64,000 nt of DNA from Mitsuaria sp. GD03876 (lineage in GTDB: Bacteria > Pseudomonadota > Gammaproteobacteria > Burkholderiales > Burkholderiaceae_C). This document shows, piece after piece, positions 1 through 64,000 of the stretch (its first letter is position 1; each line of letters starts with the position of its first letter). The notes below the pieces were generated by a model. It made no database searches. It was not told the origin of the DNA and worked only from the letters and a program-made list of their open reading frames with translations. The stretch is from positions 62,001 through 126,000 of the forward strand of contig NZ_JAOCCU010000010.1 of NCBI RefSeq assembly GCF_029840635.1, written 5' to 3'. Position numbers and translations under genes: made by a program.

Positions 1-18
1 GGTGGTGGCCACGTTCAT
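1..18 (-). CDS. Possible start of a truncated minus-strand gene
   Basis: An ATG on the minus strand at 18..16 opens a frame that runs off the left edge after six codons (MNVATT). A GGGGAAA stretch about eight bases upstream could serve as a ribosome binding site, and the divergent layout with the receptor gene at 237 is typical. Nothing can be said about its function, and the reading is weak because only 18 bases are visible. Confidence 0.25.
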
Positions 19-236
19 TCGGGTTTCCCCGAAGATTCGTCGCGCCCGCCCATCACCCCAGGTAAAGAAGCTTGAAAGTCCTTCCCGGGCTTAGAAACGA
101 AACGTACAGCGTGCGATGCTTCCGCCCGTTTCGCCGCTGATCCCCGTCGATCGGCGCCGCTCCCGCTTCCAAGTTCTCCGCGCTTCCGTCCAGCCATCGC
201 CAGATCGGCCGCGCTTGTCCCGCCATTGCTTCATCG

Positions 237-2627
237 ATGACAAGCCTCCGCCGCCCCGCCCTGACACCGCTCTCGGTCGCCCTGTTGCTCGGCCTGAGCA
301 CACCCGCCTGGTCGCAGACCGCGCCGCCGTCCCCGCCCGCCGCGCCGCCGGCCAAGGCGCCTGCCCCCGCACCGGCCCCCCAGCGCGCGCGTCCCGCGCC
401 GCCACCGGCCAGCAAGGACAACGCCGACGCCCCCACGCAGCTCGACCGCGTCGAGGTCCAGGGCACCTCGCGCGACGACGACCAGCGCCGGGCCTCCACC
501 GCCTCCAAGATCATCATCGGCCGCGATGAGATCGAGCGTTACGGCGACTCCACCATCGGCGAGGTCCTCAAGCGCCTGCCCGGCGTCACCACCGGCGGCC
601 GCCCGGGCCGCGGCGGCGAGGTCCGCATGCGCGGCATGGGCGGCGGCTACACCCAGATCCTGGTCAACGGCGAGCGCATGCCGCCGGGCTTCTCGCTCGA
701 CGAGCTCCCGCCCGAGCAGATCGAACGCATCGAGGTCATGCGCGCCCCCACCGCCGAATACGGCGCCCGCGCCATCGCCGGCACCATCAACGTCGTCCTG
801 CGCGAGGCGCTGCAGCGCCGCCTCAACGAGGTGCGCCTGGCCACCGCCTTCGAGCGCGACCACGTCACCCCGCACCTGAGCTGGACCCGCAACGACAAGC
901 TCGACGACAACGGCGGCGCCTACAACCTCACCGTCAATGCGATGCAGCACAAGCGCGTCGACGACGTGGACTCGCACTCGCTCACGCAGACCTTCGATGG
1001 CGCCGGCGCGCTGCAGCGCCAGACGCTGCTGACCAACCTCGGCCAGTCGCGCGACGAGCGCAAGTCGCTGAACCTCACCGGCCGGCTGCAGCTGCGCCTG
1101 GACGGCGGCGACACCATCGCGATCCAGCCCTTCCTGATGGCCAATCGCGGCAAGAGCAGCAGCGTCTTCGCGCAGTCGCAGACGCCCGACCTGCCGCCCA
1201 CCGACATCGACCGCCTCGACTACGACGGCGTCCAGACCGACGGCACCAGCCGCGCCACCATGGCGCGGCTCAACGTCCAGTGGAACAAGCGCCTCGGCGA
1301 GCAGACCCGCATGGAGACGCGGCTCGGCGCGGGCCGCATGACGATGACCAGCGTCGCGCACCGCGAGGAGGACGACTCCCGCCGCACCGACGAGACCTTC
1401 TTCCGCCGCCAGGACGACACGACCAAGAGCCGCGACACGCAGTGGAGCTTCAACACCAAGCTCACGCACCAGATGGACAACGAGCACAGCCTCGTCGCCG
1501 GCGTCGAGGGGGAAGGCACCGAACGCAAGCAGACGCGCAGTTGCCAGCAGCTCTACGGCACCGATGCCGCCTGGTCCAACTGCGCCTTCCTGGCGGACTT
1601 CGGCGACAACGTCACCGCCTCCACGCGCCGCTTCGCCGCCTACGCGCAGGACGAGTGGAGCGTCGGCAAGCAATGGGGCTTCTACGCCGGGCTGCGCTGG
1701 GAGGGCATCCAGACCAAGAGCACCAACAACCAGGGGCCGGTCGACAACAGTTCCAGCGTCGTCACGCCGCTGCTGCACGCGGTCTACAAGCTCGACGAGA
1801 AGAGCCGCGAGCAGATCCGGGCCAGCCTCACCCGCAGCTACAAGTCGCCCAACCTGAACGACGTCGTCGGCCGGCTGAGCATCAGCAGCCGCTACAACTG
1901 CAAGCCGCCGGACATCCCTTGCGGCGAGAACCGCCTCGAGTCGCCCGACCGTCTCGGCAACCCCGACCTCAAGCCGGAGATGGCGACGGGTGTCGAGATC
2001 GGTTACGAGAAATACCTTTCGAAGGGCGGCCTGCTGAGCGCGAATTTCTTCTATCGCCGCATCACCGACCTGATCCGCAGCCAGGCGGTGCTCGAGACGG
2101 TGCCGTACGCGCCGGTGCAGCGCTACGTCGTGCGACCGCGCAACATCGGCAACGCAAAGACTTACGGGGTCGAGCTCGAGGCCAAGTTCCGCCTGGACGA
2201 GTACCTCGAGAGCGCGCTGCCGATCAATGTGCGCAGCAATCTGTCGCTGTTCCATTCGGCGGTGGATGGCATTCCGGGCCCGGACAACAAGTTGGACCAG
2301 CAGCCGCGCTACACGGCCAACCTGGGCGCGGACTACCGGTTGCGCTCGGTCCCGCTGACGCTGGGCGCGTCCTTGAACTACACGCCGTCGACGCTGTTGC
2401 AGCAGAGTGCGCAGGTGCTCAACGAGATCGACAAGAAGCGGGTGATCGACGTCTCGGCGATGTGGACTTTCTCGCCGATGGTGGCGGTGCGTCTGGCCGC
2501 GAGCAACCTGGTCCCGCTGACCTATGGCAACGGCAGTATCACGACGACGCCGGGCCGCATCGTGACTGGCGAGAGCACCGGCCGCAGCTTCACCGTGTGG
2601 ACGCTCCGCCTCGAACTGAAGGTGTGA
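237..2627 (+). CDS. TonB-dependent outer-membrane receptor
   Basis: A 796-residue outer-membrane receptor that should import a ligand using energy from TonB-ExbBD. A signal peptide (about residues 1-27, ending PAWSQ) is followed by a Pro/Ala-rich linker. The plug domain (about residues 75-190) contains IGEVLKRLPGV, RMRGMGGGYTQILVNGERM and the ERIEVMRAPTAEYGA segment typical of the family. The remaining 600 residues have the alternating pattern and YKSPNLNDV-type motifs of the 22-strand barrel. The last residue is Val rather than the usual aromatic. No TonB box is obvious. No transport or enzyme partner lies beside it, so the ligand cannot be named; siderophore, sugar and peptide are all open. 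The start follows no clear Shine-Dalgarno sequence. Confidence 0.9.
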   Translation: MTSLRRPALTPLSVALLLGLSTPAWSQTAPPSPPAAPPAKAPAPAPAPQRARPAPPPASKDNADAPTQLDRVEVQGTSRDDDQRRASTASKIIIGRDEIERYGDSTIGEVLKRLPGVTTGGRPGRGGEVRMRGMGGGYTQILVNGERMPPGFSLDELPPEQIERIEVMRAPTAEYGARAIAGTINVVLREALQRRLNEVRLATAFERDHVTPHLSWTRNDKLDDNGGAYNLTVNAMQHKRVDDVDSHSLTQTFDGAGALQRQTLLTNLGQSRDERKSLNLTGRLQLRLDGGDTIAIQPFLMANRGKSSSVFAQSQTPDLPPTDIDRLDYDGVQTDGTSRATMARLNVQWNKRLGEQTRMETRLGAGRMTMTSVAHREEDDSRRTDETFFRRQDDTTKSRDTQWSFNTKLTHQMDNEHSLVAGVEGEGTERKQTRSCQQLYGTDAAWSNCAFLADFGDNVTASTRRFAAYAQDEWSVGKQWGFYAGLRWEGIQTKSTNNQGPVDNSSSVVTPLLHAVYKLDEKSREQIRASLTRSYKSPNLNDVVGRLSISSRYNCKPPDIPCGENRLESPDRLGNPDLKPEMATGVEIGYEKYLSKGGLLSANFFYRRITDLIRSQAVLETVPYAPVQRYVVRPRNIGNAKTYGVELEAKFRLDEYLESALPINVRSNLSLFHSAVDGIPGPDNKLDQQPRYTANLGADYRLRSVPLTLGASLNYTPSTLLQQSAQVLNEIDKKRVIDVSAMWTFSPMVAVRLAASNLVPLTYGNGSITTTPGRIVTGESTGRSFTVWTLRLELKV

Positions 2628-2668
2628 GCCCGCGCTCGCCGCAGACCTGATTCCGAGTCATCGGAAGG

Positions 2669-2725
2669 CGGGCAGGGGCCGACGATTTTTGGAGCATGCG
2701 ACAAGTATGAGGAGGCCCCTGCCCG
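2669..2725. repeat. Long-range inverted repeat (12-bp arms)
   Basis: Positions 2669-2680 (CGGGCAGGGGCC) and 2714-2725 (GGCCCCTGCCCG) are perfect inverted copies separated by 33 bases. They lie just after the receptor stop and before the terminator at 2767-2794. The right arm is followed by only three T residues, so it is a poor intrinsic terminator. It could be a transcript-end hairpin or a protein site. Confidence 0.5.
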
Positions 2726-2766
2726 GCTTTCGATGACGTGCGCAGTGCAGGGTCCCGACGAAAAGC

Positions 2767-2794
2767 AAAAAAGGCTGCCCCGCGAAGGGCAGCC
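2767..2794 (-). terminator. Intrinsic terminator of the cold-shock-domain gene
   Basis: Read on the minus strand, an 8-bp perfect stem (GGCTGCCC / GGGCAGCC, plus-strand arms 2773-2780 and 2787-2794) with a 6-base loop is followed directly by six T residues (2772-2767). It sits about 75 bases beyond the stop of the cold-shock-domain gene. Confidence 0.85.
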
Positions 2795-2868
2795 TGCGAA
2801 AAGCGGAGCGTAGAGCGCCTCCGCGAGGGCGACGGAGCTGCAGGTGCCAGCTCCAAGGAGTCAACTTG

Positions 2869-3264
2869 TCAGTGGCGCTGGGTTTGCGTCTTGGTGCCGA
2901 GCGCATGGCTGGCGGGGGACCAGACGGTGGCGCCGACGCCCAGGGCGAGCAGCACCAGCACCATCCAGGTCAGCGGCGAGGTACGCCGGCGGGCGATGGG
3001 CCGCGGCGGGCGGGAGCCCACGCGCGACGGGCGCAGCTGCGAGGGCAGCTTGTGGGATTGGAGGCGGTGCAGCCGCACGGCCTGTTTGCTGCCGTCACTT
3101 CTGGACACAACCTCGAAGCTGATGCGCTCGCCTTCCTGCGGCACCTGGCCGTCCATCGGAAAGGCCGACACGTGCACGAACAGTGGTTCGCCGCCCTGTT
3201 CGGACCGCACCATGCCGTGGCCGCGCTCGGCGTACCAGCTGTCCAACGTCCCTTCGAACCGCAT
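2869..3264 (-). CDS. Cold-shock-domain protein with C-terminal membrane segment
   Basis: A 131-residue protein. Residues 1-60 form a cold-shock (OB-fold) nucleic-acid-binding domain: GTLDSWYAERGHGMVR, FVHVSAFPMDG, then GERISFEVV. This resembles CspA but lacks the usual KGFGFI RNP1 sequence. A basic linker rich in Arg and Pro follows, then one hydrophobic helix (LTWMVLVLLALGVGATVW, about residues 95-112) and a short tail. Related proteins often pair a CSD with a DUF1294 membrane domain; here only a single helix remains. The start at 3264 is chosen because a GGGGGA ribosome site lies seven bases upstream; an ATG at 3279 would add five residues but has no such site. It should bind RNA or ssDNA at the inner membrane. 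It is monocistronic with its own terminator. Confidence 0.8.
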   Translation of the reverse strand: MRFEGTLDSWYAERGHGMVRSEQGGEPLFVHVSAFPMDGQVPQEGERISFEVVSRSDGSKQAVRLHRLQSHKLPSQLRPSRVGSRPPRPIARRRTSPLTWMVLVLLALGVGATVWSPASHALGTKTQTQRH

Positions 3265-3356
3265 GATTGATTCCCCCATCTTCTAGAACGCCCGATCTGC
3301 GTCGCGGACTCGTGGCCCGCTTGACGCCCTCGACCGGGCGCTTCTCTCTTTCGGAC

Positions 3357-3382
3357 AAAAGAGCCCGGCGCGTGGCCGGGCT
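3357..3382 (-). terminator. Intrinsic terminator of the purine-transport/S9 peptidase operon
   Basis: On the minus strand a 7-bp stem AGCCCGG/CCGGGCT (plus-strand arms 3362-3368 and 3376-3382, 7-base loop) is followed by CTTTT. It lies about 75 bases after the S9 peptidase stop and probably ends the transcript that begins near 11.66 kb. Confidence 0.7.
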
Positions 3383-3455
3383 TCTGGGGGTGCATGCTGC
3401 GCTAGCGCACGCGGGCCGGGGCAACAGGCTGTAAACCGTGCAACTTCACACGGAT

Positions 3456-5447
3456 TCAGTTCTTGATTCCAGGCTTCAGGTATTTGTCCAGGAAAGCCAG
3501 CATCCGCTGGTTGGCCTCGATCTGGTTCTTCTTCTTGGAGAAGCCGTGGCCTTCGTCGTCGAAGACGACGTACTCGACCGGCACGCCGTTCTTCTTCACG
3601 GCCTCGACGATCTCGTCGCTCTCGGGCTTGATGACGCGCGGGTCGTTCTTGCCCTGGATCACCAGCAGCGGCTTGCGGATCTCCTTGGCGTGGAACAGCG
3701 GCGAGGTCGCGACCAGGAAGTCCTTGTCCTTCACCGGATCGCCGATCTCCAGGTACAGCGCCTTGCGGAAGCTTTCCCAGTACGGCGGGATCGACTCGAG
3801 CGTGCGCAGCCAGTTGGACACGCCGAAGATGTCGATGCCGACCTTGAAGGCCTCGGGCCGGAAGGCCAGCGCCGCCAGCGTCATGTAGCCGCCGTAGCTG
3901 CCGCCGGCGATGGCGATGCGCTCGGGATCGATCACGCCGGTGCCGGCGAGGTAGGTCTTGGCCTCGACGCAGTCCCACAGCGGCTCGCGGCCGTGCTTGC
4001 CGTCGTCGGCGGTGAAGAAGGTCTTGCCGTAGCCCGAGCTGCCGCGGTTGTTGATCCCCAGCACCGCGTAGCCGTGGTTGACCAGGTACTGGATCATCGC
4101 GGAGTAACCCCGCGTCGTCTGCCCGCCCGGCCCGCCGTGCACCAGCACCACTGCGGGCACCTTGTTCGTCGGCGACGCCTCCTTGGGCTCGTAGTAGACC
4201 GACGGGATCACCATGCCGTCGAACGAGCGGAAGCGCACGATGCGCGCCTCGACGAGCTCCTCGGGATCGATCTCCGGCGACAGGCTGCGCGTGAGCTGCC
4301 GCGCCTGCTTCGTCCCGAAGTCGTAGACGTAGAGGTTGCTCGGCGAGCGGTCGCCGTTCAGGTAGAAGGCCATGCGCTGGCTGCTCTTCGAGAACGTGAC
4401 CCCGCGCAGCTCGCCGCCCGGCAGCTTGGGCAGCGTCACCGGCGTGCCGTCGGCGGCCTGCACGATGCGCAGCTCCAGGCTGGCGTCGTTGTTGACGCCG
4501 GTCACGCGGTAGCGGCCGTCGCGCGAGTAGCTGCTGTAGACGATGTCCCAGTCCGCCTTCTCAAGGTCGCGGGTGCGGCCCGACGCCAGGTCGTAGGCCA
4601 CCAGCCGCGTGAACTCGGCGCCTTCGTTGGACAGGATCAGCAGCGTCTTCGATTCCGGATCGAAGCCCGTCGCGCTGAACGTCGCCACGCCTTCATGCGG
4701 CGTCAGGTGCTTGGTCTCCTTGGACTGCGTGTCGTAGAGGTAGACATCCGAATCGGCCGTCGTGTTGGTCTTGCCCAGCGCCACCCAGCGCCCGTCGCCG
4801 CTGACGCCGAACACCGCGTTGCCGTCGTTGTTCTGGTAGACCAGCGTGCGCGCGTAGGTCTTGGCGTCGAAGCGGTAGACGTCGATGTAGCGCGGGTCGC
4901 GCTCGTTGGTGGTGACGAAGAAGCTGTCGCCGTCGCGGCTCCAGCCGCTGAAGCCGGCCTTGACCTTGTCGCCGGGCGTGAGGTCGCGCTCGCTGCCGTC
5001 GAGCTCGCGCACGATCAGGTGGTTGTTCTCGTTGCCGCCCTGGTCGCGGGTGAACAGCACGCGGTCGTCGTTGCGGAAGTAGCCGACGGCGTAATGGCTG
5101 TCGGTCTTGGACGCGGTCAGCGCGACGGGCTCGCCCCCGTCGACCGAGATGCTGTAGACGTTGAAGATGCCGGTCGCATTGCTGCTGAACAGGATGCGGC
5201 GCTCGTCCTGCGAGAACGAGGCGCCGCTGACCGAGGTCGTGGCCATGAACTGCTCGATCGTGTAGGGCTTGGCGGCGCGGCGCGCGGCCTCCGGCTTCGC
5301 CGCCGCCTTCAGCGTCTTCTGCGTCTTCGGCGCCTGCTGCGCCGGCTTCTCCGACGCCTTCGCGGCCTGCGCCGGCGTGGCGGCGATTGCCGCCGCGATC
5401 GCGAGGCACGACGCGCCGACCGTGGCGCGCAACTTCATCGAACCCAT
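3456..5447 (-). CDS. S9 family serine peptidase (prolyl oligopeptidase/acylaminoacyl-peptidase type), exported
   Basis: A 663-residue peptidase of family S9. A signal peptide (about residues 1-28, ending TPAQA) predicts a periplasmic location. A Lys/Ala/Gln-rich linker and a seven-bladed beta-propeller of WD40/TolB type (about 60-400) precede the alpha/beta-hydrolase domain. Catalytic residues are visible: Ser517 in GGSYGGY, Asp602 in GKNDPRV and His634 in DEGHGF. The family cleaves short peptides, often after proline or from acylated N-termini. GGGAGGA-type ribosome binding lies eight bases before the ATG. It begins 27 bases after the stop of the BMP-type binding protein and is followed by a terminator, so it appears to be the last gene of the purine-transport operon. 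That link is unexplained. Confidence 0.9.
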   Translation of the reverse strand: MGSMKLRATVGASCLAIAAAIAATPAQAAKASEKPAQQAPKTQKTLKAAAKPEAARRAAKPYTIEQFMATTSVSGASFSQDERRILFSSNATGIFNVYSISVDGGEPVALTASKTDSHYAVGYFRNDDRVLFTRDQGGNENNHLIVRELDGSERDLTPGDKVKAGFSGWSRDGDSFFVTTNERDPRYIDVYRFDAKTYARTLVYQNNDGNAVFGVSGDGRWVALGKTNTTADSDVYLYDTQSKETKHLTPHEGVATFSATGFDPESKTLLILSNEGAEFTRLVAYDLASGRTRDLEKADWDIVYSSYSRDGRYRVTGVNNDASLELRIVQAADGTPVTLPKLPGGELRGVTFSKSSQRMAFYLNGDRSPSNLYVYDFGTKQARQLTRSLSPEIDPEELVEARIVRFRSFDGMVIPSVYYEPKEASPTNKVPAVVLVHGGPGGQTTRGYSAMIQYLVNHGYAVLGINNRGSSGYGKTFFTADDGKHGREPLWDCVEAKTYLAGTGVIDPERIAIAGGSYGGYMTLAALAFRPEAFKVGIDIFGVSNWLRTLESIPPYWESFRKALYLEIGDPVKDKDFLVATSPLFHAKEIRKPLLVIQGKNDPRVIKPESDEIVEAVKKNGVPVEYVVFDDEGHGFSKKKNQIEANQRMLAFLDKYLKPGIKN

Positions 5448-5474
5448 GTGCTTGTCCTCCCTGGTTGAACCGGT

Positions 5475-6641
5475 TTACTTGCCGGAGGGCAGTTGCCCCT
5501 CGACGCCCTTCACGTAGAACTTGATGTTCTGCAGGAACTTGTCGTCGGCGATCGCGTCCTTGGCCAGGACCTCCCGGCCGTCCTGGCCGGCGATCGGTCC
5601 CTTCCAGATCACGAAGCTGCCGTCCTTGAGACCCGCCCTCACCTGGTCGAGCCGCGCCTTCACCTCGGCGGGCACGGCGGCATTCAGCGCGACCAGGTCG
5701 ATCGCGCCTTCCTTGACGCCCCACCAGCTGTGCTTGCCCGGGCCGGCGGACCAGCTGCCGTCCAGCGCCGCCTTGACCGTGGCGATGTAGTACGGCGACC
5801 AGTCGATCACCGCCGATCCCAGGTGCGCCTTGGGCCCGTAGGCGCTCATGTCGGAGTCCCAGCCGAACGCGTACTTGCCGTTCTTCTCCGCGGTCTGCAG
5901 CACCGCGCTGGAATCGGTGTTCTGCATCAACACGTCGGCGCCGGCGTTGATCAGCGTCTGCGCCGCGTTGGTCTCCTGGGGCGGGTTGAACCACTCGTTG
6001 ACCCACACCACCTTCACCGTCGCCTTCGGGTTGCTGCTCTGCGCGCCCAGCGTGAAGCTGTTGATGTTGCGGATCACCTCGGGGATCGGGATCGAGCCGA
6101 CGACGCCCAGCGTGTTGGTCTTGGTCATCGCGCCGGCGACCACGCCGGCCATGTACGCGCCCTCGTAGGTGCGCGCGTCGTAGGTGCGCAGGTTGGCGGC
6201 CTGCTTGTAGCCGGTCGCGTGCTCGAACTTCACCTGCGGGCTGTCCGCGGCGACCTTCATCAGCGGCTCCATGTAGCCGAAGGTCGTGCCGAAGACCAGC
6301 GTGTTGCCCTGCTGGACCAGGTCGCGGAAGACCCGCTCGGCATCGGCCGCCTCCGGCACCTTCTCGACGAAGCTGGTCTTGATGCGGCCGCCGAATTCCT
6401 GCTCCAGCTTCTTGCGCGCGTTGTCGTGGGCGAAGGTCCACCCGCCGTCGCCGACGGGGCCGACGTAGGCGAAGGCGACATGCAGCGGTGCGGTCGCGCC
6501 GCCCGACGCGCCGGTGGCCTGCGGCGCGGACGCGGCGCCGGCGGGCGCGTCGTCCTTCCTGCCGCAGGCGGCCAGCGCCAGCGCGGCGGCCGCGGAGGCG
6601 GCGATCAGCAGGGAACGGCGAAGCAGCGGACTCGGGCTCAT
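5475..6641 (-). CDS. BMP-family ABC transporter substrate-binding lipoprotein (nucleoside/nucleobase)
   Basis: A 388-residue binding protein of the BmpA/Med/PnrA family. It starts with a lipoprotein signal (lipobox LAAC, Cys about residue 26), then an Ala/Gly-rich tether and the family core: VAFAYVGPVGDGGWTFAHD, GTTFGYMEPL, YEGAYMAGVVAGAMTKT and GWDSDMSAYGP. Members bind purine nucleosides and related compounds on the outer face of the inner membrane. The gene lies 54 bases after two permease genes and an ATPase, in an operon with guanine deaminase. The likely ligand is therefore a purine base or nucleoside such as guanine, xanthine or guanosine. The exact ligand cannot be read from sequence. 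Confidence 0.88.
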   Translation of the reverse strand: MSPSPLLRRSLLIAASAAAALALAACGRKDDAPAGAASAPQATGASGGATAPLHVAFAYVGPVGDGGWTFAHDNARKKLEQEFGGRIKTSFVEKVPEAADAERVFRDLVQQGNTLVFGTTFGYMEPLMKVAADSPQVKFEHATGYKQAANLRTYDARTYEGAYMAGVVAGAMTKTNTLGVVGSIPIPEVIRNINSFTLGAQSSNPKATVKVVWVNEWFNPPQETNAAQTLINAGADVLMQNTDSSAVLQTAEKNGKYAFGWDSDMSAYGPKAHLGSAVIDWSPYYIATVKAALDGSWSAGPGKHSWWGVKEGAIDLVALNAAVPAEVKARLDQVRAGLKDGSFVIWKGPIAGQDGREVLAKDAIADDKFLQNIKFYVKGVEGQLPSGK

Positions 6642-6695
6642 GGACTCTCCAGGAAGGCGAAAGGACTCGGACCGGATCGGGCGCGGCCGGGACGG

Positions 6696-7616
6696 CTAGC
6701 CACCGGGGTGGAACGGCCGCCCCAGCGACGCCGGCATGTTGGCGCGGATGAAGCCTTCGTCGCGCGAGATCAGCACCAGCACGACGATGGTGGCCAGGTA
6801 GGGCAGCATGCTCAGGAACTGGCTGGCGACCTGCACGCCCTGGCCTTGCAAGTGGAACTGCAGCATCGTGACGCCGCCGAACAGGTAGGCCCCGAGCAGC
6901 ACGCGGCCCGGGCGCCAGGTGGCGAAGCTGGTCAGCGCCAGCGCGATCCAGCCCTTGCCGGCGATCATCCCTTCCACCCACAGCGGCGTGTAGATCACCG
7001 AGCAGTAGGCCCCCGCCAGCCCGCACAGCGCGCCGCCGGTCACCACCGCGCCCAGCCGGATGCGCCGCACCGGATAACCGAGCGCATGGGCCGATTCGGG
7101 CGACTCGCCGACCGCGCGCAGCACCAGCCCCGCGCGCGTGCGCGCCAGCGCCCAGGCCAGCAGCGCGGCCAGCGCGATCGCGCCGTAGACCAGCGGGTGC
7201 TGCCGGAACAGGGCCGGGCCGATGAAGGGGATGTCGGCCAGGACCGGCACCGCGAACGACGGCCGCGGTCCGAGCTTGGCCTGCACGTAGCCCTGCCCGA
7301 CGAAGGCCGAGAAACCCGCGCCGAACAGGCTCAGCGCCAGGCCGGTCGCGTACTGGTTGGTGTTGAGATAAACCGCCAGCAGCCCGAAGGCCAGCGCCAT
7401 CAGCGCGCCCGCGCCGATGCCGGCGAGGAAACCGACGACGTCGCTGCCGCTGTGCACCGCCGCGGCGAAGCCGGCGATCGCGGCGACCAGCATCATCCCT
7501 TCGGCGCCGAGGTTCACGACGCCCGCGCGTTCGTTGATCAGCAGGCCCAGCGCGGCGAGCGCGACCAGCGTGCCCGCGTTCAGCGTCGCGGCGATCAGCA
7601 GCGCCCAGGCGTCCAT
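6696..7616 (-). CDS. ABC transporter permease, BMP-linked (YufQ/NupQ type)
   Basis: A 306-residue inner-membrane permease of the branched-chain/ribose-type (BPD_transp_2) fold with about nine hydrophobic segments. Diagnostic stretches are GLLINERAGVVNLGAEGMML near the N-terminus and WIALALTSFATWRPGR near the C-terminus. The second half of a heterodimeric permease, it overlaps the preceding permease by one base (TGATG), which implies translational coupling. With its partner, the double ATPase and the BMP lipoprotein it forms one complete importer. The frame stays open further upstream inside the partner gene, so the start is set by the overlap and by family length. Confidence 0.88.
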   Translation of the reverse strand: MDAWALLIAATLNAGTLVALAALGLLINERAGVVNLGAEGMMLVAAIAGFAAAVHSGSDVVGFLAGIGAGALMALAFGLLAVYLNTNQYATGLALSLFGAGFSAFVGQGYVQAKLGPRPSFAVPVLADIPFIGPALFRQHPLVYGAIALAALLAWALARTRAGLVLRAVGESPESAHALGYPVRRIRLGAVVTGGALCGLAGAYCSVIYTPLWVEGMIAGKGWIALALTSFATWRPGRVLLGAYLFGGVTMLQFHLQGQGVQVASQFLSMLPYLATIVVLVLISRDEGFIRANMPASLGRPFHPGG

Positions 7617-8713
7617 CAGCGGGCCTCCTCGCGGGCGGGGCCGGCGGTGCCGGCGAGGCCGGCCACGCGCCGGACGCGGTAGTGGATCAGCGTGTCGCAG
7701 GCCAGCAGGCTGAACAGCAGCAGCCCCTGGAACACGCCGGTGATCGCCTTGGGCAACCCGAGCCGCGACTGGGCCAGCTCGCCGCCGATGTAGAACAGGC
7801 TCATCAGGATCCCGGAGAGCACGATGCCCACCGGATGCAGCCGGCCGACGAAGGCGACGATGATCGCCGCGAAGCCGTAGCCCACCGGCACGTAGGGCGT
7901 GAGCTGGCCGAGCGGGCCGGCGGTCTCGAGCGCGCCGGCCAGGCCGGCCAGTCCGCCGGACAGCGCCATCGCGCCCCACAGCGCGCCGCGCGACGAAAAG
8001 CCGGCATAACGCGCCGCCATCGGCGCGATGCCGCCGGCCTGCAGCGCGAAACCGGCCATCGAGCGGAACAGCAGCCACCAGACGCCCAGCACCGCGGCCA
8101 GCGCGACCCACACGCCGATGTGCAGCCGCGTGCCGGGGAACAGCTTGGGCAGCTGCGTCGCCGGCAGGAAGGTGATGGTCTGCGGGAAGTTGTAGCCGGC
8201 CGGGTCCTTCCACGGGCCGTAGACCAGGTACTGCAACAACAGCTCGGCGATGTAGACCAGCATCAGGCTGACCAGGATCTCGTTGGCATGGAAGCGGTCG
8301 CGCAGGAACGCCGCGATCGACGCCCAGGCCATGCCGCCCAGCACGCCGGCCAGCAGGATCGGCACGACGATCAGCTTGGCGCTGCCGGCGTCGGCCTGCA
8401 TCGCGACCCAGCCGGCGGCCAGCGCGCCGGCGACGAACTGGCCCTCGGCGCCGATGTTCCAGACGTTGGCCCGGAAGGCCACCGCCAGGCCGAGCGCGAT
8501 CAGCACCAGCGGCGTCGCCTTCAGGCCGAGCTCGCCGAGCGCGTAGCCGTTGCGCAGCGGCTCCCAGAAGAACATGCGCAGCCCCTGCACCGGATCCTTG
8601 CCCAGCGCCACGAAGATCGCGACGCCGATCAGCGTCGTCAGCGCGAGCGCCAGCAGCGGCGAGGCCAGCGACATCGCCGCCGACGGTTGAGGGCGCGGTT
8701 CAAGCCGCAGCAT
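7616..8713 (-). CDS. ABC transporter permease, BMP-linked (YufP/NupP type)
   Basis: A 365-residue permease of the BPD_transp_2 family, the first of the two. After a short cytoplasmic head it has a long run of hydrophobic helices with the motifs LGLAVAFRANVWNIGAEGQF, GMAWASIAAFLRDRFHANEI and GYGFAAIIVAFVGRLHPVGI. The NIGAEGQ segment is the family hallmark. It overlaps the ATPase gene by 14 bases and touches the next permease by one base. The C-terminus carries an Arg/Ala tail (EEAR). The substrate should be a purine compound, as argued for the binding protein. Confidence 0.88.
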   Translation of the reverse strand: MLRLEPRPQPSAAMSLASPLLALALTTLIGVAIFVALGKDPVQGLRMFFWEPLRNGYALGELGLKATPLVLIALGLAVAFRANVWNIGAEGQFVAGALAAGWVAMQADAGSAKLIVVPILLAGVLGGMAWASIAAFLRDRFHANEILVSLMLVYIAELLLQYLVYGPWKDPAGYNFPQTITFLPATQLPKLFPGTRLHIGVWVALAAVLGVWWLLFRSMAGFALQAGGIAPMAARYAGFSSRGALWGAMALSGGLAGLAGALETAGPLGQLTPYVPVGYGFAAIIVAFVGRLHPVGIVLSGILMSLFYIGGELAQSRLGLPKAITGVFQGLLLFSLLACDTLIHYRVRRVAGLAGTAGPAREEAR

Positions 8714-10328
8714 GGTCGTCCTCCCACAGGCCGCTCATCCACAGGCCGATGCGCTGGACCGTCGCCTCGGCCACCGGGATCGCCGGCGAGAGCCGGCCCC
8801 GCGCCATCACCATCAGGCGGTCGCTCAGCGCGAAGAGCTCGTCCAGCTCCTCGCTCAGCACCAGCAGCGCGCAGCCGGCGTCGCGCAGCGCGAGCAGCTC
8901 GGCCCGGATCTGCGCCGCGGCCCCGACGTCCACGCCCCAGGTCGGCTGCGCGACGATCAGCGCCTTCGGCGCCGCGTCGATCTCGCGGCCCATGATGAAT
9001 TTCTGGAGATTGCCGCCGGAGAGGCTGCGCGCCGCCGCCTGTGGCCCGGCCGCGCGGACGCCGAAGCGCTCGATCAGGTGCCGCGCGAGCGCCGCGGCCT
9101 TCGCCGACGACACGTGGCCGAAGCGGCCGACCGGCTCGCGCCGGGTCAACAGCGTGTTCTGCGCCAGCGACATCGACGGCACCGCGCCGCGGCCCAGCCG
9201 CTCCTCCGGCACGTGATGCAGGCCGAGCGCGCGGCGCTTCGCGGGGCCGAGCGGGCCGAGGTCCACCGGGGCACCCGCCCCACGACCCGCCTCCCCCGCG
9301 TCCCCCGCGTCCCCGGCATGGCCGACGCGATCCGCGTCGCCCGCGAGCCGGCCCGAGGTCGATCTCGCCCCGGCATCGCCGATCCACGTGATCACGCCGC
9401 GCGGCGCGCGGCGGTCCTCGCCGGACAGCACGCGCAGCAGCTCCTGCTGCCCGTTGCCCGACACGCCGGCCAGGCCGAGGATCTCGCCCTGGCGCAACTC
9501 GAGCGAGACGTCGTCCAGCGCCGTGCCATGCGGCGTCTCAGGCGCCAGGCGCAGGCCGCTCACCCGCAACCGGGCCGGTGCCAGCGGCCGCGCGGCGCGG
9601 GTGGCGAGCGCCGGCGGCTCCGCGCCGATCATCAGCCGCGACAGGCTGGCGTTCGTCTCTTGCCGCGGATCGACCTCGCCGGTCACGCGGCCCGCGCGCA
9701 GCACCGTGCAGCGCTGGCACAGCGCGCGGATCTCGTCGAGCTTGTGGCTGATGTAGAGGATCGCGCAGCCTTGCGCGGCGAGCTGGCGCAGCGTGCCGAA
9801 CAGCGCCTCGACCGCCTGCGGCGTCAGCACCGAGGTCGGCTCGTCCAGGATCAGCAGCCGCGGCGCCGTCATCAGCGCGCGCAGGATCTCCACGCGCTGG
9901 CGTTCGCCGACGGACAGCGCGTGCACCGGGCGTTCCGGGTCCAGCGGCAGGCCGTACTCGGCCGAGAGCCGCGCGACGCGCTCGCGCACCTCGTCCAGCG
10001 ACAGCGCCTTGTCCAGCCCGAGCCAGATGTTCTGCGCCGCGGTCAGCGCGTCGAAAAGCGAGAAGTGCTGGTAGACCATGCTGATGCCCAGCGCCCGGGC
10101 CTGGGACGGCGAGCGGATGGCCCGCGGCTGCCCGTCCCACAGCAGCTCGCCGGCGTCGGCCGCGACCGCGCCGGCGATGATCTTCATCAGCGTGGACTTG
10201 CCGGCGCCGTTCTCGCCCAGCACCGCATGGATCTCGCCCGCGGCCACCGACAGCGAGACCGCGTCGTTGGCCTTCACGCCTGGGTATTGCTTGCTGATGC
10301 GGCGAAGTTCCAGGCGTGGCGGCGTCAT
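8700..10328 (-). CDS. ABC transporter ATP-binding protein, double-domain, BMP-type purine importer
   Basis: A 542-residue ATPase with two fused ABC domains, as in RbsA/MglA and NupO. Domain 1 has an intact Walker A (GENGAGKST, about residue 39), signature LSVGERQRVEI and Walker B LLILDEPTSVL. In domain 2 the Walker A is degenerate (GVSGNGQQ), while LSGGNLQKFIMGREI is kept; this asymmetry is normal for the class. An insertion rich in Gly, Ala and Asp (about residues 310-345, GDADRVGHAGDAGDAGEAG) lengthens the second domain compared with usual proteins of about 510 residues. It starts 16 bases after guanine deaminase, in the same operon. Confidence 0.9.
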   Translation of the reverse strand: MTPPRLELRRISKQYPGVKANDAVSLSVAAGEIHAVLGENGAGKSTLMKIIAGAVAADAGELLWDGQPRAIRSPSQARALGISMVYQHFSLFDALTAAQNIWLGLDKALSLDEVRERVARLSAEYGLPLDPERPVHALSVGERQRVEILRALMTAPRLLILDEPTSVLTPQAVEALFGTLRQLAAQGCAILYISHKLDEIRALCQRCTVLRAGRVTGEVDPRQETNASLSRLMIGAEPPALATRAARPLAPARLRVSGLRLAPETPHGTALDDVSLELRQGEILGLAGVSGNGQQELLRVLSGEDRRAPRGVITWIGDAGARSTSGRLAGDADRVGHAGDAGDAGEAGRGAGAPVDLGPLGPAKRRALGLHHVPEERLGRGAVPSMSLAQNTLLTRREPVGRFGHVSSAKAAALARHLIERFGVRAAGPQAAARSLSGGNLQKFIMGREIDAAPKALIVAQPTWGVDVGAAAQIRAELLALRDAGCALLVLSEELDELFALSDRLMVMARGRLSPAIPVAEATVQRIGLWMSGLWEDDHAAA

Positions 10329-10344
10329 GGGGATGGCAGGGTCC

Positions 10345-11658
10345 TCAGGATCTCCGGTAGCGCGGCTCGCCCGCGACGTAACTGGCCACCAGGTTGCGAT
10401 CGTCCGACAGCGTCATCCAGGCGAAGGCGCGTTCGTGCGGGTCGCGGGTGAGGGCCATGCGGGCCTCGGCGACCGGCCCGGCGGCCCAGTCCCAGATGCA
10501 GACGTCGGCCAGTGTAGCCACGCCGAAGTGGCCCAGTTCCTCCGACAAACCCAGGGCCTCCGCCGCCCCGCGCGTGGCCGCGTGCAACCCCGCCCAGGCG
10601 GTCAGCCGCTGGCCCTGCAGCGCCTGCACCTTGTAGCCGTCCGCCAGCGTGCGCTGCGCCGACAGCGAGGTACCGCCGCCCACGTCGCTGGCCGCGCTGA
10701 CGCGCACGCCGGCCTCGATCGCGCGCGGCCAATCGAACAGCCCGCTGCCCAGGAACAGGTTGGACGACGGGCAATGCGCGATGTGCGCGCCGGTGCGGGT
10801 CAGCACGCGGCGATCCTCGTCGTCCAGCCAGATGCCGTGCGCCAGCACCGCGCGCGGATGCAGCAGGCCGACGCGGTCGTAGACATCGAGGTAGCTGCGC
10901 GCCTCCGGGAAAAGCTTGGCGACCCACTCGACCTCGCCGCGGTTCTCCGCCACGTGGGTCTGCATGTAGAGGCTGGCATCGGCGCGGCACAGCGCGCCGG
11001 CCATCGCGAGCTGCGCGGGCGTGCTGGTCGGCGCGAAGCGGACCGTCACCGCGTAGGCCAGGCGCGCCCGGTTGTGATGCTTCGCGATCAGGTCGAGGCA
11101 ATCGCGCTCGGCCTGGACGACATCGTCGCGCAGCGCCTCGGGCGCGTTGCGGTCCATCAGCACCTTGCCGGTGATCAGCCGCATGCCGCGCGCGGCGGCG
11201 GCGTCGAACAGCGCGTCGGCCGAGACCTTGTGCACCGTCGGGTAGACCACCGCCGAGGTCGTGCCGTGCGCCAGCAGCGCGTCCAGGAAACGGTCCGCGC
11301 CGAAGCGCGCGACCTCGGGGTCCATGTAGCGCTGCTCGGCCGGGAAGGTGTAGGTGTTGAGCCAGTCCAGCAGCTCGGTGCCGTAGGACGCGATCACGTC
11401 CAGCTGCGGGCTGTGCACATGCGTGTCGACGAAGCCCGGCAGGATCAGCCGGCCCGAGTGGTCCTCGCGCACCCAGCCCTCGCCCGGATCCTCGGCCTGC
11501 GCGCCGACGATGCGGCCGTCCTCGATCAGCAGCCAGTGATCGGGACGAAAGCGCACGGCGGGGTCGTCCACGCGCGCCCAGTGCGGCGTGGCGGTGAAGT
11601 CCAGCAGGTCGCCCTTCAGGGCCAGGCGCGCCGGAGCGGCGGATCGGTCGGTCGTCAT
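10345..11658 (-). CDS. guaD: Guanine deaminase
   Basis: A 437-residue zinc amidohydrolase that converts guanine to xanthine and ammonia in the cytoplasm. It shows the metal-binding PGFVDTHVHSPQ, HGTTSAVVYPT, THVAENRGEV, HGIWLDDED, HCPSSNLFLGSGLF and SDVGGGTS motifs in the right order, and family length. The product xanthine is the substrate of the xanthine dehydrogenase encoded 1.1 kb away in the other direction. The ATG at 11658 is the family start (MTTDRSAAPARL); the open frame continues upstream through a Pro/Leu repeat that is not family sequence. No Shine-Dalgarno is visible, and a tandem 9-base repeat lies just upstream. Confidence 0.92.
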   Translation of the reverse strand: MTTDRSAAPARLALKGDLLDFTATPHWARVDDPAVRFRPDHWLLIEDGRIVGAQAEDPGEGWVREDHSGRLILPGFVDTHVHSPQLDVIASYGTELLDWLNTYTFPAEQRYMDPEVARFGADRFLDALLAHGTTSAVVYPTVHKVSADALFDAAAARGMRLITGKVLMDRNAPEALRDDVVQAERDCLDLIAKHHNRARLAYAVTVRFAPTSTPAQLAMAGALCRADASLYMQTHVAENRGEVEWVAKLFPEARSYLDVYDRVGLLHPRAVLAHGIWLDDEDRRVLTRTGAHIAHCPSSNLFLGSGLFDWPRAIEAGVRVSAASDVGGGTSLSAQRTLADGYKVQALQGQRLTAWAGLHAATRGAAEALGLSEELGHFGVATLADVCIWDWAAGPVAEARMALTRDPHERAFAWMTLSDDRNLVASYVAGEPRYRRS

Positions 11659-11681
11659 CGGTGGAAGCAGGAATCGGAAAA

Positions 11682-11714
11682 GCGGAGAAAGCGGAGAAAG
11701 CGGAGAAAGCGGAA
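11682..11714. repeat. Tandem 9-bp repeat in the guaD leader
   Basis: Three perfect copies of GCGGAGAAA (11682-11708) and a partial fourth lie between the LysR stop and the guaD start, ending 23 bases upstream of the guaD ATG on its template side. Such repeats can change copy number by slippage. Confidence 0.75.
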
Positions 11715-11720
11715 GCAACC

Positions 11721-12668
11721 TTACGCCACGAGCTCGCGGGCGACTTCCCGCACCTGCTCGCGCAGCCAGCGCAACGGCGCGCTGTTGTGGCTGACGTCGT
11801 GCCACAGCTGGTAATACGTCATCGGCGGGAAGGCGACCGGGCAGCGCAGCACGGTCACCGGCAGCTCGTCCAGGTAGCGGTTGCAGAACAGCCGCCCGGT
11901 GGTCAGCACCAGCAAGCTGCGCGCCACCATCTGCGGCAGCTGGCCGAAATGGGCGCAGCGCACCGCGATGCGGCGCTCCAGGCCGAGCGAGCTCAGGTGC
12001 TGCTCGATCACGCCGGGCTGGCCGCGGCTCAGCGGCATCGGCGCCAGGTGCTGGCAGTCGAGGTAGCGCTCCTGCGTCCAGGCGCGCGGCGCCATCCGCG
12101 CGGCCGGGTGGTCCTGGCTCACCAGGCAGACGACCTCGTCCACCAGCAGCCGGCCCATGTGGAGCTCGCCGGGCGGCTCGAGCCAGTTGCCGATGACCAG
12201 GTCCACCTCGCCGCGCGCGAGCGAGGCGCGGTAGTCGAAATCGGCGTTCAGCGGCTGCAGGTCCAGCTGCACGCCGGGCGCGGCGCGCTGCAGGTGGGCC
12301 ACCAGCATCGGCAGGAACAGCGGGTCGAGGTAGTCGCTGGCCGCGACGCGCAGCCGCAGCTCGGCACTCGCGGGATCGAAGCCCGACTTGCGCAGCCGCG
12401 CGCCGAAGAGCTCGTCGGCCTCGCGCAGCAGGCGCTCGGCGGGGGCGAGCAGCTCGAGCGCGGTGGCGGTCGGGGTCATGCCGGCGCCGCTGCGCACCAG
12501 CAGCGGATCGCCCGTCAGGGTGCGCAAGCGCCGCAGCTGCGCGCTCAAGGCGGGCTGCGTGCTGCCGAGCCGCATCGCGGCCCTGGACACACTGCGCTCG
12601 GAAATCAAGGTATGCAGGACCCGCACCAGAAGGAGGTCGATCTTGTCGAAGTTCAGCTCTTCCGACAT
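11721..12668 (-). CDS. LysR-family transcriptional regulator of the purine locus
   Basis: A 315-residue LysR regulator. The N-terminal helix-turn-helix spans about residues 5-65 (VLHTLISERSVSRAAMRLG, STQPALSAQLRRLR, DPLLVRSGAGMTPT). The remaining two-lobed domain would bind the inducer. It lies between divergent xdhAB and the downstream guaD-ABC operon, so it probably controls purine catabolism. The inducer is unknown; xanthine or guanine is a guess from context. Starts at 12680 or a GTG at 12722 are also open. 12668 is preferred because the ATG at 12680 lies inside a perfect palindrome (12678-12694), likely an operator. None of the three has a good ribosome site. Confidence 0.88.
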   Translation of the reverse strand: MSEELNFDKIDLLLVRVLHTLISERSVSRAAMRLGSTQPALSAQLRRLRTLTGDPLLVRSGAGMTPTATALELLAPAERLLREADELFGARLRKSGFDPASAELRLRVAASDYLDPLFLPMLVAHLQRAAPGVQLDLQPLNADFDYRASLARGEVDLVIGNWLEPPGELHMGRLLVDEVVCLVSQDHPAARMAPRAWTQERYLDCQHLAPMPLSRGQPGVIEQHLSSLGLERRIAVRCAHFGQLPQMVARSLLVLTTGRLFCNRYLDELPVTVLRCPVAFPPMTYYQLWHDVSHNSAPLRWLREQVREVARELVA

Positions 12669-12677
12669 CGTCAATGA

Positions 12678-12694
12678 CATATAGAGGCTATATG
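12678..12694. promoter_or_regulatory. Perfect palindrome between lysR and xdhA (candidate LysR site)
   Basis: CATATAG-AGG-CTATATG is a 7-bp perfect inverted repeat in an AT-rich patch of otherwise GC-rich DNA. It fits the T-N11-A pattern bound by LysR proteins and sits at the divergent lysR/xdhA promoter region. A second AT-rich patch (GTATATCC, about 12702-12709) follows and could be part of the xdhA promoter. Confidence 0.55.
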
Positions 12695-12805
12695 GCCAAT
12701 CGTATATCCATGTCGAGATCACGAGAGTACCGTTCGGGGTGATTGCATCCGCCTGCCAGCCGTGCTCGCTGCTTGCTTGCCCGCCCGCTTCCGTTCCGCG
12801 CCGCC

Positions 12806-14320
12806 ATGACCGCTCCCCGTCCGATCCGTTTCGTCCACCAGGGCCAGTTGACCGCCGTCGCCGGGCTGCCGCCGACGACCACGGTGCTCCAGTACCTGCG
12901 CGAGCACGCCCGCTGCGCCGGCACCAAGGAAGGCTGCGCCGAAGGGGACTGCGGCGCCTGCACGGTGCTGGTCGGCGAGCTGGACGCGCAGGGCGACGCG
13001 GTCGAGCTGCGCAACGTCAACGCCTGCATCCAGCTGCTGCCGATGCTCGACGGCAAGGCGCTGCTGACGGTGGAGGACCTCGGCGGCAGCGCCGACCTGA
13101 ACCCGGTGCAGCAGGCGCTGGTCGACTGTCATGGCTCGCAATGCGGGTTCTGCACGCCGGGCTTCGCGATGACGATGCAGGCGATCTACGAGCGCCACCA
13201 GGCCGCCGGCACCCGCCCCGCGCGCCAGGAACTGGCCGACGACCTGTCCGGCAACCTGTGCCGCTGCACCGGCTACCGGCCAATCCTGGACGCCGGCGAG
13301 CGCATGTTCGACGCGCCGGTCCGCACGCTGGACCGCGCGCCGATCGTCGAGGCGCTGCGCGCGCTGCGGGACGATCCGTCGCTCCACTACGAGGCGCCGT
13401 CGCGTTCGGGCGCGATGCAGCGCGTCTTCGCCCCGCGCTCGGCCGACGAGCTGGCCGCCCTGCGCGAGGCGATGCCGCAGGCGCGGCTCGTCGCCGGCGC
13501 GACCGATGTCGGCCTGTGGGTCAACAAGCAGCAGCGCGAACTGGGCGATGTGATCCTCACCGGCCGTGTCGACGACCTGCGCCGCGTCGAGCAGGCGCCG
13601 GACGGCCTGCTGCGCATCGGCGCGGCGGTGTCGCTGGAGGACGCCTGGGCCGCGCTGACCGCGCGCGTGCCGGCGCTGCGCGAGCTGTGGCTGCGTTTCG
13701 CCTCGCCGCCGGTGCGGCATGCCGGGACGCTGGGCGGCAACATCGCCAACGGCTCGCCGATCGGCGACGGCGCGCCGGCGCTGATCGCGCTCGGCGCGCG
13801 CATCGTGCTGCGCCGCGGCGCCACGCGGCGGGCGATGCCGCTCGAGGACTTCTACCTGGACTACATGAAGAACGCGCTGGAGGCTGGCGAGTTCGTCGAA
13901 TCGCTCGAGGTGCCCGCCCTCCCCGCCGGCACGCGGCTGCGCGGCTACAAGCTGGCCAAGCGCTACGACAGCGACATCTCCGCCGTCTGCGCGGTGCTGA
14001 GCCTGCGGCTGGAGGACGGCGTGGTGCGCGACGCGCGATTCGCGTTCGGCGGCATGGCCGCGATCGTCAAGCGCGCGGCGAAGGCCGAAGCAGCCGTCGC
14101 GGGCCGTGCCTGGGACGAGGCGGCGTCGCTCGCCGCGGCCGAGGCGCTGCGCGAGGACTTCTCCCCGATGACCGACCTGCGCGCCAGCGCGTCGTACCGC
14201 GAGCGCGCGGCGGCGAACCTGATCCGGCGCTTCTGGCTGGAGACACGCGCGAACGCGCCGATCGCGGCCGAATCGGCCAGCGTGTGGCAGGCCGTCAACC
14301 TGCAGCGGAGCGTCGCATGA
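12806..14320 (+). CDS. xdhA: Xanthine dehydrogenase, iron-sulfur and FAD subunit
   Basis: A 504-residue small subunit of xanthine dehydrogenase, which oxidises hypoxanthine to xanthine and urate. Residues 1-90 form the plant-type [2Fe-2S] domain (CAGTKEGCAEGDCGAC). The second [2Fe-2S] domain follows, with CGFCTPGFAM and CRCTGYRPI. The FAD domain (about 190-360) has LVAGATDVGLWVNKQ and LGGNIANGSPIGDG, and a CO-dehydrogenase flavoprotein C-terminal domain ends the protein. The ATG at 12806 gives the normal N-terminus; an upstream ATG at 12743 would add an Arg/Ala-rich extension. It overlaps xdhB by four bases (ATGA). No xdhC insertion chaperone gene is seen in the window. Confidence 0.93.
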   Translation: MTAPRPIRFVHQGQLTAVAGLPPTTTVLQYLREHARCAGTKEGCAEGDCGACTVLVGELDAQGDAVELRNVNACIQLLPMLDGKALLTVEDLGGSADLNPVQQALVDCHGSQCGFCTPGFAMTMQAIYERHQAAGTRPARQELADDLSGNLCRCTGYRPILDAGERMFDAPVRTLDRAPIVEALRALRDDPSLHYEAPSRSGAMQRVFAPRSADELAALREAMPQARLVAGATDVGLWVNKQQRELGDVILTGRVDDLRRVEQAPDGLLRIGAAVSLEDAWAALTARVPALRELWLRFASPPVRHAGTLGGNIANGSPIGDGAPALIALGARIVLRRGATRRAMPLEDFYLDYMKNALEAGEFVESLEVPALPAGTRLRGYKLAKRYDSDISAVCAVLSLRLEDGVVRDARFAFGGMAAIVKRAAKAEAAVAGRAWDEAASLAAAEALREDFSPMTDLRASASYRERAAANLIRRFWLETRANAPIAAESASVWQAVNLQRSVA

Positions 14321-16689
14321 ACAAGCCGGCGGATCTCCCGATCGGCGTGACGGCCGAGGTCGCGCTGCAGCCGCAGGTCGGCGTCAGCCGCGCGCACGAG
14401 GCCGCGCACCTGCACGTCAGCGGCGAGGCGCTCTACACCGACGACATCGCCGAGGCGCAAGGCACGCTGCATGCGGCGCTGGGGCTGTCGCCGCTGGCGC
14501 ATGGCACGCTGATGTCGGTCGACGTCGCGCTGCTGCGGCGCCAGCCGGGCGTGGTCGCGGTGCTGACCGCGGCGGATATTCCCGGCGACAACAACTGCGG
14601 CCCGCTGGTCCATGACGATCCGATCCTGGCCGACGGCGAGCTGCGCTATGTCGGCCAGCCCGTCTACGCGGTGATCGCCACCGATCGCGAGCTGGCGCGA
14701 CGCGCGGCCGCGATGGCGAAGCAGGCGATCGTCGCCGCGCCGTTGCCGGCGGTGCTGACCGCGCGCGAGGCGCATGCGATCGGGCAGTACGTCGTCCCGC
14801 CGATGCACCTGGCGCGCGGCGACGCGGCGGCGGCGCTGGCCGCGGCGCCGCACCGGCTCGACGGCGAATGGGCCGTCGGCGGCCAGGAGCAGTTCTACCT
14901 GGAAGGCCAGATCAGCTACGCGCTGCCGCAGGAGAACCAGGCGCTGCTGGTGCACTGCTCGACGCAGCATCCATCGGAGATGCAGCAGCTGGTCGCGCAT
15001 GCGATGGGCTGGCAGGCGCATCAAGTGGTGGTGCAGTGCCGGCGCATGGGCGGCGGTTTCGGCGGCAAGGAATCGCAATCGGCGCTGTTCGCGTGCATCG
15101 CGGCGATCGCGGCCGGCAAGCTCCGCCGCCCGGTCAAGCTGCGGGTCGACCGCGACGACGACTTCCTGATCACCGGCCGGCGTCACGGCTTCGACTACCG
15201 CTGGTCGGTCGGCTTCGATGACGAGGGGCGGATCCTGGGCGCGGAGATCGACCTCGTCTCCAACTGCGGCCACAGCGCCGACCTGTCGGCGCCGGTGATG
15301 GCGCGCGCGCTGTGCCACTTCGACAACGCGTACTGGCTGCCGAATGTCTCGATGCATGGCTACGGCGCGAAGACCAACACGCAGAGCAACACGGCCTTCC
15401 GCGGCTTCGGCGGACCGCAGGGCGCGCTGGCCATCGAGATGATCCTGGACGGCGTCGCGCGTCGGCTGGGGCTGGATCCGCTACGGGTGCGGCAGCGCAA
15501 CTTCTATCGCGACGGGCAGGACGTGACGCCCTATGGGCAGCACGTCGAGGACAACCAGATCCAGCCGCTGACGGACCGGCTGATCGAGACCTCGGACTAT
15601 CACGCGCGGCGCGCGGAGATCGCGGCGTTCAACGCGGCGAACCCGGTGCTCAAGCGCGGCCTGGCGCTGACGCCGGTGAAGTTCGGCATCTCGTTCAACG
15701 TCGTCCACCTGAACCAGGCGGGCGCGCTGGTGCATGTCTACACCGACGGCTCGGTGCTGGTGAACCACGGCGGGACCGAGATGGGCCAGGGGCTCAACAC
15801 CAAGGTCGCGCAGGTGGTGGCGCATGAGCTGGGCGTGCCGGCCAGTCAGGTGCGCGCGAGCGCGACCGACACCAGCAAGGTGGCCAACACGTCGGCGACG
15901 GCGGCGTCCACGGGCTCGGACCTGAACGGCAAGGCGGCGCAGGACGCGGCGCGCAAGATCAAGCGGCGGCTGATGCCGCTGGCGGCGCGGCTGCTGGGCT
16001 GCGACGAGGAAGCACTCGTCTTCGACGGCGGCGAGGTGCGGGGCACGGGCCCGGCGGGCGCGCGGGCGATCGGGTTCAAGGAGCTGGTCGCGAAGGCTTA
16101 CCTGGAGCGGATCCAGCTGTGGAGCGACGGCTTCTACGCGACGCCGGGGCTGCATTGGGACCGCGCGAAGCTGCAGGGCAACCCGTTCTTCTATTACGCC
16201 TTCGGGGCGGCGGTGGCCGAGGTGCTGGTGGACACGCTGACCGGCGAGTCGCGGGTGCTGCGCGCGGACGTGTTGCATGACGTGGGGCAGTCGCTGAATC
16301 CGGCGCTGGACATCGGGCAGGTGGAAGGCGCGTTCGTGCAGGGCCAGGGCTGGCTGACCAGCGAGGAGCTGGTGTGGCATCCGCAGTCGGGCGTGCTGCT
16401 GACGCATGCGCCGAGCACGTACAAGATCCCGACGGCGAACGACATGCCGCGGGACTTCCGCGTGGCGCTGTTCGACGCGCCGAACGCGAAGGACAGCATC
16501 CATCGCTCGAAGGCGGTCGGGGAACCGCCGTTGCTGCTGCCGTTCTCGGTGCTGCTGGCGATCAAGGATGCGGTGGCCGCGTGCGGGCCGGCGCGTTGCG
16601 ATCCGCCGCTGCGGGTGCCGGCGACGCCGGAGGCGGTGTTGGAGGCGGTGGAGGCAGTGGAGACGGCCAAGGCGTCGCGGATCGACTGA
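14317..16689 (+). CDS. xdhB: Xanthine dehydrogenase, molybdopterin-binding subunit
   Basis: A 790-residue large subunit carrying the molybdenum cofactor. It begins with the GVSRAHEAAHLHVSGEALYTDD pattern of the aldehyde oxidase/xanthine dehydrogenase hammerhead domain. Cofactor motifs follow: GGQEQFYLEGQ, RMGGGFGGKESQ, TAFRGFGGPQG and GGTEMGQGLNTK. The catalytic glutamate region is near the C-terminus (RSKAVGEPPLLL; the EPP glutamate is the expected base). Length matches bacterial XdhB (about 780). It is translationally coupled to xdhA through the ATGA overlap. Together they oxidise the xanthine formed by guanine deaminase. Confidence 0.93.
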   Translation: MNKPADLPIGVTAEVALQPQVGVSRAHEAAHLHVSGEALYTDDIAEAQGTLHAALGLSPLAHGTLMSVDVALLRRQPGVVAVLTAADIPGDNNCGPLVHDDPILADGELRYVGQPVYAVIATDRELARRAAAMAKQAIVAAPLPAVLTAREAHAIGQYVVPPMHLARGDAAAALAAAPHRLDGEWAVGGQEQFYLEGQISYALPQENQALLVHCSTQHPSEMQQLVAHAMGWQAHQVVVQCRRMGGGFGGKESQSALFACIAAIAAGKLRRPVKLRVDRDDDFLITGRRHGFDYRWSVGFDDEGRILGAEIDLVSNCGHSADLSAPVMARALCHFDNAYWLPNVSMHGYGAKTNTQSNTAFRGFGGPQGALAIEMILDGVARRLGLDPLRVRQRNFYRDGQDVTPYGQHVEDNQIQPLTDRLIETSDYHARRAEIAAFNAANPVLKRGLALTPVKFGISFNVVHLNQAGALVHVYTDGSVLVNHGGTEMGQGLNTKVAQVVAHELGVPASQVRASATDTSKVANTSATAASTGSDLNGKAAQDAARKIKRRLMPLAARLLGCDEEALVFDGGEVRGTGPAGARAIGFKELVAKAYLERIQLWSDGFYATPGLHWDRAKLQGNPFFYYAFGAAVAEVLVDTLTGESRVLRADVLHDVGQSLNPALDIGQVEGAFVQGQGWLTSEELVWHPQSGVLLTHAPSTYKIPTANDMPRDFRVALFDAPNAKDSIHRSKAVGEPPLLLPFSVLLAIKDAVAACGPARCDPPLRVPATPEAVLEAVEAVETAKASRID

Positions 16690-16756
16690 ACGACCGGCCC
16701 GCCGGCGGCCTTGCGCCAGAATGCGCGCCACCTCAGTGACTCCGCCGCCACGCCGC

Positions 16757-17416
16757 ATGCACATCCTTCTCGTCGAGGACGACCTCAATCTCGGTCGCGC
16801 CTTGCAGGCCGCGCTTCGGATCGAAGGCCACAACAGCGAGTGGCTGCGCCGCGCGGCCGATGCGCCGGTCCAGCTCGATCCGGACGCGCAGGATGCCGTC
16901 CTGCTCGATCTGGCGCTGCCGGACGGTGACGGCCATCGCCTGCTGACGCGCTGGCGACGCCAGGGCTGCACGGTGCCGGTGATCGTGATCACCGCGCGCG
17001 CGGCCTTGCAGGACCGCCTGGCTGGTTTCGACGGCGGCGCCGACGACTACGTGGTCAAGCCCTTCGAGATCCCGGAACTGATCGCCCGGCTGCGGGCCGT
17101 GGTTCGTCGCGGCGCCCGGCAGGCCGACGACTGCTGGCGCCTGGGCGCGCTGACGATCGAGTCCGCCCGTCGACGCGTGCTGCTCGATGGCGCGGAGTTG
17201 TCGCTCTCACCGCGGGAGTTCCAGCTGTTGATCGAGCTCGCGCGCGAACGCGGCGGCGTGGTCGCCAAGCACGCGCTGGCGCAACGCCTGTCGCCGCTGG
17301 GCGAGCCGCTGGACTTCGGCACGCTGGAAGTGCACCTGGCCAACCTGCGCCGCAAGATCGGCGCCGCGCGCATCGGCACCGTGCGCGGCGTCGGTTATTG
17401 GCTGGAGTGCGCATGA
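16757..17416 (+). CDS. OmpR-family response regulator
   Basis: A 219-residue two-component response regulator. The receiver domain (1-115) has the acidic pair in LVEDD, the phosphoacceptor Asp in VLLDLALPDGDG, Thr in ITARA and Lys in VVKPFE. The C-terminal winged helix (125-219) has LSPREFQLLIELARERG, LDFGTLEVHLANLRRKIG and the RGVGYWL ending of OmpR/PhoB proteins, nearest to QseB/PmrA types. It overlaps the sensor kinase gene by four bases. Targets are unknown. The nearest candidate is the outer-membrane barrel gene at 18898, which has an inverted repeat in front of it. Confidence 0.92.
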   Translation: MHILLVEDDLNLGRALQAALRIEGHNSEWLRRAADAPVQLDPDAQDAVLLDLALPDGDGHRLLTRWRRQGCTVPVIVITARAALQDRLAGFDGGADDYVVKPFEIPELIARLRAVVRRGARQADDCWRLGALTIESARRRVLLDGAELSLSPREFQLLIELARERGGVVAKHALAQRLSPLGEPLDFGTLEVHLANLRRKIGAARIGTVRGVGYWLECA

Positions 17417-18843
17417 CCCGGCGGTCCGCGCGCCGGTCGTTGCGCGACCGGTTCGGCCGCTGGCTGGGTCCGACGCTGACCCGGCGCCTGATCGGCGCGC
17501 TGCTGGTGGCGGTCGCGCTGCTGGCCGCGCTGGTGCTGGTGCAGGACCAGATCGATGTCCGCCAGCAGCTCGCCGCCGACCCCGGCGTCCGCCAACTCGG
17601 CCGCCAGCTGGCCGCGGGACTCGATGAAATCGACGATGCGGCGCAGGCGGCCCGGCTGATCGCCGGCCATGCGCGCCATCTCCATGCACAGCGCGAGTGG
17701 CAGCGGCAGCACGCCGACGCCGACCTCCTCGTCGGCGACGTGCTGCTGCAGCTCTACGACCGCTCGGGGACATTGCTCTACGCCTCCGCGCACGCCGAGC
17801 CCATCGCGCGCGTGGGTGTCGGCGAGCAGGTCCTGGCCGGGCGGCGTCACTGGACCTGGCGCGCGGACGGTCCGCGCTGGTCGCTGCGGGTGGCCGAGCC
17901 GGCCATCGACAACGCCCGGCTGCTGGGTTTCGCCGGCTGGGAGCTGTCCAAGCAACTGCTGCTGGCCCTGCCGCTGATGGTCCTCCCGCTGTGGGTGGCC
18001 GTGCGGACGGGCCTGACGCCGCTGCGCCGCTTCACGCGCCGCATCGAGGGCCTCGACACGGAGGCGACGCTGGCTCCGCTGGACATGGACCTGCGGTATG
18101 CCGAGCTGCGCCCGCTGGGTCAGGCCTTCGACACCTTGCTGCGGCGCCTGCGCGAGCGGGTCGAGCGCGAACAGTCCTTCGTCCATGACGCCGCCCACGA
18201 ACTGCGGACGCCGCTGGCCGTGATCGCCGCGCAGGCGCACGTGCTGGTGCACGCGCGGGACGAGGCGGCGCGCGACGAGGCGTCGACGGCGATGCTCGAC
18301 GCCGTCGCGCGGAGCGCGCGTCTGTCGCAGCAATTGCTGGACCTTGCGTCGCTCGATCCGCGCGCCGCGCCCGTCGTGGAGATCGTCGACGTCGCCGCGT
18401 TCAGCGCGCGACTGCTGGCGGAGCGCAACGCGGACGCCCGGCAACGCGGGCTGTCCCTCTCGCTGGACGCACCGGACCGGGTGCTGGCGCGCCTGGATCG
18501 CGTGGCGATGGCATCGATCCTGCAGAACCTGCTGGACAACGCGTTGCGCTACGTGCCCGCGGGTGGCCGCATCGAGGTCGCCTTGTCGACCGACCCGCGG
18601 CACGGTCTGCGGCTCAGCGTCGCCGACGACGGGCCCGGCATCGCGGTGGAACATCGGGCGCAGGTGTTCGACCGCTTCTGGCGCGGACGCCACCATGACC
18701 AGCCGGGATCCGGCCTGGGGCTGGCGATCGTGCGGCAGGCCGCCGCACGCCTGGGCGGCCGCGTCACGCTGGAGGCCGGCGCCGATGGCCGCGGCGCGCG
18801 CTTCGAGCTGCACGTGCCGGCCTCGGTCTTGGGCATTCCTTAA
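17413..18843 (+). CDS. Sensor histidine kinase
   Basis: A 476-residue membrane kinase that pairs with the preceding regulator. Transmembrane helix 1 (LIGALLVAVALLAALVLV, about residues 30-48) and helix 2 (LLLALPLMVLPLWVAV, about 182-198) enclose a periplasmic sensor region of about 130 residues. A HAMP-like linker leads to the dimerisation domain with the phosphoacceptor His in HDAAHELRTPLAVI (about residue 260). The ATPase domain has the N box (QNLLDNALRYV), G1 (DDGPGIA) and G2 (GSGLGLAIV). The signal sensed cannot be read; the QseC/PmrB-like layout suggests an envelope or cation cue. Confidence 0.92.
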   Translation: MTRRSARRSLRDRFGRWLGPTLTRRLIGALLVAVALLAALVLVQDQIDVRQQLAADPGVRQLGRQLAAGLDEIDDAAQAARLIAGHARHLHAQREWQRQHADADLLVGDVLLQLYDRSGTLLYASAHAEPIARVGVGEQVLAGRRHWTWRADGPRWSLRVAEPAIDNARLLGFAGWELSKQLLLALPLMVLPLWVAVRTGLTPLRRFTRRIEGLDTEATLAPLDMDLRYAELRPLGQAFDTLLRRLRERVEREQSFVHDAAHELRTPLAVIAAQAHVLVHARDEAARDEASTAMLDAVARSARLSQQLLDLASLDPRAAPVVEIVDVAAFSARLLAERNADARQRGLSLSLDAPDRVLARLDRVAMASILQNLLDNALRYVPAGGRIEVALSTDPRHGLRLSVADDGPGIAVEHRAQVFDRFWRGRHHDQPGSGLGLAIVRQAAARLGGRVTLEAGADGRGARFELHVPASVLGIP

Positions 18844-18852
18844 GGTCCGCGT

Positions 18853-18891
18853 TTTCAGAATGGCGCCGTCAATGTCGACAGCCTTCTGAAA
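18853..18891. promoter_or_regulatory. Inverted repeat before the outer-membrane barrel gene
   Basis: TTTCAGAA (18853-18860) and TTCTGAAA (18884-18891) are perfect inverted copies separated by 23 bases, between the kinase stop and the GTG at 18898. It may be a regulator site or an RNA hairpin that masks the ribosome site of the barrel gene; no T tract follows, so a terminator is unlikely. Confidence 0.4.
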
Positions 18892-18897
18892 GCAGCA

Positions 18898-19473
18898 GTG
18901 AAGACGTTTCCGCTCCGACTTCTCGCGACGATCCCGCTGGCCTGGATCGCCTCGGCGGCGTTTGCAGCCGATCCCTACGTTGGTTTCTCGTGGGCCACGC
19001 CCGGCGAGGCACGCCTGAGCAACGGGCCCTCGAGCACGATCAAGAACAACAACAACCCCACGGCCGTGCGCCTGTACGGCGGCTTGCGATTTACCCCCGC
19101 CTGGTCGCTGGAGGCGGGCTACGGCGCCTTCGGCAGCTGGCGATTCACGGGCCTGACGTCCGGCCCGCGCGACACGGCGCGGATCTCGTCCGACGTCTTC
19201 TCGATCGCGGGGCGCTACTCGGTGGATCTGGACGACACGTTCTCGGTGTTCGGCAAGGCCGGTCTCGCGGTGAACCGCTTCCGGTACCGCGACTCGCTGG
19301 GGCAGTCGGTCCGTGATCGCCTGGTCCGTCCGATGTGGGGCATTGGCGTCGAGGCCAGGCTCAGCGATGCGCTGTCCGTGCCGCTGGAGTTCGAATCGTT
19401 CGGCAGCGGACGGACGCAGCTCGGCAAGTTCAACCAGCGCAAGCTGGAGATCGGCCTGAAGCTCAGCTTCTAG
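18898..19473 (+). CDS. Small outer-membrane beta-barrel protein (OmpA/OmpW-like)
   Basis: A 191-residue exported protein. The signal peptide (about 1-22, ending AFA) is followed by alternating hydrophobic/polar strands with the usual features of 8-strand barrels: YVGFSWATPG, AVRLYGGLRFTPAWSLEAGY, FSVFGKAGLAVNRF, MWGIGVEARLSD. It ends with the aromatic-terminated strand LEIGLKLSF, the outer-membrane targeting signal recognised by BamA. The start is a GTG 54 bases after the kinase stop, so it may be read with the two-component operon or be controlled by it. The last four bases overlap the stop of the convergent gene. Function beyond a barrel is unknown. Confidence 0.8.
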   Translation: MKTFPLRLLATIPLAWIASAAFAADPYVGFSWATPGEARLSNGPSSTIKNNNNPTAVRLYGGLRFTPAWSLEAGYGAFGSWRFTGLTSGPRDTARISSDVFSIAGRYSVDLDDTFSVFGKAGLAVNRFRYRDSLGQSVRDRLVRPMWGIGVEARLSDALSVPLEFESFGSGRTQLGKFNQRKLEIGLKLSF

Positions 19474-19754
19474 GCGTCGGCCCGGTCGGGCCGAGCCGAT
19501 GAGGCCGGCGCTGCGTGCGGGACGTCGCTATCGCCCGGTGCCGCGAGCGCCGGCGATGCCGGAGACGATGGAGGCGGTGCTGGGGTCCGCTTCATCGCCT
19601 TGAGAGAAGCGCGCGCTGAAATGGGACCCGTCACGATGAGGCAAACGACAACGACGATGAAGCCAGCCGGAAAGATGTCGAAGAGGGTGGGCACGAAGAT
19701 GTAGACGGCCGTGCTGACGGCCAGCAGGACCTGCAGCCACTTGATCCATTTCAT
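19470..19754 (-). CDS. Small membrane protein with two helices and a Pro/Ala tail (paralogue of 21070..21279)
   Basis: A 94-residue protein of unknown function. It starts MKWIKWLQVLLAVSTAVYIF, then a second hydrophobic helix (FIVVVVCLIVTGPISARA), a basic KAMKR boundary and a disordered tail of Pro, Ala and Ser. The first 50 residues match the 69-residue protein at 21070-21279 in order and spacing (MKW-K--QVLL-----AY-F-P---D-FP, then GP-SARA-L). The pair is therefore a duplication within one minus-strand group. Topology by the positive-inside rule puts both ends in the cytoplasm. It is the last gene of the group and its stop overlaps the convergent barrel gene. Confidence 0.7.
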   Translation of the reverse strand: MKWIKWLQVLLAVSTAVYIFVPTLFDIFPAGFIVVVVCLIVTGPISARASLKAMKRTPAPPPSSPASPALAAPGDSDVPHAAPASSARPDRADA

Positions 19755-19846
19755 GGTGTTGCGCCTTCGATTGAAGGCCTCCTTTTCATCCTGTCAGCTA
19801 CTTCAGCGAGTGGAATGGGCGTCGACAGGAGCATGAATACGGCGAG

Positions 19847-20101
19847 CTAGGCCTTCTTCGGCCGCAAGAGCGCCAGGGCGATCCAGACGAAGGTCACGGC
19901 CCCGACGGCATAGATCGCCACGCCGACCCAAAAGGGCCAGCCGCTCGACATCGACACCACTGTGTCGGACGTCGATCGGGAAGCGAGGACCACTTCCCCT
20001 GTCATGAGCACACGAACAACGTAGCCGACCACGCACACCCCCATCGCCAGGGAGATCCAGCCGACGACGGTCAACAGTCGCTTGATTGGGTGATCGGTCA
20101 C
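19847..20101 (-). CDS. Small two-helix membrane protein, unknown function
   Basis: An 84-residue protein with two hydrophobic helices (LLTVVGWISLAMGVCVVGYVV and PFWVGVAIYAVGAVTFVWIALALL). Between them is a polar Ser/Thr loop of about 20 residues, and it ends RPKKA. The start is a GTG with AAGGGA about eight bases upstream. It follows the 58-residue gene by 28 bases and precedes the 94-residue membrane gene, so it belongs to the same likely operon. I do not recognise the family. Confidence 0.65.
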   Translation of the reverse strand: MTDHPIKRLLTVVGWISLAMGVCVVGYVVRVLMTGEVVLASRSTSDTVVSMSSGWPFWVGVAIYAVGAVTFVWIALALLRPKKA

Positions 20102-20129
20102 AAGCCATTCCCTTCGTCTGAAGATGACG

Positions 20130-20306
20130 TCAATTCTGTTCTCCCAACTTCTTCTCCGCCGCCTTGATCACCCTGGCCGGCTTGGACCGCATCGCCTGAG
20201 CTCGGCATCGCCTCTCCGAAGCAACGACGAAAGCCGGATGCTCCGCGAGGAGATCGCAGATGACGGCATCGAGCGGATGCTTGCGTGTGACTTGGACGAG
20301 CTTCAA
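20130..20306 (-). CDS. Small cytoplasmic protein with TTG start, unknown function
   Basis: A 58-residue reading frame found by reading through the gap between two small genes. It begins with TTG (MKLVQVTRKHPLDAVICDLL), has AGGTG a few bases upstream, and ends VIKAAEKKLGEQN. The composition (charged helices, Lys-rich end, no runs of Arg or Pro) looks like real protein, unlike the other frames here. It lies in the frame of the preceding gene 24 bases after that stop, and 28 bases before the next start. It could therefore also be the 3' remnant of a longer ancestral gene cut by a stop. No signal peptide or membrane helix is seen. Confidence 0.5.
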   Translation of the reverse strand: MKLVQVTRKHPLDAVICDLLAEHPAFVVASERRCRAQAMRSKPARVIKAAEKKLGEQN

Positions 20307-20330
20307 GCGGCACCTACGTTTCGCGGGTTT

Positions 20331-21023
20331 TCACTCCGGCTTGGCGAAGTTGGGAAATACCTTGACGCCGATGCTCACGCCGGTTGCGGCTGCGCGACCC
20401 ATGGTCTTCGCGCCCGGCAGCGCTTCGAGAGGAACCGCGATCCAGCCGCGATTGCCGGATGAGTCCAGGAGGTGCCAAGCCATCTTCTTGTCCTGCAGAT
20501 TGACATCCCCGATGGATTGCCAAGCCGTAGGCGACACCTCTGCTCGACCATCCAGGACGCCGAGCCCTCTGGGGTACATCCAGCCGAAGAGCGTCGCGCC
20601 ACATTTGATCGTGGACTTCCCTTTCAGCACGGACCAATGCCCGAGGCCGACCATGGCGCCCATCGACAAGGTGACGGTTCTTCTCCTCCAAATGGGCGCC
20701 TTGCCGTCCACAGGCCAGTCGGCTTCCGAGATCTCGACGTCGACCTTTCGAGTGGGATCGCCGCTGGAGAACGTCGAAGGGCGGGAGGAATCATTCAGGG
20801 TCACCGGATCGGAGAAGCGAACTGCACACAAGCGTGACCCCGCCCGAATCAAAGTCAGTCGATCCCCGATCGGGTCGATCCACTCGAACCCGATGATCGC
20901 CGCGTCCGAAGTGCGCTGAATCACGATCCTTTCGTCGGGCCGGCTCACTCCGTCTGCCAGCGCGCAGGTGGTCGCCGCGACCAGCGGCACGCTTGCAACG
21001 CAACGAATCATTGAGAACGGCAT
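20331..21023 (-). CDS. Exported protein of unknown function
   Basis: A 230-residue protein with a signal peptide (about 1-20, ending ALA after VPLVAATTCALA). The mature part has short beta-rich stretches and polar loops (ERIVIQRTSDAAIIGFEWID, AVRFSDPVTLND, GHWSVLKGKSTIKCGATLFG, NRGWIAVPLEALPGAK). Two Cys (in RLCAVRF and IKCGAT) could form a disulfide. The start at 21023 is chosen for a GAGG site about nine bases upstream; a start at 21059 would add twelve residues. I do not recognise a family. Base composition is lower in GC than the flanking genes, as is true of the whole 19.8-21.1 kb stretch. Confidence 0.65.
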   Translation of the reverse strand: MPFSMIRCVASVPLVAATTCALADGVSRPDERIVIQRTSDAAIIGFEWIDPIGDRLTLIRAGSRLCAVRFSDPVTLNDSSRPSTFSSGDPTRKVDVEISEADWPVDGKAPIWRRRTVTLSMGAMVGLGHWSVLKGKSTIKCGATLFGWMYPRGLGVLDGRAEVSPTAWQSIGDVNLQDKKMAWHLLDSSGNRGWIAVPLEALPGAKTMGRAAATGVSIGVKVFPNFAKPE

Positions 21024-21069
21024 TCGTTGGAACCTCGGTAGCCCGCGATGAAGGTGCACAGCGCCATGC

Positions 21070-21279
21070 CTACCGCTCCTCGGCGCCCGAGCGCTCCGGC
21101 GCCTCGTCCTTGCGCTTACGTTCCCTCAATGCCGCGCGGGCCGACACTGGCCCGATCACGAGGATCAGCGGCAGCAGGATGAAGAAGAGAGACGGAAAGT
21201 TGTCGTGCACGACGGGCAGGAAGACATAGGCGCCGCTGGCCGCGAACAACAGCACCTGAACGACCTTCAGCCATTTCAT
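21070..21279 (-). CDS. Small two-helix membrane protein (paralogue of 19470..19754)
   Basis: A 69-residue protein, first gene of the minus-strand group. It has helix 1 (KVVQVLLFAASGAYVFLPVV), a short DNFPS turn, helix 2 (LFFILLPLILVIGPVSARAA) and a charged tail of Lys, Arg, Glu and Asp. A strong GGAGGAGG ribosome site lies about seven bases before the ATG, the best in this group. Similarity to the 94-residue protein is clear in both helices. Function unknown; candidates include an immunity, chaperone or envelope-stress role, none shown. Confidence 0.7.
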   Translation of the reverse strand: MKWLKVVQVLLFAASGAYVFLPVVHDNFPSLFFILLPLILVIGPVSARAALRERKRKDEAPERSGAEER

Positions 21280-21418
21280 CTGGCGCCTCCTCCCGGCGGC
21301 GATGCTAGTGCCTCGAGCGCCGATACCCGGCGCGGACTTTCCCTCTCGCGTCGCCCCGGCGGTGTGGCGCCCAACCCTGTATCGTCACGCCTCCAAACAA
21401 GGTCCTGGGGAGGACGTC

Positions 21419-22393
21419 GTGAGATGGACAACGTGGTGGCTGGCCGCGGCGGGCGCCGTTCTCGGCGCATTGGCCGCAGTGCTGGTCTTCTTCAGCGGGC
21501 ATGAAGCGTCCTCCGCGAGTGACGCAGCGACAAGCGCGGTGTCTGACACCGCTGCATCGCGGAACTTCCCCGCGGGACGACCCGCCGCCTTACCGTCATC
21601 GGACGCAGCGTCCACGCCCGCCCCGGCACCCGCGACCAACGCCAGCCTCAGCCCCGCGCTCCGCTGGGACCGCGCCTTCGCCCAGGCTCGCCAGACCAAC
21701 ATCCGCGTCGCCGCGCATCAGGCCGCGATCAGCGGCGCGCTGATCGACGCGGTGGCCGTCGAGCAGGCGCGGCAGCGCTGCTCGCGCCTGGATCTCGAGT
21801 TCCGGACCGCCGTGCATCTCCACAAGGACCAGGTGACCGACACCATGAAGCAGGCCTTCAAGCGCACCGCCCAGGCCTGCGAAGGCTTCGGCGAGCTGAG
21901 GTTCCGCCCGCTCTATGGCATCAAGGACGACGGCGGCTTTGGCGAGCTCGCCGCCGATCTGCATGCGGGCCGGGGCCTGATGCGCGATGCCGCGCGACGC
22001 GAGCGGCTCCTCCAGCAGGTGATCGAGACGAAGTCGATCGAGCTGCTGGACCACATGCGGACGATGCTGGACATCCCGGCCATGGCGCCGTTCGGCTTGC
22101 AGCCCGCGACCGAGCTGCCCGCGATCATCGACCGCGCGCTGCTGCAGCTCGCGGTGCAACTGCGTGCCTGCAATCAACGCGGCGACTGTGACCGCGTCGC
22201 GCAGGAGAACTTCCAGTGCCTCGACTACAACGCCTGCGTCTCGGACCTGAACCGCTTCCCCGAGGAACGCATGTTTGGCTCGGTGTCGCAGCAGGCGTTC
22301 CTGTTCAAGATCACGCCGGAACCGCTGGATCAGGCCGCGTTGCGCAAGCGCTGGGACGAGATCCAGGCGGCCGTGGCCCGGATCGGCGGGTGA
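21419..22393 (+). CDS. Membrane-anchored periplasmic protein of unknown function
   Basis: A 324-residue protein. An N-terminal helix (WWLAAAGAVLGALAAVLVFF, about residues 5-24) acts as anchor or uncleaved signal. A Ser/Ala/Pro-rich linker (about 30-75) leads to an alpha-helical domain with several Cys (QRCSRLDLEFRTAV, RTAQACEGFGELRF, LRACNQRGDCDRV, FQCLDYNACVSDL) that could form disulfides in the periplasm. The GTG at 21419 is preferred because GGGGAGG lies about five bases upstream and the anchor begins at once. An upstream ATG at 21302 would place 39 unrelated residues before the anchor. No family recognised. Confidence 0.7.
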   Translation: MRWTTWWLAAAGAVLGALAAVLVFFSGHEASSASDAATSAVSDTAASRNFPAGRPAALPSSDAASTPAPAPATNASLSPALRWDRAFAQARQTNIRVAAHQAAISGALIDAVAVEQARQRCSRLDLEFRTAVHLHKDQVTDTMKQAFKRTAQACEGFGELRFRPLYGIKDDGGFGELAADLHAGRGLMRDAARRERLLQQVIETKSIELLDHMRTMLDIPAMAPFGLQPATELPAIIDRALLQLAVQLRACNQRGDCDRVAQENFQCLDYNACVSDLNRFPEERMFGSVSQQAFLFKITPEPLDQAALRKRWDEIQAAVARIGG

Positions 22394-22411
22394 CGGATCG
22401 GCGTCGATCGC

Positions 22412-22729
22412 TCAGCCGGCTGGCGCCGGCGCGCGCGCCAGATCGCGCAGCATGGACCAGGGATAGATGCCCCTCGCGTGGCCGTCGCTGAACCCGAGCC
22501 GCAACGCGTAATGCCCTACCAGGTCGGCCTCGATGAGCCGAATTCCTGGATCGACCACTGACGCCTCGCCCCGACGCGAGGCGGCGACGCAGTGGGCGCA
22601 ACGGCACGCCGCGCGCAGCGAGGTAGCGCTGAGCGTCAGCTCGCCGTCTGACCATCGCAGCCGGAGCTCGCTACCGGCGACCTCGATGCCCTCGGGCGCC
22701 TCCGATGCGCTCTGAACTCCGGCGCTCAT
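22412..22729 (-). CDS. DUF971 (gamma-butyrobetaine hydroxylase N-terminal-like) protein
   Basis: A 105-residue protein of the DUF971 family, the small metal-binding domain found alone, at the N-terminus of gamma-butyrobetaine hydroxylases, and fused to Mrp/ApbC iron-sulfur carriers. Visible hallmarks are LRLRWSDGELTLSATSLRAACRC (read in two parts around LRLRWSDG), the C-x-C-x2-C motif in CRCAHC, GHYALRLGFSDGHARGIYPW and LRDLA. It is the last gene of the eight-gene operon and overlaps the HEAT-repeat gene by four bases (ATGA). Known solitary members are linked to Fe-S protein maturation, which would suit an operon with a ferredoxin. The role here is inferred. Confidence 0.82.
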   Translation of the reverse strand: MSAGVQSASEAPEGIEVAGSELRLRWSDGELTLSATSLRAACRCAHCVAASRRGEASVVDPGIRLIEADLVGHYALRLGFSDGHARGIYPWSMLRDLARAPAPAG

Positions 22730-23697
22730 GACAACCGCTGGCGCGCCAGCCTCGCGGCCTTGCGCACCTCCGGATCCGGATCGGCGTCCGCGGCCTCCAG
22801 CGCTGGCAGCGCCTTCGCATCGCCGATCTCGCCCAGCGCGATCGCGGCCTCCTTGCGCAGGTTGCCGGCGCGCGCCGTCAGCGCCTCGATGAGCACCGGC
22901 AGCGCCTGCACGTCGCGCAGCCGGCCGAGCGACCGCGCCGCGCGCAGCTGGACTTGCCAGTACTCATCGGCCATCGCCTGCCTCAGCGCCTCGCAAGCCT
23001 CGCCCTGCCCCAGCTTGCCCAGCGTCGTCGCCGCCTCTTCGCGGACCTGCCACGCGGAGTCGCGAAGCGCCGCGCACAGCGCGGACAACACCGATGCCGC
23101 TTCGCCCGGCGACGCCAAGCCAAGCGCGCCAGCGGCCACGCGGCGCACCTCGGCATCCGCGTCTTCCGTGGCCAGGCCCGCGAGCGCAGGCAGCGACGGC
23201 GAATGCTTCAACCAACCCAACACGCCCACCGCCTCGCGGCGCACCGCCACGTCGGCATGCGCGAGCGCCATCGTCGCGGGCACCGCCGCCGCCGGGACGC
23301 GCAGCTCCTTGAGCGCGCGCAGCGCGGCCGCCGACACGAACGCATCCGCGTCATCCGCGCGGGACACGAGCCGCGCGCCCGCCACCGGATCCTTCAGCTC
23401 GGCCAGTGACTGCGCCGCTGCCTCGCGCACCTCCGCCTCGTCGCGGAGCGCATCGGCCAGCGCGTCGACCACGTCGCCGTCGTTCCAGCCCGCCAGCACG
23501 CGGGCGGCCTCGGCCCGGAGCGTCGCTTGCGGATCGCGGCGCAACACCGCCACCAACGCGGGCAGCAGGGCCTCGTCCTCCACGTCGGTGAAGTCGAGCA
23601 AGGCGACACGCCGCACGCCTGCGTCAGGGCTCGACAGGCGCTGGCGCAGGTCGTCGACGCGGGGATCGGTATCGGATGAAAGGAAGGTCATGGGCAT
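22726..23697 (-). CDS. HEAT-repeat protein
   Basis: A 323-residue solenoid made almost wholly of HEAT repeats of about 31 residues. Repeating units read LRRDPQATLRAEAARVLAGW, LRDEAEVREAAAQSLAELKD, LRDSAWQVREEAATTLGKLG and ADEYWQVQLRAARSLGRLRD. Such proteins bind other proteins; related ones act as phycobilin lyases or hydroxylases but no such active site is seen. It has no signal peptide and is probably cytoplasmic. It could help assemble or insert the cofactors of the flavoprotein/ferredoxin pair encoded upstream. The ATG at 23697 or 23691 may be the start; neither has a strong ribosome site. It follows the ATPase gene by about 97 bases. Confidence 0.85.
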   Translation of the reverse strand: MPMTFLSSDTDPRVDDLRQRLSSPDAGVRRVALLDFTDVEDEALLPALVAVLRRDPQATLRAEAARVLAGWNDGDVVDALADALRDEAEVREAAAQSLAELKDPVAGARLVSRADDADAFVSAAALRALKELRVPAAAVPATMALAHADVAVRREAVGVLGWLKHSPSLPALAGLATEDADAEVRRVAAGALGLASPGEAASVLSALCAALRDSAWQVREEAATTLGKLGQGEACEALRQAMADEYWQVQLRAARSLGRLRDVQALPVLIEALTARAGNLRKEAAIALGEIGDAKALPALEAADADPDPEVRKAARLARQRLS

Positions 23698-23794
23698 CAA
23701 AGGGGGGCCTGGGGACCAATGGAAGCAACCGAATCGATGGCGCCCATCAGGTCGATGGATCGAGGGGTCGATGGGATCGGGCAGTCGGACGACC

Positions 23795-24730
23795 TCAAAC
23801 GGCGAATCGCCATTGCGACGGCGTTGGCGGCGCGCCCAGCGGCGTGAGTCGCTCCAGCGGCGGCCCGTCCGTGTCGTGCCGCAGCAGCGCGAGGCAGCGC
23901 CGCTTGAGCGCGACGAACGCAGGATCGGTGAGGTGCTCCGCGCGGCGCGGGCGCTCGAACGGCACGTGCAGCGCCTCGACGATGCGCCCCGGCCGCGCGC
24001 TCATCACCAGCACGCGATCGGCCAGGAACAGCGCTTCGTCGATGTCGTGGGTGACGAAGACCACCGTCGGCGACAACCGCGACCACAGCGACAGCAGCAG
24101 TTCCTGCATCCGCGACCGCGTCAACGCGTCCAGCGCGCCGAAGGGTTCGTCCATCAGCAGCACGCGCGGCCGGTTGATCAGCACGCGTGCGATCTCGACG
24201 CGCTGCTGCATGCCGCCGGACAGCTCGCGCGGGTAGCGGTGCTCGAAGCCGGACAGGTCGACGAGGTCGAGCAACTCGCGAGCTTCGCGCTCGCGCGTCG
24301 CGCGGTCGACGCCCTTCATCTTCAAGCCGTAGGCGACGTTGCCGAGCACCGTCTTCCACGGAAACAGCGTGTGCTGCTGGAACACCAGCCCACGCGCGGG
24401 ATCGGGCCCGACGATGGACGCACCGTCCACGCGCAGCTCGCCACGCGCGATCCGCAGGTGCCCCGCGAGCGCGCCCAGCAGCGTCGACTTGCCGCAGCCC
24501 GACGGTCCCAGCAGGCAGATGAACTCCCCGGGCGCGACGTCGATCGACACGTCGTGCAGGACCTCGAAGCGCGCGGCGCCCTGCCCCACCTCGATGCTGA
24601 CGCGGTCGACCGCGACATGGCCGCTCGACGGCCTCGGCCGAGGCGGCGCTTGTGGCGGCGACGGCAACGGCGCTTGAAGCGATCGCGCCTGCGGCGGCGC
24701 CGCTCGCTCCGACAGCAACGGCGCCGTCAT
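23795..24730 (-). CDS. ABC transporter ATP-binding protein (nitrate/sulfonate/taurine class)
   Basis: A 311-residue ATPase of the SsuB/TauB/NrtD class. After a 45-residue Pro/Ala-rich head it has Walker A GPSGCGKST, the Q-loop (RGLVFQQHTLFPW), signature LSGGMQQRVEIARVL, Walker B VLLMDEPFGALD and the switch His in FVTHDIDEALFLADR. This subclass imports small anions or pyrimidines. It overlaps the permease gene by four bases (ATGA). The start at 24730 is fixed by that overlap. Confidence 0.92.
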   Translation of the reverse strand: MTAPLLSERAAPPQARSLQAPLPSPPQAPPRPRPSSGHVAVDRVSIEVGQGAARFEVLHDVSIDVAPGEFICLLGPSGCGKSTLLGALAGHLRIARGELRVDGASIVGPDPARGLVFQQHTLFPWKTVLGNVAYGLKMKGVDRATREREARELLDLVDLSGFEHRYPRELSGGMQQRVEIARVLINRPRVLLMDEPFGALDALTRSRMQELLLSLWSRLSPTVVFVTHDIDEALFLADRVLVMSARPGRIVEALHVPFERPRRAEHLTDPAFVALKRRCLALLRHDTDGPPLERLTPLGAPPTPSQWRFAV

Positions 24731-25617
24731 TGCGCGCCTCGCTGCGGCCGGTACCACGGCATCCAATGCCTCCCGGCCCACTGGATCAACGCGCTGCTGC
24801 CCATGCCAAGCGCCCCAATCAACAGCATGCCGACGACGATGTTCGGGTAGTTCTGCACCGTGTACGACTCCCAGGTGAAGTAGCCGATGCCGTACTGGCC
24901 GGCGATCATTTCCGCGGTCACCAGGCAGAACCAGCAGGTCCCCATGCCGATCGACAGCCCGGTGACGATGCTGGGCGCCGCGCCCGGCGCGATCACCTCG
25001 AGGAACAACCGCGCGCGCCGCGTGCCCAGGCTGCGCGCCGAGGCCACGAGCCGCGCGTCGACCGCCTCGGCGCCGTGGATCGTGTTCAGCAGGATCGGGA
25101 ACACCGCGCCGGTGAAGGTGATGAACACCATGCTGCCCTCCGACGACGGGAACATCAGGATCGCCAGCGGGATCCACGCCACCGCGGGGATCGGCCGCAG
25201 CACCTCCAGCGGCGGCAGCAACGCATCCCGCGCCCAGCGCGAACGCCCGACCAGCAGCCCGAGCCCGATGCCCACCAACGCCGCCGCGCCGAAGCCCAGG
25301 CCGACTCGCAGCAGGCTGCTCGTCAGATGCGCCACGAGCTTGGGCGAACGCAGCAGCTGCCATGCCGCCTCCAGCACCTCGGCGGGTGGCGGCACGTTGG
25401 CGAAGGTGATGACACCGAGGTTCCACCGCGCGGTCGCGGCCAGGTGCCACAACACGACGCACACCACGATCGAGCCGACGCGTAGCGCCAAGCCGCCGAT
25501 TGGCACCGGCCGGCGCCCGCGGTGATCCGGAGGAGACGCCGATGCGGACGCCGATGCCGATGCCGATGCCGAAGTCGACGCCGTACCGACGGGGATGGCG
25601 GTGGGGAGCGCGCTCAT
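24727..25617 (-). CDS. ABC transporter permease (nitrate/sulfonate/taurine class)
   Basis: A 296-residue inner-membrane permease of the SsuC/TauC class with about six helices after a low-complexity head. The EAA-type loop reads EAVDARLVASARSLGTRRARLF followed by GAAPSIVTGLSIGMG (about residues 185-225), the docking site for the ATPase. The first 30 residues hold an alternating Ser-Ala run encoded by a six-base repeat (25535-25572), unusual for this family. It lies 12 bases after the binding-protein gene and overlaps the ATPase gene. Confidence 0.9.
   Translation of the reverse strand: MSALPTAIPVGTASTSASASASASASASPPDHRGRRPVPIGGLALRVGSIVVCVVLWHLAATARWNLGVITFANVPPPAEVLEAAWQLLRSPKLVAHLTSSLLRVGLGFGAAALVGIGLGLLVGRSRWARDALLPPLEVLRPIPAVAWIPLAILMFPSSEGSMVFITFTGAVFPILLNTIHGAEAVDARLVASARSLGTRRARLFLEVIAPGAAPSIVTGLSIGMGTCWFCLVTAEMIAGQYGIGYFTWESYTVQNYPNIVVGMLLIGALGMGSSALIQWAGRHWMPWYRPQRGAQ
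25535..25572. repeat. Hexanucleotide repeat in the permease N-terminus
   Basis: Imperfect GCCGAT/GGACGC units run in tandem within codons 16-28 of the permease and encode alternating Ser and Ala. Because the unit is two codons long, gain or loss of copies would keep the frame. Confidence 0.7.
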
Positions 25618-25629
25618 CGCATCCGCCGC

Positions 25630-27045
25630 TCAGGACGCCGGCTTCACGGCCGCCTTCGCGCCGGCGAAGTCCAGCACGCGGCCGCGGTTGGCCGACGCGT
25701 AGGCCGCGGCCGTGTCCTTCTGCAGGAAGGCGCTCAACTGCCCCTTCCCGTCGATCGCGTACCAGCTGGTCGGCGCCAGCAGCTTGATGCGCTGGATCAG
25801 GTCATGCACGTACACCGCGCGCGCCTTGCCGCCGCCGGCCTCGATCCGGCGCAGGTCGGCCAGCGCGCCTTCGATGCTCGCGTAGTGGCGCACCTTGGGC
25901 TCGCCCTGCACCCAGATGCCGGCCACGCGCTGCAGGTCCACGATCGGCTTCCCGGTCGTCGCGTCGACCGCCTTCAACGGCAGCTTGTCCTTGTTGGCCA
26001 GCCGCTGCTCGTAGTTCAGCCCCGCCTGCTTGAACGCGGCGCGGAGGTAGCGGTCGTCGACGAAGGTCTCGGCATTGAGCGGCGAATCTCGCCCCATCAG
26101 CTTGAGCGTCTCGATCGAGGTCTTCAGCGCCTGCCGGTACTCCGGCTTCCAGGTGAAGTCTCGCGTCTGCAGCCCCTGCGGCCCGTGATAGAGGTAGTTC
26201 ACCGCCGCGTCGATGCCGGTGACCTTCTCGATCAGCTCGCTGTACTTCTCGGGCTCGGCGGCGATGAGCCGATCGGCCTCGATGGCCGCGCGCAGGAAGG
26301 CGACGACCACCTCCGGATACCGCTCCGCGTAGGCCGCGTTCACCAGCGAGCCGTGGTACGTCGGCGTCTGGGCCTGCGCGCCGTCGTAGATCTTGCGCGC
26401 GACGCCGCGATGCTCGAACAGCTCGACGAAGGGCACGAAGTCCGCGTGCGCCTCGATCTTGCCGGCCTGCAGCGCGGGCCCGGCGACCTCGGGGGCCTGC
26501 GTGATGATGGTCACGTCCTTCTGTGGATCCCAGCCCTGGGCCGCCACCGCGCGCAGCAGCATGCCGTGCGCCGTGGACGCGAACGGCACCGAGATCGTGT
26601 GCCCCTTGAGCTCCGACAGCAGCGTGACCTTGGAGTCGCGCGGCACCACGATGCCGTTGCCGCTGCCCAGCGTGCTGCCCGACAGCACGGTGATGAACAC
26701 GCTGCGCTTGCCCGCCTTCAGGAAGGCCGCGCCGTTGTTGGAACCGGGGAAGTCGGCCATCGAGCCGATGTCCAGCTTGTCCGCGACCATCTCGTTGGTC
26801 AGCGGCGCGCCGGAGGTGAAGTTCTTCCACTGGATGTCGTAGCTGACGTCCTTGTACCGGCCGTCGCGCGGCAGGTACTTCTCCAGCAGCTTCAGCTCGC
26901 GGATCAGCAAACCGCCGGTGGCGCAGTTGATCGTCGTGTCCTGCGTGCCGATGGCCACGCGGATGGTCTCGGCCGACGCGCCGGCGGTGACGCCGGCGAG
27001 GATGACCGCCAGCACGGCGGCGCTCAGGGATCGGATGGGGTTCAC
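25630..27045 (-). CDS. ABC transporter substrate-binding protein (NMT1/SsuA-like) with NosL-like C-terminal extension
   Basis: A 471-residue periplasmic protein. A signal peptide (1-25, ending ASA) precedes a type-II periplasmic-binding fold of the nitrate/sulfonate/taurine and NMT1 kind: IRVAIGTQDTTINCATGGLL, DIGSMADFPGSNNGA, GNGIVVPRDSKV, KGHTISVPFASTAHGMLLRA and ALQAGKIEAHADFVPF. Family members are about 320-340 residues; here about 90 extra residues end the protein. That tail (about 385-471: ARAVYVHDLIQRIKL, TSWYAIDGKGQ, FLQKDTAAAYASANRGRVL) resembles the NosL accessory-protein pattern of V-D, W-A and an AxxFA--GG-VL ending. The ligand is unknown; context suggests a small anion. It is the first ABC gene after the ferredoxin. 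Confidence 0.85.
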   Translation of the reverse strand: MNPIRSLSAAVLAVILAGVTAGASAETIRVAIGTQDTTINCATGGLLIRELKLLEKYLPRDGRYKDVSYDIQWKNFTSGAPLTNEMVADKLDIGSMADFPGSNNGAAFLKAGKRSVFITVLSGSTLGSGNGIVVPRDSKVTLLSELKGHTISVPFASTAHGMLLRAVAAQGWDPQKDVTIITQAPEVAGPALQAGKIEAHADFVPFVELFEHRGVARKIYDGAQAQTPTYHGSLVNAAYAERYPEVVVAFLRAAIEADRLIAAEPEKYSELIEKVTGIDAAVNYLYHGPQGLQTRDFTWKPEYRQALKTSIETLKLMGRDSPLNAETFVDDRYLRAAFKQAGLNYEQRLANKDKLPLKAVDATTGKPIVDLQRVAGIWVQGEPKVRHYASIEGALADLRRIEAGGGKARAVYVHDLIQRIKLLAPTSWYAIDGKGQLSAFLQKDTAAAYASANRGRVLDFAGAKAAVKPAS

Positions 27046-27058
27046 GGGCTCTCCAGGG

Positions 27059-27304
27059 TCAACGCAGCAGGTAGGGGATGTCGACGCGCACCGCGCCGGT
27101 CGGGCAGTCCTTCTCGCAGGGCATGCAGTACCAGCACTCGTCGAACTTCATGTAGGCCGCGCCCTTGACCAGGTCGATGGCCAGGACGTCGAGCGGGCAC
27201 ACGTCCACGCAGACGGTGCAGCCCTTGTCGGCGATGCACTTGTCGGCGTCCACGGTGACGGGAACGGCGCTCGGATGGAACGCCAGGGGAGCGATGGCAG
27301 TCAT
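27059..27304 (-). CDS. AprB-like ferredoxin with two [4Fe-4S] clusters
   Basis: An 81-residue ferredoxin. Two cysteine clusters are visible: CIADKGCTVCVDVCP and CWYCMPCEKDCPTGAV. The first has a longer C-x5-C-x2-C-x3-CP spacing. The second, CWxCxxC with a following aromatic and CP-x-GA, is the hallmark of the beta subunit of adenylylsulfate reductase (CWECYSC in AprB) rather than of ordinary 2[4Fe-4S] ferredoxins. AprB has a long C-terminal tail that wraps the alpha subunit; it is missing here. It overlaps the flavoprotein gene by four bases, so the two are made together and probably form a complex. Confidence 0.88.
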   Translation of the reverse strand: MTAIAPLAFHPSAVPVTVDADKCIADKGCTVCVDVCPLDVLAIDLVKGAAYMKFDECWYCMPCEKDCPTGAVRVDIPYLLR

Positions 27305-29037
27305 GCGGGAAGGGCCTCGGCGGGAGTGGCGATGCGCAGGTGCCGGTACGCGTGGCGCTCGGCATCGGCGATGGGGACGATGTAGGGCTCGATGGCGCGC
27401 TTGAAGCTGACCATCTCGCCGCGTTCGTCTTTCTTCAGCTGCGCGTGGCAGAACCAGTTCGCGTCGTCGCGCTCGGGGAAGTCGACGCGCGCGTGGTACA
27501 GGCCCCAGCGGCTCTCGGTGCGGTACAGCGAGGCCCGCGCCGCCATCTCCGCGCAGTCGCGGATCGCGTGCACCTCCAGCGCCCGCATCAGCTCGTGCGG
27601 CTCGCGCGCCTTCAGGCGCGACAGGTCCTCGCGGATCGCCTCGAAGCGCTCCAGGCCGATCGCCATCTTGCGGGTCACCTTCGGCGGCTGCAGGTAGTCG
27701 TTGACCATGCGGCGCAGCTTGTATTCGACCTGGTTGGGCGGCAGGCCGTCCTCGCGCAGCAGCGGCGCCCAGACGCGGCGGCGCTCGTCCTCGACCTGGC
27801 CCGCGTCGACCGCGGCGAAGTCGTGCCCGGCGCTGAAGCGCGCGCTGCTCTCGCCGGCCAGCTTGCCGTAGACGAAGGCGCCCAGCATGTAGTTGTGCGG
27901 CACGCAGGCCATGTCGCCGGCCGCATGCAGGCCCGGCACCGTCGTGCGCGCGTGCTCGTCCACCCAGACGCCGGAGGCCGAGTGTCCGCTGCACAGGCCG
28001 ATCTCGGAGATGTGCATCTCGACCATGCGCTCGCGGTAGTCGGTGCCGCGCCCGGCGTGGAAGCGGCCCCGGCTGGGCCGCTCGTTGGTGTGCAGGATGG
28101 TCTCGATGGCGGCGATCGTCTCCTCGGCCAGGTGGTCGAGCTTGAGGAACACCGGGCCCTTGCCGCCCTGCAGCTCCTGATAGAACTCCCACATCATCTG
28201 GCCGCTCCAGTAGTCGCACTCGATGAAGCGCTGGCCCTCGGCGTTGGTCGTGTAGCCGCCGAAGGGGCCGGTGACGTAGGCGCAGGCGGGGCCGTTGTAG
28301 TCCTTGATCAGCGGGTTGATCTGGAAGCACTCCAGCCCCGAGAGCTCTGCCCCCGCGTGGTACGCCATCGCGTAGCCGTCGCCTGCGTTGGTCGGGTTCT
28401 CGTAGGTCCCGAACAGGTAGCCCGAGGCCGGCAGCCCCAGCCGGCCCGCCGCGCCGCAGCTCAGCACCACGGCCTTGGCGCGGATGACGTGGAAGTCGGC
28501 GGTGCGGCAATCGAAGCCCATCACGCCGCAGACGCGGCCGTCGGCGGCGGTGAGCAGCCGGGTCGCGACCAGCCGGTTGGTGACCTCGACCCGGGTGCGC
28601 TTGAGCTGCCGGTACAGCACCTTCTTGATGTCGTGCCCTTCCGGCATCGGCAGCACGTAGCTGCCCATGTGGTGCACCTTCTTGACGGCGTAGTCGCCGG
28701 TCTCGTCCTTCTCGAAGCGCACGCCCCAGCGGTCGAGCTCCTCGATCATCGCGAAGCTGTCGCGGGCATAGGCCATCACCGTCTTCTGGTTGACGATGCC
28801 GTCGTTGGCCAGCGTGATCTCGCGCACGTACTGCTCGGGCGTCGCGTGGCCGGGGATGATGGCGTTGTTCAGGCCGTCCATGCCCATCGAGATCGCGCCG
28901 CTGCGCTTGACGTTGGCCTTGTCCAGCAGCAGCACGCGCAGCGACGGATCGGCCTGCTTGGCCTTGACCGCGGCCATCGGTCCGGCGGTGCCGCCGCCGA
29001 CGACGACCACGTCGTATTCATGCTCGAAGGTCTGCAT
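27301..29037 (-). CDS. AprA-like FAD oxidoreductase (fumarate reductase/APS reductase superfamily)
   Basis: A 578-residue flavoprotein of the fumarate reductase/succinate dehydrogenase superfamily. The dinucleotide motif is DVVVVGGGTAGPMAAVKAK. The LLLDKANVKRSGAISMGMDG segment, ENPTNAGDGYAMAYHAGAEL, and SGHSASGVWVDEHARTTVPG with LHAAGDMACVPHN match the adenylylsulfate reductase alpha subunit more closely than fumarate reductase, as does pairing with an AprB-like ferredoxin. It is shorter than AprA (about 650). No sulfate adenylyltransferase or Qmo genes lie nearby, and the partner ABC transporter is of the nitrate/sulfonate type. The substrate may therefore be an imported compound rather than APS. 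Cytoplasmic, no signal peptide. It follows the regulator gene by one base. Confidence 0.85.
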   Translation of the reverse strand: MQTFEHEYDVVVVGGGTAGPMAAVKAKQADPSLRVLLLDKANVKRSGAISMGMDGLNNAIIPGHATPEQYVREITLANDGIVNQKTVMAYARDSFAMIEELDRWGVRFEKDETGDYAVKKVHHMGSYVLPMPEGHDIKKVLYRQLKRTRVEVTNRLVATRLLTAADGRVCGVMGFDCRTADFHVIRAKAVVLSCGAAGRLGLPASGYLFGTYENPTNAGDGYAMAYHAGAELSGLECFQINPLIKDYNGPACAYVTGPFGGYTTNAEGQRFIECDYWSGQMMWEFYQELQGGKGPVFLKLDHLAEETIAAIETILHTNERPSRGRFHAGRGTDYRERMVEMHISEIGLCSGHSASGVWVDEHARTTVPGLHAAGDMACVPHNYMLGAFVYGKLAGESSARFSAGHDFAAVDAGQVEDERRRVWAPLLREDGLPPNQVEYKLRRMVNDYLQPPKVTRKMAIGLERFEAIREDLSRLKAREPHELMRALEVHAIRDCAEMAARASLYRTESRWGLYHARVDFPERDDANWFCHAQLKKDERGEMVSFKRAIEPYIVPIADAERHAYRHLRIATPAEALPA

Positions 29038-29038
29038 C

Positions 29039-29803
29039 TCAGCGCTCCTGGCGGTGACGGTCCACGCGCAGCCGGTACTGGAAGGCGTCGGCGCGGAAGT
29101 GGAGGTATTCGAAGTCGATCGGCGTGCCGCTTGCGTCGTGCGTGAGCCGCTCGATGCGCAGCACCGGCGCGCCCTCGCCGATGCCCAGCGTCGCGGCCAG
29201 CTCGGCGTCGGCCAGGGTCGCGTCGATCTTCAGGTCGGCATGGCCCAACGGCAGGCCGCATTCGTTCTCGAGGATCAGGAAGATGTCGCGGGTGACGAGG
29301 TCGGCCTGCGCCAGCCGCTTGCCGATCGCCGCCGGCACGTAGGTGATCTCCAGCGACACCGGCTCGCGGTTGAGCAGCCGCACGCGGCGGATCTCGGCGA
29401 CCGGGGCTCCCTCGGCCAGGTTCAGGCGGGCGGCGACCTCGCGATCGGCGTCGAGGAAGCGCAGGCCCTGCAGCTGGTTGAGCACCTCGTAGCCCATCGC
29501 CGACATCGATTCGGCGAAGCCCATCAGGCTGCTGACGTTCTGGAAGGCCTTGGGCCGCGAGACGAAGCTGCCCTTGCCCTGCAGCGTGTAGATCAGCCCC
29601 TCGCGCTGCAGCGCGGCCAGCGCCTGGCGCAGCGTGATGCGGCTGACGCCGAAGGCCACGCCGAGTTCGCTCTCGGACGGGAGCTGCGACAGCGGCGGGT
29701 AGCTGCCGTCGAGGATCCGGCCGCGCAGGATCTCCTTGATCCGCGCGTGCAGCGGCGCGCTGGGCAGCGCGATGAGTTCAGCGGAGGAAGAGGGAACGTG
29801 CAT
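29039..29803 (-). CDS. GntR-family regulator with UTRA domain (HutC subfamily)
   Basis: A 254-residue regulator. The winged helix (about residues 17-82) has ARIKEILRGRILDGSY, LPSESELGVAFGVSRITLRQ and ALAALQREGLIYTLQGKGSFV. The UTRA ligand domain (about 95-245) has the chorismate-lyase-like fold with LNLAEGAPVAEIRRVRLLNR and PVSLEITYVPA, and ends IDFEYLHFRADAFQYRL. It is the first gene of the minus-strand operon and is likely an autorepressor released by the operon's substrate or product. It reads directly into the flavoprotein gene. Confidence 0.9.
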   Translation of the reverse strand: MHVPSSSAELIALPSAPLHARIKEILRGRILDGSYPPLSQLPSESELGVAFGVSRITLRQALAALQREGLIYTLQGKGSFVSRPKAFQNVSSLMGFAESMSAMGYEVLNQLQGLRFLDADREVAARLNLAEGAPVAEIRRVRLLNREPVSLEITYVPAAIGKRLAQADLVTRDIFLILENECGLPLGHADLKIDATLADAELAATLGIGEGAPVLRIERLTHDASGTPIDFEYLHFRADAFQYRLRVDRHRQER

Positions 29804-29924
29804 CCCGGAGCCACCTGTTATGACGAGTGGCTCGCAGCGTAGACAGGCGTCCGCGCGGCGCGAAGTTGGATTCGCGCATATCGATATCGGGTGGATGCCG
29901 CGATGGGCATCCCGCGGGTCGGGC

Positions 29925-31922
29925 TCAGCGCGCCAGCTCGACCCGCCGCGCGTTCAGGCCGTCCGACACGATGAACTCGAAGCGGCCGCCGGCCGGCAGC
30001 GCCTGCGTGTCCAGCGTCGCCTCGCCGCCTTCCAGGTCCTGCGCCAGGTTCAGGCGTCGCGTGCCGTCGGTCCAGGTCACGGTCAGGAACGGCGCGGCCT
30101 GCGCGTGCCATCGCACCGACGCCTCGCCGGCGGCTTCCGTCATCCGGACCTGCGCGCCCGCCACGCCGGAGGTCCCTCCGGCGGGCACGGCGCGCCTGGT
30201 GCGCCCGCCGTTCGCCCGGGACGGCGTCGGCACCTGCCGCAGCATCACGCCGTCACGAAGGACGCTGATGCTGGCGATGGCATCGGCCCTGGGCACGATC
30301 GCGCTGAAGTGCCGCACGTCGTCGCGATGCCCCAGCGACCGGGCGGTGAACGCGACATCCCGGATCTCGCCGCTCGTCGTCTGCACGCGCAGCAGGTACG
30401 GGCCGGCCGACGCGTCCGGCTTGGCGAACAGCGCCTTCACCGGACTGAACTCGACCTGGCCGTCCCGCAGGAGCCCGCTGATCAGCAGCACCTCCCGCGC
30501 GGCCTTCTCGACGCTTGCCGTCATCCCGGCCGCGGTGGATGCCGACGCGCCGGCCGCCACGCCGCCGCGCCCGCCCGTCACGTGGCGCTGCATCTTGCGG
30601 TAGTGATAGTCCGAGAACACCGTTCCGTCGCAATAGCTCATGACATCGTGGCGATCGGTCGGGCGTGGGTCGTGGAAGCGCTTCGTGTCCGACAGGTAGC
30701 TCCAGACATGTCGCCCCGGCTTTCCCAGGTTGGCATTGGGATACGGGTAGTCGGCATTCAGCGAGCCGGCGCCGCCGCACGGGGCGTGGTCCAGCGAGAA
30801 GTTGTGACCCAGTTCGTGCACGACCGTGTCGCGCACCGCGTCCGGATGGTCCGGCCGGTCCGCGATGACCGCGGCGTTCCCCGGCCAGAAGGCGACGCCC
30901 GTGTCACCGCGGTTGCTTTCCTTGGGAAGGAAGCCGACGTAGTGATCCTGGCTCGTCGCGCCCTCGATGTGTCGCAGCTCTTCCATCTCGACCAGGACCT
31001 GGTCGAAGGCGCGCCTCCATGCCGTTCCGTCGGTCGGCAGCGTCTTCACCTTGCCCGACACGAAGACCGGACGCGATGTCGACGTCACCGTCGACACCGG
31101 AAACAGCGCCTGCAGACGCGCGGTCAACGCCGCCATGTCCGCCGGCGTCCGGCCCGTCGCGCCGCCGAGACGCACCGGGATGGGCACGAGCCGCATCGGC
31201 CCGGCGACGCCCACCCGCGGCGTGAAGCTCCGCGCGGGGAGGCCGGCGATGGTGACCGTCACCCTCAGGCCCGGCTTCACCAGCTCCGCCGGGATGGTGA
31301 CGCTGTAGGCGTCAAGGAGGGTCTGCGTCTCCGACACCGTCATGGGCAGCAGGTCATACAGCGGCTTGCTCAGTGCCAGTTCCCGGCTGCCGCCGTCGAT
31401 GGTGTTGTCGATGCGCACGCTCGCGGCCCGATGGGAGCCGTCCCGGTCCGCCGTCGTCACATTGACCTTCAGCAGCACCGCCTTGTCGGCCACCAGCTCC
31501 AGGTCGCCGTCGGCGCTGTCGTACAGCATGGTCTGCGCGAACTGCACGGACGCCATCATCAGGTTCGGTCTCGTGTAGACGAGGTACGAGGACGTGATGT
31601 CGTTGAAGCCGATGTCAACGAGCTTCCTGACGTTCTCGGTCAGCTGGACCGAGCGACCGCGATGGTTGGCGTGTTCGAACAGCTCGACGACGAGGCCCGC
31701 CGGAACGCGGACCGAGGAGATCGCGTCGTTCCACCTGGGGCCGACCCAAGGGTTGCTGTGCCTCCCGCACAGGGCGAGGTCTTCGTAATGCGGGTGCGCG
31801 AAGAAGCAGGGTTCCGAGCCCGCCGCCGCGTCGGTGGCCGCGAACGCCGCGAGTAGGAGGAACGACGTCGCCACCGGAGGGCGACGGAGGAGATGCCGAC
31901 GGCGTGTCGTGAAGAGGCGCAT
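29925..31922 (-). CDS. Secreted metzincin zinc protease with beta/gamma-crystallin-like N-terminus (copy A)
   Basis: A 665-residue exported protease. A basic RRR/RRPP head and a hydrophobic stretch ending DAAAG make the signal. The next 80 residues resemble a beta/gamma-crystallin or inhibitor-I36 Greek-key domain (CFFAHPHYEDLALCG, WNDAISSVRVPAGLVVELFE, GRSVQL). The catalytic domain has HELGHNFSLDH (HExxHxxxxxH, about residue 370) and a Met-turn in HDVMSYCDGT, as in peptidase family M66 and other metzincins. The end is a beta-sandwich-like region (RFEFIVSDGLNARRVELAR). It lies 199 bases downstream of copy B in the same direction. The start at 31922 or 31952 is uncertain. Confidence 0.82.
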   Translation of the reverse strand: MRLFTTRRRHLLRRPPVATSFLLLAAFAATDAAAGSEPCFFAHPHYEDLALCGRHSNPWVGPRWNDAISSVRVPAGLVVELFEHANHRGRSVQLTENVRKLVDIGFNDITSSYLVYTRPNLMMASVQFAQTMLYDSADGDLELVADKAVLLKVNVTTADRDGSHRAASVRIDNTIDGGSRELALSKPLYDLLPMTVSETQTLLDAYSVTIPAELVKPGLRVTVTIAGLPARSFTPRVGVAGPMRLVPIPVRLGGATGRTPADMAALTARLQALFPVSTVTSTSRPVFVSGKVKTLPTDGTAWRRAFDQVLVEMEELRHIEGATSQDHYVGFLPKESNRGDTGVAFWPGNAAVIADRPDHPDAVRDTVVHELGHNFSLDHAPCGGAGSLNADYPYPNANLGKPGRHVWSYLSDTKRFHDPRPTDRHDVMSYCDGTVFSDYHYRKMQRHVTGGRGGVAAGASASTAAGMTASVEKAAREVLLISGLLRDGQVEFSPVKALFAKPDASAGPYLLRVQTTSGEIRDVAFTARSLGHRDDVRHFSAIVPRADAIASISVLRDGVMLRQVPTPSRANGGRTRRAVPAGGTSGVAGAQVRMTEAAGEASVRWHAQAAPFLTVTWTDGTRRLNLAQDLEGGEATLDTQALPAGGRFEFIVSDGLNARRVELAR

Positions 31923-32121
31923 GCGGGACGATCGTTGTTGCGGGGCCGGCATCGATGCCGAGCCGCGTCAGTGACACGCCGGTGGCCAGGCATCGCCGGC
32001 TTTGCGATGACACCGATCGGGGAAAGTCGCCCGCCGCGCGCCCCATGAACGACAACGGGGAACCGGACGTTCCCGCCCGATTCCCCGAAGGTCATGCGCC
32101 CGCGAGGGCGCACGGTGACGC

Positions 32122-34158
32122 TCAGCGCGCCAGTTCGATCCGCTGCGCGTTCAGGCCATCCGACACGATGAACTCGAAGCGGCCGCCGGCCGGCAGCTCA
32201 TGCGTGTCCAGCGTCGCCTCGCCGCCCTGCAGGTCTTGCGCCAGGTTCAGGCGCCGCGTGCCGTCGGTCCAGGTCACGCTCAGGAACGGCGTCGCCTCCG
32301 CGTCCCAGCGCAGCACCGCCTTGCCGCCGGCCTCGCTCAGGCGCACCAGCGCGCGGCTCGCGCCGCTGGCCAGGGCCTTCTGGCGCGCGTTGCTCACCCG
32401 CGCCTGTGCCTGGCCCAGCGTCGCGCCGTCGCGCAGCACGCTGATGCTGGCGATGTTGTCCAGCTTGGGCACCAGCACGCTGAAGTGCAGCAGCTCGCCG
32501 TCATGGTCCAGCGCCTGCGCGGTGAACGCGACCTCCTTGACGTCGCCCGTCACCGTCTGCACGCGCAGCACGTACGGGCCGCCGGCCGCGTCGGGCTTGG
32601 CCACCAGCGTCTTGACCGGGTTGATCTCGACTTGCTTGCCGCGGATGCTGCCGCTGACCAGCAGCACGTCCTGCGGCGACACCTTGGCATCGCCGTCCGA
32701 CGAGGCCGCGGCGCCCTTGACCTGCGCGGCCGCGGCGTCGCCCGGCGTCAGGAAGGTCTGCATCAGGCGGTAGTTGTAGTCGGAGAACACCGTGCCGCCG
32801 CAGTAGCTCATGATGTCGTGGCGGTCGGTCGGACGCGGGTCGTAGAACGTGTTGGTGTCCGACAGGTAGCTCCAGATGTAGCGGCCCGGCTTGCCCAGGT
32901 TGGCATCGGGGTACGGGTACTTCGGATCCGGCGAGCCGGCGCCGCCGCAGGCCGCGTGCGGCAGCGAGAAGTTGTGGCCCAGCTCGTGCGCCACGACGTC
33001 GCGCACGGTGTCCGGATTGCTCGGCATGTCGAAGCCGACGGCCGAGGTGCCCGGCACGTAGCCCAGGCCCGCCAGGCCCCAGGTGCGCTTGGGGATGAAG
33101 CCGAAGTAGTAGTCCTGGCGACCGGCGCCCTCGATGCGGTGCAGGTCGTTGAGCTCGCCCAGGATCTTGCCGAACGCGTCGCTCCATTGCGCGTCGGTGG
33201 CCGGCAGCGAGGTCACCTTGGCCGACACGAAGGTCGGGTGCGAGCGCAGCGTCACCGACGACACCGGGAACAGCGCGCGCAGGTGCGCGCTCTGGTCGAC
33301 CGGCAACTGGCCGGTGGTGCCGGCGATCTTCACCGGGATCGGCACGAAGCGCATCGCCACGCCGCCGCCCACGCGCGGCGTGAAGCTCTGCGCCGCGGCG
33401 CCGGCGACGTTGACCGTCACCTTCAGGCCGCTCTTGACCAACTCCGCCGGCACGCTGACGCTGTAGGCGTCGTCGAAGGACTGCGTCTCCGACACCGTCG
33501 TGGGCAGGCCGCGGCGCGGCGCGCTCAGCACCAGGTCGCGGCTGCTGCCGTCCAGCGTGTTGTCGATGCGCACGGTGGCCGTCGGCGCGGCGGTGCCGGC
33601 CGGGGCGGTCACGTTGACCTTCAGCAGCGTCGGCTTGTTGGCCACCAGCACCAGCTGGCTGTCGCTGCTGCCGTACAGCATGGACTGCGCGAACTGCACC
33701 GAGGCCAGCGTCACCTTCGCGGCGGCCGGCGGCGTCGTGATCTTCAGCGACGAGGTGGCGTCGTTGAAGCCGGCGCCGACCAGGTTGGCGTTGTCCGCGC
33801 TCAGCGTGATCGAGCGGCCGCCGTAGTTGATGTCGGCGAAGAGCTGCACCTTGAAGCCGGCCGGCACCCGGACCGACGACACGCGGTCGTTCCAGGCGTT
33901 GCCGATCCAGGCGGAGCTCGCGCTCAGGCAGGTGCTGGCGCCGCCGTAGTTCACGTGCTCGTAGAAGCAGACCTGCGTCGCCGCGGCGGCCGCGGTGCCG
34001 GAGACCGCGCCGGTGGCGCCGGTCTGGCGGCCCGCCGCGACCGCGGGATCGTTGGCGTCGCCGCCGCCGCAACCGGCGAGCACGCCGGCCAGCGCCAGCG
34101 ACAGGGCGAGCGGATGCAGACGAGGGGCGCCGCCCGGGCGCCTCGTGGTGATCGACAT
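32122..34158 (-). CDS. Secreted metzincin zinc protease with beta/gamma-crystallin-like N-terminus (copy B), lipoprotein
   Basis: A 678-residue protease with a lipoprotein signal (LAGVLAGC, Cys about residue 30). Its N-terminal beta/gamma-crystallin-like domain is better preserved than in copy A (VCFYEHVNYGGASTCL, WNDRVSSVRVPAGFKVQLFA, INYGGRSITLSAD). The catalytic site reads HELGHNFSLPHAAC (about residue 389), with HDIMSYCGGTVFSDYNYR as the Met-turn. Copy A matches it along the whole length. A surface-anchored enzyme that cuts host or plant glycoproteins, as StcE-type M66 enzymes do, is a family-based guess. It is divergent from the chitinase gene, with a 314-base gap between them. Confidence 0.85.
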   Translation of the reverse strand: MSITTRRPGGAPRLHPLALSLALAGVLAGCGGGDANDPAVAAGRQTGATGAVSGTAAAAATQVCFYEHVNYGGASTCLSASSAWIGNAWNDRVSSVRVPAGFKVQLFADINYGGRSITLSADNANLVGAGFNDATSSLKITTPPAAAKVTLASVQFAQSMLYGSSDSQLVLVANKPTLLKVNVTAPAGTAAPTATVRIDNTLDGSSRDLVLSAPRRGLPTTVSETQSFDDAYSVSVPAELVKSGLKVTVNVAGAAAQSFTPRVGGGVAMRFVPIPVKIAGTTGQLPVDQSAHLRALFPVSSVTLRSHPTFVSAKVTSLPATDAQWSDAFGKILGELNDLHRIEGAGRQDYYFGFIPKRTWGLAGLGYVPGTSAVGFDMPSNPDTVRDVVAHELGHNFSLPHAACGGAGSPDPKYPYPDANLGKPGRYIWSYLSDTNTFYDPRPTDRHDIMSYCGGTVFSDYNYRLMQTFLTPGDAAAAQVKGAAASSDGDAKVSPQDVLLVSGSIRGKQVEINPVKTLVAKPDAAGGPYVLRVQTVTGDVKEVAFTAQALDHDGELLHFSVLVPKLDNIASISVLRDGATLGQAQARVSNARQKALASGASRALVRLSEAGGKAVLRWDAEATPFLSVTWTDGTRRLNLAQDLQGGEATLDTHELPAGGRFEFIVSDGLNAQRIELAR

Positions 34159-34377
34159 GGAGAGTCCTTCCTTGGAAGTTCGGGTGTGGGGTGCTTGGGG
34201 AGGCGGCGGATTATTCGGAGCGCTCCTCGCACGGCCTGCAACCGGCGGCGCCGATTCGTAAGCACGCGAACGCGGCTTTGCGCCTTCGGCGCTTCACAAG
34301 ACAGACAAACGGCGCAACCGCTTGCAACGCCCGGTTGCACTGGATACGAAACCGCTGTCGCCGATTCAGGGGAGATG

Positions 34378-34395
34378 CTTGAAAGCGGTTTCAAG
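34378..34395. promoter_or_regulatory. LacI-type operator-like palindrome upstream of the chitinase
   Basis: CTTGAAAGCGGTTTCAAG has 7-bp perfect arms around GCGG with a central CG, the form of LacI/GalR-family operators and cre-like sites. It overlaps the candidate -35 hexamer of the chitinase promoter, so a bound protein would repress. No LacI-family gene is present in the window. Confidence 0.5.
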
Positions 34396-34408
34396 AAACC
34401 CACAGAAT
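34379..34408 (+). promoter_or_regulatory. Candidate sigma-70 promoter of the chitinase
   Basis: TTGAAA (34379-34384, five of six to consensus) and CAGAAT (34403-34408, four of six) are 18 bases apart, leaving a leader of about 58 bases to the ATG. The spacer is good and the -10 weak. Confidence 0.35.
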
Positions 34409-34472
34409 CGCCGCGGACCCCCACCGATCGGCCGGATGTCCCGGCCGGGTCCGCACTTCAAGGGAGCCTGTC

Positions 34473-35873
<1,401 letters not shown>

Positions 35874-35897
35874 GGGCTGCGTCGCCTACCCGTCCCC

Positions 35898-36248
35898 TCA
35901 TTCGTGATCCGACAAGCGGGTCGGCCAGCCGGCGGGAATGAGCTTGCCGTTGAATCGGACCATCCACTTCGGGTCGAAGACGCGAAGTGGATAGATCACC
36001 AGGCCGTTCTCGACGACGGAGATCTGCACTGGAAGCAAGTCTGGCTCCGCCTCGACGAGCAGCTCGATCTCGTGACCGGGAGACATCCAGATCTCCTGGC
36101 ACAGCATCTCCAGGAAGATGAGCATCGGCTTGTCCGTCTCGTTCTTGAAATGGCCGATGGAGATCAGGTTGCCAGGCTCCGTGGCGACATCCGCCTTGTC
36201 CTGTGAACCGTCGGGCTTGCCGCCGCGAAAGAAATCGAAAAACGCCAT
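35898..36248 (-). CDS. Hypothetical protein (116 residues)
   Basis: A 116-residue soluble protein that I do not recognise. It begins MAFFDFFRGGKPDGSQDKAD, then has a compact beta-rich core (ISIGHFKNETDKPMLIFLEM, EIELLVEAEPDLLPVQIS, VVENGLVIYPLRVFDPKW) and ends LSDHE. No signal peptide, membrane helix or metal motif is seen. The start at 36248 gives the MAFFDFF opening common in short cytoplasmic proteins; the frame runs open a further 120 bases upstream into the next gene. It lies 22 bases after the nucleotidyltransferase gene on the same strand and may be read with it. Confidence 0.65.
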   Translation of the reverse strand: MAFFDFFRGGKPDGSQDKADVATEPGNLISIGHFKNETDKPMLIFLEMLCQEIWMSPGHEIELLVEAEPDLLPVQISVVENGLVIYPLRVFDPKWMVRFNGKLIPAGWPTRLSDHE

Positions 36249-36270
36249 GGGTGCATCACCAGCGCCGCGG

Positions 36271-37068
36271 TCACCCGGCCGCGCGCTGGATCTCCGTCTT
36301 GCAGAAGTGGATGGCCGCGGCGAGCGGCCCCGGATCCCGTGCCAGGTCGTCCGGCCGGCCGTCGACATACGCGGCGGCCGCGCGCGCCATGACGGCCGCG
36401 TGGTTCGGCGGCAGGCGGTCGATCGCCCACGCCGCCGCCGCGTCCTTGGACGCGATCCCGCCGGTGCACACGCTGTACCAGATGCGCGCCAGCGCCAGCA
36501 CCACCGTCTGCTCGTCGCCTTCCCAGTCGGCGGGCTCGTTCCATTGCGCGATCGTGTCGAGCAAGGCGCGCCGGAAGTCGGCCGGCGGCACTGGCTCGAA
36601 GAGGACCGCGGCCTCGGGCCCGTGCAGGCAGGCGCTGTGTTGCCGCAGCTTCGTGATCAGGATCGCGAGGTCGGGGTCGGTCATCCCGGGCTCGAATCGC
36701 CCGGCCTCGATGTCCTCGCGCAGCCATTCGCCGAACTGCATCTCGCGCCGCGCGGGATGGCGCCACGGCACCACCTCGTCCCGCGCGACGACGGTCACCT
36801 CCAGGGGACGGCGTTCATCCGAGTTCAGCGGCGGCGCCGAGTGCGCCAGCAGCTCCCGCATCAGCGCCTCCCGGGTCGCGTCCGTCATCGGCGCGGCCAC
36901 CGTGACCATCAGGTCCAGGTCGCTCTGCGGCTTGAGGCCGCCCGCCATCGCCGAGCCGTAGAGGTGCACGGCGACGAGGTCCGCGCCCAGGTGGCGCGTC
37001 AGCACCGCCTGGACGTCTGCGAGTTGGGCCTCGGTATTGGCGTCGGTGTTGGCGTCGGTGTGGATCAC
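36271..37068 (-). CDS. AadA-like aminoglycoside nucleotidyltransferase
   Basis: A 265-residue protein of the ANT(3'')/AadA adenylyltransferase family, which transfers AMP to streptomycin and spectinomycin. The nucleotidyltransferase motif HLYGSAMAGGLKPQSDLDL (GS-x-GG-KP-SDLD) is near residue 30. PLEVTVVARDEVVPWRHPAR and REMQFGEWLREDI follow, with the C-terminal DUF4111 helical part LARIWYSVCTGGIASKDAAA. Length fits AadA (259-263). The start is a GTG in a GTGA overlap with the GFA gene, with AGGGA about five bases upstream. Chromosomal relatives occur in environmental bacteria and are not always resistance genes. A 12-base tandem repeat lies in its first codons. Confidence 0.88.
   Translation of the reverse strand: MIHTDANTDANTEAQLADVQAVLTRHLGADLVAVHLYGSAMAGGLKPQSDLDLMVTVAAPMTDATREALMRELLAHSAPPLNSDERRPLEVTVVARDEVVPWRHPARREMQFGEWLREDIEAGRFEPGMTDPDLAILITKLRQHSACLHGPEAAVLFEPVPPADFRRALLDTIAQWNEPADWEGDEQTVVLALARIWYSVCTGGIASKDAAAAWAIDRLPPNHAAVMARAAAAYVDGRPDDLARDPGPLAAAIHFCKTEIQRAAG
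37031..37063. repeat. 12-bp tandem repeat at the start of the AadA-like gene
   Basis: Units TCGGTATTGGCG (37031-37042) and TCGGTGTTGGCG (37043-37054), then a partial TCGGTGTGG (37055-37063), encode the DANTDANTE-type repeat right after the start codon. Copy-number changes would keep the frame. Confidence 0.75.
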
Positions 37069-37415
37069 ATGTCCCTGCCGTTGAAATGGGTCACCGGGAT
37101 GCTCTCCAGGTCGATGCCCTCGAGACAGCGGACGTTGATCGCCGCCATCGCGTTGCCCTTCGGATCGGTCCCGTCGGCATAGGGATGGATGCCGCATTCC
37201 GGGCAGAAGCGGTGCTTGATCATGTGGCGGTTGAACTCGTAGACCTTCGCCGCCGCCTCGTCGGTCAGCAGCCGGAACTGTGCCTTCGGCACGAACCACA
37301 GCAGCGAGCCCTTGCGCTGGCAGATCGAGCAGTTGCACGCCATCGCGCCGTCGATCTCCCCGTCCACCTCATAGGCCACGCGTCCGCAGTGGCAGCTTCC
37401 CTTGAACGTCGTCAT
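37065..37415 (-). CDS. GFA family zinc protein (DUF636)
   Basis: A 116-residue protein of the GFA (glutathione-dependent formaldehyde-activating enzyme) family. The zinc ligands are in GSCHCGRVAYEV, CNCSICQRKG and HRFCPECGIHPYADG, all present in the usual order. The family was named for a formaldehyde-activating member, but most members have no known substrate. It is short and cytoplasmic. It overlaps the nucleotidyltransferase gene by four bases, so the two are coupled although no functional link is known. Confidence 0.88.
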   Translation of the reverse strand: MTTFKGSCHCGRVAYEVDGEIDGAMACNCSICQRKGSLLWFVPKAQFRLLTDEAAAKVYEFNRHMIKHRFCPECGIHPYADGTDPKGNAMAAINVRCLEGIDLESIPVTHFNGRDM

Positions 37416-37562
37416 GCCGTCTCCTACCTTGCGTAGTGTCTGGAAGCCGGCGACCTTACCTCACCGGCCTTCCGACAGGCGGATGTCACAACCGCTCCCG
37501 CCATCCCGTCTTACCGGTGTCGGCGCCGATTCCCCGCGCCGGCCAACCCCCAGGAGTCAGCA

Positions 37563-38318
37563 ATGAAAGTCGTCGTCATCGGTGGAACCGGCCTGATCGG
37601 TTCCAAGCTCGTCGCCCGCCTGCAAGCCGCCGGCCATGAGGTCGTCGTCGGATCGCCCTCGACCGGCATCGACACGCTCACCGGCGCCGGCCTCGACGCC
37701 GCGCTCGCCGGCGCCAGCGTCGTCGTCGACGTCGCCAACTCGCCGTCCTTCGAGGACCAGGCCGTCATGGACCTCTTCACCACCTCCGGCCGCAACCTGC
37801 TGGCCGCCGAGGCCCGGGCTGGCGTCCGCCACCACGTCGCGCTGTCGGTGGTGGGCACCGACCGGCTGCTGGCCAGCGGCTACTTCCGCGCCAAGCAGGC
37901 GCAGGAAGACCTGATCCGGGCGTCCGGCCTGCCCTTCACCATCGTGCACGCGACGCAGTTCTTCGAGTTCTGCGGCGGCATCGCGCAGTCGTCGACCGAG
38001 GGCGGCCTGATCCGTCTCCCGACGGCGCCGATCCAGCCGATCGCCTCCGACGACGTCGCCGACGCCATGGCCGACGCGGCCCTGGGCCAGCCGCTCAACG
38101 GGACGCGCGAGATCGCCGGCCCCGAACGGTTCCGGATCGACGAACTGGTCGCGTTGTGGATCGACGCCAGGAAGGATCCGCGCCGCGTGCAGGGCGATCC
38201 CGCCGCGCTGTACTTCGGCGCCAGGCTGGACGACACGACGCTGGTGCCCACGACGGGCGTCACGCCGTGGCTGGGCCAGGTGTCCTTCCGGGACTGGCTG
38301 GCGACGCAGCCGGCCTGA
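37563..38318 (+). CDS. NAD(P)-binding Rossmann protein (NmrA/atypical SDR type)
   Basis: A 251-residue atypical short-chain dehydrogenase. The N-terminal dinucleotide motif GGTGLIGSKLV, then ASVVVDVANSPSFED, GVRHHVALSVVGTDRL, YFRAKQAQEDLIRASGLPFT and IVHATQFFEF follow the pattern of NmrA-like and NAD(P)H-quinone-type proteins. The YxxxK catalytic pair appears as YFRAK. No substrate can be read. It stands alone, divergent from the GFA gene, with CAGGAGT about seven bases before the ATG. Confidence 0.88.
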   Translation: MKVVVIGGTGLIGSKLVARLQAAGHEVVVGSPSTGIDTLTGAGLDAALAGASVVVDVANSPSFEDQAVMDLFTTSGRNLLAAEARAGVRHHVALSVVGTDRLLASGYFRAKQAQEDLIRASGLPFTIVHATQFFEFCGGIAQSSTEGGLIRLPTAPIQPIASDDVADAMADAALGQPLNGTREIAGPERFRIDELVALWIDARKDPRRVQGDPAALYFGARLDDTTLVPTTGVTPWLGQVSFRDWLATQPA

Positions 38319-38328
38319 GCGGCCGCCC

Positions 38329-39192
38329 TTACTTGAGCATCAGCTCGACGTCCTGCCCCGGATCGCCGCAGCCGTCCAGCCGCACGCGCAGGAACTCGAG
38401 GTCCAGGCGCACGTGCTCGACCAGCTCGGGCACCGCCAGCGTCAGGGCCTCGATCCGGTCGAGGCCCGCGTCGCAGGCGTCGGCGATGACCTCGGCCAGG
38501 TGCAGGATCGCCGCGAGCATCGAGAACGGCCGCACCTCCAGCGGCGCGTTGGCGTCCTTGAAGGCCTCGACCAGGTCGGCCGGGAAGTGCCAGTGCTCGG
38601 CCAGCGCCGCCGTCACGTCGGCGTGGGTGCAGCCGAAGCGGTGCATCTCCAGCGAGAACCGGCTGCCCGGCTCCGCCGCGTGGGCCTCGACGTCGGCGAC
38701 CTGCGCCGCCTCGGACATCGCCATCATCAGCTGCCCGGTGCGCAGCATCAGCCCGGCGAGGTAGGCGGTGTCCGTGTCGCCGCGCAGCAGCGTGGCCAGC
38801 AGCCGCGCGTAGCCGGCCGTGCGCACGCTGTGGCGCCAGAAGCGCTGGCGGTCCAGGCCCTTCACCTCGGGGAAGCTGGCCGAGATGCTGGCCGCCATCG
38901 CCAGGTTGCGCAGCGTCTCCAGCCCCAGCGCCATCGCCGCGTCCTGCAGCGTGCCGATCGAGTGCGACGGGCTGTAGCGCGCCGAGTTGGCCAGCCGCAG
39001 CACCTTGGCCGCCAGCGTGGAGTCCTTGCCGATCAGCTCGGCGATCTGGCCGAGCGAGACCCCGTCGTCATCGAGGCTGCGCAGCAGCTTGCGCCCGACC
39101 TCGGGCATCACGGGAAGGCTGGCATGCCCTCCGAAGAATCGCTCCGCGCTGGAGCTGACAGGGGTCACCGGGGTCATGCGGGCGATCGTCAC
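38329..39192 (-). CDS. HDOD-domain signalling protein
   Basis: A 287-residue protein made of one HDOD domain (about residues 22-215), a metal-free relative of the HD phosphohydrolase fold found in bacterial signalling proteins. Motifs include SLPVMPEVGRKLLRSLDDD, IAELIGKDSTLAAKVLRLAN, HSIGTLQDAAMALGLETLRN and TAYLAGLMLRTGQLMM. No GGDEF, EAL or receiver domain is attached. It probably relays a signal by binding partner proteins. It is convergent with the preceding gene (11 bases apart) and lies 51 bases after the Crp-like regulator on the same strand. Confidence 0.88.
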   Translation of the reverse strand: MTIARMTPVTPVSSSAERFFGGHASLPVMPEVGRKLLRSLDDDGVSLGQIAELIGKDSTLAAKVLRLANSARYSPSHSIGTLQDAAMALGLETLRNLAMAASISASFPEVKGLDRQRFWRHSVRTAGYARLLATLLRGDTDTAYLAGLMLRTGQLMMAMSEAAQVADVEAHAAEPGSRFSLEMHRFGCTHADVTAALAEHWHFPADLVEAFKDANAPLEVRPFSMLAAILHLAEVIADACDAGLDRIEALTLAVPELVEHVRLDLEFLRVRLDGCGDPGQDVELMLK

Positions 39193-39243
39193 GGCGTGCC
39201 TCCTTGTGCCTGTTGGGCGGCAGTGGAGGCGAGTCTATGACGC

Positions 39244-40059
39244 TCAGCGGCAGCGCGCCAGCGCCAGCAGCGCCACCCGGTCCCGCAGGCCGATCCGGTA
39301 GCCCTGGACCGTCAGGATGTCGCGATCGGCCAGTTGCCGCAGCGTCCGGGACAGCGTCTCCGGCGTGATCGACAGCCGCGCCGCCACGTCGCGCTTGCGC
39401 TCGGCCAGCCGCACCTCGGCCGCGCCGCCGGCCTGCGCCAGCAGCCACGCGGCCACCCGGCCGGTCGCGTCCTTGGTCGTCAGCGCGGTGATCGCCGCCC
39501 GCGCGTCGCCCAGCCCCGCCGACACCGCCCGCACCAGCGCCTCCAGCACCAGCGGCTGGGTGCGCAGCCACAGCAGCGCCACCGGCATCGGCCACTCCAT
39601 CACCAGCGCCGACGCCGACACGACCCGCGCGTCCTCCTCGTGGCGCCCCTCCAGCCAGGCGGTGTGCAGGTCCAGCCAGGCCGGGCCGGTCAGCGGCGCG
39701 CGCGCGACCAGCCTGCCCTCGCACAGCGCCAGCATCGACACCGCCGCGTCGCCGCGGTGCATCGCCAGCTCGCCCGCCTTCCAGCGCCGCAGCCGCGTCA
39801 TGCTGCCCAGCGCGGCCCAGCTGTCGGCGTCCAGCAGCACGTCGCCCAGCAGCGCGCGCCAGGGCACGGGATGGGCGGGACCGGGGACCAGGGCGCCCGC
39901 GGGCGCGGGGAAAGCCGCCCCGGGGGCGGCATGCACGGGAACGCCGCAGGCGGCTTCGGCGGGATCGGACGTCAAGGGGGCGCTCACGGCAGTCTCGGAA
40001 ATCGGGGAAGCCGGACTGTCGCGGCACTCGCCGGAAATTGCCTTGAGGCTGGTCAACAT
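39244..40059 (-). CDS. Crp/Fnr-family transcriptional regulator
   Basis: A 271-residue regulator. An N-terminal Pro/Ala-rich stretch (about 1-65) precedes a cyclic-nucleotide-like beta-roll (RRWKAGELAMHRGDAAVSML, EGRLVARAPL). A winged helix follows (about 195-260: TKDATGRVAAWLLAQAGGAA, KRDVAARLSITPETLSRTLR, DRDILTVQGYRIGLRDR). No cysteine cluster for an Fnr-type iron-sulfur centre is seen, and the cNMP phosphate cassette is poorly kept, so the effector is unclear. It is upstream of the HDOD gene and may be co-transcribed with it. Confidence 0.85.
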   Translation of the reverse strand: MLTSLKAISGECRDSPASPISETAVSAPLTSDPAEAACGVPVHAAPGAAFPAPAGALVPGPAHPVPWRALLGDVLLDADSWAALGSMTRLRRWKAGELAMHRGDAAVSMLALCEGRLVARAPLTGPAWLDLHTAWLEGRHEEDARVVSASALVMEWPMPVALLWLRTQPLVLEALVRAVSAGLGDARAAITALTTKDATGRVAAWLLAQAGGAAEVRLAERKRDVAARLSITPETLSRTLRQLADRDILTVQGYRIGLRDRVALLALARCR

Positions 40060-40149
40060 CCCTTCACTCTTTCCGCCCCATCGCTCGATGGAGGGAGGGC
40101 CGACAGCCTCGTGTCAGCCAAGGCAGGCGCGCGCGGGTTGCAGCCGCAA

Positions 40150-41484
40150 TCAGCGGATCAGCAGCGCGCGGAAGTCGTTGACGTTGGTCTGCGTCGGCCC
40201 GGTGACCAGCAGGTCGCCGAGCGCCTCGAACAGCGCGTAGCCGTTGTTGGCGGCGAGCATCTCGGCCGGCTTCAGGCCCAGCGCGCGGGCGCGCCGCAGC
40301 GTGCTGGGGCTGAGGAAGGCGCCGGCGTTGTCCTCGACGCCGTCGATGCCGTCGGTGTCCGCGGCCAGGCCCCAGATGCCGTCCTCCCCGTCGAGCGCGA
40401 TCGCGCAGCCGAGCACGAATTCCCCGGCGCGGCCGCCGCGGCCGGGCTGCGGCACCAGCGTCACCGTCGTCTCGCCGGCGGACAGGATCAGGCAGGGCCG
40501 GGCGAAGGGCTCGCCGTGGCGCGCCACCGAGCGGGCCAGCGCCGCGTGCACCCGGCCGACCTCGCGGGACTCGCCCTCGATCTCGTCGGACAGCACGTGG
40601 GCGACGAGGCCGAGCGCGCGCGCCGCATCGGCCGCGGCCAGCAGGCTCTGGCGCGGCGCCGCGATGATGCGCTGTTCATGGCCGTCGAAGCAGGCGTCGC
40701 CGGGCTTGGGCGTCTCCCACTCGCCGCGCCCGAGCGCGTCGACCGCCACCTGCGGCAGCGCGATCCGGTAGCGGCGGCAGATCGCCAGCGCGTCGGCGCA
40801 GGTCGTCGCGTCGGGCACGGTCGGGCCGGAGGCGATCACCTGCGGGTCGTCGCCGGGGACGTCGGAGATCATCAGCGTCAGCACCTTCGCCGGCGCGCAG
40901 GCCGCGGCCAGCCGGCCGCCCTTGATCGCGCTGAGGTGCTTGCGCACGCAGTTCATCTCGCCGATGTTGGCGCCGCTGGCCAGCAGCGCGCGGTTCACCG
41001 CCTGCTTGTCGGCCAGCGTCAGCCCCGGCGCCGGCAACGGCATCAACGCCGAGCCGCCGCCGGAGATCAGGCAGATCACCTGGTCGTCGGCCGTGGGGTT
41101 GAAGTCGCGCACCAGCTGCAGCATCCGGGCCGCGGCGCGCTCGCCGGCGGCGTCGGGCACCGGGTGCGCGGCCTCGACGATCTCCAGGCGCCGGGGCACG
41201 TAGCCCGGCGGCATGTGCCCGTAGCGCGTGATCACCAGCCCCGTCAGCGGCGCGTTCCCCGGCCAGGCCGCCTCCAGCGCCTGCGCCATCGACCCGCCGC
41301 CCTTGCCCGCGCCGATCACCAGCGTGCGGCCGCGCGGGACCGGCGGCAGGTGGCCGGCGAGGATCTTTCCCGGCAGCGCCCGGTCCACCGCGACGCGGTA
41401 GAGATGCGTCAGCAGCGCGCGGGGGTCGTCGAGGAGGGACGCGGCATCCGCGGCCGCCGGGGCGTGATCGTGGGGCTGGCTCAT
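40150..41484 (-). CDS. Glycerate 2-kinase (MOFRL family)
   Basis: A 444-residue kinase of the MOFRL/DUF4147 family (TtuD type), which makes 2-phosphoglycerate from glycerate and ATP. Visible motifs are VIGAGKGGGSMAQALE, ICLISGGGSALMPLP, NCVRKHLSAIKGGRLAAAC and ISDVPGDDPQVIASGPTV, and the MOFRL segment AADTDGIDGVEDNAGAF. It is the end of a glucarate/galactarate pathway: garL and garR upstream produce glycerate. The start at 41484 gives a normal N-terminus; a start at 41532 is possible. It lies about 90 bases after garR. Confidence 0.9.
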   Translation of the reverse strand: MSQPHDHAPAAADAASLLDDPRALLTHLYRVAVDRALPGKILAGHLPPVPRGRTLVIGAGKGGGSMAQALEAAWPGNAPLTGLVITRYGHMPPGYVPRRLEIVEAAHPVPDAAGERAAARMLQLVRDFNPTADDQVICLISGGGSALMPLPAPGLTLADKQAVNRALLASGANIGEMNCVRKHLSAIKGGRLAAACAPAKVLTLMISDVPGDDPQVIASGPTVPDATTCADALAICRRYRIALPQVAVDALGRGEWETPKPGDACFDGHEQRIIAAPRQSLLAAADAARALGLVAHVLSDEIEGESREVGRVHAALARSVARHGEPFARPCLILSAGETTVTLVPQPGRGGRAGEFVLGCAIALDGEDGIWGLAADTDGIDGVEDNAGAFLSPSTLRRARALGLKPAEMLAANNGYALFEALGDLLVTGPTQTNVNDFRALLIR

Positions 41485-41576
41485 GGCAGGCGATTGTGGG
41501 GCGGCCGGGCCGCGCCCGGGGCGCCCGCGCACGGGACCCCCCGGCGCGGGCGGTCAGGGATCGGGCCTTCGCGACC

Positions 41577-42485
41577 TCAGGCGTTCGCCGCGCCCAGCTC
41601 GTGGTTGCCCATCAGCTCCAGCGCCTTGACCAGCGCCGAGTGGTCCAGCTGGTCCCAGCCCTGCGCCGCGGCCGCCTGCATCAGCTGCGCGGTGCCCGCG
41701 GTGTTGGGCAGCGCCAGGCCCATCGCCTTGGCGCTCTGCAGCGCGAGGTTCAGGTCCTTCTGGTGCAGCGCGATGCGGAAGCCCGGGTTGAAGGTGCGCT
41801 TGATCATCCGCTCGCCATGGACCTCGAGGATGCGGCTGGCGGCGAAGCCGCCCATCAGCGCCTCGCGCACCTTGGCCGGATCGGCGCCGGCCTTGGCGGC
41901 GAAGACCAGTGCCTCGCCGACGGCGGCGATGTTCAGCGCCACGATGATCTGGTTGGCGACCTTGGTCGTCTGGCCGGCGCCCGCGCCGCCCACCAGGGTG
42001 ATGTTCTTGCCCATCAGCTGGAACAGCGGCTGGATGCGCTCGAAGGTGGCCGCCCGGCCGCCCACCATGATCGACAGCGTGCCGGCCTTCGCGCCGACCT
42101 CGCCGCCGGAGACCGGCGCGTCCAGCCACTCGGCGCCGAGCGCCTCGATCCGCGCCGCGAAGTCCTTGGTCGCCATCGGCGAGATGGAGCTCATGTCCAC
42201 CACCGTCTTGCCCGCGCCCCGGCCCTCGGCGAAGGCGGCGGCGACGCCGTCCGCGCCGAACAGCACGCGCTCGACGTCGGGCGTGTCCGGCACCATCGTG
42301 AAGATCACGTCGGCCTGGCGGGCGACCTCCGCGGCGCTGGCGCAGACGGTGGCGCCGGCGGCGGTCACGTCCTCGCGGACCTGGCTGCGGGTGTGGACGA
42401 ACAGCGCGTGTCCGCCCTGCGCGAGGCGGACCGCCATCGGCGCGCCCATGATGCCCAGGCCGATGAAGCCGATCTTGATGCTCAT
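41577..42485 (-). CDS. garR: 2-hydroxy-3-oxopropionate (tartronate semialdehyde) reductase
   Basis: A 302-residue beta-hydroxyacid dehydrogenase. The NAD(P) motif GFIGLGIMGAPMAVRL, the substrate loop DAPVSGGEVGAKAGTLS, the catalytic Lys region GAGAGQTTKVANQI and HQKDLNLALQSAKAMGL all fit GarR/GlxR (E. coli GarR is 294 residues). It reduces tartronate semialdehyde, formed by GarL, to D-glycerate. It starts 18 bases after garL in the same operon. Confidence 0.92.
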   Translation of the reverse strand: MSIKIGFIGLGIMGAPMAVRLAQGGHALFVHTRSQVREDVTAAGATVCASAAEVARQADVIFTMVPDTPDVERVLFGADGVAAAFAEGRGAGKTVVDMSSISPMATKDFAARIEALGAEWLDAPVSGGEVGAKAGTLSIMVGGRAATFERIQPLFQLMGKNITLVGGAGAGQTTKVANQIIVALNIAAVGEALVFAAKAGADPAKVREALMGGFAASRILEVHGERMIKRTFNPGFRIALHQKDLNLALQSAKAMGLALPNTAGTAQLMQAAAAQGWDQLDHSALVKALELMGNHELGAANA

Positions 42486-42503
42486 GTCAGGAACTCCTGT
42501 CTT

Positions 42504-43289
42504 TCAATCTCTGTACTTGTCGCGCAGCGCCTGCGTGGCCGAGCGGAACACGCCCAGGTCGCTGCCGACGGCGACGAAGGTCGCGCCCATGTCGAGGTAG
42601 CGGCGCGCGTCGGCCTCGACCGGCGCGAGGATGCCGACCGGCTTCCCGGCGGCCTTGCACGCCTCGAAGATCGCCGCCATCGCGGCCTGCACGTCCGGAT
42701 GGCTGGGGTTGCCGAGCTGGCCGTAGCCAGCCGCCAGGTCCTGCGGGCCGATGAACACGGCGTCGATGCCGTCCACCGCCGCGATCTCGGCGACCGCGGC
42801 CACGCCGGCCGGACTCTCGATCTGCACGATCACCGCGACGTTGTCGTTGATGCCCTGGAAGTAGCCCGGCACCGTGCCGTAGCGGTTGTTGCGCTGCGCG
42901 ACCGACACGCCGCGGAAACCCTGCGGCGGATAACGCGTGGCCTGCACCGCGTAGCGCGCCTGCTCGGCGGACTCGACGAAGGGGATCAGCAGGTTGGAGA
43001 AGCCCGCGTCCATCAGCCGCTTGATCTCGACGGCGTGGTTGGTGCTCGGCCGCACGACCGGCGCGCTGACGCTGTCCTTGAGCGCCATCAGCTGCGGCAC
43101 GAAGCTGTTGACGTCGTTGGGCGAGTGCTCGCCGTCCAGCAGCAGCCAGTCGAAGCCGGCCAGGCCCAGCACCTCGGTGCTGATCGGGCTGGCCAGCGAG
43201 CACCAGCAGCCGATCAGCCGCTCGCCCGCGATCAGGCGCTGTCGCAGCGTGTTGGGGAAGGCGGAGTAAGGCGTGGTCGGCGTCGGCAT
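42504..43289 (-). CDS. garL: 2-dehydro-3-deoxyglucarate aldolase (HpcH/HpaI family)
   Basis: A 261-residue class II aldolase that splits 5-keto-4-deoxy-glucarate (or 2-keto-3-deoxyglucarate) into pyruvate and tartronate semialdehyde. Typical segments are [69 protein letters not shown] and [13 protein letters not shown]. The metal-binding Glu in QIES and Asp in GPQDLA are kept. Context with garR and gudD supports the GarL assignment over HpaI. Confidence 0.92.
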
Positions 43290-43332
43290 GACGGGGCTCC
43301 TGGGTGCGGGCTTTTCGGGCGTCGGGGGAAGG

Positions 43333-44325
43333 TCAATCGAGCTTGAGCCCGCTCTTGCTCACCACGCCCGCCCACTTCTTGCGCTCGGCGTTGAAGAAGG
43401 TGTCCATCTCGGCGGCGTTCATCGTGCTGACCTCGGCGCCCTGCGCGGCCAGGCGGGCGCGGACGTCGGGCGTGCGGATGATGGCGATCAGCGCGGCCGA
43501 CAGCTTGTCGATGTGGGCCTTGGGCATGTTGGCCGGGGCCAGGATGCCCTGCCAGGTGCCGGACTCGAAGCCGGTGGCGCCCTGCTCGGCCAGCGTGGGC
43601 ACGTTGGGCAGCAGCGGCACGCGGGTCGACTTGCTGACGCCGATGACCTTGAGCTTGTTCTGCTGCACGAAGGGCAGCGTGGCCAGCATGCCGTTCATCA
43701 GCACCTGCGTCTGGCCGGCGATCGTGTCGGTGACCGCCTGCGAGCCGCCCTTGTACGGGATGTACTCCCACTTCGCGCCGGTCAGGCTGGCGACCTGGTA
43801 GCCGGCCAGGTGCGGCGCGCTGCCCATCGCGGTGACGGCGAAGTCGATCTTGGACTTCTTGGACAGCTCGACCAGTTCCTTCAGGTTGTTGGCCGGCACC
43901 GACGGATGCACGACCAGCATGTGCGGCGAGTACGCCAGCATCGCCACGCCCTTCAGGTCCTTGGACGGGTCGAACGGCAGCTTGGTGTACAGCGACGGGC
44001 TGATGGCCAGCGCGCTGACGTCGCACAGCATGATCGTGTAGCCGTCACCCGCCTTGGCCGTCTGGTCGGCGCCCATGTTGCCGCTGGCGCCGGGCTTGTT
44101 CTCGACGATGACGGTCTGCTTGAGCTGCTCCGACAGCAGCGGCGACAGGATGCGCGCGATGATGTCCGAGGAGCCGCCCGGCGTGTACGGGACGATGATC
44201 TTGAGCGGCTTGCTGGGCCAGGGGGCCTCGGCGAAGGCGCTCGGCGCGACGCCCGCCGTGGCGGCGACGGCGGCCGCGGCGATCAGCGCGCGGCGGGTGA
44301 GGCGGGAAGGCTTCCGATCTTGCAT
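43333..44325 (-). CDS. Tripartite tricarboxylate transporter binding protein (Bug/TctC family), copy 1
   Basis: A 330-residue periplasmic binding protein. A Tat/Sec-like signal ([20 protein letters not shown], cleavage after FAEA) leads to the Bug fold: [60 protein letters not shown] and [20 protein letters not shown]. Bug proteins are often orphans that hand organic acids to unlinked TctAB permeases. Here no TctA or TctB is in the window. Position between garL and gudD suggests glucarate or galactarate as ligand. Confidence 0.9.
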
Positions 44326-44376
44326 GTCTCTCTCCGGGTGTCTCTCAGGGACGTTGGGGAATGGCGGGACGCGACC

Positions 44377-45720
44377 TCAGCGGACCATGCAGGGCCGCTT
44401 GGGATCGAAGGTCCAGTTCGGGATCAGGTGCTGCATCGCGATCGCGTCGTCGCGCGCGCCCAGGCCGTGCTCGAGGTAGAGCCGATGGGCGGCCTCGACG
44501 GCCTGCATGTCCAGCGTCACGCCCAGGCCCGGCGCGGTCGGCACGGCCACCTCGCCGTCGACGATCTTCAGCGGCTGCCGGGTCAGGAACTGGCCGTCCT
44601 GCCAGATCCAGTGCGTGTCGATCGCGGTCAGGCGGCCCGGCGCGGCGGCCGCGGCATGGGTGAACATCGCCAGCGACACGTCGAAGTGGTTGTTGGAATG
44701 CGAGCCCCAGGTCAGGCCGAAGTCGCGGCAGGTCTGCGCCACGCGGACCGCGCCGGACATCGTCCAGAAATGCGGATCGGCCAGCGGGATGTCGACCGAT
44801 TGCAGGCTCAGCGCGTGGGTGAACTGGCGCCAGTCGGTGGCCACCATGTTGGTCGCCGTCGGCAGGCCGGTGGCGCGCCGGAACTCGGCCATCACCTCGC
44901 GGCCGGAGAAGCCGTCCTCGGCGCCGCAGGGGTCCTCGGCATAGGCGAGCACGCCGCCGAGGTCGCGCAGCAGCCGGATCGCGTCCTTCAGCAGCCAGCC
45001 GCCGTTGGGATCGAGCGTGATGCGGGCCTCGGGGAAGCGGGCCTTCAAGGCCTTGATCGCCTCGACCTCCTCCTCGCCGCGCAGCACGCCGCCCTTGAGC
45101 TTGAAGTCCTTGAAGCCGTAGCGCGCCTGCGCGGCGACGGCCTGCTCGACGATGGTCTCCGGCGTCATCGCGACATGGTGGCGGACCTTGAGCCAGGCGT
45201 CGGACGGCTGGTCGCTGTCGGCCTCGTCGGCCGGCGTCTTGTAGGCCAGGCCGGTCTTCGCGCGGTCGCCGACAAAGAACAGGTAGCCCAGCATCGCGAC
45301 GCTGTCGCGCTGCCTGCCTTCGCCGAGCAGCTCGCAGACCGGGACTTCCAGGTGCTGGCCCAGCAGGTCCAGCAGCGCGCATTCGACGGCGGTGAGCACG
45401 TGGATCGTGGTCCGCAGGTCGAAGGTCTGCAGGCCGCGGCCGCCGCTGTCCAGCGACTTGAAGCGCTCGCGGATCTGGGCCAGCAGCGCGTTCCACTTGG
45501 CCACCGGCTGACCGATCAGCAGCGCGCCGGCTTCCTCGAGGGTCTTGCGGATGGACTCGCCGCCGGGGATCTCGGCGATGCCGACGTGGCCGGCGTTGTC
45601 TTCGAGGATCAGCAGGTTGCGGGTGAAGAACGGCGCGTGGGCGCCGCTCAGGTTCATCAGCATGCCGTCCTGGCCCGCGACGGGGATCGCGCGGGCGGAG
45701 GTGACGAGGGGACTGCTCAC
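44377..45720 (-). CDS. gudD: Glucarate dehydratase
   Basis: A 447-residue enolase-superfamily enzyme, the same length as E. coli GudD (446). It dehydrates D-glucarate (or L-idarate) to 5-keto-4-deoxy-glucarate. The acid/base KxK motif is in [10 protein letters not shown], metal ligands in ITLDPNGGW and [13 protein letters not shown], and the His-Asp dyad region is [18 protein letters not shown]. The N-terminal capping domain has [20 protein letters not shown]. It lies 13 bases after the second Bug gene. Confidence 0.93.
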
Positions 45721-45733
45721 GAAAGGCTCCTGC

Positions 45734-46729
45734 TCAATCGGCGGTGATCTTGCGGGTCTCGATGACCTGCTTCCAGCGCGCGAACTCGGTCTTCTGGAAG
45801 GCCTGCGCCTGGTCGGGCGTGTTGGCGACGGTCTCGATGCCGATGTCGCTGAACTTCTGCTTCACCGCGGGCTCGTGCAGCGCGGCGGCGATGTCCTTCT
45901 GCAGCTGGGCGCGCACGGCGGCCGGCAGGCCGCGGGGCGCGGCGACGCCCTGCCAGGAATAGACGTCGGCGCCCTTGATGCCGGACTCGGACAGCGTGGG
46001 CACGTTGGGCAGCACGGCCGAGCGCTTGTCGCCGGTGACGGCCAGCGCGCGCAGCTTGCCGCCCAGGATGTGCGGCAGCACCGCGTTGACGTTCTGGAAC
46101 GAGGCGTCGACCTGCGCGCCCAGCAGGTCGCTGATGGCGGGGGCGCCGCCCTTGTAGGGCACGTGCAGGCCGTTGGTGCCGGTCTGCAGCCAGAACAGCT
46201 CGGCGGTGAGGTGGTCGGAGGAGCCGTTGCCGGACGAGGCGAAGCTCATCTTGCCGGGGTCCTTCTTGAGCGTGTCGACGACGTCCTTGACGCTCTTGAG
46301 CGGCGAGGCGGCGGGCACGACCAGCACGTTGGGCGCCTGGATGGCGACGGTGAGCAGGTCGATGTCCTTGAGGGCGTCGTACTGGACGGCCTTGATCAGG
46401 TGGGGCGCGATGACGAAGGGGCCGAGCGAGGACACGAGCAGCGTGTAGCCGTCGGGCGCGGCGCGCTTGACCTGGGCGGTGCCGAGGGTGCCGGTGGCGC
46501 CGGGGCGGTTGTCGACGATGACGGTCTGGCCCCACTTCTTCTGGAGTTCGGCGCCCATGGCGCGGGCCAGCATGTCGGTCGAGCCGCCGGCGGGGAACGG
46601 GACGACGATCGTCACCGGGCGGTCGGGGAAGGTGCTGGCGTGGGCCAGGCCGGCCGAGCACAGGGAGAGGACGGCGGCGCCGAGGGCGGCACCGGCCTTG
46701 ACGGCCAGGCGGCGGGTCAGAACGGTCAT
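45734..46729 (-). CDS. Tripartite tricarboxylate transporter binding protein (Bug/TctC family), copy 2
   Basis: A 331-residue Bug protein with signal peptide (1-32, ending AHAS). Its motifs are [60 protein letters not shown] and [20 protein letters not shown]. It is the first gene of the gud/gar operon, directly behind the strong promoter at 46816-46845. Copy 1 and copy 2 are clearly different proteins, so they may take different aldarates or pair with different permeases. Confidence 0.9.
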
Positions 46730-46809
46730 GGGTTGTCTCCGGAAGGAACCGTGAAACCGCTCTGGGTGCGTCTCACGGCGCGGGTCCGGGACGCGTTGGC
46801 GGCTTGTTG

Positions 46810-46833
46810 TCAGTCATCATACAAGTTGACTGA
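46810..46833. promoter_or_regulatory. Inverted repeat inside the gud promoter (candidate operator)
   Basis: TCAGTCA (46810-46816) and TGACTGA (46827-46833) are perfect inverted 7-mers ten bases apart, lying over the -10 element and spacer of the promoter. On the minus strand the sequence TTGTATGATGA also falls here; it matches the left half of the GntR-type site at 48594-48606 in most positions. Confidence 0.5.
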
Positions 46834-46845
46834 AATGGATGACAA
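46816..46845 (-). promoter_or_regulatory. Sigma-70-type promoter of the gud/gar operon
   Basis: Read on the minus strand, TTGTCA (46845-46840) and TATGAT (46821-46816) are each one base from consensus and are separated by 18 bases. It is the clearest promoter in the window and gives a leader of about 80 bases before the Bug gene at 46729. Confidence 0.65.
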
Positions 46846-46910
46846 GGCGTGTCGGCCCGCTGGGCGATCAGGGAAAACGCGGAGGATCACCCATTGCAGT
46901 GAGGGAGCAA

Positions 46911-46927
46911 CCCATAAAAACTATGGG
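46911..46927. promoter_or_regulatory. Palindromic operator 1 of the DUF4258/HTH pair
   Basis: CCCATA-AAAAC-TATGGG, a perfect 6-bp inverted repeat with a 5-base AT-rich centre. A second copy starts 69 bases further on. Paired palindromes before a toxin-antitoxin operon are usual for autorepression by the antitoxin. Confidence 0.6.
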
Positions 46928-46979
46928 TTTTTCGCGACACCGATTTCGCGCCGCCCTTCCGGCCGGGCCTACGATGCAA

Positions 46980-46996
46980 CCCATAAAAATTACGGG
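46980..46996. promoter_or_regulatory. Palindromic operator 2 of the DUF4258/HTH pair
   Basis: CCCATA-AAAAT-TACGGG, the same site with one arm mismatch. Both copies are also preceded by GCAA. It ends 28 bases before the chosen GTG start of the first gene, so the pair of sites brackets the probable promoter. Confidence 0.6.
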
Positions 46997-47024
46997 GAGC
47001 AACGGGCGCGGAGGCGCGACTGAC

Positions 47025-47327
47025 GTGACGTTCAAGAAGTTTTCCATCCCACAGCTGGAGCGACACATCCGCTTGACCGCCGCGCATTCCACACGGATCC
47101 ATTGGACGAATCACGCCATGCAGCGTATGCGCCAGCGACGGGTCTCCCTGGACGATGCGCTGGAATGTCTTCGAAAAGGCCGGATCGGCCTGCCTCCGGA
47201 GGAAGACCTTCAGACGGGACACATCGTCTGCCGGATGCAGTGGTACGGCGGCGCTCGCGACTTGGCGGTCTGCGTGGGGTTGGACGACGGCGACCCGGAG
47301 TTGATCGTTGTCACCGTGATTGCATAG
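47025..47327 (+). CDS. DUF4258 protein, likely toxin of a type II toxin-antitoxin pair
   Basis: A 100-residue protein with a DUF4258 domain, a RelE/MqsR-like fold: HWTNHAMQRMRQRRVSLDDA, LECLRKGRIGLPPEEDLQTG, IVCRMQWYGGARDLAVCVGL and ELIVVTVIA. Members are predicted mRNA interferases. It is followed eight bases later by an HTH antitoxin-like gene. The open frame reaches back to 46839, but those residues would be translated across both operator palindromes and look unlike protein. The GTG at 47025, with GGAG upstream, is therefore chosen; an ATG at 46974 is possible. Confidence 0.75.
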   Translation: MTFKKFSIPQLERHIRLTAAHSTRIHWTNHAMQRMRQRRVSLDDALECLRKGRIGLPPEEDLQTGHIVCRMQWYGGARDLAVCVGLDDGDPELIVVTVIA

Positions 47328-47335
47328 GAGAAGAA

Positions 47336-47818
47336 ATGACGCTGTACCACTTCACCGAATGCGGGCTCGACAACGTCTGGCTGCAGAACGGCTTTGCGTA
47401 CAAGGACACGGCGTATGGACCAGCCGTCTCCTTCGCCGCGCTGGATGAGCTGCTCGACGCCATCGCCGCGCACCTGGTGCGCAAGCCGGCGCGGCTGACC
47501 GGCAAGGAGTTCCGCTACCTCCGGTCGCACATGCATCTGTCGCAAGCCGCCATGGCCAAGCTCCAGGGTGTCAGTGAACAGAACATCAGCTTGTGGGAGC
47601 GCCGGGGCCGAGTGCCCAAGTCCAACGACACGCTTCAGCGACTTCTGTATCTCAAGCACGCTTCCGGAGACGAATCGCTGAAGGCCGCCTTCGACCAGAT
47701 CATGACCGTCGAGCGCCTGGTCCATCAAAGGATCGTGGCCACGTCGAGCCGCAAGGGCTGGCGGTTCAAGGTCGAGGAGGTCGAGCAGGACTCGGGCGAG
47801 GCGACGGTCGACGCCTGA
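47336..47818 (+). CDS. HTH-domain antitoxin-like regulator (MqsA/YgiT type)
   Basis: A 160-residue protein. The N-terminal half (YHFTECGLDNVWLQNGF) resembles the start of MqsA/YgiT antitoxins but keeps only one Cys (no zinc CxxC pairs). The C-terminal half has an XRE helix-turn-helix: LTGKEFRYLRSHMHLSQAAM, AKLQGVSEQNISLWERRGRV, about residues 60-105. AGGAG lies five bases before the ATG. It should neutralise the upstream DUF4258 protein and bind the two palindromes. Base composition is a little lower in GC than its neighbours. Confidence 0.8.
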   Translation: MTLYHFTECGLDNVWLQNGFAYKDTAYGPAVSFAALDELLDAIAAHLVRKPARLTGKEFRYLRSHMHLSQAAMAKLQGVSEQNISLWERRGRVPKSNDTLQRLLYLKHASGDESLKAAFDQIMTVERLVHQRIVATSSRKGWRFKVEEVEQDSGEATVDA

Positions 47819-47836
47819 CGCCGCGCGCTGGTGGGA

Positions 47837-48583
47837 TCAGCGCTTTTCCTGCAACGCCATCGCCGCGCGGCGGCGCCGTTCGCGGCTGTTGGCCAGGTGG
47901 GTGCGCATCGCCGCCCGTGCCGCCTCGCTGTCGCGGGCCTCGATCGCGGTGAGGATGGACTCGTGCTCCGCGTTCACCCGCAATAGGTAGTCCCGCTGCG
48001 CCAGCGGGTCCTCGTCGCCGGCGGCGCGCAGGCTCGCCAGGCGCGCCCGCGGGATGCTCGGCGCGCCCAGCGTCGCCATCAGCTGCTCGAAGTGCGGGTT
48101 GCCCGTGGCGCGGGCGATCTCCAGGTGGAACTGGAAGTCCGGCGTCACCGCGTCACGCCCGGCCTCCGCCGCCTCCGCGAACGCCGCCAGCGCCACCCGC
48201 ATGTGCTGCAGGTGCGCCTCCGTGCGCCGCTGCGCGGCCAGCGCCGCCGCCTCGGTCTCGATGCCGATGCGCAGCTCCAGCACCGCGACCACGTCGTTCA
48301 AGGTGGCCATCTGCTCTGCGCCGATCCGGAACGGACCGCCCTCCCCCAGCCCCAGCACGAAGGTGCCGATGCCGTGCCGCGTCTCCACCAGCCCGGCCGC
48401 CTGCAGCTTGGAGATCGCCTCCCGCACCACCGTCCGGCTGACCTCGAACTCGGCCATGATCGCCGCCTCGGTCGGCAGCTTGTCGCCCGCGGCCAGCGCG
48501 CCCGCGCGAATCCGGTCCTCCAGCGCCCGGACAAGTCCGAGGGCCAGCGATTTCGGGCGAGAACGGGTCAGGGAAGCGGTCAT
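47837..48583 (-). CDS. GntR-family regulator with FCD domain (FadR subfamily)
   Basis: A 248-residue regulator. The winged helix (about 12-75) has LEDRIRAGALAAGDKLPTEA, EFEVSRTVVREAISKLQAAG and GLVETRHGIGTFVL. The all-helical FCD domain (about 95-225) has the metal-binding pattern ending in HLEIARATGNPHF and NAEHESILTAIEARD. Homologues control galactarate/glucarate or gluconate operons, and it lies beside the gud/gar genes. Its own promoter region holds the palindrome at 48594-48606, consistent with autoregulation. The start at 48583 (ATG) is preceded directly by a GTG. Confidence 0.9.
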   Translation of the reverse strand: MTASLTRSRPKSLALGLVRALEDRIRAGALAAGDKLPTEAAIMAEFEVSRTVVREAISKLQAAGLVETRHGIGTFVLGLGEGGPFRIGAEQMATLNDVVAVLELRIGIETEAAALAAQRRTEAHLQHMRVALAAFAEAAEAGRDAVTPDFQFHLEIARATGNPHFEQLMATLGAPSIPRARLASLRAAGDEDPLAQRDYLLRVNAEHESILTAIEARDSEAARAAMRTHLANSRERRRRAAMALQEKR

Positions 48584-48593
48584 CACGGGTTAA

Positions 48594-48606
48594 GTTGTAC
48601 GACAAC
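48594..48606. promoter_or_regulatory. GntR/FCD operator-like palindrome
   Basis: GTTGT-ACG-ACAAC, a perfect 5-bp inverted repeat with a 3-base centre, ten bases upstream of the regulator start. The TTGT-N3-ACAA form is typical of FadR/FCD-subfamily sites. Confidence 0.6.
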
Positions 48607-48713
48607 ATAGGCCGGCACGACAACCGCGTTTTCGCGGTGTCGCGCCGATGCAGCGGTGTCGGAAGGGCCGGCGGGGGACAGCGGATTGTCCCGGAGGCGC
48701 AAGCGGCGGCGGC

Positions 48714-49520
48714 TCAGGCCTGGTCCAGCGGGAACTTGGCGCAGCCCAGCCGCGCCGAGATGTCGCGGCTGGCGCCCTGCAGCATCGCCACGACCTCGGG
48801 CGCCTTGGCTTCGTCGTAGCGGAAGGTCGGGAAGCTGACGCTCATGCCGGCGATCGGCTGGCCGAGGCGGTCGAAGATCGGCACGCCCAGGCAGCGGATG
48901 TGATCGTCGAACTCCTCGCGGTCCTCGCCAAAGCCCTGTGCCCGCACCCGGTCGAGCTCGGCCTGGAACGCCGTCGCGTCGGTGATCGTCTTGTCGCGGA
49001 AGCGCTGGAACTCGGCGCCCGCCAGCACCCGCGCGCGCCGGTCCGGATGCTCCCAGGCCATCAGCACCTTGCCGATCGCCGTGCAGTGCAGCGGCGCGCG
49101 GCGGCCGATGCGCGAGTACATGCCCAGCATGTGCTTCGAATCGACCTTGTGGACGTAGATGATCTCGCTGTCGATCAGCGTGCCCAGGTGTACCGTCTCG
49201 CCGGTGGCGTCGGCCAGCATCTGCATGTGGTGCTTGGACAGGTCGACCAGGTCCGGGTACTGCAGCGCCTTGGCGCCGATCTCGAAGACCTTCATCGCCA
49301 GCCCGTAGCGCTCGCTGTCGGTTTCCTGGCGGACGTAGCCCAGCGTCTTCATCGTCTGCAGGAAGCGGTAGACCGTCGCCTTGGGCATCGCCAGGCGGAC
49401 CGACAACTCGGAGATGCCGGTGTCGCTGCGTTCCGACAGGGCCTGCAGGATGGCAAAGACCTTGAGGACAGCCGCCACCGATTCGGGCTGCTGCCTGCCG
49501 TCGTTCAGATCGTCATCCAT
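48714..49520 (-). CDS. IclR-family regulator, KdgR-like
   Basis: A 268-residue IclR regulator. The winged helix (about 14-75) reads VLKVFAILQALSERSDTGIS, LSVRLAMPKATVYRFLQTM and LGYVRQETDSERYGL. The C-terminal effector domain has GETVHLGTLIDSEIIYVHKV, RIGRRAPLHCTAIGKVLMAW and AGMSVSFPTFR. KdgR, the pectin repressor of enterobacteria (263 residues, ligand KDG), is of this family, and the gene closes the pectin operon, 29 bases after the esterase-lyase gene. KdgR identity is inferred from context. Two sites of KdgR-box form lie between kduI and kdgF. Confidence 0.88.
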   Translation of the reverse strand: MDDDLNDGRQQPESVAAVLKVFAILQALSERSDTGISELSVRLAMPKATVYRFLQTMKTLGYVRQETDSERYGLAMKVFEIGAKALQYPDLVDLSKHHMQMLADATGETVHLGTLIDSEIIYVHKVDSKHMLGMYSRIGRRAPLHCTAIGKVLMAWEHPDRRARVLAGAEFQRFRDKTITDATAFQAELDRVRAQGFGEDREEFDDHIRCLGVPIFDRLGQPIAGMSVSFPTFRYDEAKAPEVVAMLQGASRDISARLGCAKFPLDQA

Positions 49521-49549
49521 GCGCAAGGTGTTCTTGGAAAGAAGGGATT

Positions 49550-51985
49550 TCACCACAGCCGTCCCGCGCCCGCGCCCGCGCGGACCCGGGCGGCCGCCTC
49601 GTCGGCGGGCTCGATGGCCAGCCGGTACGGCGGCGTCCAGCCGGCCTCGCCCGCGATCGTCCGGCCCGGATTCCCGGCACGGAGCATGCCCGCGAGATCG
49701 ACCGCCGCGCCGTTGATCCGCGAGCCGCGATCCTCGATCCGGTCGCCCTGGAGCCAGCGCGCCAGGCGCTCCGGCGCGATGCCCGGCGCGGCCTCCCAGG
49801 CGTTGCCCTCGAGCAGCAGCCGCGATTCGATGCCGACGCCGATCGAGTAGCCATAGGGATAGTCCCCGTCCGGCGCGGCGACGTAGAGGTTGTTGGCGAC
49901 ATGCACCTGGCCGTAGCGCACGCGTGGCGTGCGTTCCTTCAGCTGCTCCCACAGGTTGTGATGCAGCGTCACGCGCAGGTGCCCGCGGTCGTCGCGATGG
50001 CCGTCGCCGCCGCCGATCAGCATCGTCTTGTCGTGCCGGCGGAAGACGTTCCAGGACACCGTCACGAAGTCGGAGCGCCGCGTGATGTCGAGCAGGCCGT
50101 CGTGCCGCTGCATCCGCTGGCCGAGCAGGACCGGCTCGCGCGGATCGGGGCGCTCGCCGTCGTCGAAGGCGCAGTGGTCGATCCACACCTGCGTGGCTTC
50201 TCGCAGCGAGACGGTGTCGTACTCGGAGTTCCACTCGCCGTGGCCGTTGTCGCGCGGGTCCCAGGCGGGGAAGAAGTCGTAGGCGTCGGAGAAGCGCAGG
50301 TTGCGCAGGATCACCTGGGAGACCCGCTCGAGCATCAGCGAGCCGCCGTCGAAGCCGGCGTCGGGCGCGATGCCGACGATCGTCGTGTGGGACGGCACCG
50401 GCACCACGACCCGCGCCGCCTGGCGCTTCGCGGAGCGCCGGCGCGCGTCCTCCAGCGGCCCCCGCGGCGCGTCCCGGCCCCAGGTCGCGGGGTCGTACTG
50501 GCGGACGAAGGCGTCGAGGTCGAAGGCGGGATCGCGGAAGTCGTCAACGCCGAGCCGGCGTCCGGACGCGTCGGCCGCGAGGTCGATGCGCGCGGCCAGC
50601 GCGATCAGCTTGGGCGTGTCGCCGAGCGCGAGCGCGGCATCGAGCTCCGCCCGGGTGCGCACGAGGCGGATCGCCGCGGGCGCCGCCTTCGCGCCGCCGA
50701 CGGTGCCGCCGTTCATCGACGCCCAGCCGTCGCCCGGCGCCACCGCGTCGAAAGCGGCCGCGGGCAAGGCGAGGTTGCGGTACTCGGCCAGGCGATTCGC
50801 GTCCTCGCCGCTGGCGCTGAACGGCCGCCGCGAGGTCGAGGCGGCCCAGGGCGCCAGGTGCGGCCCGAGCAGGCTGTCGCGGATGAGCGCCTGGCCGTTG
50901 GGCGCCTCGTGCGCGCGGCGCCAGGCGCCGGCCTTCACGCCGTGGTCCCAGGCGCGGCCGAGGCTGATGCTGCCCGGCGCGACGCCGGGCTCGGCCAGCA
51001 GCCGGCTGTTGATCACCAGGAAGCCGTCCGAACGCAGCGCCGGCGTGCTCGGCGCGAGCACGTGACCGCCCTGCCCCGCCGCGCGGCGACCGGCGCGGCT
51101 GACGATCAGGCTGTCGTCGATGACCAGCGTCGCGGCGCCGAAGATGAAGTCGACATCGCCGCGGATCTCCGACCGCCGGACCAGCACGCGGGCGCGCGTG
51201 CCGTGGCGCTGCTCGGCGTAGAAGGTGTCCTGGTGGCCGAGTAGGCGGACGTCCTCGAGCTGGATCCGGTCGCCGGCCGTCATCAGCGCGACGGCCTGCG
51301 CGCCGCCGCTTTCCGACACGCCCGGCGGATACCCGGCGCCGCCGCGCACGCCATCCATCGCGTCGTTGGCGATCGTCAGCCGCGCGAGCTGCACGTCGTC
51401 GCCCAGGATCGCGACGCTGGCGCTGCCGGCCGTGCCGACGATGTCGCTGCCCAACGCCGGAAGACAGGGTTGCGCCGGCGCGTCGGGCGCCTTCGGCAGC
51501 GCGTTGTAGCGGCCGTCGACCAGCACGACCGCCGAGGGGTCGCCGGGGCCGTACAGCGTGAACGGCGCCTTGCCTTGCGCGCACAGCGGGCCGCGGTAGG
51601 TGCCCGGCTTGATGAGCACGTAGGTGCGTGGGAGCGCGCCGGCCTGCGCGCCGGCTCTTGCGGCGGGCAACGCGTCGATCGCCGCCTGCACCGTCCGGTG
51701 CGTCCCGCTGCCGTCCGCCGCGACGACGAAGGTCGGCGTCCAGCGAGACGGATCGAGCGGCGCCGGCTGCCAGTCGCCGAGGTAAGTCGCCACCGTCGCG
51801 GTCGCCGCCGCGGCCTCGTCGAGTTGCGGCCGCGCGGATGCCAGCACGCGCCCCGCTGCCACCGCGTCCCCAGGCGTCGGGATCGCTGTCGTCGGCGTCG
51901 GCGTCGGCATCGGCGTCGCCATCACGCTCATGCCGGCCGCCAGTCCCGCGACCAGGGCCGTGACCACGACACGCCGGCCTCGCAT
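49550..51985 (-). CDS. Bifunctional pectinesterase (CE8) - pectate lyase (PL1) fusion, exported
   Basis: An 811-residue two-enzyme protein. After a signal peptide and a Thr/Pro repeat (PMPTPTPTTAIPTPG) comes the pectin methylesterase domain (about 75-420): GSGTHRTVQAAIDAL, LLGHQDTFYAEQ and DVDFIFGAATLVI with both catalytic Asp, and SLGRAWD. The pectate lyase domain (about 440-790) has TQVWIDHCAFDDGERPD, FVTVSWNVFRRHDKTMLIG and RTPRVRYGQVHVANN, with the calcium-binding acidic residues and the catalytic Arg. It can demethylate and then cut homogalacturonan. A GTG three bases earlier (51988) is an alternative start. The gene touches ogl by one base (TGATG). Confidence 0.9.
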   Translation of the reverse strand: MRGRRVVVTALVAGLAAGMSVMATPMPTPTPTTAIPTPGDAVAAGRVLASARPQLDEAAAATATVATYLGDWQPAPLDPSRWTPTFVVAADGSGTHRTVQAAIDALPAARAGAQAGALPRTYVLIKPGTYRGPLCAQGKAPFTLYGPGDPSAVVLVDGRYNALPKAPDAPAQPCLPALGSDIVGTAGSASVAILGDDVQLARLTIANDAMDGVRGGAGYPPGVSESGGAQAVALMTAGDRIQLEDVRLLGHQDTFYAEQRHGTRARVLVRRSEIRGDVDFIFGAATLVIDDSLIVSRAGRRAAGQGGHVLAPSTPALRSDGFLVINSRLLAEPGVAPGSISLGRAWDHGVKAGAWRRAHEAPNGQALIRDSLLGPHLAPWAASTSRRPFSASGEDANRLAEYRNLALPAAAFDAVAPGDGWASMNGGTVGGAKAAPAAIRLVRTRAELDAALALGDTPKLIALAARIDLAADASGRRLGVDDFRDPAFDLDAFVRQYDPATWGRDAPRGPLEDARRRSAKRQAARVVVPVPSHTTIVGIAPDAGFDGGSLMLERVSQVILRNLRFSDAYDFFPAWDPRDNGHGEWNSEYDTVSLREATQVWIDHCAFDDGERPDPREPVLLGQRMQRHDGLLDITRRSDFVTVSWNVFRRHDKTMLIGGGDGHRDDRGHLRVTLHHNLWEQLKERTPRVRYGQVHVANNLYVAAPDGDYPYGYSIGVGIESRLLLEGNAWEAAPGIAPERLARWLQGDRIEDRGSRINGAAVDLAGMLRAGNPGRTIAGEAGWTPPYRLAIEPADEAAARVRAGAGAGRLW

Positions 51986-53136
51986 CACAGGTCCGCCAGG
52001 TACAGCGCCGGTTCGCCCTCGGCGTCGGCGCTGAACAGCACCTGCGTCTCATCGGGCGTGAACGACGGATGCGGATGAGTGACCTGCCGGTTGCCCTTGT
52101 GGACCCGCCACGAGCTGTCGTGCCGGGCGACACGCCGCTCGGTGCCGGCCTTCAGGTCGAACAGGTGCAGGAACGGATCGGTGGCGATCTGGTGGCTGCC
52201 GGTGTCGGCGACATCGGCCGGCGAGTCGCAGCCATCGCCGATCAGCAGCGTGCCGTCGTGGTTGCTCATCAGGTGCGAGCACGGCGGCATCCGCGCCAGC
52301 CGCCGCGACGCCAGCGTCACCGGATCCAGCGCGCAGATCCAGCGGTCGCGCTGCCCCTTCAGGTAGGACACATAGATCATCGCGGAGCCGTCCGGCACCC
52401 AGAACTCGTGGGTGCAGCTCTCGCCGACATCGTGCCGGCGCCCGCAGCGCACGTTGCGGCCGTCCTCGTCGACGAACCACATCCGCGCGTCGACCAGGTC
52501 GTGCGGTCCCTCATGGCAATAAGCCACCGTGTGGTCGTCGCCCGGCCGGTACTGCGGATGGCCGAGCCAGCCCTGCTGCTCCAGGATCACCTCGCGCGCG
52601 CCGGTCGCCAGGTCGATGCGGATCAGCCGGCAGCGCGGCTTCGCATGGAACATCTGGTGGAACTTCTGCCAGTCGCTGAGCGGGAACCAGTCGCTCGCCG
52701 CGATCTCGATGCCGACCATCTTCGTGCAGGCCGAATTCGCCACCCAGGTGCCGTAGCCGACCCAGCCCTCGGGCACGGTGTAGACCACCTCCTCGCCCAG
52801 GTCGCGCATCGACAGCCGGATCAATTGCCGCTCCGCGCGGACGAAGTACAGGTGACGATCATCGGGGCTGAGGAAGCCGCCGAAGGTGTTCTCGCCCGGC
52901 TGGTCGGTGAGCTGGGTCGCGACCTGCGTGCGCAGGTCCAGCAGGTGGTAGTTCCAGCTCGTGCCGGGCCCGAACTCCGCGCCGAAGATCAGCGTCGCGC
53001 CGTCGTTGGTGAAACACTTCTGATAGAAGTAATTGCGATGGCAGGTCACCTCCGGCGGCGTCAGGCGCGTGACGCGCGCGCCGGTGTCGGGATCCTCGCG
53101 GGTGACGAAGCGGAGCTGGCGTTCGTTGGCTTTCAT
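51985..53136 (-). CDS. ogl: Oligogalacturonide lyase (PL22)
   Basis: A 383-residue cytoplasmic beta-propeller lyase that splits unsaturated digalacturonate into two 5-keto-4-deoxyuronate units. Family segments visible are VTCHRNYFYQKCFTNDGATL, GENTFGGFLSPDDRHLYFVR, KFHQMFHAKPRCRLIRIDLA, DHTVAYCHEGPHDLVDARMW, GESCTHEFWVPDG and HSSWRV-type ends; the metal-binding His/Gln set is spread over these blades. Length fits Ogl (388 in Dickeya). The ATG at 53136 gives the family start; a GTG at 53157 that overlaps the preceding stop (GTGA) would add seven residues. Confidence 0.92.
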   Translation of the reverse strand: MKANERQLRFVTREDPDTGARVTRLTPPEVTCHRNYFYQKCFTNDGATLIFGAEFGPGTSWNYHLLDLRTQVATQLTDQPGENTFGGFLSPDDRHLYFVRAERQLIRLSMRDLGEEVVYTVPEGWVGYGTWVANSACTKMVGIEIAASDWFPLSDWQKFHQMFHAKPRCRLIRIDLATGAREVILEQQGWLGHPQYRPGDDHTVAYCHEGPHDLVDARMWFVDEDGRNVRCGRRHDVGESCTHEFWVPDGSAMIYVSYLKGQRDRWICALDPVTLASRRLARMPPCSHLMSNHDGTLLIGDGCDSPADVADTGSHQIATDPFLHLFDLKAGTERRVARHDSSWRVHKGNRQVTHPHPSFTPDETQVLFSADAEGEPALYLADL

Positions 53137-53153
53137 GGTCGCTGTGATCGCTT

Positions 53154-54497
53154 TCACTTGATCCGTTGCAGCAGGGCCTGGCCCTCGGTGACGAGCCGTC
53201 GCGCCGCGTCGGCGTCGCCGGTCTTGCCGTAGGCGACGGTCTCGAAGACCTCGCGCATGAACTTGTGCAGCCGCGCATGCTCGAACAGCGGCGCCGGCCG
53301 CCGCAGCCGGCCCGATACGCGCCGCGCGCGGATCTGGTCGTGCGCGGCGACCTCCAGCGGGGGCAGCGTGCCCGCCGCCTTCAGCTGCTCGAAGGGCCCG
53401 CGCGCCGACGGCAGCCCGCGCGTGCGGCCCAGCAGCGCGGCGGCCTCCGGGTCGGTGAGCAGGAAGTTGACGAGCTTCGCCGCCATCTCGGCGCGGCCGT
53501 TCTTCTCGGCATGCCGGCTCACCGCGTACATCACCGTGGGCCGGCCGAACATGCCGCTGTCGAGCGCGTCCGGCAGCGTCGGAAACTCGCCGAGCACCAG
53601 CTTCTGCCGCGCGTCCAGCGTCGACGCGCGCAGCGCGATCACCGAGTCCCAGGTGTAGTTGCCGGCCCAGCGCCCGACGACCCAGTCGGGCTGCTGCTCG
53701 GTCGGTTTCTCCGCGCCGCCCAGGCTGGCCCGCAGCGGCAGCGGCGTGGCGACATGCTCGCCGACCAGCCGCTTGTAGACCCGCACCCAGTCCAGCGCCG
53801 CGGCCTCGCTCATCGCCACGCGCGGCTGCGACGGATCGACGTAGGCGGTGCCGTGGCGTTGCTGCACCCAGGCCTGGGCGAGCAGCATCATGTCGTAGAG
53901 CTCGCCGTCGAGCGGATAGGCGTCCTCGCCGAGGACCCGCCGGAACGCCGGCCCGCTGGCGAAGAGCTCGTCCCAGGTGCGCGGCAGCGCCAGGCCGGCG
54001 CGCTCGAAGGCCGCCTGGTTCCAGAGCATCACCCGCGCGCTGAACGACACCGGCAGCGCGTTGAGCTTGCCGTCGACGTCGCCGTAGGCCAGGTCCTCGC
54101 GGTCGAACTGCGACAGGTCCAGGCGTGCCGCGTGGCGGTGCAGGTCCGCGAAGCCGTTGCCGCGCTTGCTGAACATCGCCAGCCAGGCCCAGTTGATCTG
54201 CATGACGTCGGGCTCGGAGCCGCCGGCGATCTGCGTGGTCAGCCGTTCCAGGTAGCCGTTGAAGCCCATGTACTCGGCCTTCACCCGCACGCCGTGGCGG
54301 CGCTCGAAGAGCGCCAGCGCCTTGAGCGTCGCCTCGTGGCGGCCGGCGCCGCCCCACCAGGCGAAGCGCAGCGTGGGGAGCTTGTCCTGCGCGCGCAGGA
54401 TCCCAGGCAGGGTCAGCGCCGCCGTCACGCCGGCGGTCGCGGCCACCGCGGCCGTACCCGCGGCGATGCCGAGCAGCTGTCGTCGCGGCAGGCTCAT
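53154..54497 (-). CDS. ABC transporter oligogalacturonide-binding protein (TogB-like)
   Basis: A 447-residue extracellular sugar-binding protein (family 1). The start MSLPRRQLLGIAAGTAAVAA is a Tat-like twin-arginine signal. The core has LRFAWWGGAGRHEATLKALA, VRVKAEYMGFNGYLERLTTQ, GGSEPDVMQINWAWL, VVGRWAGNYTWDSVIALRAS and NFLLTDPEAAALLGRTRGLP. Length and gene order (ATPase, binding protein, lyase) match TogB of pectin degraders. It overlaps the ATPase gene by four bases (ATGA). Confidence 0.9.
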   Translation of the reverse strand: MSLPRRQLLGIAAGTAAVAATAGVTAALTLPGILRAQDKLPTLRFAWWGGAGRHEATLKALALFERRHGVRVKAEYMGFNGYLERLTTQIAGGSEPDVMQINWAWLAMFSKRGNGFADLHRHAARLDLSQFDREDLAYGDVDGKLNALPVSFSARVMLWNQAAFERAGLALPRTWDELFASGPAFRRVLGEDAYPLDGELYDMMLLAQAWVQQRHGTAYVDPSQPRVAMSEAAALDWVRVYKRLVGEHVATPLPLRASLGGAEKPTEQQPDWVVGRWAGNYTWDSVIALRASTLDARQKLVLGEFPTLPDALDSGMFGRPTVMYAVSRHAEKNGRAEMAAKLVNFLLTDPEAAALLGRTRGLPSARGPFEQLKAAGTLPPLEVAAHDQIRARRVSGRLRRPAPLFEHARLHKFMREVFETVAYGKTGDADAARRLVTEGQALLQRIK

Positions 54498-55699
54498 GCG
54501 TAGGTTCCTGAGTGCACGGCCGTCGCTGGCGACAAGGTCGAGGACGTCCCTGAAGCAACCGACGGCAGCAGGTTCACGCCGGTCGTCGCGTCGAAGAGAT
54601 GGCAAGCCGTCATCTGCAGGTGCAGCGTCAGCCTGTCGCCACGCGCGAGGCCCGCCAGCACCACGGCCTGCTCCGCCGGGATGCGCGCGGTCATCGGCAA
54701 TCCGCCAAGCTCCGCGTGCAGGTAGACCTCCGAACCCATGTGCTCGGTGAAGCGCAGCCGCGCATCGACCGCGACGCTGTCGCCCTGCGCGCGCGGCGAC
54801 AGGCCGATGTGCTCCGGCCGCAGGCCGAAGGTCACCGCACCGTCGGTGGGCCGCGGCAGCGCGGCCAGGCCCGCCGCCTTGTCGGCCGGCAGCATCAGTC
54901 GCGCGCCGCCGACCTCGACCGCCAGGCCCGCGTCGGTCGCCTCCAACCGGGCCGCGAGCAGGTTCATCTCCGGCGATCCGATGAACCCCGCGACGAACGC
55001 ATTCGCCGGACGGTCGTACAGCGCCGTCGGCGTGTCGACCTGCTGGATCACCCCGTCCTTGAGCACGCAGATGCGCTCGCCCATCGTCATCGCCTCGACC
55101 TGGTCGTGGGTGACGTAGATCGTCGTCGCCGGCTGGCGACCGTCCCGCAGCGTGCGGTGCAGCTCCGTCAGCCGCACCCGCATCGCGGCGCGCAACTTCG
55201 CATCCAGATTGGAGAGCGGTTCGTCGAACAGGAATACGTCCGGCTTCTTGACGATCGCACGACCCACCGCCACGCGTTGCGCCTGGCCGCCGGAAAGCTG
55301 CTTCGGATACCGATCCAGCAAATGCTCCATCTCCAGCAGCGACGCGGCATGCCGCACGCGCTGGTCCAGCTCCGCCTTCGGCGTCCCGGCCAGCTTCAGA
55401 CCGAACGCCAGGTTGTCGTAGACCTTCATGTGGGGATACAGCGCGTAGTTCTGGAACACCATCGCGATGCCGCGTTGCTTCGGCGGCAGGCCATTGACCG
55501 TGCGATCGCCGATGCGCAACTCGCCGCCCGTGATGCTCTCCAAGCCCGCGATCATCCGCAGCAACGTCGACTTCGCACAACCCGACGGGCCCACGAAAAC
55601 CATGAACTCGCCGTCCCGCACCTCCAGGTCCACCCCGTGCACAGCCTTGAAGCCGTTGGGATACACCTTCTCGACCTTGCTCAGGCTCACTCTTGCCAC
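54494..55699 (-). CDS. ABC transporter ATP-binding protein (UgpC/MsmK type, TogA-like)
   Basis: A 401-residue carbohydrate-class ATPase. Walker A reads GPSGCAKST, with Ala in place of the usual second Gly. The rest is standard: Q-loop MVFQNYALYPHM, signature LSGGQAQRVAVGRAI, Walker B VFLFDEPLSNLDA, switch His in YVTHDQVEAMTMG. The regulatory MOI/TOBE domain (about 240-390) follows (GLRPEHIGLS). The GTG at 55699 is chosen because CTGGAG lies nine bases upstream and the protein then begins VARVSLSKVEKVYPNG; the frame is open to 55774. A long inverted repeat (55742-55840) separates it from the permease gene. Confidence 0.92.
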   Translation of the reverse strand: MARVSLSKVEKVYPNGFKAVHGVDLEVRDGEFMVFVGPSGCAKSTLLRMIAGLESITGGELRIGDRTVNGLPPKQRGIAMVFQNYALYPHMKVYDNLAFGLKLAGTPKAELDQRVRHAASLLEMEHLLDRYPKQLSGGQAQRVAVGRAIVKKPDVFLFDEPLSNLDAKLRAAMRVRLTELHRTLRDGRQPATTIYVTHDQVEAMTMGERICVLKDGVIQQVDTPTALYDRPANAFVAGFIGSPEMNLLAARLEATDAGLAVEVGGARLMLPADKAAGLAALPRPTDGAVTFGLRPEHIGLSPRAQGDSVAVDARLRFTEHMGSEVYLHAELGGLPMTARIPAEQAVVLAGLARGDRLTLHLQMTACHLFDATTGVNLLPSVASGTSSTLSPATAVHSGTYA

Positions 55700-55741
55700 G
55701 GTGCTTGTCTCCAGCTGTCGTACTTCATTCGTCGGAGCAGG

Positions 55742-55840
55742 GTCGGAACGCAATCTGGGCCCCTCCCACTCCATGTCCCCCGCCCGCTCCGCGGGCTCCT
55801 CCTAATACTTCCGTGTGAGGGGCCCAGCTCGCGTTCCGAC
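55742..55840. repeat. Long imperfect hairpin inside the pectin operon
   Basis: Arms 55742-55765 and 55817-55840 pair over two 10-bp blocks (GTCGGAACGC/GCGTTCCGAC and TGGGCCCCTC/GAGGGGCCCA) around a 4-by-4 internal loop. The apical loop of about 50 bases contains a small CCCGC-TCC-GCGGG stem. It fills the 163-base gap between permease and ATPase genes and has no T tract. Confidence 0.8.
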
Positions 55841-55862
55841 GCGTGACACCGACGCCCCACCC

Positions 55863-56687
55863 TCATCCCTTCACCCCGGATGAGGTCGCGCCTTCGATGA
55901 AATGCCGCTGCGCGGCAAAGAAGACAGCAATCGAAGGGATCAGCGCCACGACCGAAATCGCGATGACGTTGGCCCACTCGACTTCCTCGGTGGCACCGAT
56001 GCTCATCTTCAATGCGAGGGACACCGGGTACTTCTCGACCGAGGCCAGGTAGATCAGCGGGCCCATGAAATCATTCATCGTCCAGATGAACTGGAAGACG
56101 ACGACCGAGACGATCGCTGGCTTGAGCAGCGGCACGATGATGTGCCACAGCAGCTGCAAGGCGTTGCAGCCATCGATCTGCGCCGCTTCCTCCATGTCGC
56201 GCGGGATGCCGCGCAGGAACTGCACCAGCATGAAGACGAAGAAGGTGTCCGTCGCGAACGCCGACGGCACGATCAGCGGCAGGTACGAATCCAACCATCC
56301 GATCTCGCGGAACACCAGGTACTGCGGCAGCCGCAGCACGATCAGCGGCAGCATCATCGTGGCCACCATCACGCTGAACAGCAGCTTGCGACCCCAGAAC
56401 TCGAATCGCGCGAACGCGTAGGCCACCAGCACGCACGAGATCACCGTCACCACGATGCGCGGAATCGTGATCAGGAAACTGTTCAGGAAATAGGTCGCGA
56501 AGGTGTACTCGGTGCTGGTCTTCCACCCCTTGGCATAGGCGCCGAAGTCGAAGCGTTCCGGCCAGAAACCCGCCGAGCTGAAGATCTCGGCGTTGCCCTT
56601 GAAGGAGGCGCCGACCAGCCACAACAGCGGGTAGAGCATCACGATGGCGACTGCCGCCAGCGCGAGGTAGCGCCACGGACGGCTCAT
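55863..56687 (-). CDS. ABC transporter permease (MalG/TogN type)
   Basis: A 274-residue inner-membrane permease, six helices. It begins MSRPWRYLALAAVAIVMLYP, has the periplasmic AEIFSSAGFWPERF segment, and the EAA loop FLRGIPRDMEEAAQIDGCNA (about residues 165-185) for ATPase docking. The C-terminal helix ends AAQRHFIEGATSSGVKG, common to MalG-type proteins. It overlaps the partner permease by four bases (ATGA). Confidence 0.9.
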   Translation of the reverse strand: MSRPWRYLALAAVAIVMLYPLLWLVGASFKGNAEIFSSAGFWPERFDFGAYAKGWKTSTEYTFATYFLNSFLITIPRIVVTVISCVLVAYAFARFEFWGRKLLFSVMVATMMLPLIVLRLPQYLVFREIGWLDSYLPLIVPSAFATDTFFVFMLVQFLRGIPRDMEEAAQIDGCNALQLLWHIIVPLLKPAIVSVVVFQFIWTMNDFMGPLIYLASVEKYPVSLALKMSIGATEEVEWANVIAISVVALIPSIAVFFAAQRHFIEGATSSGVKG

Positions 56688-57571
56688 CGCCGCGTCTCCT
56701 TCTCGCCCGAGTAGAAGACCCAGTACTTCGAGCTCCAGAAGGACAGCGCCGCCAGGCCGCCGACCAGCGCGAACAGCACCCACGACAGCGCCGCGCCGTA
56801 GCCCAGGTTGAAGAAGCGGAAGCTCTGGTCGTAGATGTAGAGCGCCAGCACGTAGGTCGAGTGCAGCGGGCCGCCCTCGGTGATCATGTAGGGGCCGTTG
56901 AACTCCTGGAACGCGTGGACCATCTGCATGATCACGTTGAAGAAGATCACCGGCGTGATCAGCGGCACGGTGATCCGCCAGAACTGCTGGGCCTTGCTGG
57001 CGCCGTCGCACTCCGCCGCCTCGTACAGCGAGATCGACACGTTCTGCAGCGCCGCCAGGAAGATCACCATCGCCGAGCCGAACTGCCACGTGAACAGCAG
57101 CACGATGGTCCACATCGAGTAATGCTCGTCGGCCAGCCAGGCGATCGGCTCGAAGCCCAGCTTCATCAGCACCAGGTTGACCAGGCCGTTGCGCGCGAAG
57201 ACGAAGCGCCACAGCACCGCCACCGCGATCGACCCGCCCAGGATCGACGGGATGTAGAACGCGGCGCGGAAGAAGTTGATGCCGCGCAGCTTGAAATTGA
57301 GCACGTGCGCGATGAACAGCGCGAAGCCGACCCGCAGCGGCACCGCCAGCAGCGCGAAGAGCAGCGTCACGCCCAGCGACTGGCGGAACAGCGGATCCGC
57401 GGTCGCCAGCTCCTCGTAGTTGCGCAGCCCGACGAACTGCGGCGGGTCGATCAGGTCGTACTGGGTGAAGCTCAGCGCGAAGCTCATCACGAAGGGGAAG
57501 AGCTTGAACAGCAGCACGCCCAGCACGAAGGGCAGGACGAAGAGGAAACCCAGGCGCTTGTTCTCGTACAT
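56684..57571 (-). CDS. ABC transporter permease (MalF/TogM type)
   Basis: A 295-residue permease. It begins MYENKRLGFLFVLPFVLGVL, with six to seven helices, the GLRNYEELATADPLFRQSLG periplasmic part, and the EAA loop ISLYEAAECDGASKAQQFWR (about 195-215). With the second permease, the ATPase and the binding protein it makes a TogMNAB-like importer. It starts one base after the kduD stop. Confidence 0.9.
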   Translation of the reverse strand: MYENKRLGFLFVLPFVLGVLLFKLFPFVMSFALSFTQYDLIDPPQFVGLRNYEELATADPLFRQSLGVTLLFALLAVPLRVGFALFIAHVLNFKLRGINFFRAAFYIPSILGGSIAVAVLWRFVFARNGLVNLVLMKLGFEPIAWLADEHYSMWTIVLLFTWQFGSAMVIFLAALQNVSISLYEAAECDGASKAQQFWRITVPLITPVIFFNVIMQMVHAFQEFNGPYMITEGGPLHSTYVLALYIYDQSFRFFNLGYGAALSWVLFALVGGLAALSFWSSKYWVFYSGEKETRR

Positions 57572-57572
57572 G

Positions 57573-58334
57573 TCAGCGCGCGAGCCAGCCGCCGTCGACG
57601 GCGACGGTGTAGCCGTTGACGTAGTCCGAGGCCTTGGACGCGAGGAACACCACCGGGCCGGCCAGGTCGTCCGGGCTGCCCCAGCGGCCGGCCGGGATGC
57701 GGTCCAGGATCGCGGCGTTGCGGTGCTCGTCCTGGCGCAGCGCCGCGGTGTTGTTGGTGGCCATGTAGCCCGGCGCGATCGCGTTGACATTGATGCCGTG
57801 CGCGGCCCATTCGTTGGCCATCAGCCGGGTGATGCCCATGACGCCGCTCTTGCTGGCCGTGTACGACGGCACCCGCACGCCGCCCTGGAAGGACAGCATC
57901 GACGCGACGTTGATGATCTTGCCGCCGCCGCCCTGCGCCAGGTACTGCCGCGCCACCGCCTGCGAGAAGAAGAAGACCGTCTTCAGGTTGAGGTCGACCA
58001 CGTCGTCCCAGTCCTTCTCGCTGAAGCGGATCGCATCCTCGCGGCGGATGATGCCGGCGTTGTTGACCAGGATGTCGACGCGACCGGTCAGGGACTTGGC
58101 CTCGGCGACCAGGCCCTCGATGCAGCTGATGTCGCCCAGGTTGGCGCGCAGGTCCAGGAAGCGCCGGCCCAGCCGCTCGACCTCGGCCCGGGTCTCGGCC
58201 GGATCGGAGACGTTGACGCCGACGACGTGCGCGCCGGCCTGCGCCAGCGCCACCGCCATGCCCTGCCCCAGGCCGGTGTTGCAGCCCGAGACGATGGCCA
58301 CGCGGCCGTCGAGTTGGAAGTTGTCCAGGATCAT
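57573..58334 (-). CDS. kduD: 2-deoxy-D-gluconate 3-dehydrogenase / DKII reductase
   Basis: A 253-residue short-chain dehydrogenase, the length of KduD. It reduces 2,5-diketo-3-deoxygluconate to 2-keto-3-deoxygluconate with NAD(P)H. The dinucleotide motif is VSGCNTGLGQGMAV, followed by DILVNNAGIIRREDAIRFSE, the catalytic Ser in IINVASMLSFQGG and YTASKSGV (Tyr and Lys). The C-terminus ends VNGYTVAVDGGWLAR. It is the second gene of the operon after kduI (59-base gap). Confidence 0.93.
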   Translation of the reverse strand: MILDNFQLDGRVAIVSGCNTGLGQGMAVALAQAGAHVVGVNVSDPAETRAEVERLGRRFLDLRANLGDISCIEGLVAEAKSLTGRVDILVNNAGIIRREDAIRFSEKDWDDVVDLNLKTVFFFSQAVARQYLAQGGGGKIINVASMLSFQGGVRVPSYTASKSGVMGITRLMANEWAAHGINVNAIAPGYMATNNTAALRQDEHRNAAILDRIPAGRWGSPDDLAGPVVFLASKASDYVNGYTVAVDGGWLAR

Positions 58335-58393
58335 GTCGTTCGTTCCCTTGAGGGCCCCGGCGCGGCGCGCCCGGGCGAGCAGCCGTCCGCGCC

Positions 58394-59230
58394 TCAGCGC
58401 AGCGTCGTCATCGGCACGTGGTCCATGTCCTTGAACACCTGGTTCTCGCCGACCATGCCCCAGATGAAGGTGTAGGCCTGCGTGCCCACGCCGGAATGGA
58501 TGGACCAGCTCGGGCTGATGACCGCCTGCTCGTTGCGCACCACCAGGTGGCGGGTCTGCGTCGGCTCGCCCAGCATGTGGAAGACGACCGCGTCGTCCTT
58601 CATGTCGAAGTAGAAATAGACCTCCATGCGGCGGTCGTGCTGGTGGCAGGGCATGGTGTTCCACAGGCTGCCCGGCTCGAGCTGCGTCATGCCCATCAGC
58701 AGCTGGCAGGTCGGCAGCACGTCGGGCACCAGGAACTTGTGGATCGTGCGGCGGTTGCTGGTCTCGGGCGAGCCCAGCGTCTCCGGCGAGGCCTCGGCCA
58801 GCGTGACCTTGCGCGTCGGATAGGCGGTGTGCGCCGGCGCGCAGTTGAAGTACAGCTTGGCAGGCCGGGCCGCGTCGACGCTCTTGAACTCGACGATCTT
58901 GGCGCCCTGCCCGATGTAGAGCGCCTCGCGCGGGCCGACCTCGTACTGCGTGTCGTCGACGAAGACGCGCGCCGCGCCGCCGATGTTGATCAGCCCCAGC
59001 TCACGGCGCTGCAGGAAGTAGTCCGTGCCGGTGTGCTTGCCCAGCTCGGCCGAGAAGGTCACCGGTCGGGTCACCGGCATGATGCCGCCGACGATGATCC
59101 GGTCGATCTGGCTGTAGGTCAGCGTCGCCTGGTCGGGCTGGAACAGGTCCTCGACGAGGAACTGCCGGCGCAGGCCGTCGGTGTCCAGCGTGCGGGCGTG
59201 CTCGCTGTGGATGGGTTGGCGGATTTCCAT
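58394..59230 (-). CDS. kduI: 5-dehydro-4-deoxy-D-glucuronate isomerase
   Basis: A 278-residue bicupin zinc isomerase, as in E. coli (278). It converts 5-keto-4-deoxyuronate to 2,5-diketo-3-deoxygluconate. Family segments are [31 protein letters not shown], the metal site [20 protein letters not shown] and [20 protein letters not shown]. The ATG at 59230 has AGGAGA six bases upstream; the frame is open to 59320 but that part is not family sequence. It leads the nine-gene pectin operon. Confidence 0.93.
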
Positions 59231-59303
59231 GTCGTCTCCTGGCTGTCCTGGCGCCCTGGCGAGCTCCGATGGGATCGCAGCGTACGGGCCTGCGGACTTT
59301 CCC

Positions 59304-59318
59304 GGAACTATGGTTTCC
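59304..59318. promoter_or_regulatory. Candidate KdgR-like operator A (kduI-kdgF)
   Basis: GGAACT-ATG-GTTTCC, a near-palindrome of the same 6-3-6 form as site B. The two starts are 21 bases apart, two helical turns, so both face the same side of the DNA. Confidence 0.45.
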
Positions 59319-59324
59319 ATCTAG

Positions 59325-59339
59325 TGAACCGCTGTTTCA
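59325..59339. promoter_or_regulatory. Candidate KdgR-like operator B (kduI-kdgF)
   Basis: TGAACC-GCT-GTTTCA differs by one base from the perfect TGAAAC-N3-GTTTCA palindrome and is followed by an AT-rich run. It resembles the enterobacterial KdgR box and overlaps the -35 region of the kdgF promoter, as expected of a repressor site. Confidence 0.55.
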
Positions 59340-59362
59340 ATTTTTCGCGACGTCGCTATAGT
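59334..59362 (+). promoter_or_regulatory. Candidate kdgF promoter
   Basis: TATAGT (59357-59362) is one base from the -10 consensus. GTTTCA, 17 bases upstream (59334-59339), is a weak -35. A GCGACGTCGC palindrome (59347-59356) lies in the spacer. The leader to the ATG at 59414 is about 45 bases. Confidence 0.45.
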
Positions 59363-59413
59363 TGCTCGCAACGACGGGGGAAAAGCCCTCGGGTTGCCCA
59401 GGAGACCGCCTCG

Positions 59414-59746
59414 ATGAACCCGTATTTCCTGAACGACGCGACGCCGTGGACCGAGCTCGGCGACGGCATCCGCCGCAAGATCGTCGGCCACACGCCGGAG
59501 CTGATGTCGGTGCTGGTGCAGTTCGACCAGGGCGCCATCGGGACGCCCCACGCGCACGACGCCCACGACCAGATCGCGATGGTGATCAGCGGCTCGTTCG
59601 CGTGCGACGTCGGCGGCGTGAAGCGGGTGCTGCGCGCGGGCGACGCCTTCGTCGCGCCGCGGCTGACGCCGCATGGCGTCGTGGCGCTGGAGGCCGGCAG
59701 CACGCTGCTGGACCAGTTCTCGCCGCGGCGCGAGGACTACCTCTGA
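59414..59746 (+). CDS. kdgF: KdgF, uronate-ring-opening cupin
   Basis: A 110-residue single-cupin protein. KdgF linearises the unsaturated uronate released by pectate or alginate lyases, feeding KduI. The cupin metal site is in GTPHAHDAHDQIAMVISGSF (His, His, Gln/His) with the second motif PRLTPHGVVALEAG. Length matches KdgF (about 110). It is divergent from kduI across the 183-base region with the two operator-like sites. Confidence 0.9.
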   Translation: MNPYFLNDATPWTELGDGIRRKIVGHTPELMSVLVQFDQGAIGTPHAHDAHDQIAMVISGSFACDVGGVKRVLRAGDAFVAPRLTPHGVVALEAGSTLLDQFSPRREDYL

Positions 59747-59931
59747 ACTGAATCCCCAGGGTCCGCGTCCGCGCGGATCGCAGTTGTCCAGCAGTACCGA
59801 GGCGGCGTCGCACTGCAGCGCTTCCGCTCCCTCCCCTGCCGGCGCCCTGCGCGCGCCTGCGACCCCATGCCGCGAGAGCGACGGGCCACGATCCCGCGCC
59901 CGCGGCCGCCCCAGCCCTTGGAGACAACGTC

Positions 59932-62900
59932 ATGCCCCACCGTCATGGGACTCGCTTCGGGACGTCCGCGTCCGACCGCCCGCGCCACGGCGCCGCGCCG
60001 GCGCCCCGCCTGACCCGCCTCGCCGCCTGCCTGCTGGGCACGGCCACGCTGTCGCTGCCCGCCTGGAGCCAGGACCAGGCCGCCGCCGCGCCAGCCCCCG
60101 CCGCATCGGCCGCCGACAAGGCGGCCGACAAGTCGCTCGACACCGTCGTGGTGACCGGCATCCGCGCGTCGCTGGAGAGCGCGCTCAACGCCAAGCGCCA
60201 GGACAAGGGCATCGTCGACGTCATCAAGGCCGAGGACATCGCCAAGTTCCCCGACACCAACCTGGCCGAATCGCTGCAGCGCGTGCCCGGCGTGGTCATC
60301 GACCGCGACGCCGGCGAGGGCCGCAACATCACCGTGCGCGGCCTGGGCGCGGACTTCACGCGGGTGCGGATCAACGGCATCGAGGCGCTGGCCACGACCG
60401 GCGGCACCGACAGCTCCGGCGGCGCGAACCGCTCGCGCGGCTTCGACTTCAACGTCTTTGCCTCGGAGCTGTTCAACACGATCACCGTGCGCAAGAGCAG
60501 CTCGGCCGAGGTGGACGAGGGCTCGCTCGGCGCGACCGTCGACCTGCAGGCCGCGCGGCCGTTCGACTTCAACAAGCGCGTCATCACCGGCTCGGTGAAG
60601 GGCCGCTACAACGACCTGTCGCGCGAGACCGACCCGCGCATGGCCTTCCTGGTGAGCGATGTCTTCCTGGACAAGACGCTGGGCGTGCTGGTCTCGGGCG
60701 CCTACTCGAAGCGCCGGCTGAACGAGGAAGGCTTCTCGACGGTGCGCTGGGACAACGGGCCGTCCTCGGGCGGCTGGTGCTCGCCGCAGGGCACGACGCC
60801 GGCCAACCCGGCCACGACCGCGACGATGTGCGGCCCGGCCGCGCAGAACGTGCCGCGCCTGCCGGCTTCCGCCGGCGCGACCGCGGCCTACAGCGCCGCC
60901 GCCAGCGCCGACAACTTCCACCCGCGGCTGCCGCGCTACGGCCGGCTCACGCATGACCAGGACCGGCTCGGCCTGACGGGCTCGATCCAGTTCCGCCCCA
61001 GCGAGCGCACGCTGCTGACCTTCGACATGCTGTACTCGAAGCTCGACGCGACGCGGCGCGAGGACTTCCTCGAGGCCATCTCCTTCAGCCGCACCGCCAG
61101 CCAGGGCGGCAAGCCGCAGACCAGCGTGGTGGAGGCGCAGTACGCGCCCAACGGCGCGCTGCAGTACGGCGTGTTCAACGGCGTCGACATCCGCGCCGAG
61201 TCGCGCTACGACGAGCTGTCGACCACCTTCCGCCAGCCCAGCCTGACGCTGGAGCAGGACCTCACCGAGCACCTCAAGCTCAATGCGAAGGTCGGCCGCG
61301 CGGACTCCAAGTTCCGCAACCCGGTGCAGACGACGGTCACGCTGGACGCGCTCAACGTCAACGGCTACACGCTGGACTTCCGCGGCAACGACCGGCTGCC
61401 GGTGATCAAGTACCCGTTCGATCCGACCGCGCAGAACGGCGCGCTGCAGGTCGTCGGCGTGCCGCAGGTGACGACCGGCACGCAGCCGACGACGGTGGCC
61501 AACACGACCACCAGCGAGATCCGCATCCGTCCGCAAGGCGCCAACAACCGCAACGACGTGGCGCACCTGGACCTGGCCTGGGAGGTCCTGCCCGACACGC
61601 TGACGCTGAAGGCGGGCTACGACTACAAGAAATACGCGTTCGACACCTACGAGTTCCGGCGCGTCAACCAGAACGACACGATCTTCTCGCCGGCGGCCGG
61701 CGCCGGCGTGCTGACGAAGATGCTGACCGGCTTCGGCCGCGGGCTGAGCCTGCCGCAGGGGACGGCGACCTCGTGGGTGATCCCCGACCTCAACGCGATC
61801 GCGTCGGCCTACGACATCTACTGCAACTGTCTCAAGAGCGGCCCGGCGGGCGGCCCCGGCGACTTCACGCTGTCCTCGACCACCAACGGCAACGCGCGCG
61901 GCAACAACCGCGCGGTCGTGGAGCGCGACCGCGGCGGCTTCGTCCAGGCCGACTTCGAGACGCGCCTGGCCGGCATGCGGGTGCAGGGCAACGTCGGGGT
62001 GCGCTACGTCGTCACCGAGCAGGACGCGACCGGCTACCTGGCCACCGGCGGCGGCACCGAGGTCGTCATCGGGCAGAAGTACAAGGACTGGCTGCCGGCG
62101 CTGAACGTGTCGGCCAACCTGACCAAGGACCTGATCGCGCGCTTCGCCGCGGCCCGGGTGATGGCGCGGCCGCAGCTGGGCAACCTGAACCCGGGCGGCA
62201 CCATCAGCACCACCGGCACGCTGTCGATCACCACCGGCAACCCCTACCTGAAGCCGTTCCGCGCCAAGACCTTCGACGGCAGCCTGGAGTGGTACTTCGG
62301 CCGCAACGCCTTCATCGGCGTGGGCGTGTTCCAGAAGAACATCGACACCTACATCCAGAGCCTGCGCACCAACGCGCCGTTCAACCAGACGGGGCTGCCG
62401 CTGTCGCTGCTGCCGTCCAACTTCACCGGCGAGGAAGTCTTCCAGCTCACCACGCCGATCAACACGCCCGGGGGGAAGCTGCGCGGCATCGAGCTGAACT
62501 ACCAGCAGCCGTTCACCTTCCTGTCAGGCTGGGCCCGCAACTTCGGCACGGTGCTCAACTACACCTACGTGAAGTCCAAGATCACCTACCTGGTCTCGCC
62601 CACCAGCGACTCCACCATCACCGACGACCTGCTCAACATGTCGCCGAAGTCGTGGAACGCGACGCTGTACTACGACGACGACACCTTCAGCGCGCGGGTC
62701 TCGGCGTCCAAGCGCTCGTCCTTCCTGACGCGGGTGCCGGGGCAGAACAACAACGACGTCGAAGGGAAGAACGCCACGCTCAACGTGGACGCGTCGATCT
62801 CGTACAAGGTCAACGACCGGCTCACGATCACGCTCGAAGGGGTCAACCTGACCAACGAGGTCAACGACCAGTTCATCTCCAGGGCCAGGAACAGCCCGGT

Positions 62901-62955
62901 CGTGTATCACGTCACCGGTCGCGAATACCTGCTGGGAGCGAGCTATAAGTTCTGA
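59932..62955 (+). CDS. TonB-dependent receptor, large oligosaccharide type (probable oligogalacturonide porin)
   Basis: A 1007-residue outer-membrane receptor. A signal peptide (about 1-45, ending PAWSQ) and a linker lead to the TonB-box-like DTVVVTGIRASLESALNAKR and plug: IVDVIKAEDIAKFPDTNLAE, LQRVPGVVIDRDAGEGRNIT and VRGLGADFTRVRINGIEAL. This form is typical of receptors in carbohydrate-utilisation loci of Xanthomonas and Caulobacter. The barrel is long, with PYLKPFRAKTFDGSLEWYFG and an end in LGASYKF with the terminal Phe. GGAG lies eight bases before the ATG. Context makes pectin fragments the likely ligand. Confidence 0.92.
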   Translation: MPHRHGTRFGTSASDRPRHGAAPAPRLTRLAACLLGTATLSLPAWSQDQAAAAPAPAASAADKAADKSLDTVVVTGIRASLESALNAKRQDKGIVDVIKAEDIAKFPDTNLAESLQRVPGVVIDRDAGEGRNITVRGLGADFTRVRINGIEALATTGGTDSSGGANRSRGFDFNVFASELFNTITVRKSSSAEVDEGSLGATVDLQAARPFDFNKRVITGSVKGRYNDLSRETDPRMAFLVSDVFLDKTLGVLVSGAYSKRRLNEEGFSTVRWDNGPSSGGWCSPQGTTPANPATTATMCGPAAQNVPRLPASAGATAAYSAAASADNFHPRLPRYGRLTHDQDRLGLTGSIQFRPSERTLLTFDMLYSKLDATRREDFLEAISFSRTASQGGKPQTSVVEAQYAPNGALQYGVFNGVDIRAESRYDELSTTFRQPSLTLEQDLTEHLKLNAKVGRADSKFRNPVQTTVTLDALNVNGYTLDFRGNDRLPVIKYPFDPTAQNGALQVVGVPQVTTGTQPTTVANTTTSEIRIRPQGANNRNDVAHLDLAWEVLPDTLTLKAGYDYKKYAFDTYEFRRVNQNDTIFSPAAGAGVLTKMLTGFGRGLSLPQGTATSWVIPDLNAIASAYDIYCNCLKSGPAGGPGDFTLSSTTNGNARGNNRAVVERDRGGFVQADFETRLAGMRVQGNVGVRYVVTEQDATGYLATGGGTEVVIGQKYKDWLPALNVSANLTKDLIARFAAARVMARPQLGNLNPGGTISTTGTLSITTGNPYLKPFRAKTFDGSLEWYFGRNAFIGVGVFQKNIDTYIQSLRTNAPFNQTGLPLSLLPSNFTGEEVFQLTTPINTPGGKLRGIELNYQQPFTFLSGWARNFGTVLNYTYVKSKITYLVSPTSDSTITDDLLNMSPKSWNATLYYDDDTFSARVSASKRSSFLTRVPGQNNNDVEGKNATLNVDASISYKVNDRLTITLEGVNLTNEVNDQFISRARNSPVVYHVTGREYLLGASYKF

Positions 62956-62963
62956 GCGGGAGA

Positions 62964-63015
62964 ACCCTCACCCCCCGCCCTCTCCCGCAGTGCGGGAGAG
63001 GGTTGGGGTGAGGGT
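62964..63015. repeat. REP-like hairpin (CCCTCACCCC family)
   Basis: ACCCTCACCCC (62964-62974) pairs with GGGGTGAGGGT (63005-63015), and CCTCTCCCGCA (62979-62989) pairs with TGCGGGAGAGG (62991-63001). The whole forms a long stem with a small internal loop. This sequence type is a common dispersed repeat in proteobacterial intergenic regions. It stands between the receptor and the esterase gene. Confidence 0.8.
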
Positions 63016-63040
63016 CGTCGCCCGCCACGGAGACTTCCTG

Positions 63041-63817
63041 ATGAGAACAGCCTTCGCAGCACTCGTCCTCGCGGCCGCCACCGCCCACGCACAAGTCGCG
63101 CCGGTTTCGCCGCCCGCCGCGGCGCTGCGAGTGATCCTCGTCGGCGACTCGACGACGGCCACGAAGAGCGGCTACGGCGACGCCCTGTGCGCGCGCTTCA
63201 AGCCCGAGGTGTCCTGCCTCAACCTCGCCAAGGGCGGACGCAGCACGAAGAGCTTCCGCGCCGAGGGCCTCTGGGACCAGGTCATGGCCCTGTTGCGCGA
63301 CCGCCAACCCGGGCGGCTCGACCTCGTGCTGATGCAGTTCGGCCACAACGACCAGCCCGGCAAGCCGGGCCGCTCGACCGACCTGCGGACCGAGTTCCCC
63401 GCCAACCTCGCCCGCTACATCGACGACGTCGCGCCCACCGGCGCGCGCCTGGTGATGCTCACGCCGCTGACGCGCCGCGGCTTCGATGCCCAGGGGACGC
63501 TCGACAACGCGCTGCGCCCCTGGGCCGAGGCGACGCTGCGCGTCGGCGCCGAACGCGGGATCCCGGTGATCGACCTGAACGCGCTCAGCCACGCCGCGGT
63601 GCAGGCGATGGGCGAGACCGAGGCCGACACGCTGGCCATGGCGCCCAAGCCCGTCAACGCGCCCGCGCAAGGCGCCTCCGCCCCCGAGCGCGCTGGCGCC
63701 GCGAACCCGGTCTTCGACCGCACGCATCTGGGCGCCAAGGGCGCGCAGGTGTTCTCGTCGATGGTGGCCGGGCAGTTGACCGTCGCGATGCCCGAGCTCA
63801 GCCGCTGGATGCGCTGA
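63041..63817 (+). CDS. Secreted SGNH esterase, rhamnogalacturonan acetylesterase-like
   Basis: A 258-residue exported hydrolase of the GDSL/SGNH class (CE12). After a signal peptide (1-18, ending AHAQ) the nucleophile block is VILVGDSTTATKSGYG, the Gly block LNLAKGGRSTKSFR, the Asn block MQFGHNDQPGKPG, and the catalytic Asp-His block FDRTHLGAKGAQVFSSMVAG. All four match rhamnogalacturonan acetylesterases (GDSTxA, GRSTKS, FGHND). It would remove acetyl groups from pectin side regions. GGAG precedes the ATG by about nine bases. Confidence 0.9.
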   Translation: MRTAFAALVLAAATAHAQVAPVSPPAAALRVILVGDSTTATKSGYGDALCARFKPEVSCLNLAKGGRSTKSFRAEGLWDQVMALLRDRQPGRLDLVLMQFGHNDQPGKPGRSTDLRTEFPANLARYIDDVAPTGARLVMLTPLTRRGFDAQGTLDNALRPWAEATLRVGAERGIPVIDLNALSHAAVQAMGETEADTLAMAPKPVNAPAQGASAPERAGAANPVFDRTHLGAKGAQVFSSMVAGQLTVAMPELSRWMR

Positions 63818-63822
63818 GACCG

Positions 63823-63852
63823 ACCCAGACCCAAACCCGGACCCGGACCCGG
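63823..63852. repeat. Six-base tandem repeat (ACCCGG)
   Basis: ACCCAG, ACCCAA and three ACCCGG units in a row lie between the esterase stop and the kinase start, ending just before the AGGAAAG ribosome site of the kinase gene. Changes in copy number would alter the spacing upstream of kdgK. Confidence 0.7.
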
Positions 63853-63867
63853 ACAGGAAAGACCTCG

Positions 63868-64000
63868 ATGACACGACGCGTGGCCGTGATCGGCGAATGC
63901 ATGCTGGAGCTCAAGGGCGAAGCCTTCGGCGCGATGACGCTGGGTCACGGCGGGGACACGTTCAACACCGCCGTGTACCTGCGGCGCTGCGGCGCCGCGG
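63868..64000 (+). CDS. kdgK: 2-keto-3-deoxygluconate kinase, 5' part (runs off the window)
   Basis: The first 44 codons of a PfkB-family sugar kinase: MTRRVAVIGECMLELKGEAF followed by GHGGDTFNTAVYLRRCGA. The VIGECMxEL opening and GGDTxNTAVYLAR segment are typical of KdgK, which phosphorylates 2-keto-3-deoxygluconate, the product of KduD. AGGAAAG lies about eight bases upstream. The gene continues past 64000. Confidence 0.85.
   Translation, partial: MTRRVAVIGECMLELKGEAFGAMTLGHGGDTFNTAVYLRRCGAA

Follow-up and report, generated by a model that had tools for sequence, protein, structure and literature searches.

The window (the whole stretch of 64,000 nucleotides of Mitsuaria sp. GD03876 DNA analysed here) contains a cassette of eight genes which combines an oxidoreductase pair with its own ABC importer, and this gene set is conserved among bacteria. 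According to our analysis, the cassette very probably functions in sulfur scavenging. We give even chances to the fuller reading, that it works under sulfate starvation and that its flavoenzyme reductively releases sulfite from an imported compound of the sulfonate class. Judged by its sequence, the redox pair belongs neither to the APS reductases nor to the succinate/fumarate enzymes.

As seen in the ORF listing and family scans, all eight genes lie on the minus strand and are packed within 22412-29803. The operon opens with a GntR/UTRA (HutC-type) regulator (29039..29803; Pfam UTRA 4.8e-38, GntR 3e-19), followed by an AprA-like FAD flavoprotein (27301..29037), an AprB-like 2[4Fe-4S] ferredoxin (27059..27304; eight Cys, CWYCMPC), a binding protein of the SsuA/TauA class whose C-terminal domain is NosL-like (25630..27045, by homologue profile), an ABC permease of the NtrB/SsuC/TauC type (24727..25617) and an ABC ATPase of the TauB/NtrCD type (23795..24730), both by family scans, a HEAT-repeat protein (22726..23700; HEAT_2 9.2e-47) and a DUF971/GBBH-like_N protein (22412..22729; PF06155, 70.4 bits). 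Overlaps of 4 bases join the ferredoxin gene to the flavoprotein gene, the ATPase gene to the permease gene and the DUF971 gene to the HEAT gene. The preliminary description had listed the same eight head-to-tail genes, and all of them were found in their places with identities that agree with the scans.

All eight genes in the same order, with GntR/UTRA as the operon's first gene, were found in 63 of 109 related loci, and a DUF971 (PF06155) match in 81 of the 109, so that the neighbourhood does stay together in other genomes, a check which the preliminary description had proposed. The 109 loci represent 108 distinct places (L115 and L130 are the same place in the same record, counted twice), and the survey is biased by its make-up: 80 loci are the most similar among the matches listed, 14 come from a phylum-wide draw and 15 are chosen plasmid records. 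The gene set also occurs in four genomes of the same family drawn regardless of context, three of them new, as L158 and L059 are probably one and the same contig. Its recurrence in the surveyed loci and in these context-blind genomes is more than chance. Of 299 genomes sampled from the source phylum, 15 carry the cassette, the own genome among them, and it also occurs on cyanobacterial, rhizobial and actinobacterial records. In the literature we found neither a description of the eight-gene set nor an established function for the NCBIfam family PRK08275; the one paper found under PRK08275 or PRK13800 appears to treat another subject.

The flavoprotein belongs to PRK08275 (NF006131, 1112.7 bits against a curated cut-off of 587). 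From profile searches and alignment it is nearest to PAPS and APS reductases, whose alpha subunits are its best solved relatives, yet it has neither their substrate residues nor those of succinate/fumarate enzymes. With the AprA model TIGR02061 it reaches 177.7 bits, below the cut-off of 641.75 (true AprA controls: 1085 and 980), and AprA W234, R265 and Y95 (A. fulgidus numbering), which we take to be residues of the APS pocket, align with Y, L and E. The closest solved protein is the PAPS reductase alpha subunit of Methanothermococcus thermolithotrophicus (8a8o, E 5.3e-67), from an enzyme composed, like the window pair, of a FAD alpha and a ferredoxin beta subunit. Both flavoproteins share an N (AprA N74), a K-D pair and an H (H398), but 8a8o keeps the sulfate-pocket Trp and Arg of the proposed APS reductase catalysis where the window protein has Tyr and Leu. 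As the APS pocket residues are not kept, the chemistry may differ from that of APS reductase. The pocket of the family is strict: Y212 and L243 are present in 110 of 110 family rows, and N241, K245, D246, Y247 and C252 are identical in 110 of 110, across phyla. The window system further differs from 8a8o in having its own importer in the cassette and no Sat in the genome; PF01747 (ATP-sulfurylase) had no match in the whole own genome and was positive in 5 of 14 control genomes, which agrees with the earlier claim that sat is missing.

The ferredoxin has its eight Cys in two cluster motifs, CIADKGCTVCVDVC and CWYCMPCEKDC, as in an AprB-type 2[4Fe-4S] protein. The ten relatives compared all carry eight Cys and either CWYC or CWFC; in three of them, L132, L133 and L138, the first motif is shorter. 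Among the solved relatives are AprB 3gyx_B (5e-8, second of 27) and 1jnr_B (5e-7), and the AprB model TIGR02060 gives 36.1 bits against a cut-off of 135.65. The dissimilatory APS reductase AprAB shares with the window pair the subunit plan and the CWxC motif of the ferredoxin, but the window pair misses both model cut-offs, has replaced pocket residues and is not accompanied by sat.

In all three components, binding protein, permease and ATPase, the importer shares its class with SsuABC/TauABC. A profile of 49 homologues of the binding protein matched TauA best (6.2e-26), followed by 2x26, 3e4r and 3uif (1.4e-20 to 4.8e-18); of these four best solved relatives, two besides TauA bear a sulfonate-binding name, and 3e4r, an alkanesulfonate binder, has the deposition title 'Nitrate transport protein'. 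Other nitrate and bicarbonate chains matched at 3.6e-4 or weaker. The window protein differs from SsuA and TauA in its 471-aa length with the NosL-like C-terminal domain (NosL 7og7, 3e-4 over residues 362-467, which is about the extent of this domain) and stays below the cut-offs of both, with 107.4 bits for the SsuA model TIGR01728 against a curated 163.5. Taken by homology, the ligand is probably of the sulfonate class.

Upstream of the regulator start, at a distance of 10-25 bases, lies a GntR-type palindromic operator, ACTCGTCATAACAGGT (29813..29828), which agrees with the consensus ACYTGTCATRACARGT at 13 of 16 positions. A match of at least 11/16 to this consensus was found in 65 of 89 upstream regions, but in only 3 of the 89 shuffled sequences and in none of 88 controls. 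With one mismatch allowed, the own genome (6.36 Mb) has no other such site, and in six relatives the pattern occurs in 1 to 3 places per genome (reversed-pattern control: 0 to 4). We do not claim a wider GntR-operator regulon, as the counts in the relatives are like those of the reversed control and the operon site stands alone in its own genome.

Further upstream, at 29861..29888 on the minus strand, the window has a diverged sulfur-starvation motif, GATATCGATATGCGCGAATCCAACTTCG, which has a counterpart alike in place and shape in the sister locus L049. The relatives' weight matrix does not recognise it (-6.5); as 20 of the upstream regions went into the making of this matrix, it favours them. 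The strict pattern was present in 15 of 93 regions and an indel-tolerant one in 11 of 93 (shuffled mean 0.37); a search of the own genome with the exact core found nothing, whereas its control pattern found 3 sites. In six operon-carrying relatives CATAW-N9-AW-N4-TTCGTTC gave 48 sites against 19, as a bare count, for the reversed pattern, and some motif sites are one site counted in two genomes. Genes were identified behind 30 motif sites. Six of these are the operon itself, one per genome, and 14 of the 24 others precede genes of sulfur uptake or cysteine/methionine metabolism: Sbp (4), MetQ (3), TauD-type (2), TauA, a taurine-type ATPase, CysT, a cystathionine-synthase-like protein and serine acetyltransferase. 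Scans named 13 of the 14 (the taurine-type ATPase, the cystathionine-synthase-like protein and the TauD-type L189 below model cut-offs), and L184, for which the scan gave no family, was named by eye; the other 10 sites do not precede recognised sulfur genes. As genes for the uptake of sulfate, taurine and methionine stand behind the motif too, the operon belongs to the sulfate-starvation regulon in the six relatives; this membership is a statement about the relatives, and the window has the diverged motif.

Gene neighbours, called by a simple ORF rule and no gene finder, point in the same direction. TauD-type genes are near 12 of 109 loci under 10 genus labels, where a density of 36 in 41.6 Mb would predict about 1.3; the TauD-type proteins scanned are below the taurine dioxygenase cut-off. 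In L077 and L081 the DUF971 gene is followed on the same strand by tauA and tauB as well as by genes for a permease and a TauD-type protein. In 3 loci a family 2A encapsulin was seen together with its cysteine desulfurase, and sulfite/sulfate exporters in 6 (YeiH) and 4 (TauE/SafE). The examined flanks of 68 of the 109 loci had none of the sulfur-linked seeds. A Pfam neighbour tally, which covered 113 of the 282 proteins encoded within 5 kb, most of them chosen because they were near, had LysR as its top family, which is common anyway.

It would be logical to suggest the following scheme. The ABC importer would take up a sulfonate-class organosulfur anion, and the small 2[4Fe-4S] ferredoxin would deliver electrons to the flavoprotein's FAD, a direction suggested by the neighbours. 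By family chemistry, the flavoprotein may then reductively free sulfite, with attack of FAD N5 on the sulfur as proposed for APS/PAPS reductase, a step to which we assign slightly less than an even chance, and the sulfite would enter ordinary cysteine synthesis. The GntR/UTRA protein would repress the operon through its own operator until a ligand appears, and in relatives a sulfur-starvation activator site would act from further upstream. HEAT may serve the flavoprotein as a partner or as an assembly subunit, and DUF971 (Mrp/NBP35 in cyanobacteria) may aid loading of Fe-S clusters. A maturation role for both, as the preliminary description had supposed, is in line with the occurrence of Mrp/NBP35 in cyanobacterial cassettes and with the fusion of HEAT to the flavoprotein in family PRK13800: the tail of profile NF010374 matches the window HEAT protein, and a Tsukamurella fusion of 893 aa scores 1568 against a cut-off of 1196.

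The review PMC4267179 states that soil sulfur is more than 95% organic, with sulfonates as a major form, and gives a mono-oxygenase system as the desulfonation route. We tentatively suggest that the cassette is a widespread oxygen-independent reductive desulfonase of soil bacteria and cyanobacteria, with its own importer and assembly factors, which obtains sulfite from one specific natural organosulfur compound. If true, reductive desulfonation would run beside the oxygenolytic pathways of SsuD, TauD and Asf, and the cassette would add a so far unassigned part to the sulfur cycle. With its single operator, strict pocket and own binding protein, the system lends itself to a direct test of what its substrate is.

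The closest described system is AsfAB of arylsulfonate use, and it is a distant cousin. PMC4267179 and PMC2864759 describe AsfA/AsfB as a reductase/ferredoxin pair in oxygenolytic arylsulfonate use, a flavoprotein-ferredoxin pair with a sulfonate importer, which the preliminary description had overlooked. As in the window, AsfAB(C)/AsfR (P. putida S-313; C. metallidurans) has a FAD protein of the fumarate-reductase superfamily, then a 2[4Fe-4S]-type ferredoxin, with a sulfonate-type ABC importer near, and its described control by sulfate limitation can be likened to that of this operon; the Asf regulator is described as LysR, whereas that of the cassette is GntR. Our comparison is with one candidate AsfA of C. 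metallidurans CH34, identified from the gene pair and unannotated in the record. This probable AsfA matches the window flavoprotein at E 3.9e-8 only and is a different flavoprotein: it is without the PRK08275 family pocket, joins SdhA and NadB in the tree by a very long branch of unsure placement, and has by eye no HEAT or DUF971 gene among the ORFs beside it. Orthology appears unlikely, as the C. metallidurans replicon with the published AsfA/AsfB gave only two weak matches to the flavoprotein (2.9e-14, 3.9e-8), and AsfA is kept as an analogy; orthologues of the candidate at 1e-30 were found in 0 of 4 genomes (G000, G170, G062, G054), a search without a positive control.

The likeness raises the question whether the pair merely feeds an oxygenase encoded elsewhere, which would cleave the C-S bond of the imported sulfonate. 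Besides the described oxygenolytic role of AsfA/AsfB, the probable AsfA has the common upstream motif (17.7 bits; best of 88 shuffled 7, 13 other upstream regions at most 6.8), and luciferase-type monooxygenase genes are near 8 of 109 loci (one of the 8 double-counted), in addition to the TauD-type genes near 12. Nevertheless we consider this unlikely. The conserved eight-gene set has no oxygenase; the operator is unique in the own genome, so the repressor probably governs no oxygenase elsewhere there, although two relatives have a pair of TauD-family genes immediately upstream of the operator; and a pocket this strict across phyla is expected for a substrate-specific enzyme rather than an electron donor. 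Sulfur scavenging with a flavoenzyme acting on the sulfonate itself also has to be weighed against use of a nitrogen compound, an amide- or urea-like substrate being imported and reduced and its products hydrolysed by amidases, which appears improbable to us. Amidase (PRK06169) and/or allophanate-hydrolase-like genes occur in 8 of 113 loci from several lineages (L042, L066, L079, L099, L138, L140, L157, L159), inside the operon in L157 and, with a shorter copy, in L159; a formamidase is present in L103, an ammonium transporter with glnK in L145, and a sigma-54-like site at up to 2 mismatches in 14 of 89 upstream regions against 2 of 89 shuffled. However, 105 of the 113 loci had no amidase-type match, the window upstream region has no such sigma-54-like site (4 mismatches), and in L042, L099 and L157 an SsuA-like binding protein of its own accompanies the amidase set (the matches in L066 and L079 are weaker), so that this set may serve another substrate. 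The preliminary description had proposed that the redox pair transforms an imported small anion or sulfur/nitrogen compound. Its AprAB-like pair and sulfonate-class importer hold, and the choice it left open is now one where the evidence favours sulfur: the binding protein groups with taurine and sulfonate binders, the neighbours include sulfur genes and the relatives' motif links the operon to sulfate uptake genes, while the amidase neighbours keep a nitrogen-containing substrate possible.

An oxidative direction, with the pair as a dehydrogenase passing substrate electrons to the ferredoxin, seems very improbable. AprAB runs in reverse in sulfur oxidisers and several superfamily homologues are dehydrogenases, but electron supply is favoured by neighbours such as ferredoxin:NADP reductase (FNR) and FdxA, each in a minority of 7 of 109 loci, and an NAD(P)H-oxidoreductase-like protein by the cassette of A. 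caldus pTcM1, and the relatives' regulon is assimilatory, with no sat in the own genome. It is hardly credible that the flavoenzyme, now labelled 'fumarate reductase' by default, is a stray paralogue of succinate dehydrogenase or fumarate reductase, which is what the NF006131 product name ('fumarate reductase/succinate dehydrogenase flavoprotein subunit') suggests. The FAD_binding_2 and Succ_DH_flav_C domains are common to it and SdhA/FrdA, but no SdhB-like or membrane-anchor partner is among the eight scanned proteins, and the SdhA motif positions read RSG, QINPL, GQMM and PHNYM. There SdhA has the covalent-FAD His, the substrate His (QFHPT), the catalytic Arg (RDVV) and the Arg of GANRLGGNS; both His and the catalytic Arg are replaced. 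A single origin of the family was not rejected (p-AU 0.412, one change in 52% of bootstrap trees), a result compatible with other histories; the tree is unrooted and leaves undecided whether the family is nearer to AprA or SdhA, so its nearness is taken from the sequence searches. In this tree, a check that had been proposed earlier and that included four SdhA rows, one NadB and no FrdA, the SdhA rows form one supported group, and the window flavoprotein falls outside it.

According to the ORF listing and family scans, the eight minus-strand genes at 22412-29803 encode, as the preliminary description had it, a GntR/UTRA regulator, a FAD_binding_2 flavoprotein, a ferredoxin, an NMT1-type binding protein, a permease, an ATPase, a HEAT protein and a GBBH-like_N (DUF971) protein. 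Reading of the sequence also bears out the ferredoxin motif CWYCMPC, in a protein with eight cysteines, and the gene overlap, with the ferredoxin start at 27304 sharing four bases with the flavoprotein stop. The statement that sat is missing can be extended, no ATP-sulfurylase being found in the whole Mitsuaria genome. Just upstream of the operon, at 29925-34158, a tandem pair of paralogous minus-strand genes encodes proteins with a HELGHN motif, which we take to be zinc-protease-like.

The same neighbourhood stays together in other genomes, as had been anticipated. We collected 109 related loci. A similarity scan of named genomes, of which the most similar matches were listed, gave 80 and a phylum-wide draw 14, and 15 are plasmid records; L115 and L130, which are one place, are both counted. 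Flavoprotein and ferredoxin are present in all 109 and HEAT in 108, the remaining locus (Tsukamurella L133) having HEAT fused to the flavoprotein; ATPase (103), permease (102), binding protein (100), GntR (88) and DUF971 (81) follow, and 63 loci carry all eight genes in unchanged order. Adjacency is not universal, as in Nostoc L138 five further genes separate flavoprotein and ferredoxin. All 14 phylum-drawn loci have DUF971 and HEAT, and 13 of them have the importer within 12 kb. Four genomes from the family to which the window belongs (L157-L160, where L158 probably repeats L059) keep the core; in L157 an insertion of about 5 kb brings in amidase and transporter genes. Distribution of the cassette is patchy: a flavoprotein above the model cut-off was found in 5 of the 80 family genomes and in 15 of the 299 phylum genomes, own genome counted in both. 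In the plasmid collection it was found at 60-80% identity in 54 of 228 matched records, and because the family occurs on such diverse records (rhizobial, Caballeronia, Methylobacterium, cyanobacterial and Acinetobacter, some chromosome-sized), the cassette is probably mobile.

The flavoprotein belongs to the uncharacterised NCBIfam model PRK08275 (1112.7 bits, cut-off 587) and scores far under the cut-offs of the aprA and sdhA/frdA models. Its closest solved chain is the methanogen PAPS reductase alpha subunit (5.3e-67), followed by AprA (1.7e-41) and SdhA (1.7e-28). In an unrooted tree AprA and PAPS reductase form one supported group and the SdhA rows another, both on long branches; the PRK08275 family falls in neither. 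A single origin of the family was not rejected, with weak support. Methanogen PAPS reductase keeps the catalytic residues, and FAD N5 is proposed to attack the sulfur, according to the published account (PMC10322725). From AprA our flavoprotein keeps N74, K267-D268 and H398, while Y, L and E take the places of W234, R265 and Y95, and an insertion stands at the region of E141. It also lacks three residues of SdhA: the histidine for covalent FAD, the substrate histidine and the catalytic arginine. In an alignment of the window protein with 109 others (110 rows), 235 of the 578 positions hold the window residue in at least 98% of rows, among them C237, N241, P242, L243, K245, D246, Y247, N248, C252, Y254, W277, H352, H381 and N382. 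Since this family-own pocket is common to Burkholderiales, cyanobacteria and one actinobacterium, its conservation suggests a single specific substrate.

The closest described system is AsfAB, acting on arylsulfonates, for which we compared the probable copy of C. metallidurans CH34 (L137 9882-11863, in a record without annotation there). Gene plan and upstream motif are alike, whereas the flavoproteins differ. The earlier statement that no described pathway with this gene set is known agrees with our literature search, which found no description of the eight genes; the flavoprotein-ferredoxin plan is shared with AsfAB, and we file the operon as a new variant among AprAB/AsfAB-type sulfur redox modules. 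Desaturase-like proteins, recognised by eye, lie beside the probable AsfA in NC_007974.2 (L137 11984-13015) and behind a sulfur-motif site (L179 479-1465, no NCBIfam family in the scan), and may possibly serve the Asf route as its oxygenase.

A palindrome, ACYTGTCATRACARGT, stands immediately ahead of the GntR gene, in the window at 29813-29828, which is the sole site in the 6.36 Mb genome at up to one mismatch; at 11/16 or better it occurs in 65 of 89 upstream regions, compared with 3 of 89 shuffled and 0 of 88 control ones. In relatives a second motif, with TTCGTT, stands upstream of the palindrome (45 of 89 regions versus 3 shuffled), and six relative genomes hold 48 such sites, the reversed pattern giving 19. 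Of 30 sites read, six are the operon itself, present in all six genomes. Fourteen of the other 24 precede genes for sulfate-binding proteins (4), MetQ (3), TauD-type proteins (2) and, once each, TauA, a taurine-type ATPase, CysT, a cystathionine-synthase-like protein and serine acetyltransferase, thirteen being named by family scans and L184 by eye; genes at the L179 and L181 sites matched no family in the scan, and two of the 24 sites have no ORF. As the motif precedes both sulfur-uptake genes and the operon, the latter is a member of the sulfate-starvation regulon in these relatives, and we infer a CysB/SsuR-type activator as its binder. The window has only a diverged form, common to the sister locus L049, which the weight matrix of the motif did not score. 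Two genomes carry a tandem pair of TauD-family genes immediately before the GntR gene (G146:C30:88010-89944; G058:C1:5219244-5221163), and the operator lies in the gap.

The importer can be read in the same direction. A profile built from 49 binding proteins found as top solved relatives TauA (6.2e-26), the sulphonate-binding 2x26, 3e4r and the sulfonate-binding 3uif; 3e4r is deposited as 'Nitrate transport protein' and is presumably an alkanesulfonate binder, and the remaining nitrate and bicarbonate chains came at 3.6e-4 or weaker. An ORF for it is present at 101 loci, and at 99 of these the protein has 430-540 residues; its extra C-terminal part is NosL-like (profile versus NosL 7og7, 3e-4; in the window residues ~362-467, gene 25630-27045, fused to the sulfonate-class part). 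At the NosL Pfam cut-off of 24.0 bits one cyanobacterial protein passes (24.1), and the window protein alone fails (E 0.15). Cyanobacterial LysR regulators of ~670 residues adjoin the cassette at L132 7652-9652, L139 6379-8415 and L147 6637-8652; part of the L132 protein shares 33% identity with the binding protein of the operon, and this regulator may possibly sense the imported compound directly.

By tblastn seeds, 41 of the 109 loci (22 of 54 genus labels) are flanked by one or more sulfur-linked genes, and 25 loci (19 labels) still are when luciferase-type, SfnB-like and Sbp seeds are left aside. TauD-type genes occur at 12 loci against ~1.3 expected from their density by our arithmetic, and L077 and L081 have a row of tauA, tauB, permease and TauD-type genes after DUF971 on the same strand, tauA and tauB of L077 exceeding model cut-offs. 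Genes for a family 2A encapsulin and its cargo, a cysteine desulfurase, lie near the cassette in L125 (both above cut-off), L059 and L119 (by similarity). Cyanobacterial records have the exporters YeiH and TauE/SafE; YeiH is likewise present in three genomes of genus label g82, and TauE in Aquabacterium L145. Against this, a nitrogen compound as substrate is made possible by an amidase (PRK06169) and an allophanate-hydrolase-like protein, encoded beside or within the cassette of unrelated hosts at 8 of 113 loci (L157 3950-9417; L042, L066, L079, L099, L138, L140 and L159), by formamidase in L103 and ammonium genes in L145, and by a sigma-54-like site in 14 of 89 upstream regions. Three of the amidase loci contain a further, clear SsuA-like binding protein. 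One may speculate that the imported substrate is a nitrogen-bearing sulfur compound, which would reconcile both lines of evidence.

In four cyanobacterial records Mrp/NBP35 carriers lie within the cassette, and DUF971 found no match in these loci, a distribution that agrees with Fe-S loading being a common job of the two; but some other loci have neither. FNR (7 loci) and FdxA (7 loci) point to electron supply, as does the A. caldus plasmid pTcM1 (L134 6361-17497), where GntR, flavoprotein, ferredoxin and HEAT are followed by FdxA and then by a 1153-residue NAD(P)H-oxidoreductase-like protein, parts of which resemble glutamate synthase beta and dihydroorotate dehydrogenase B; further along, on the opposite strand, lie importer-like genes.
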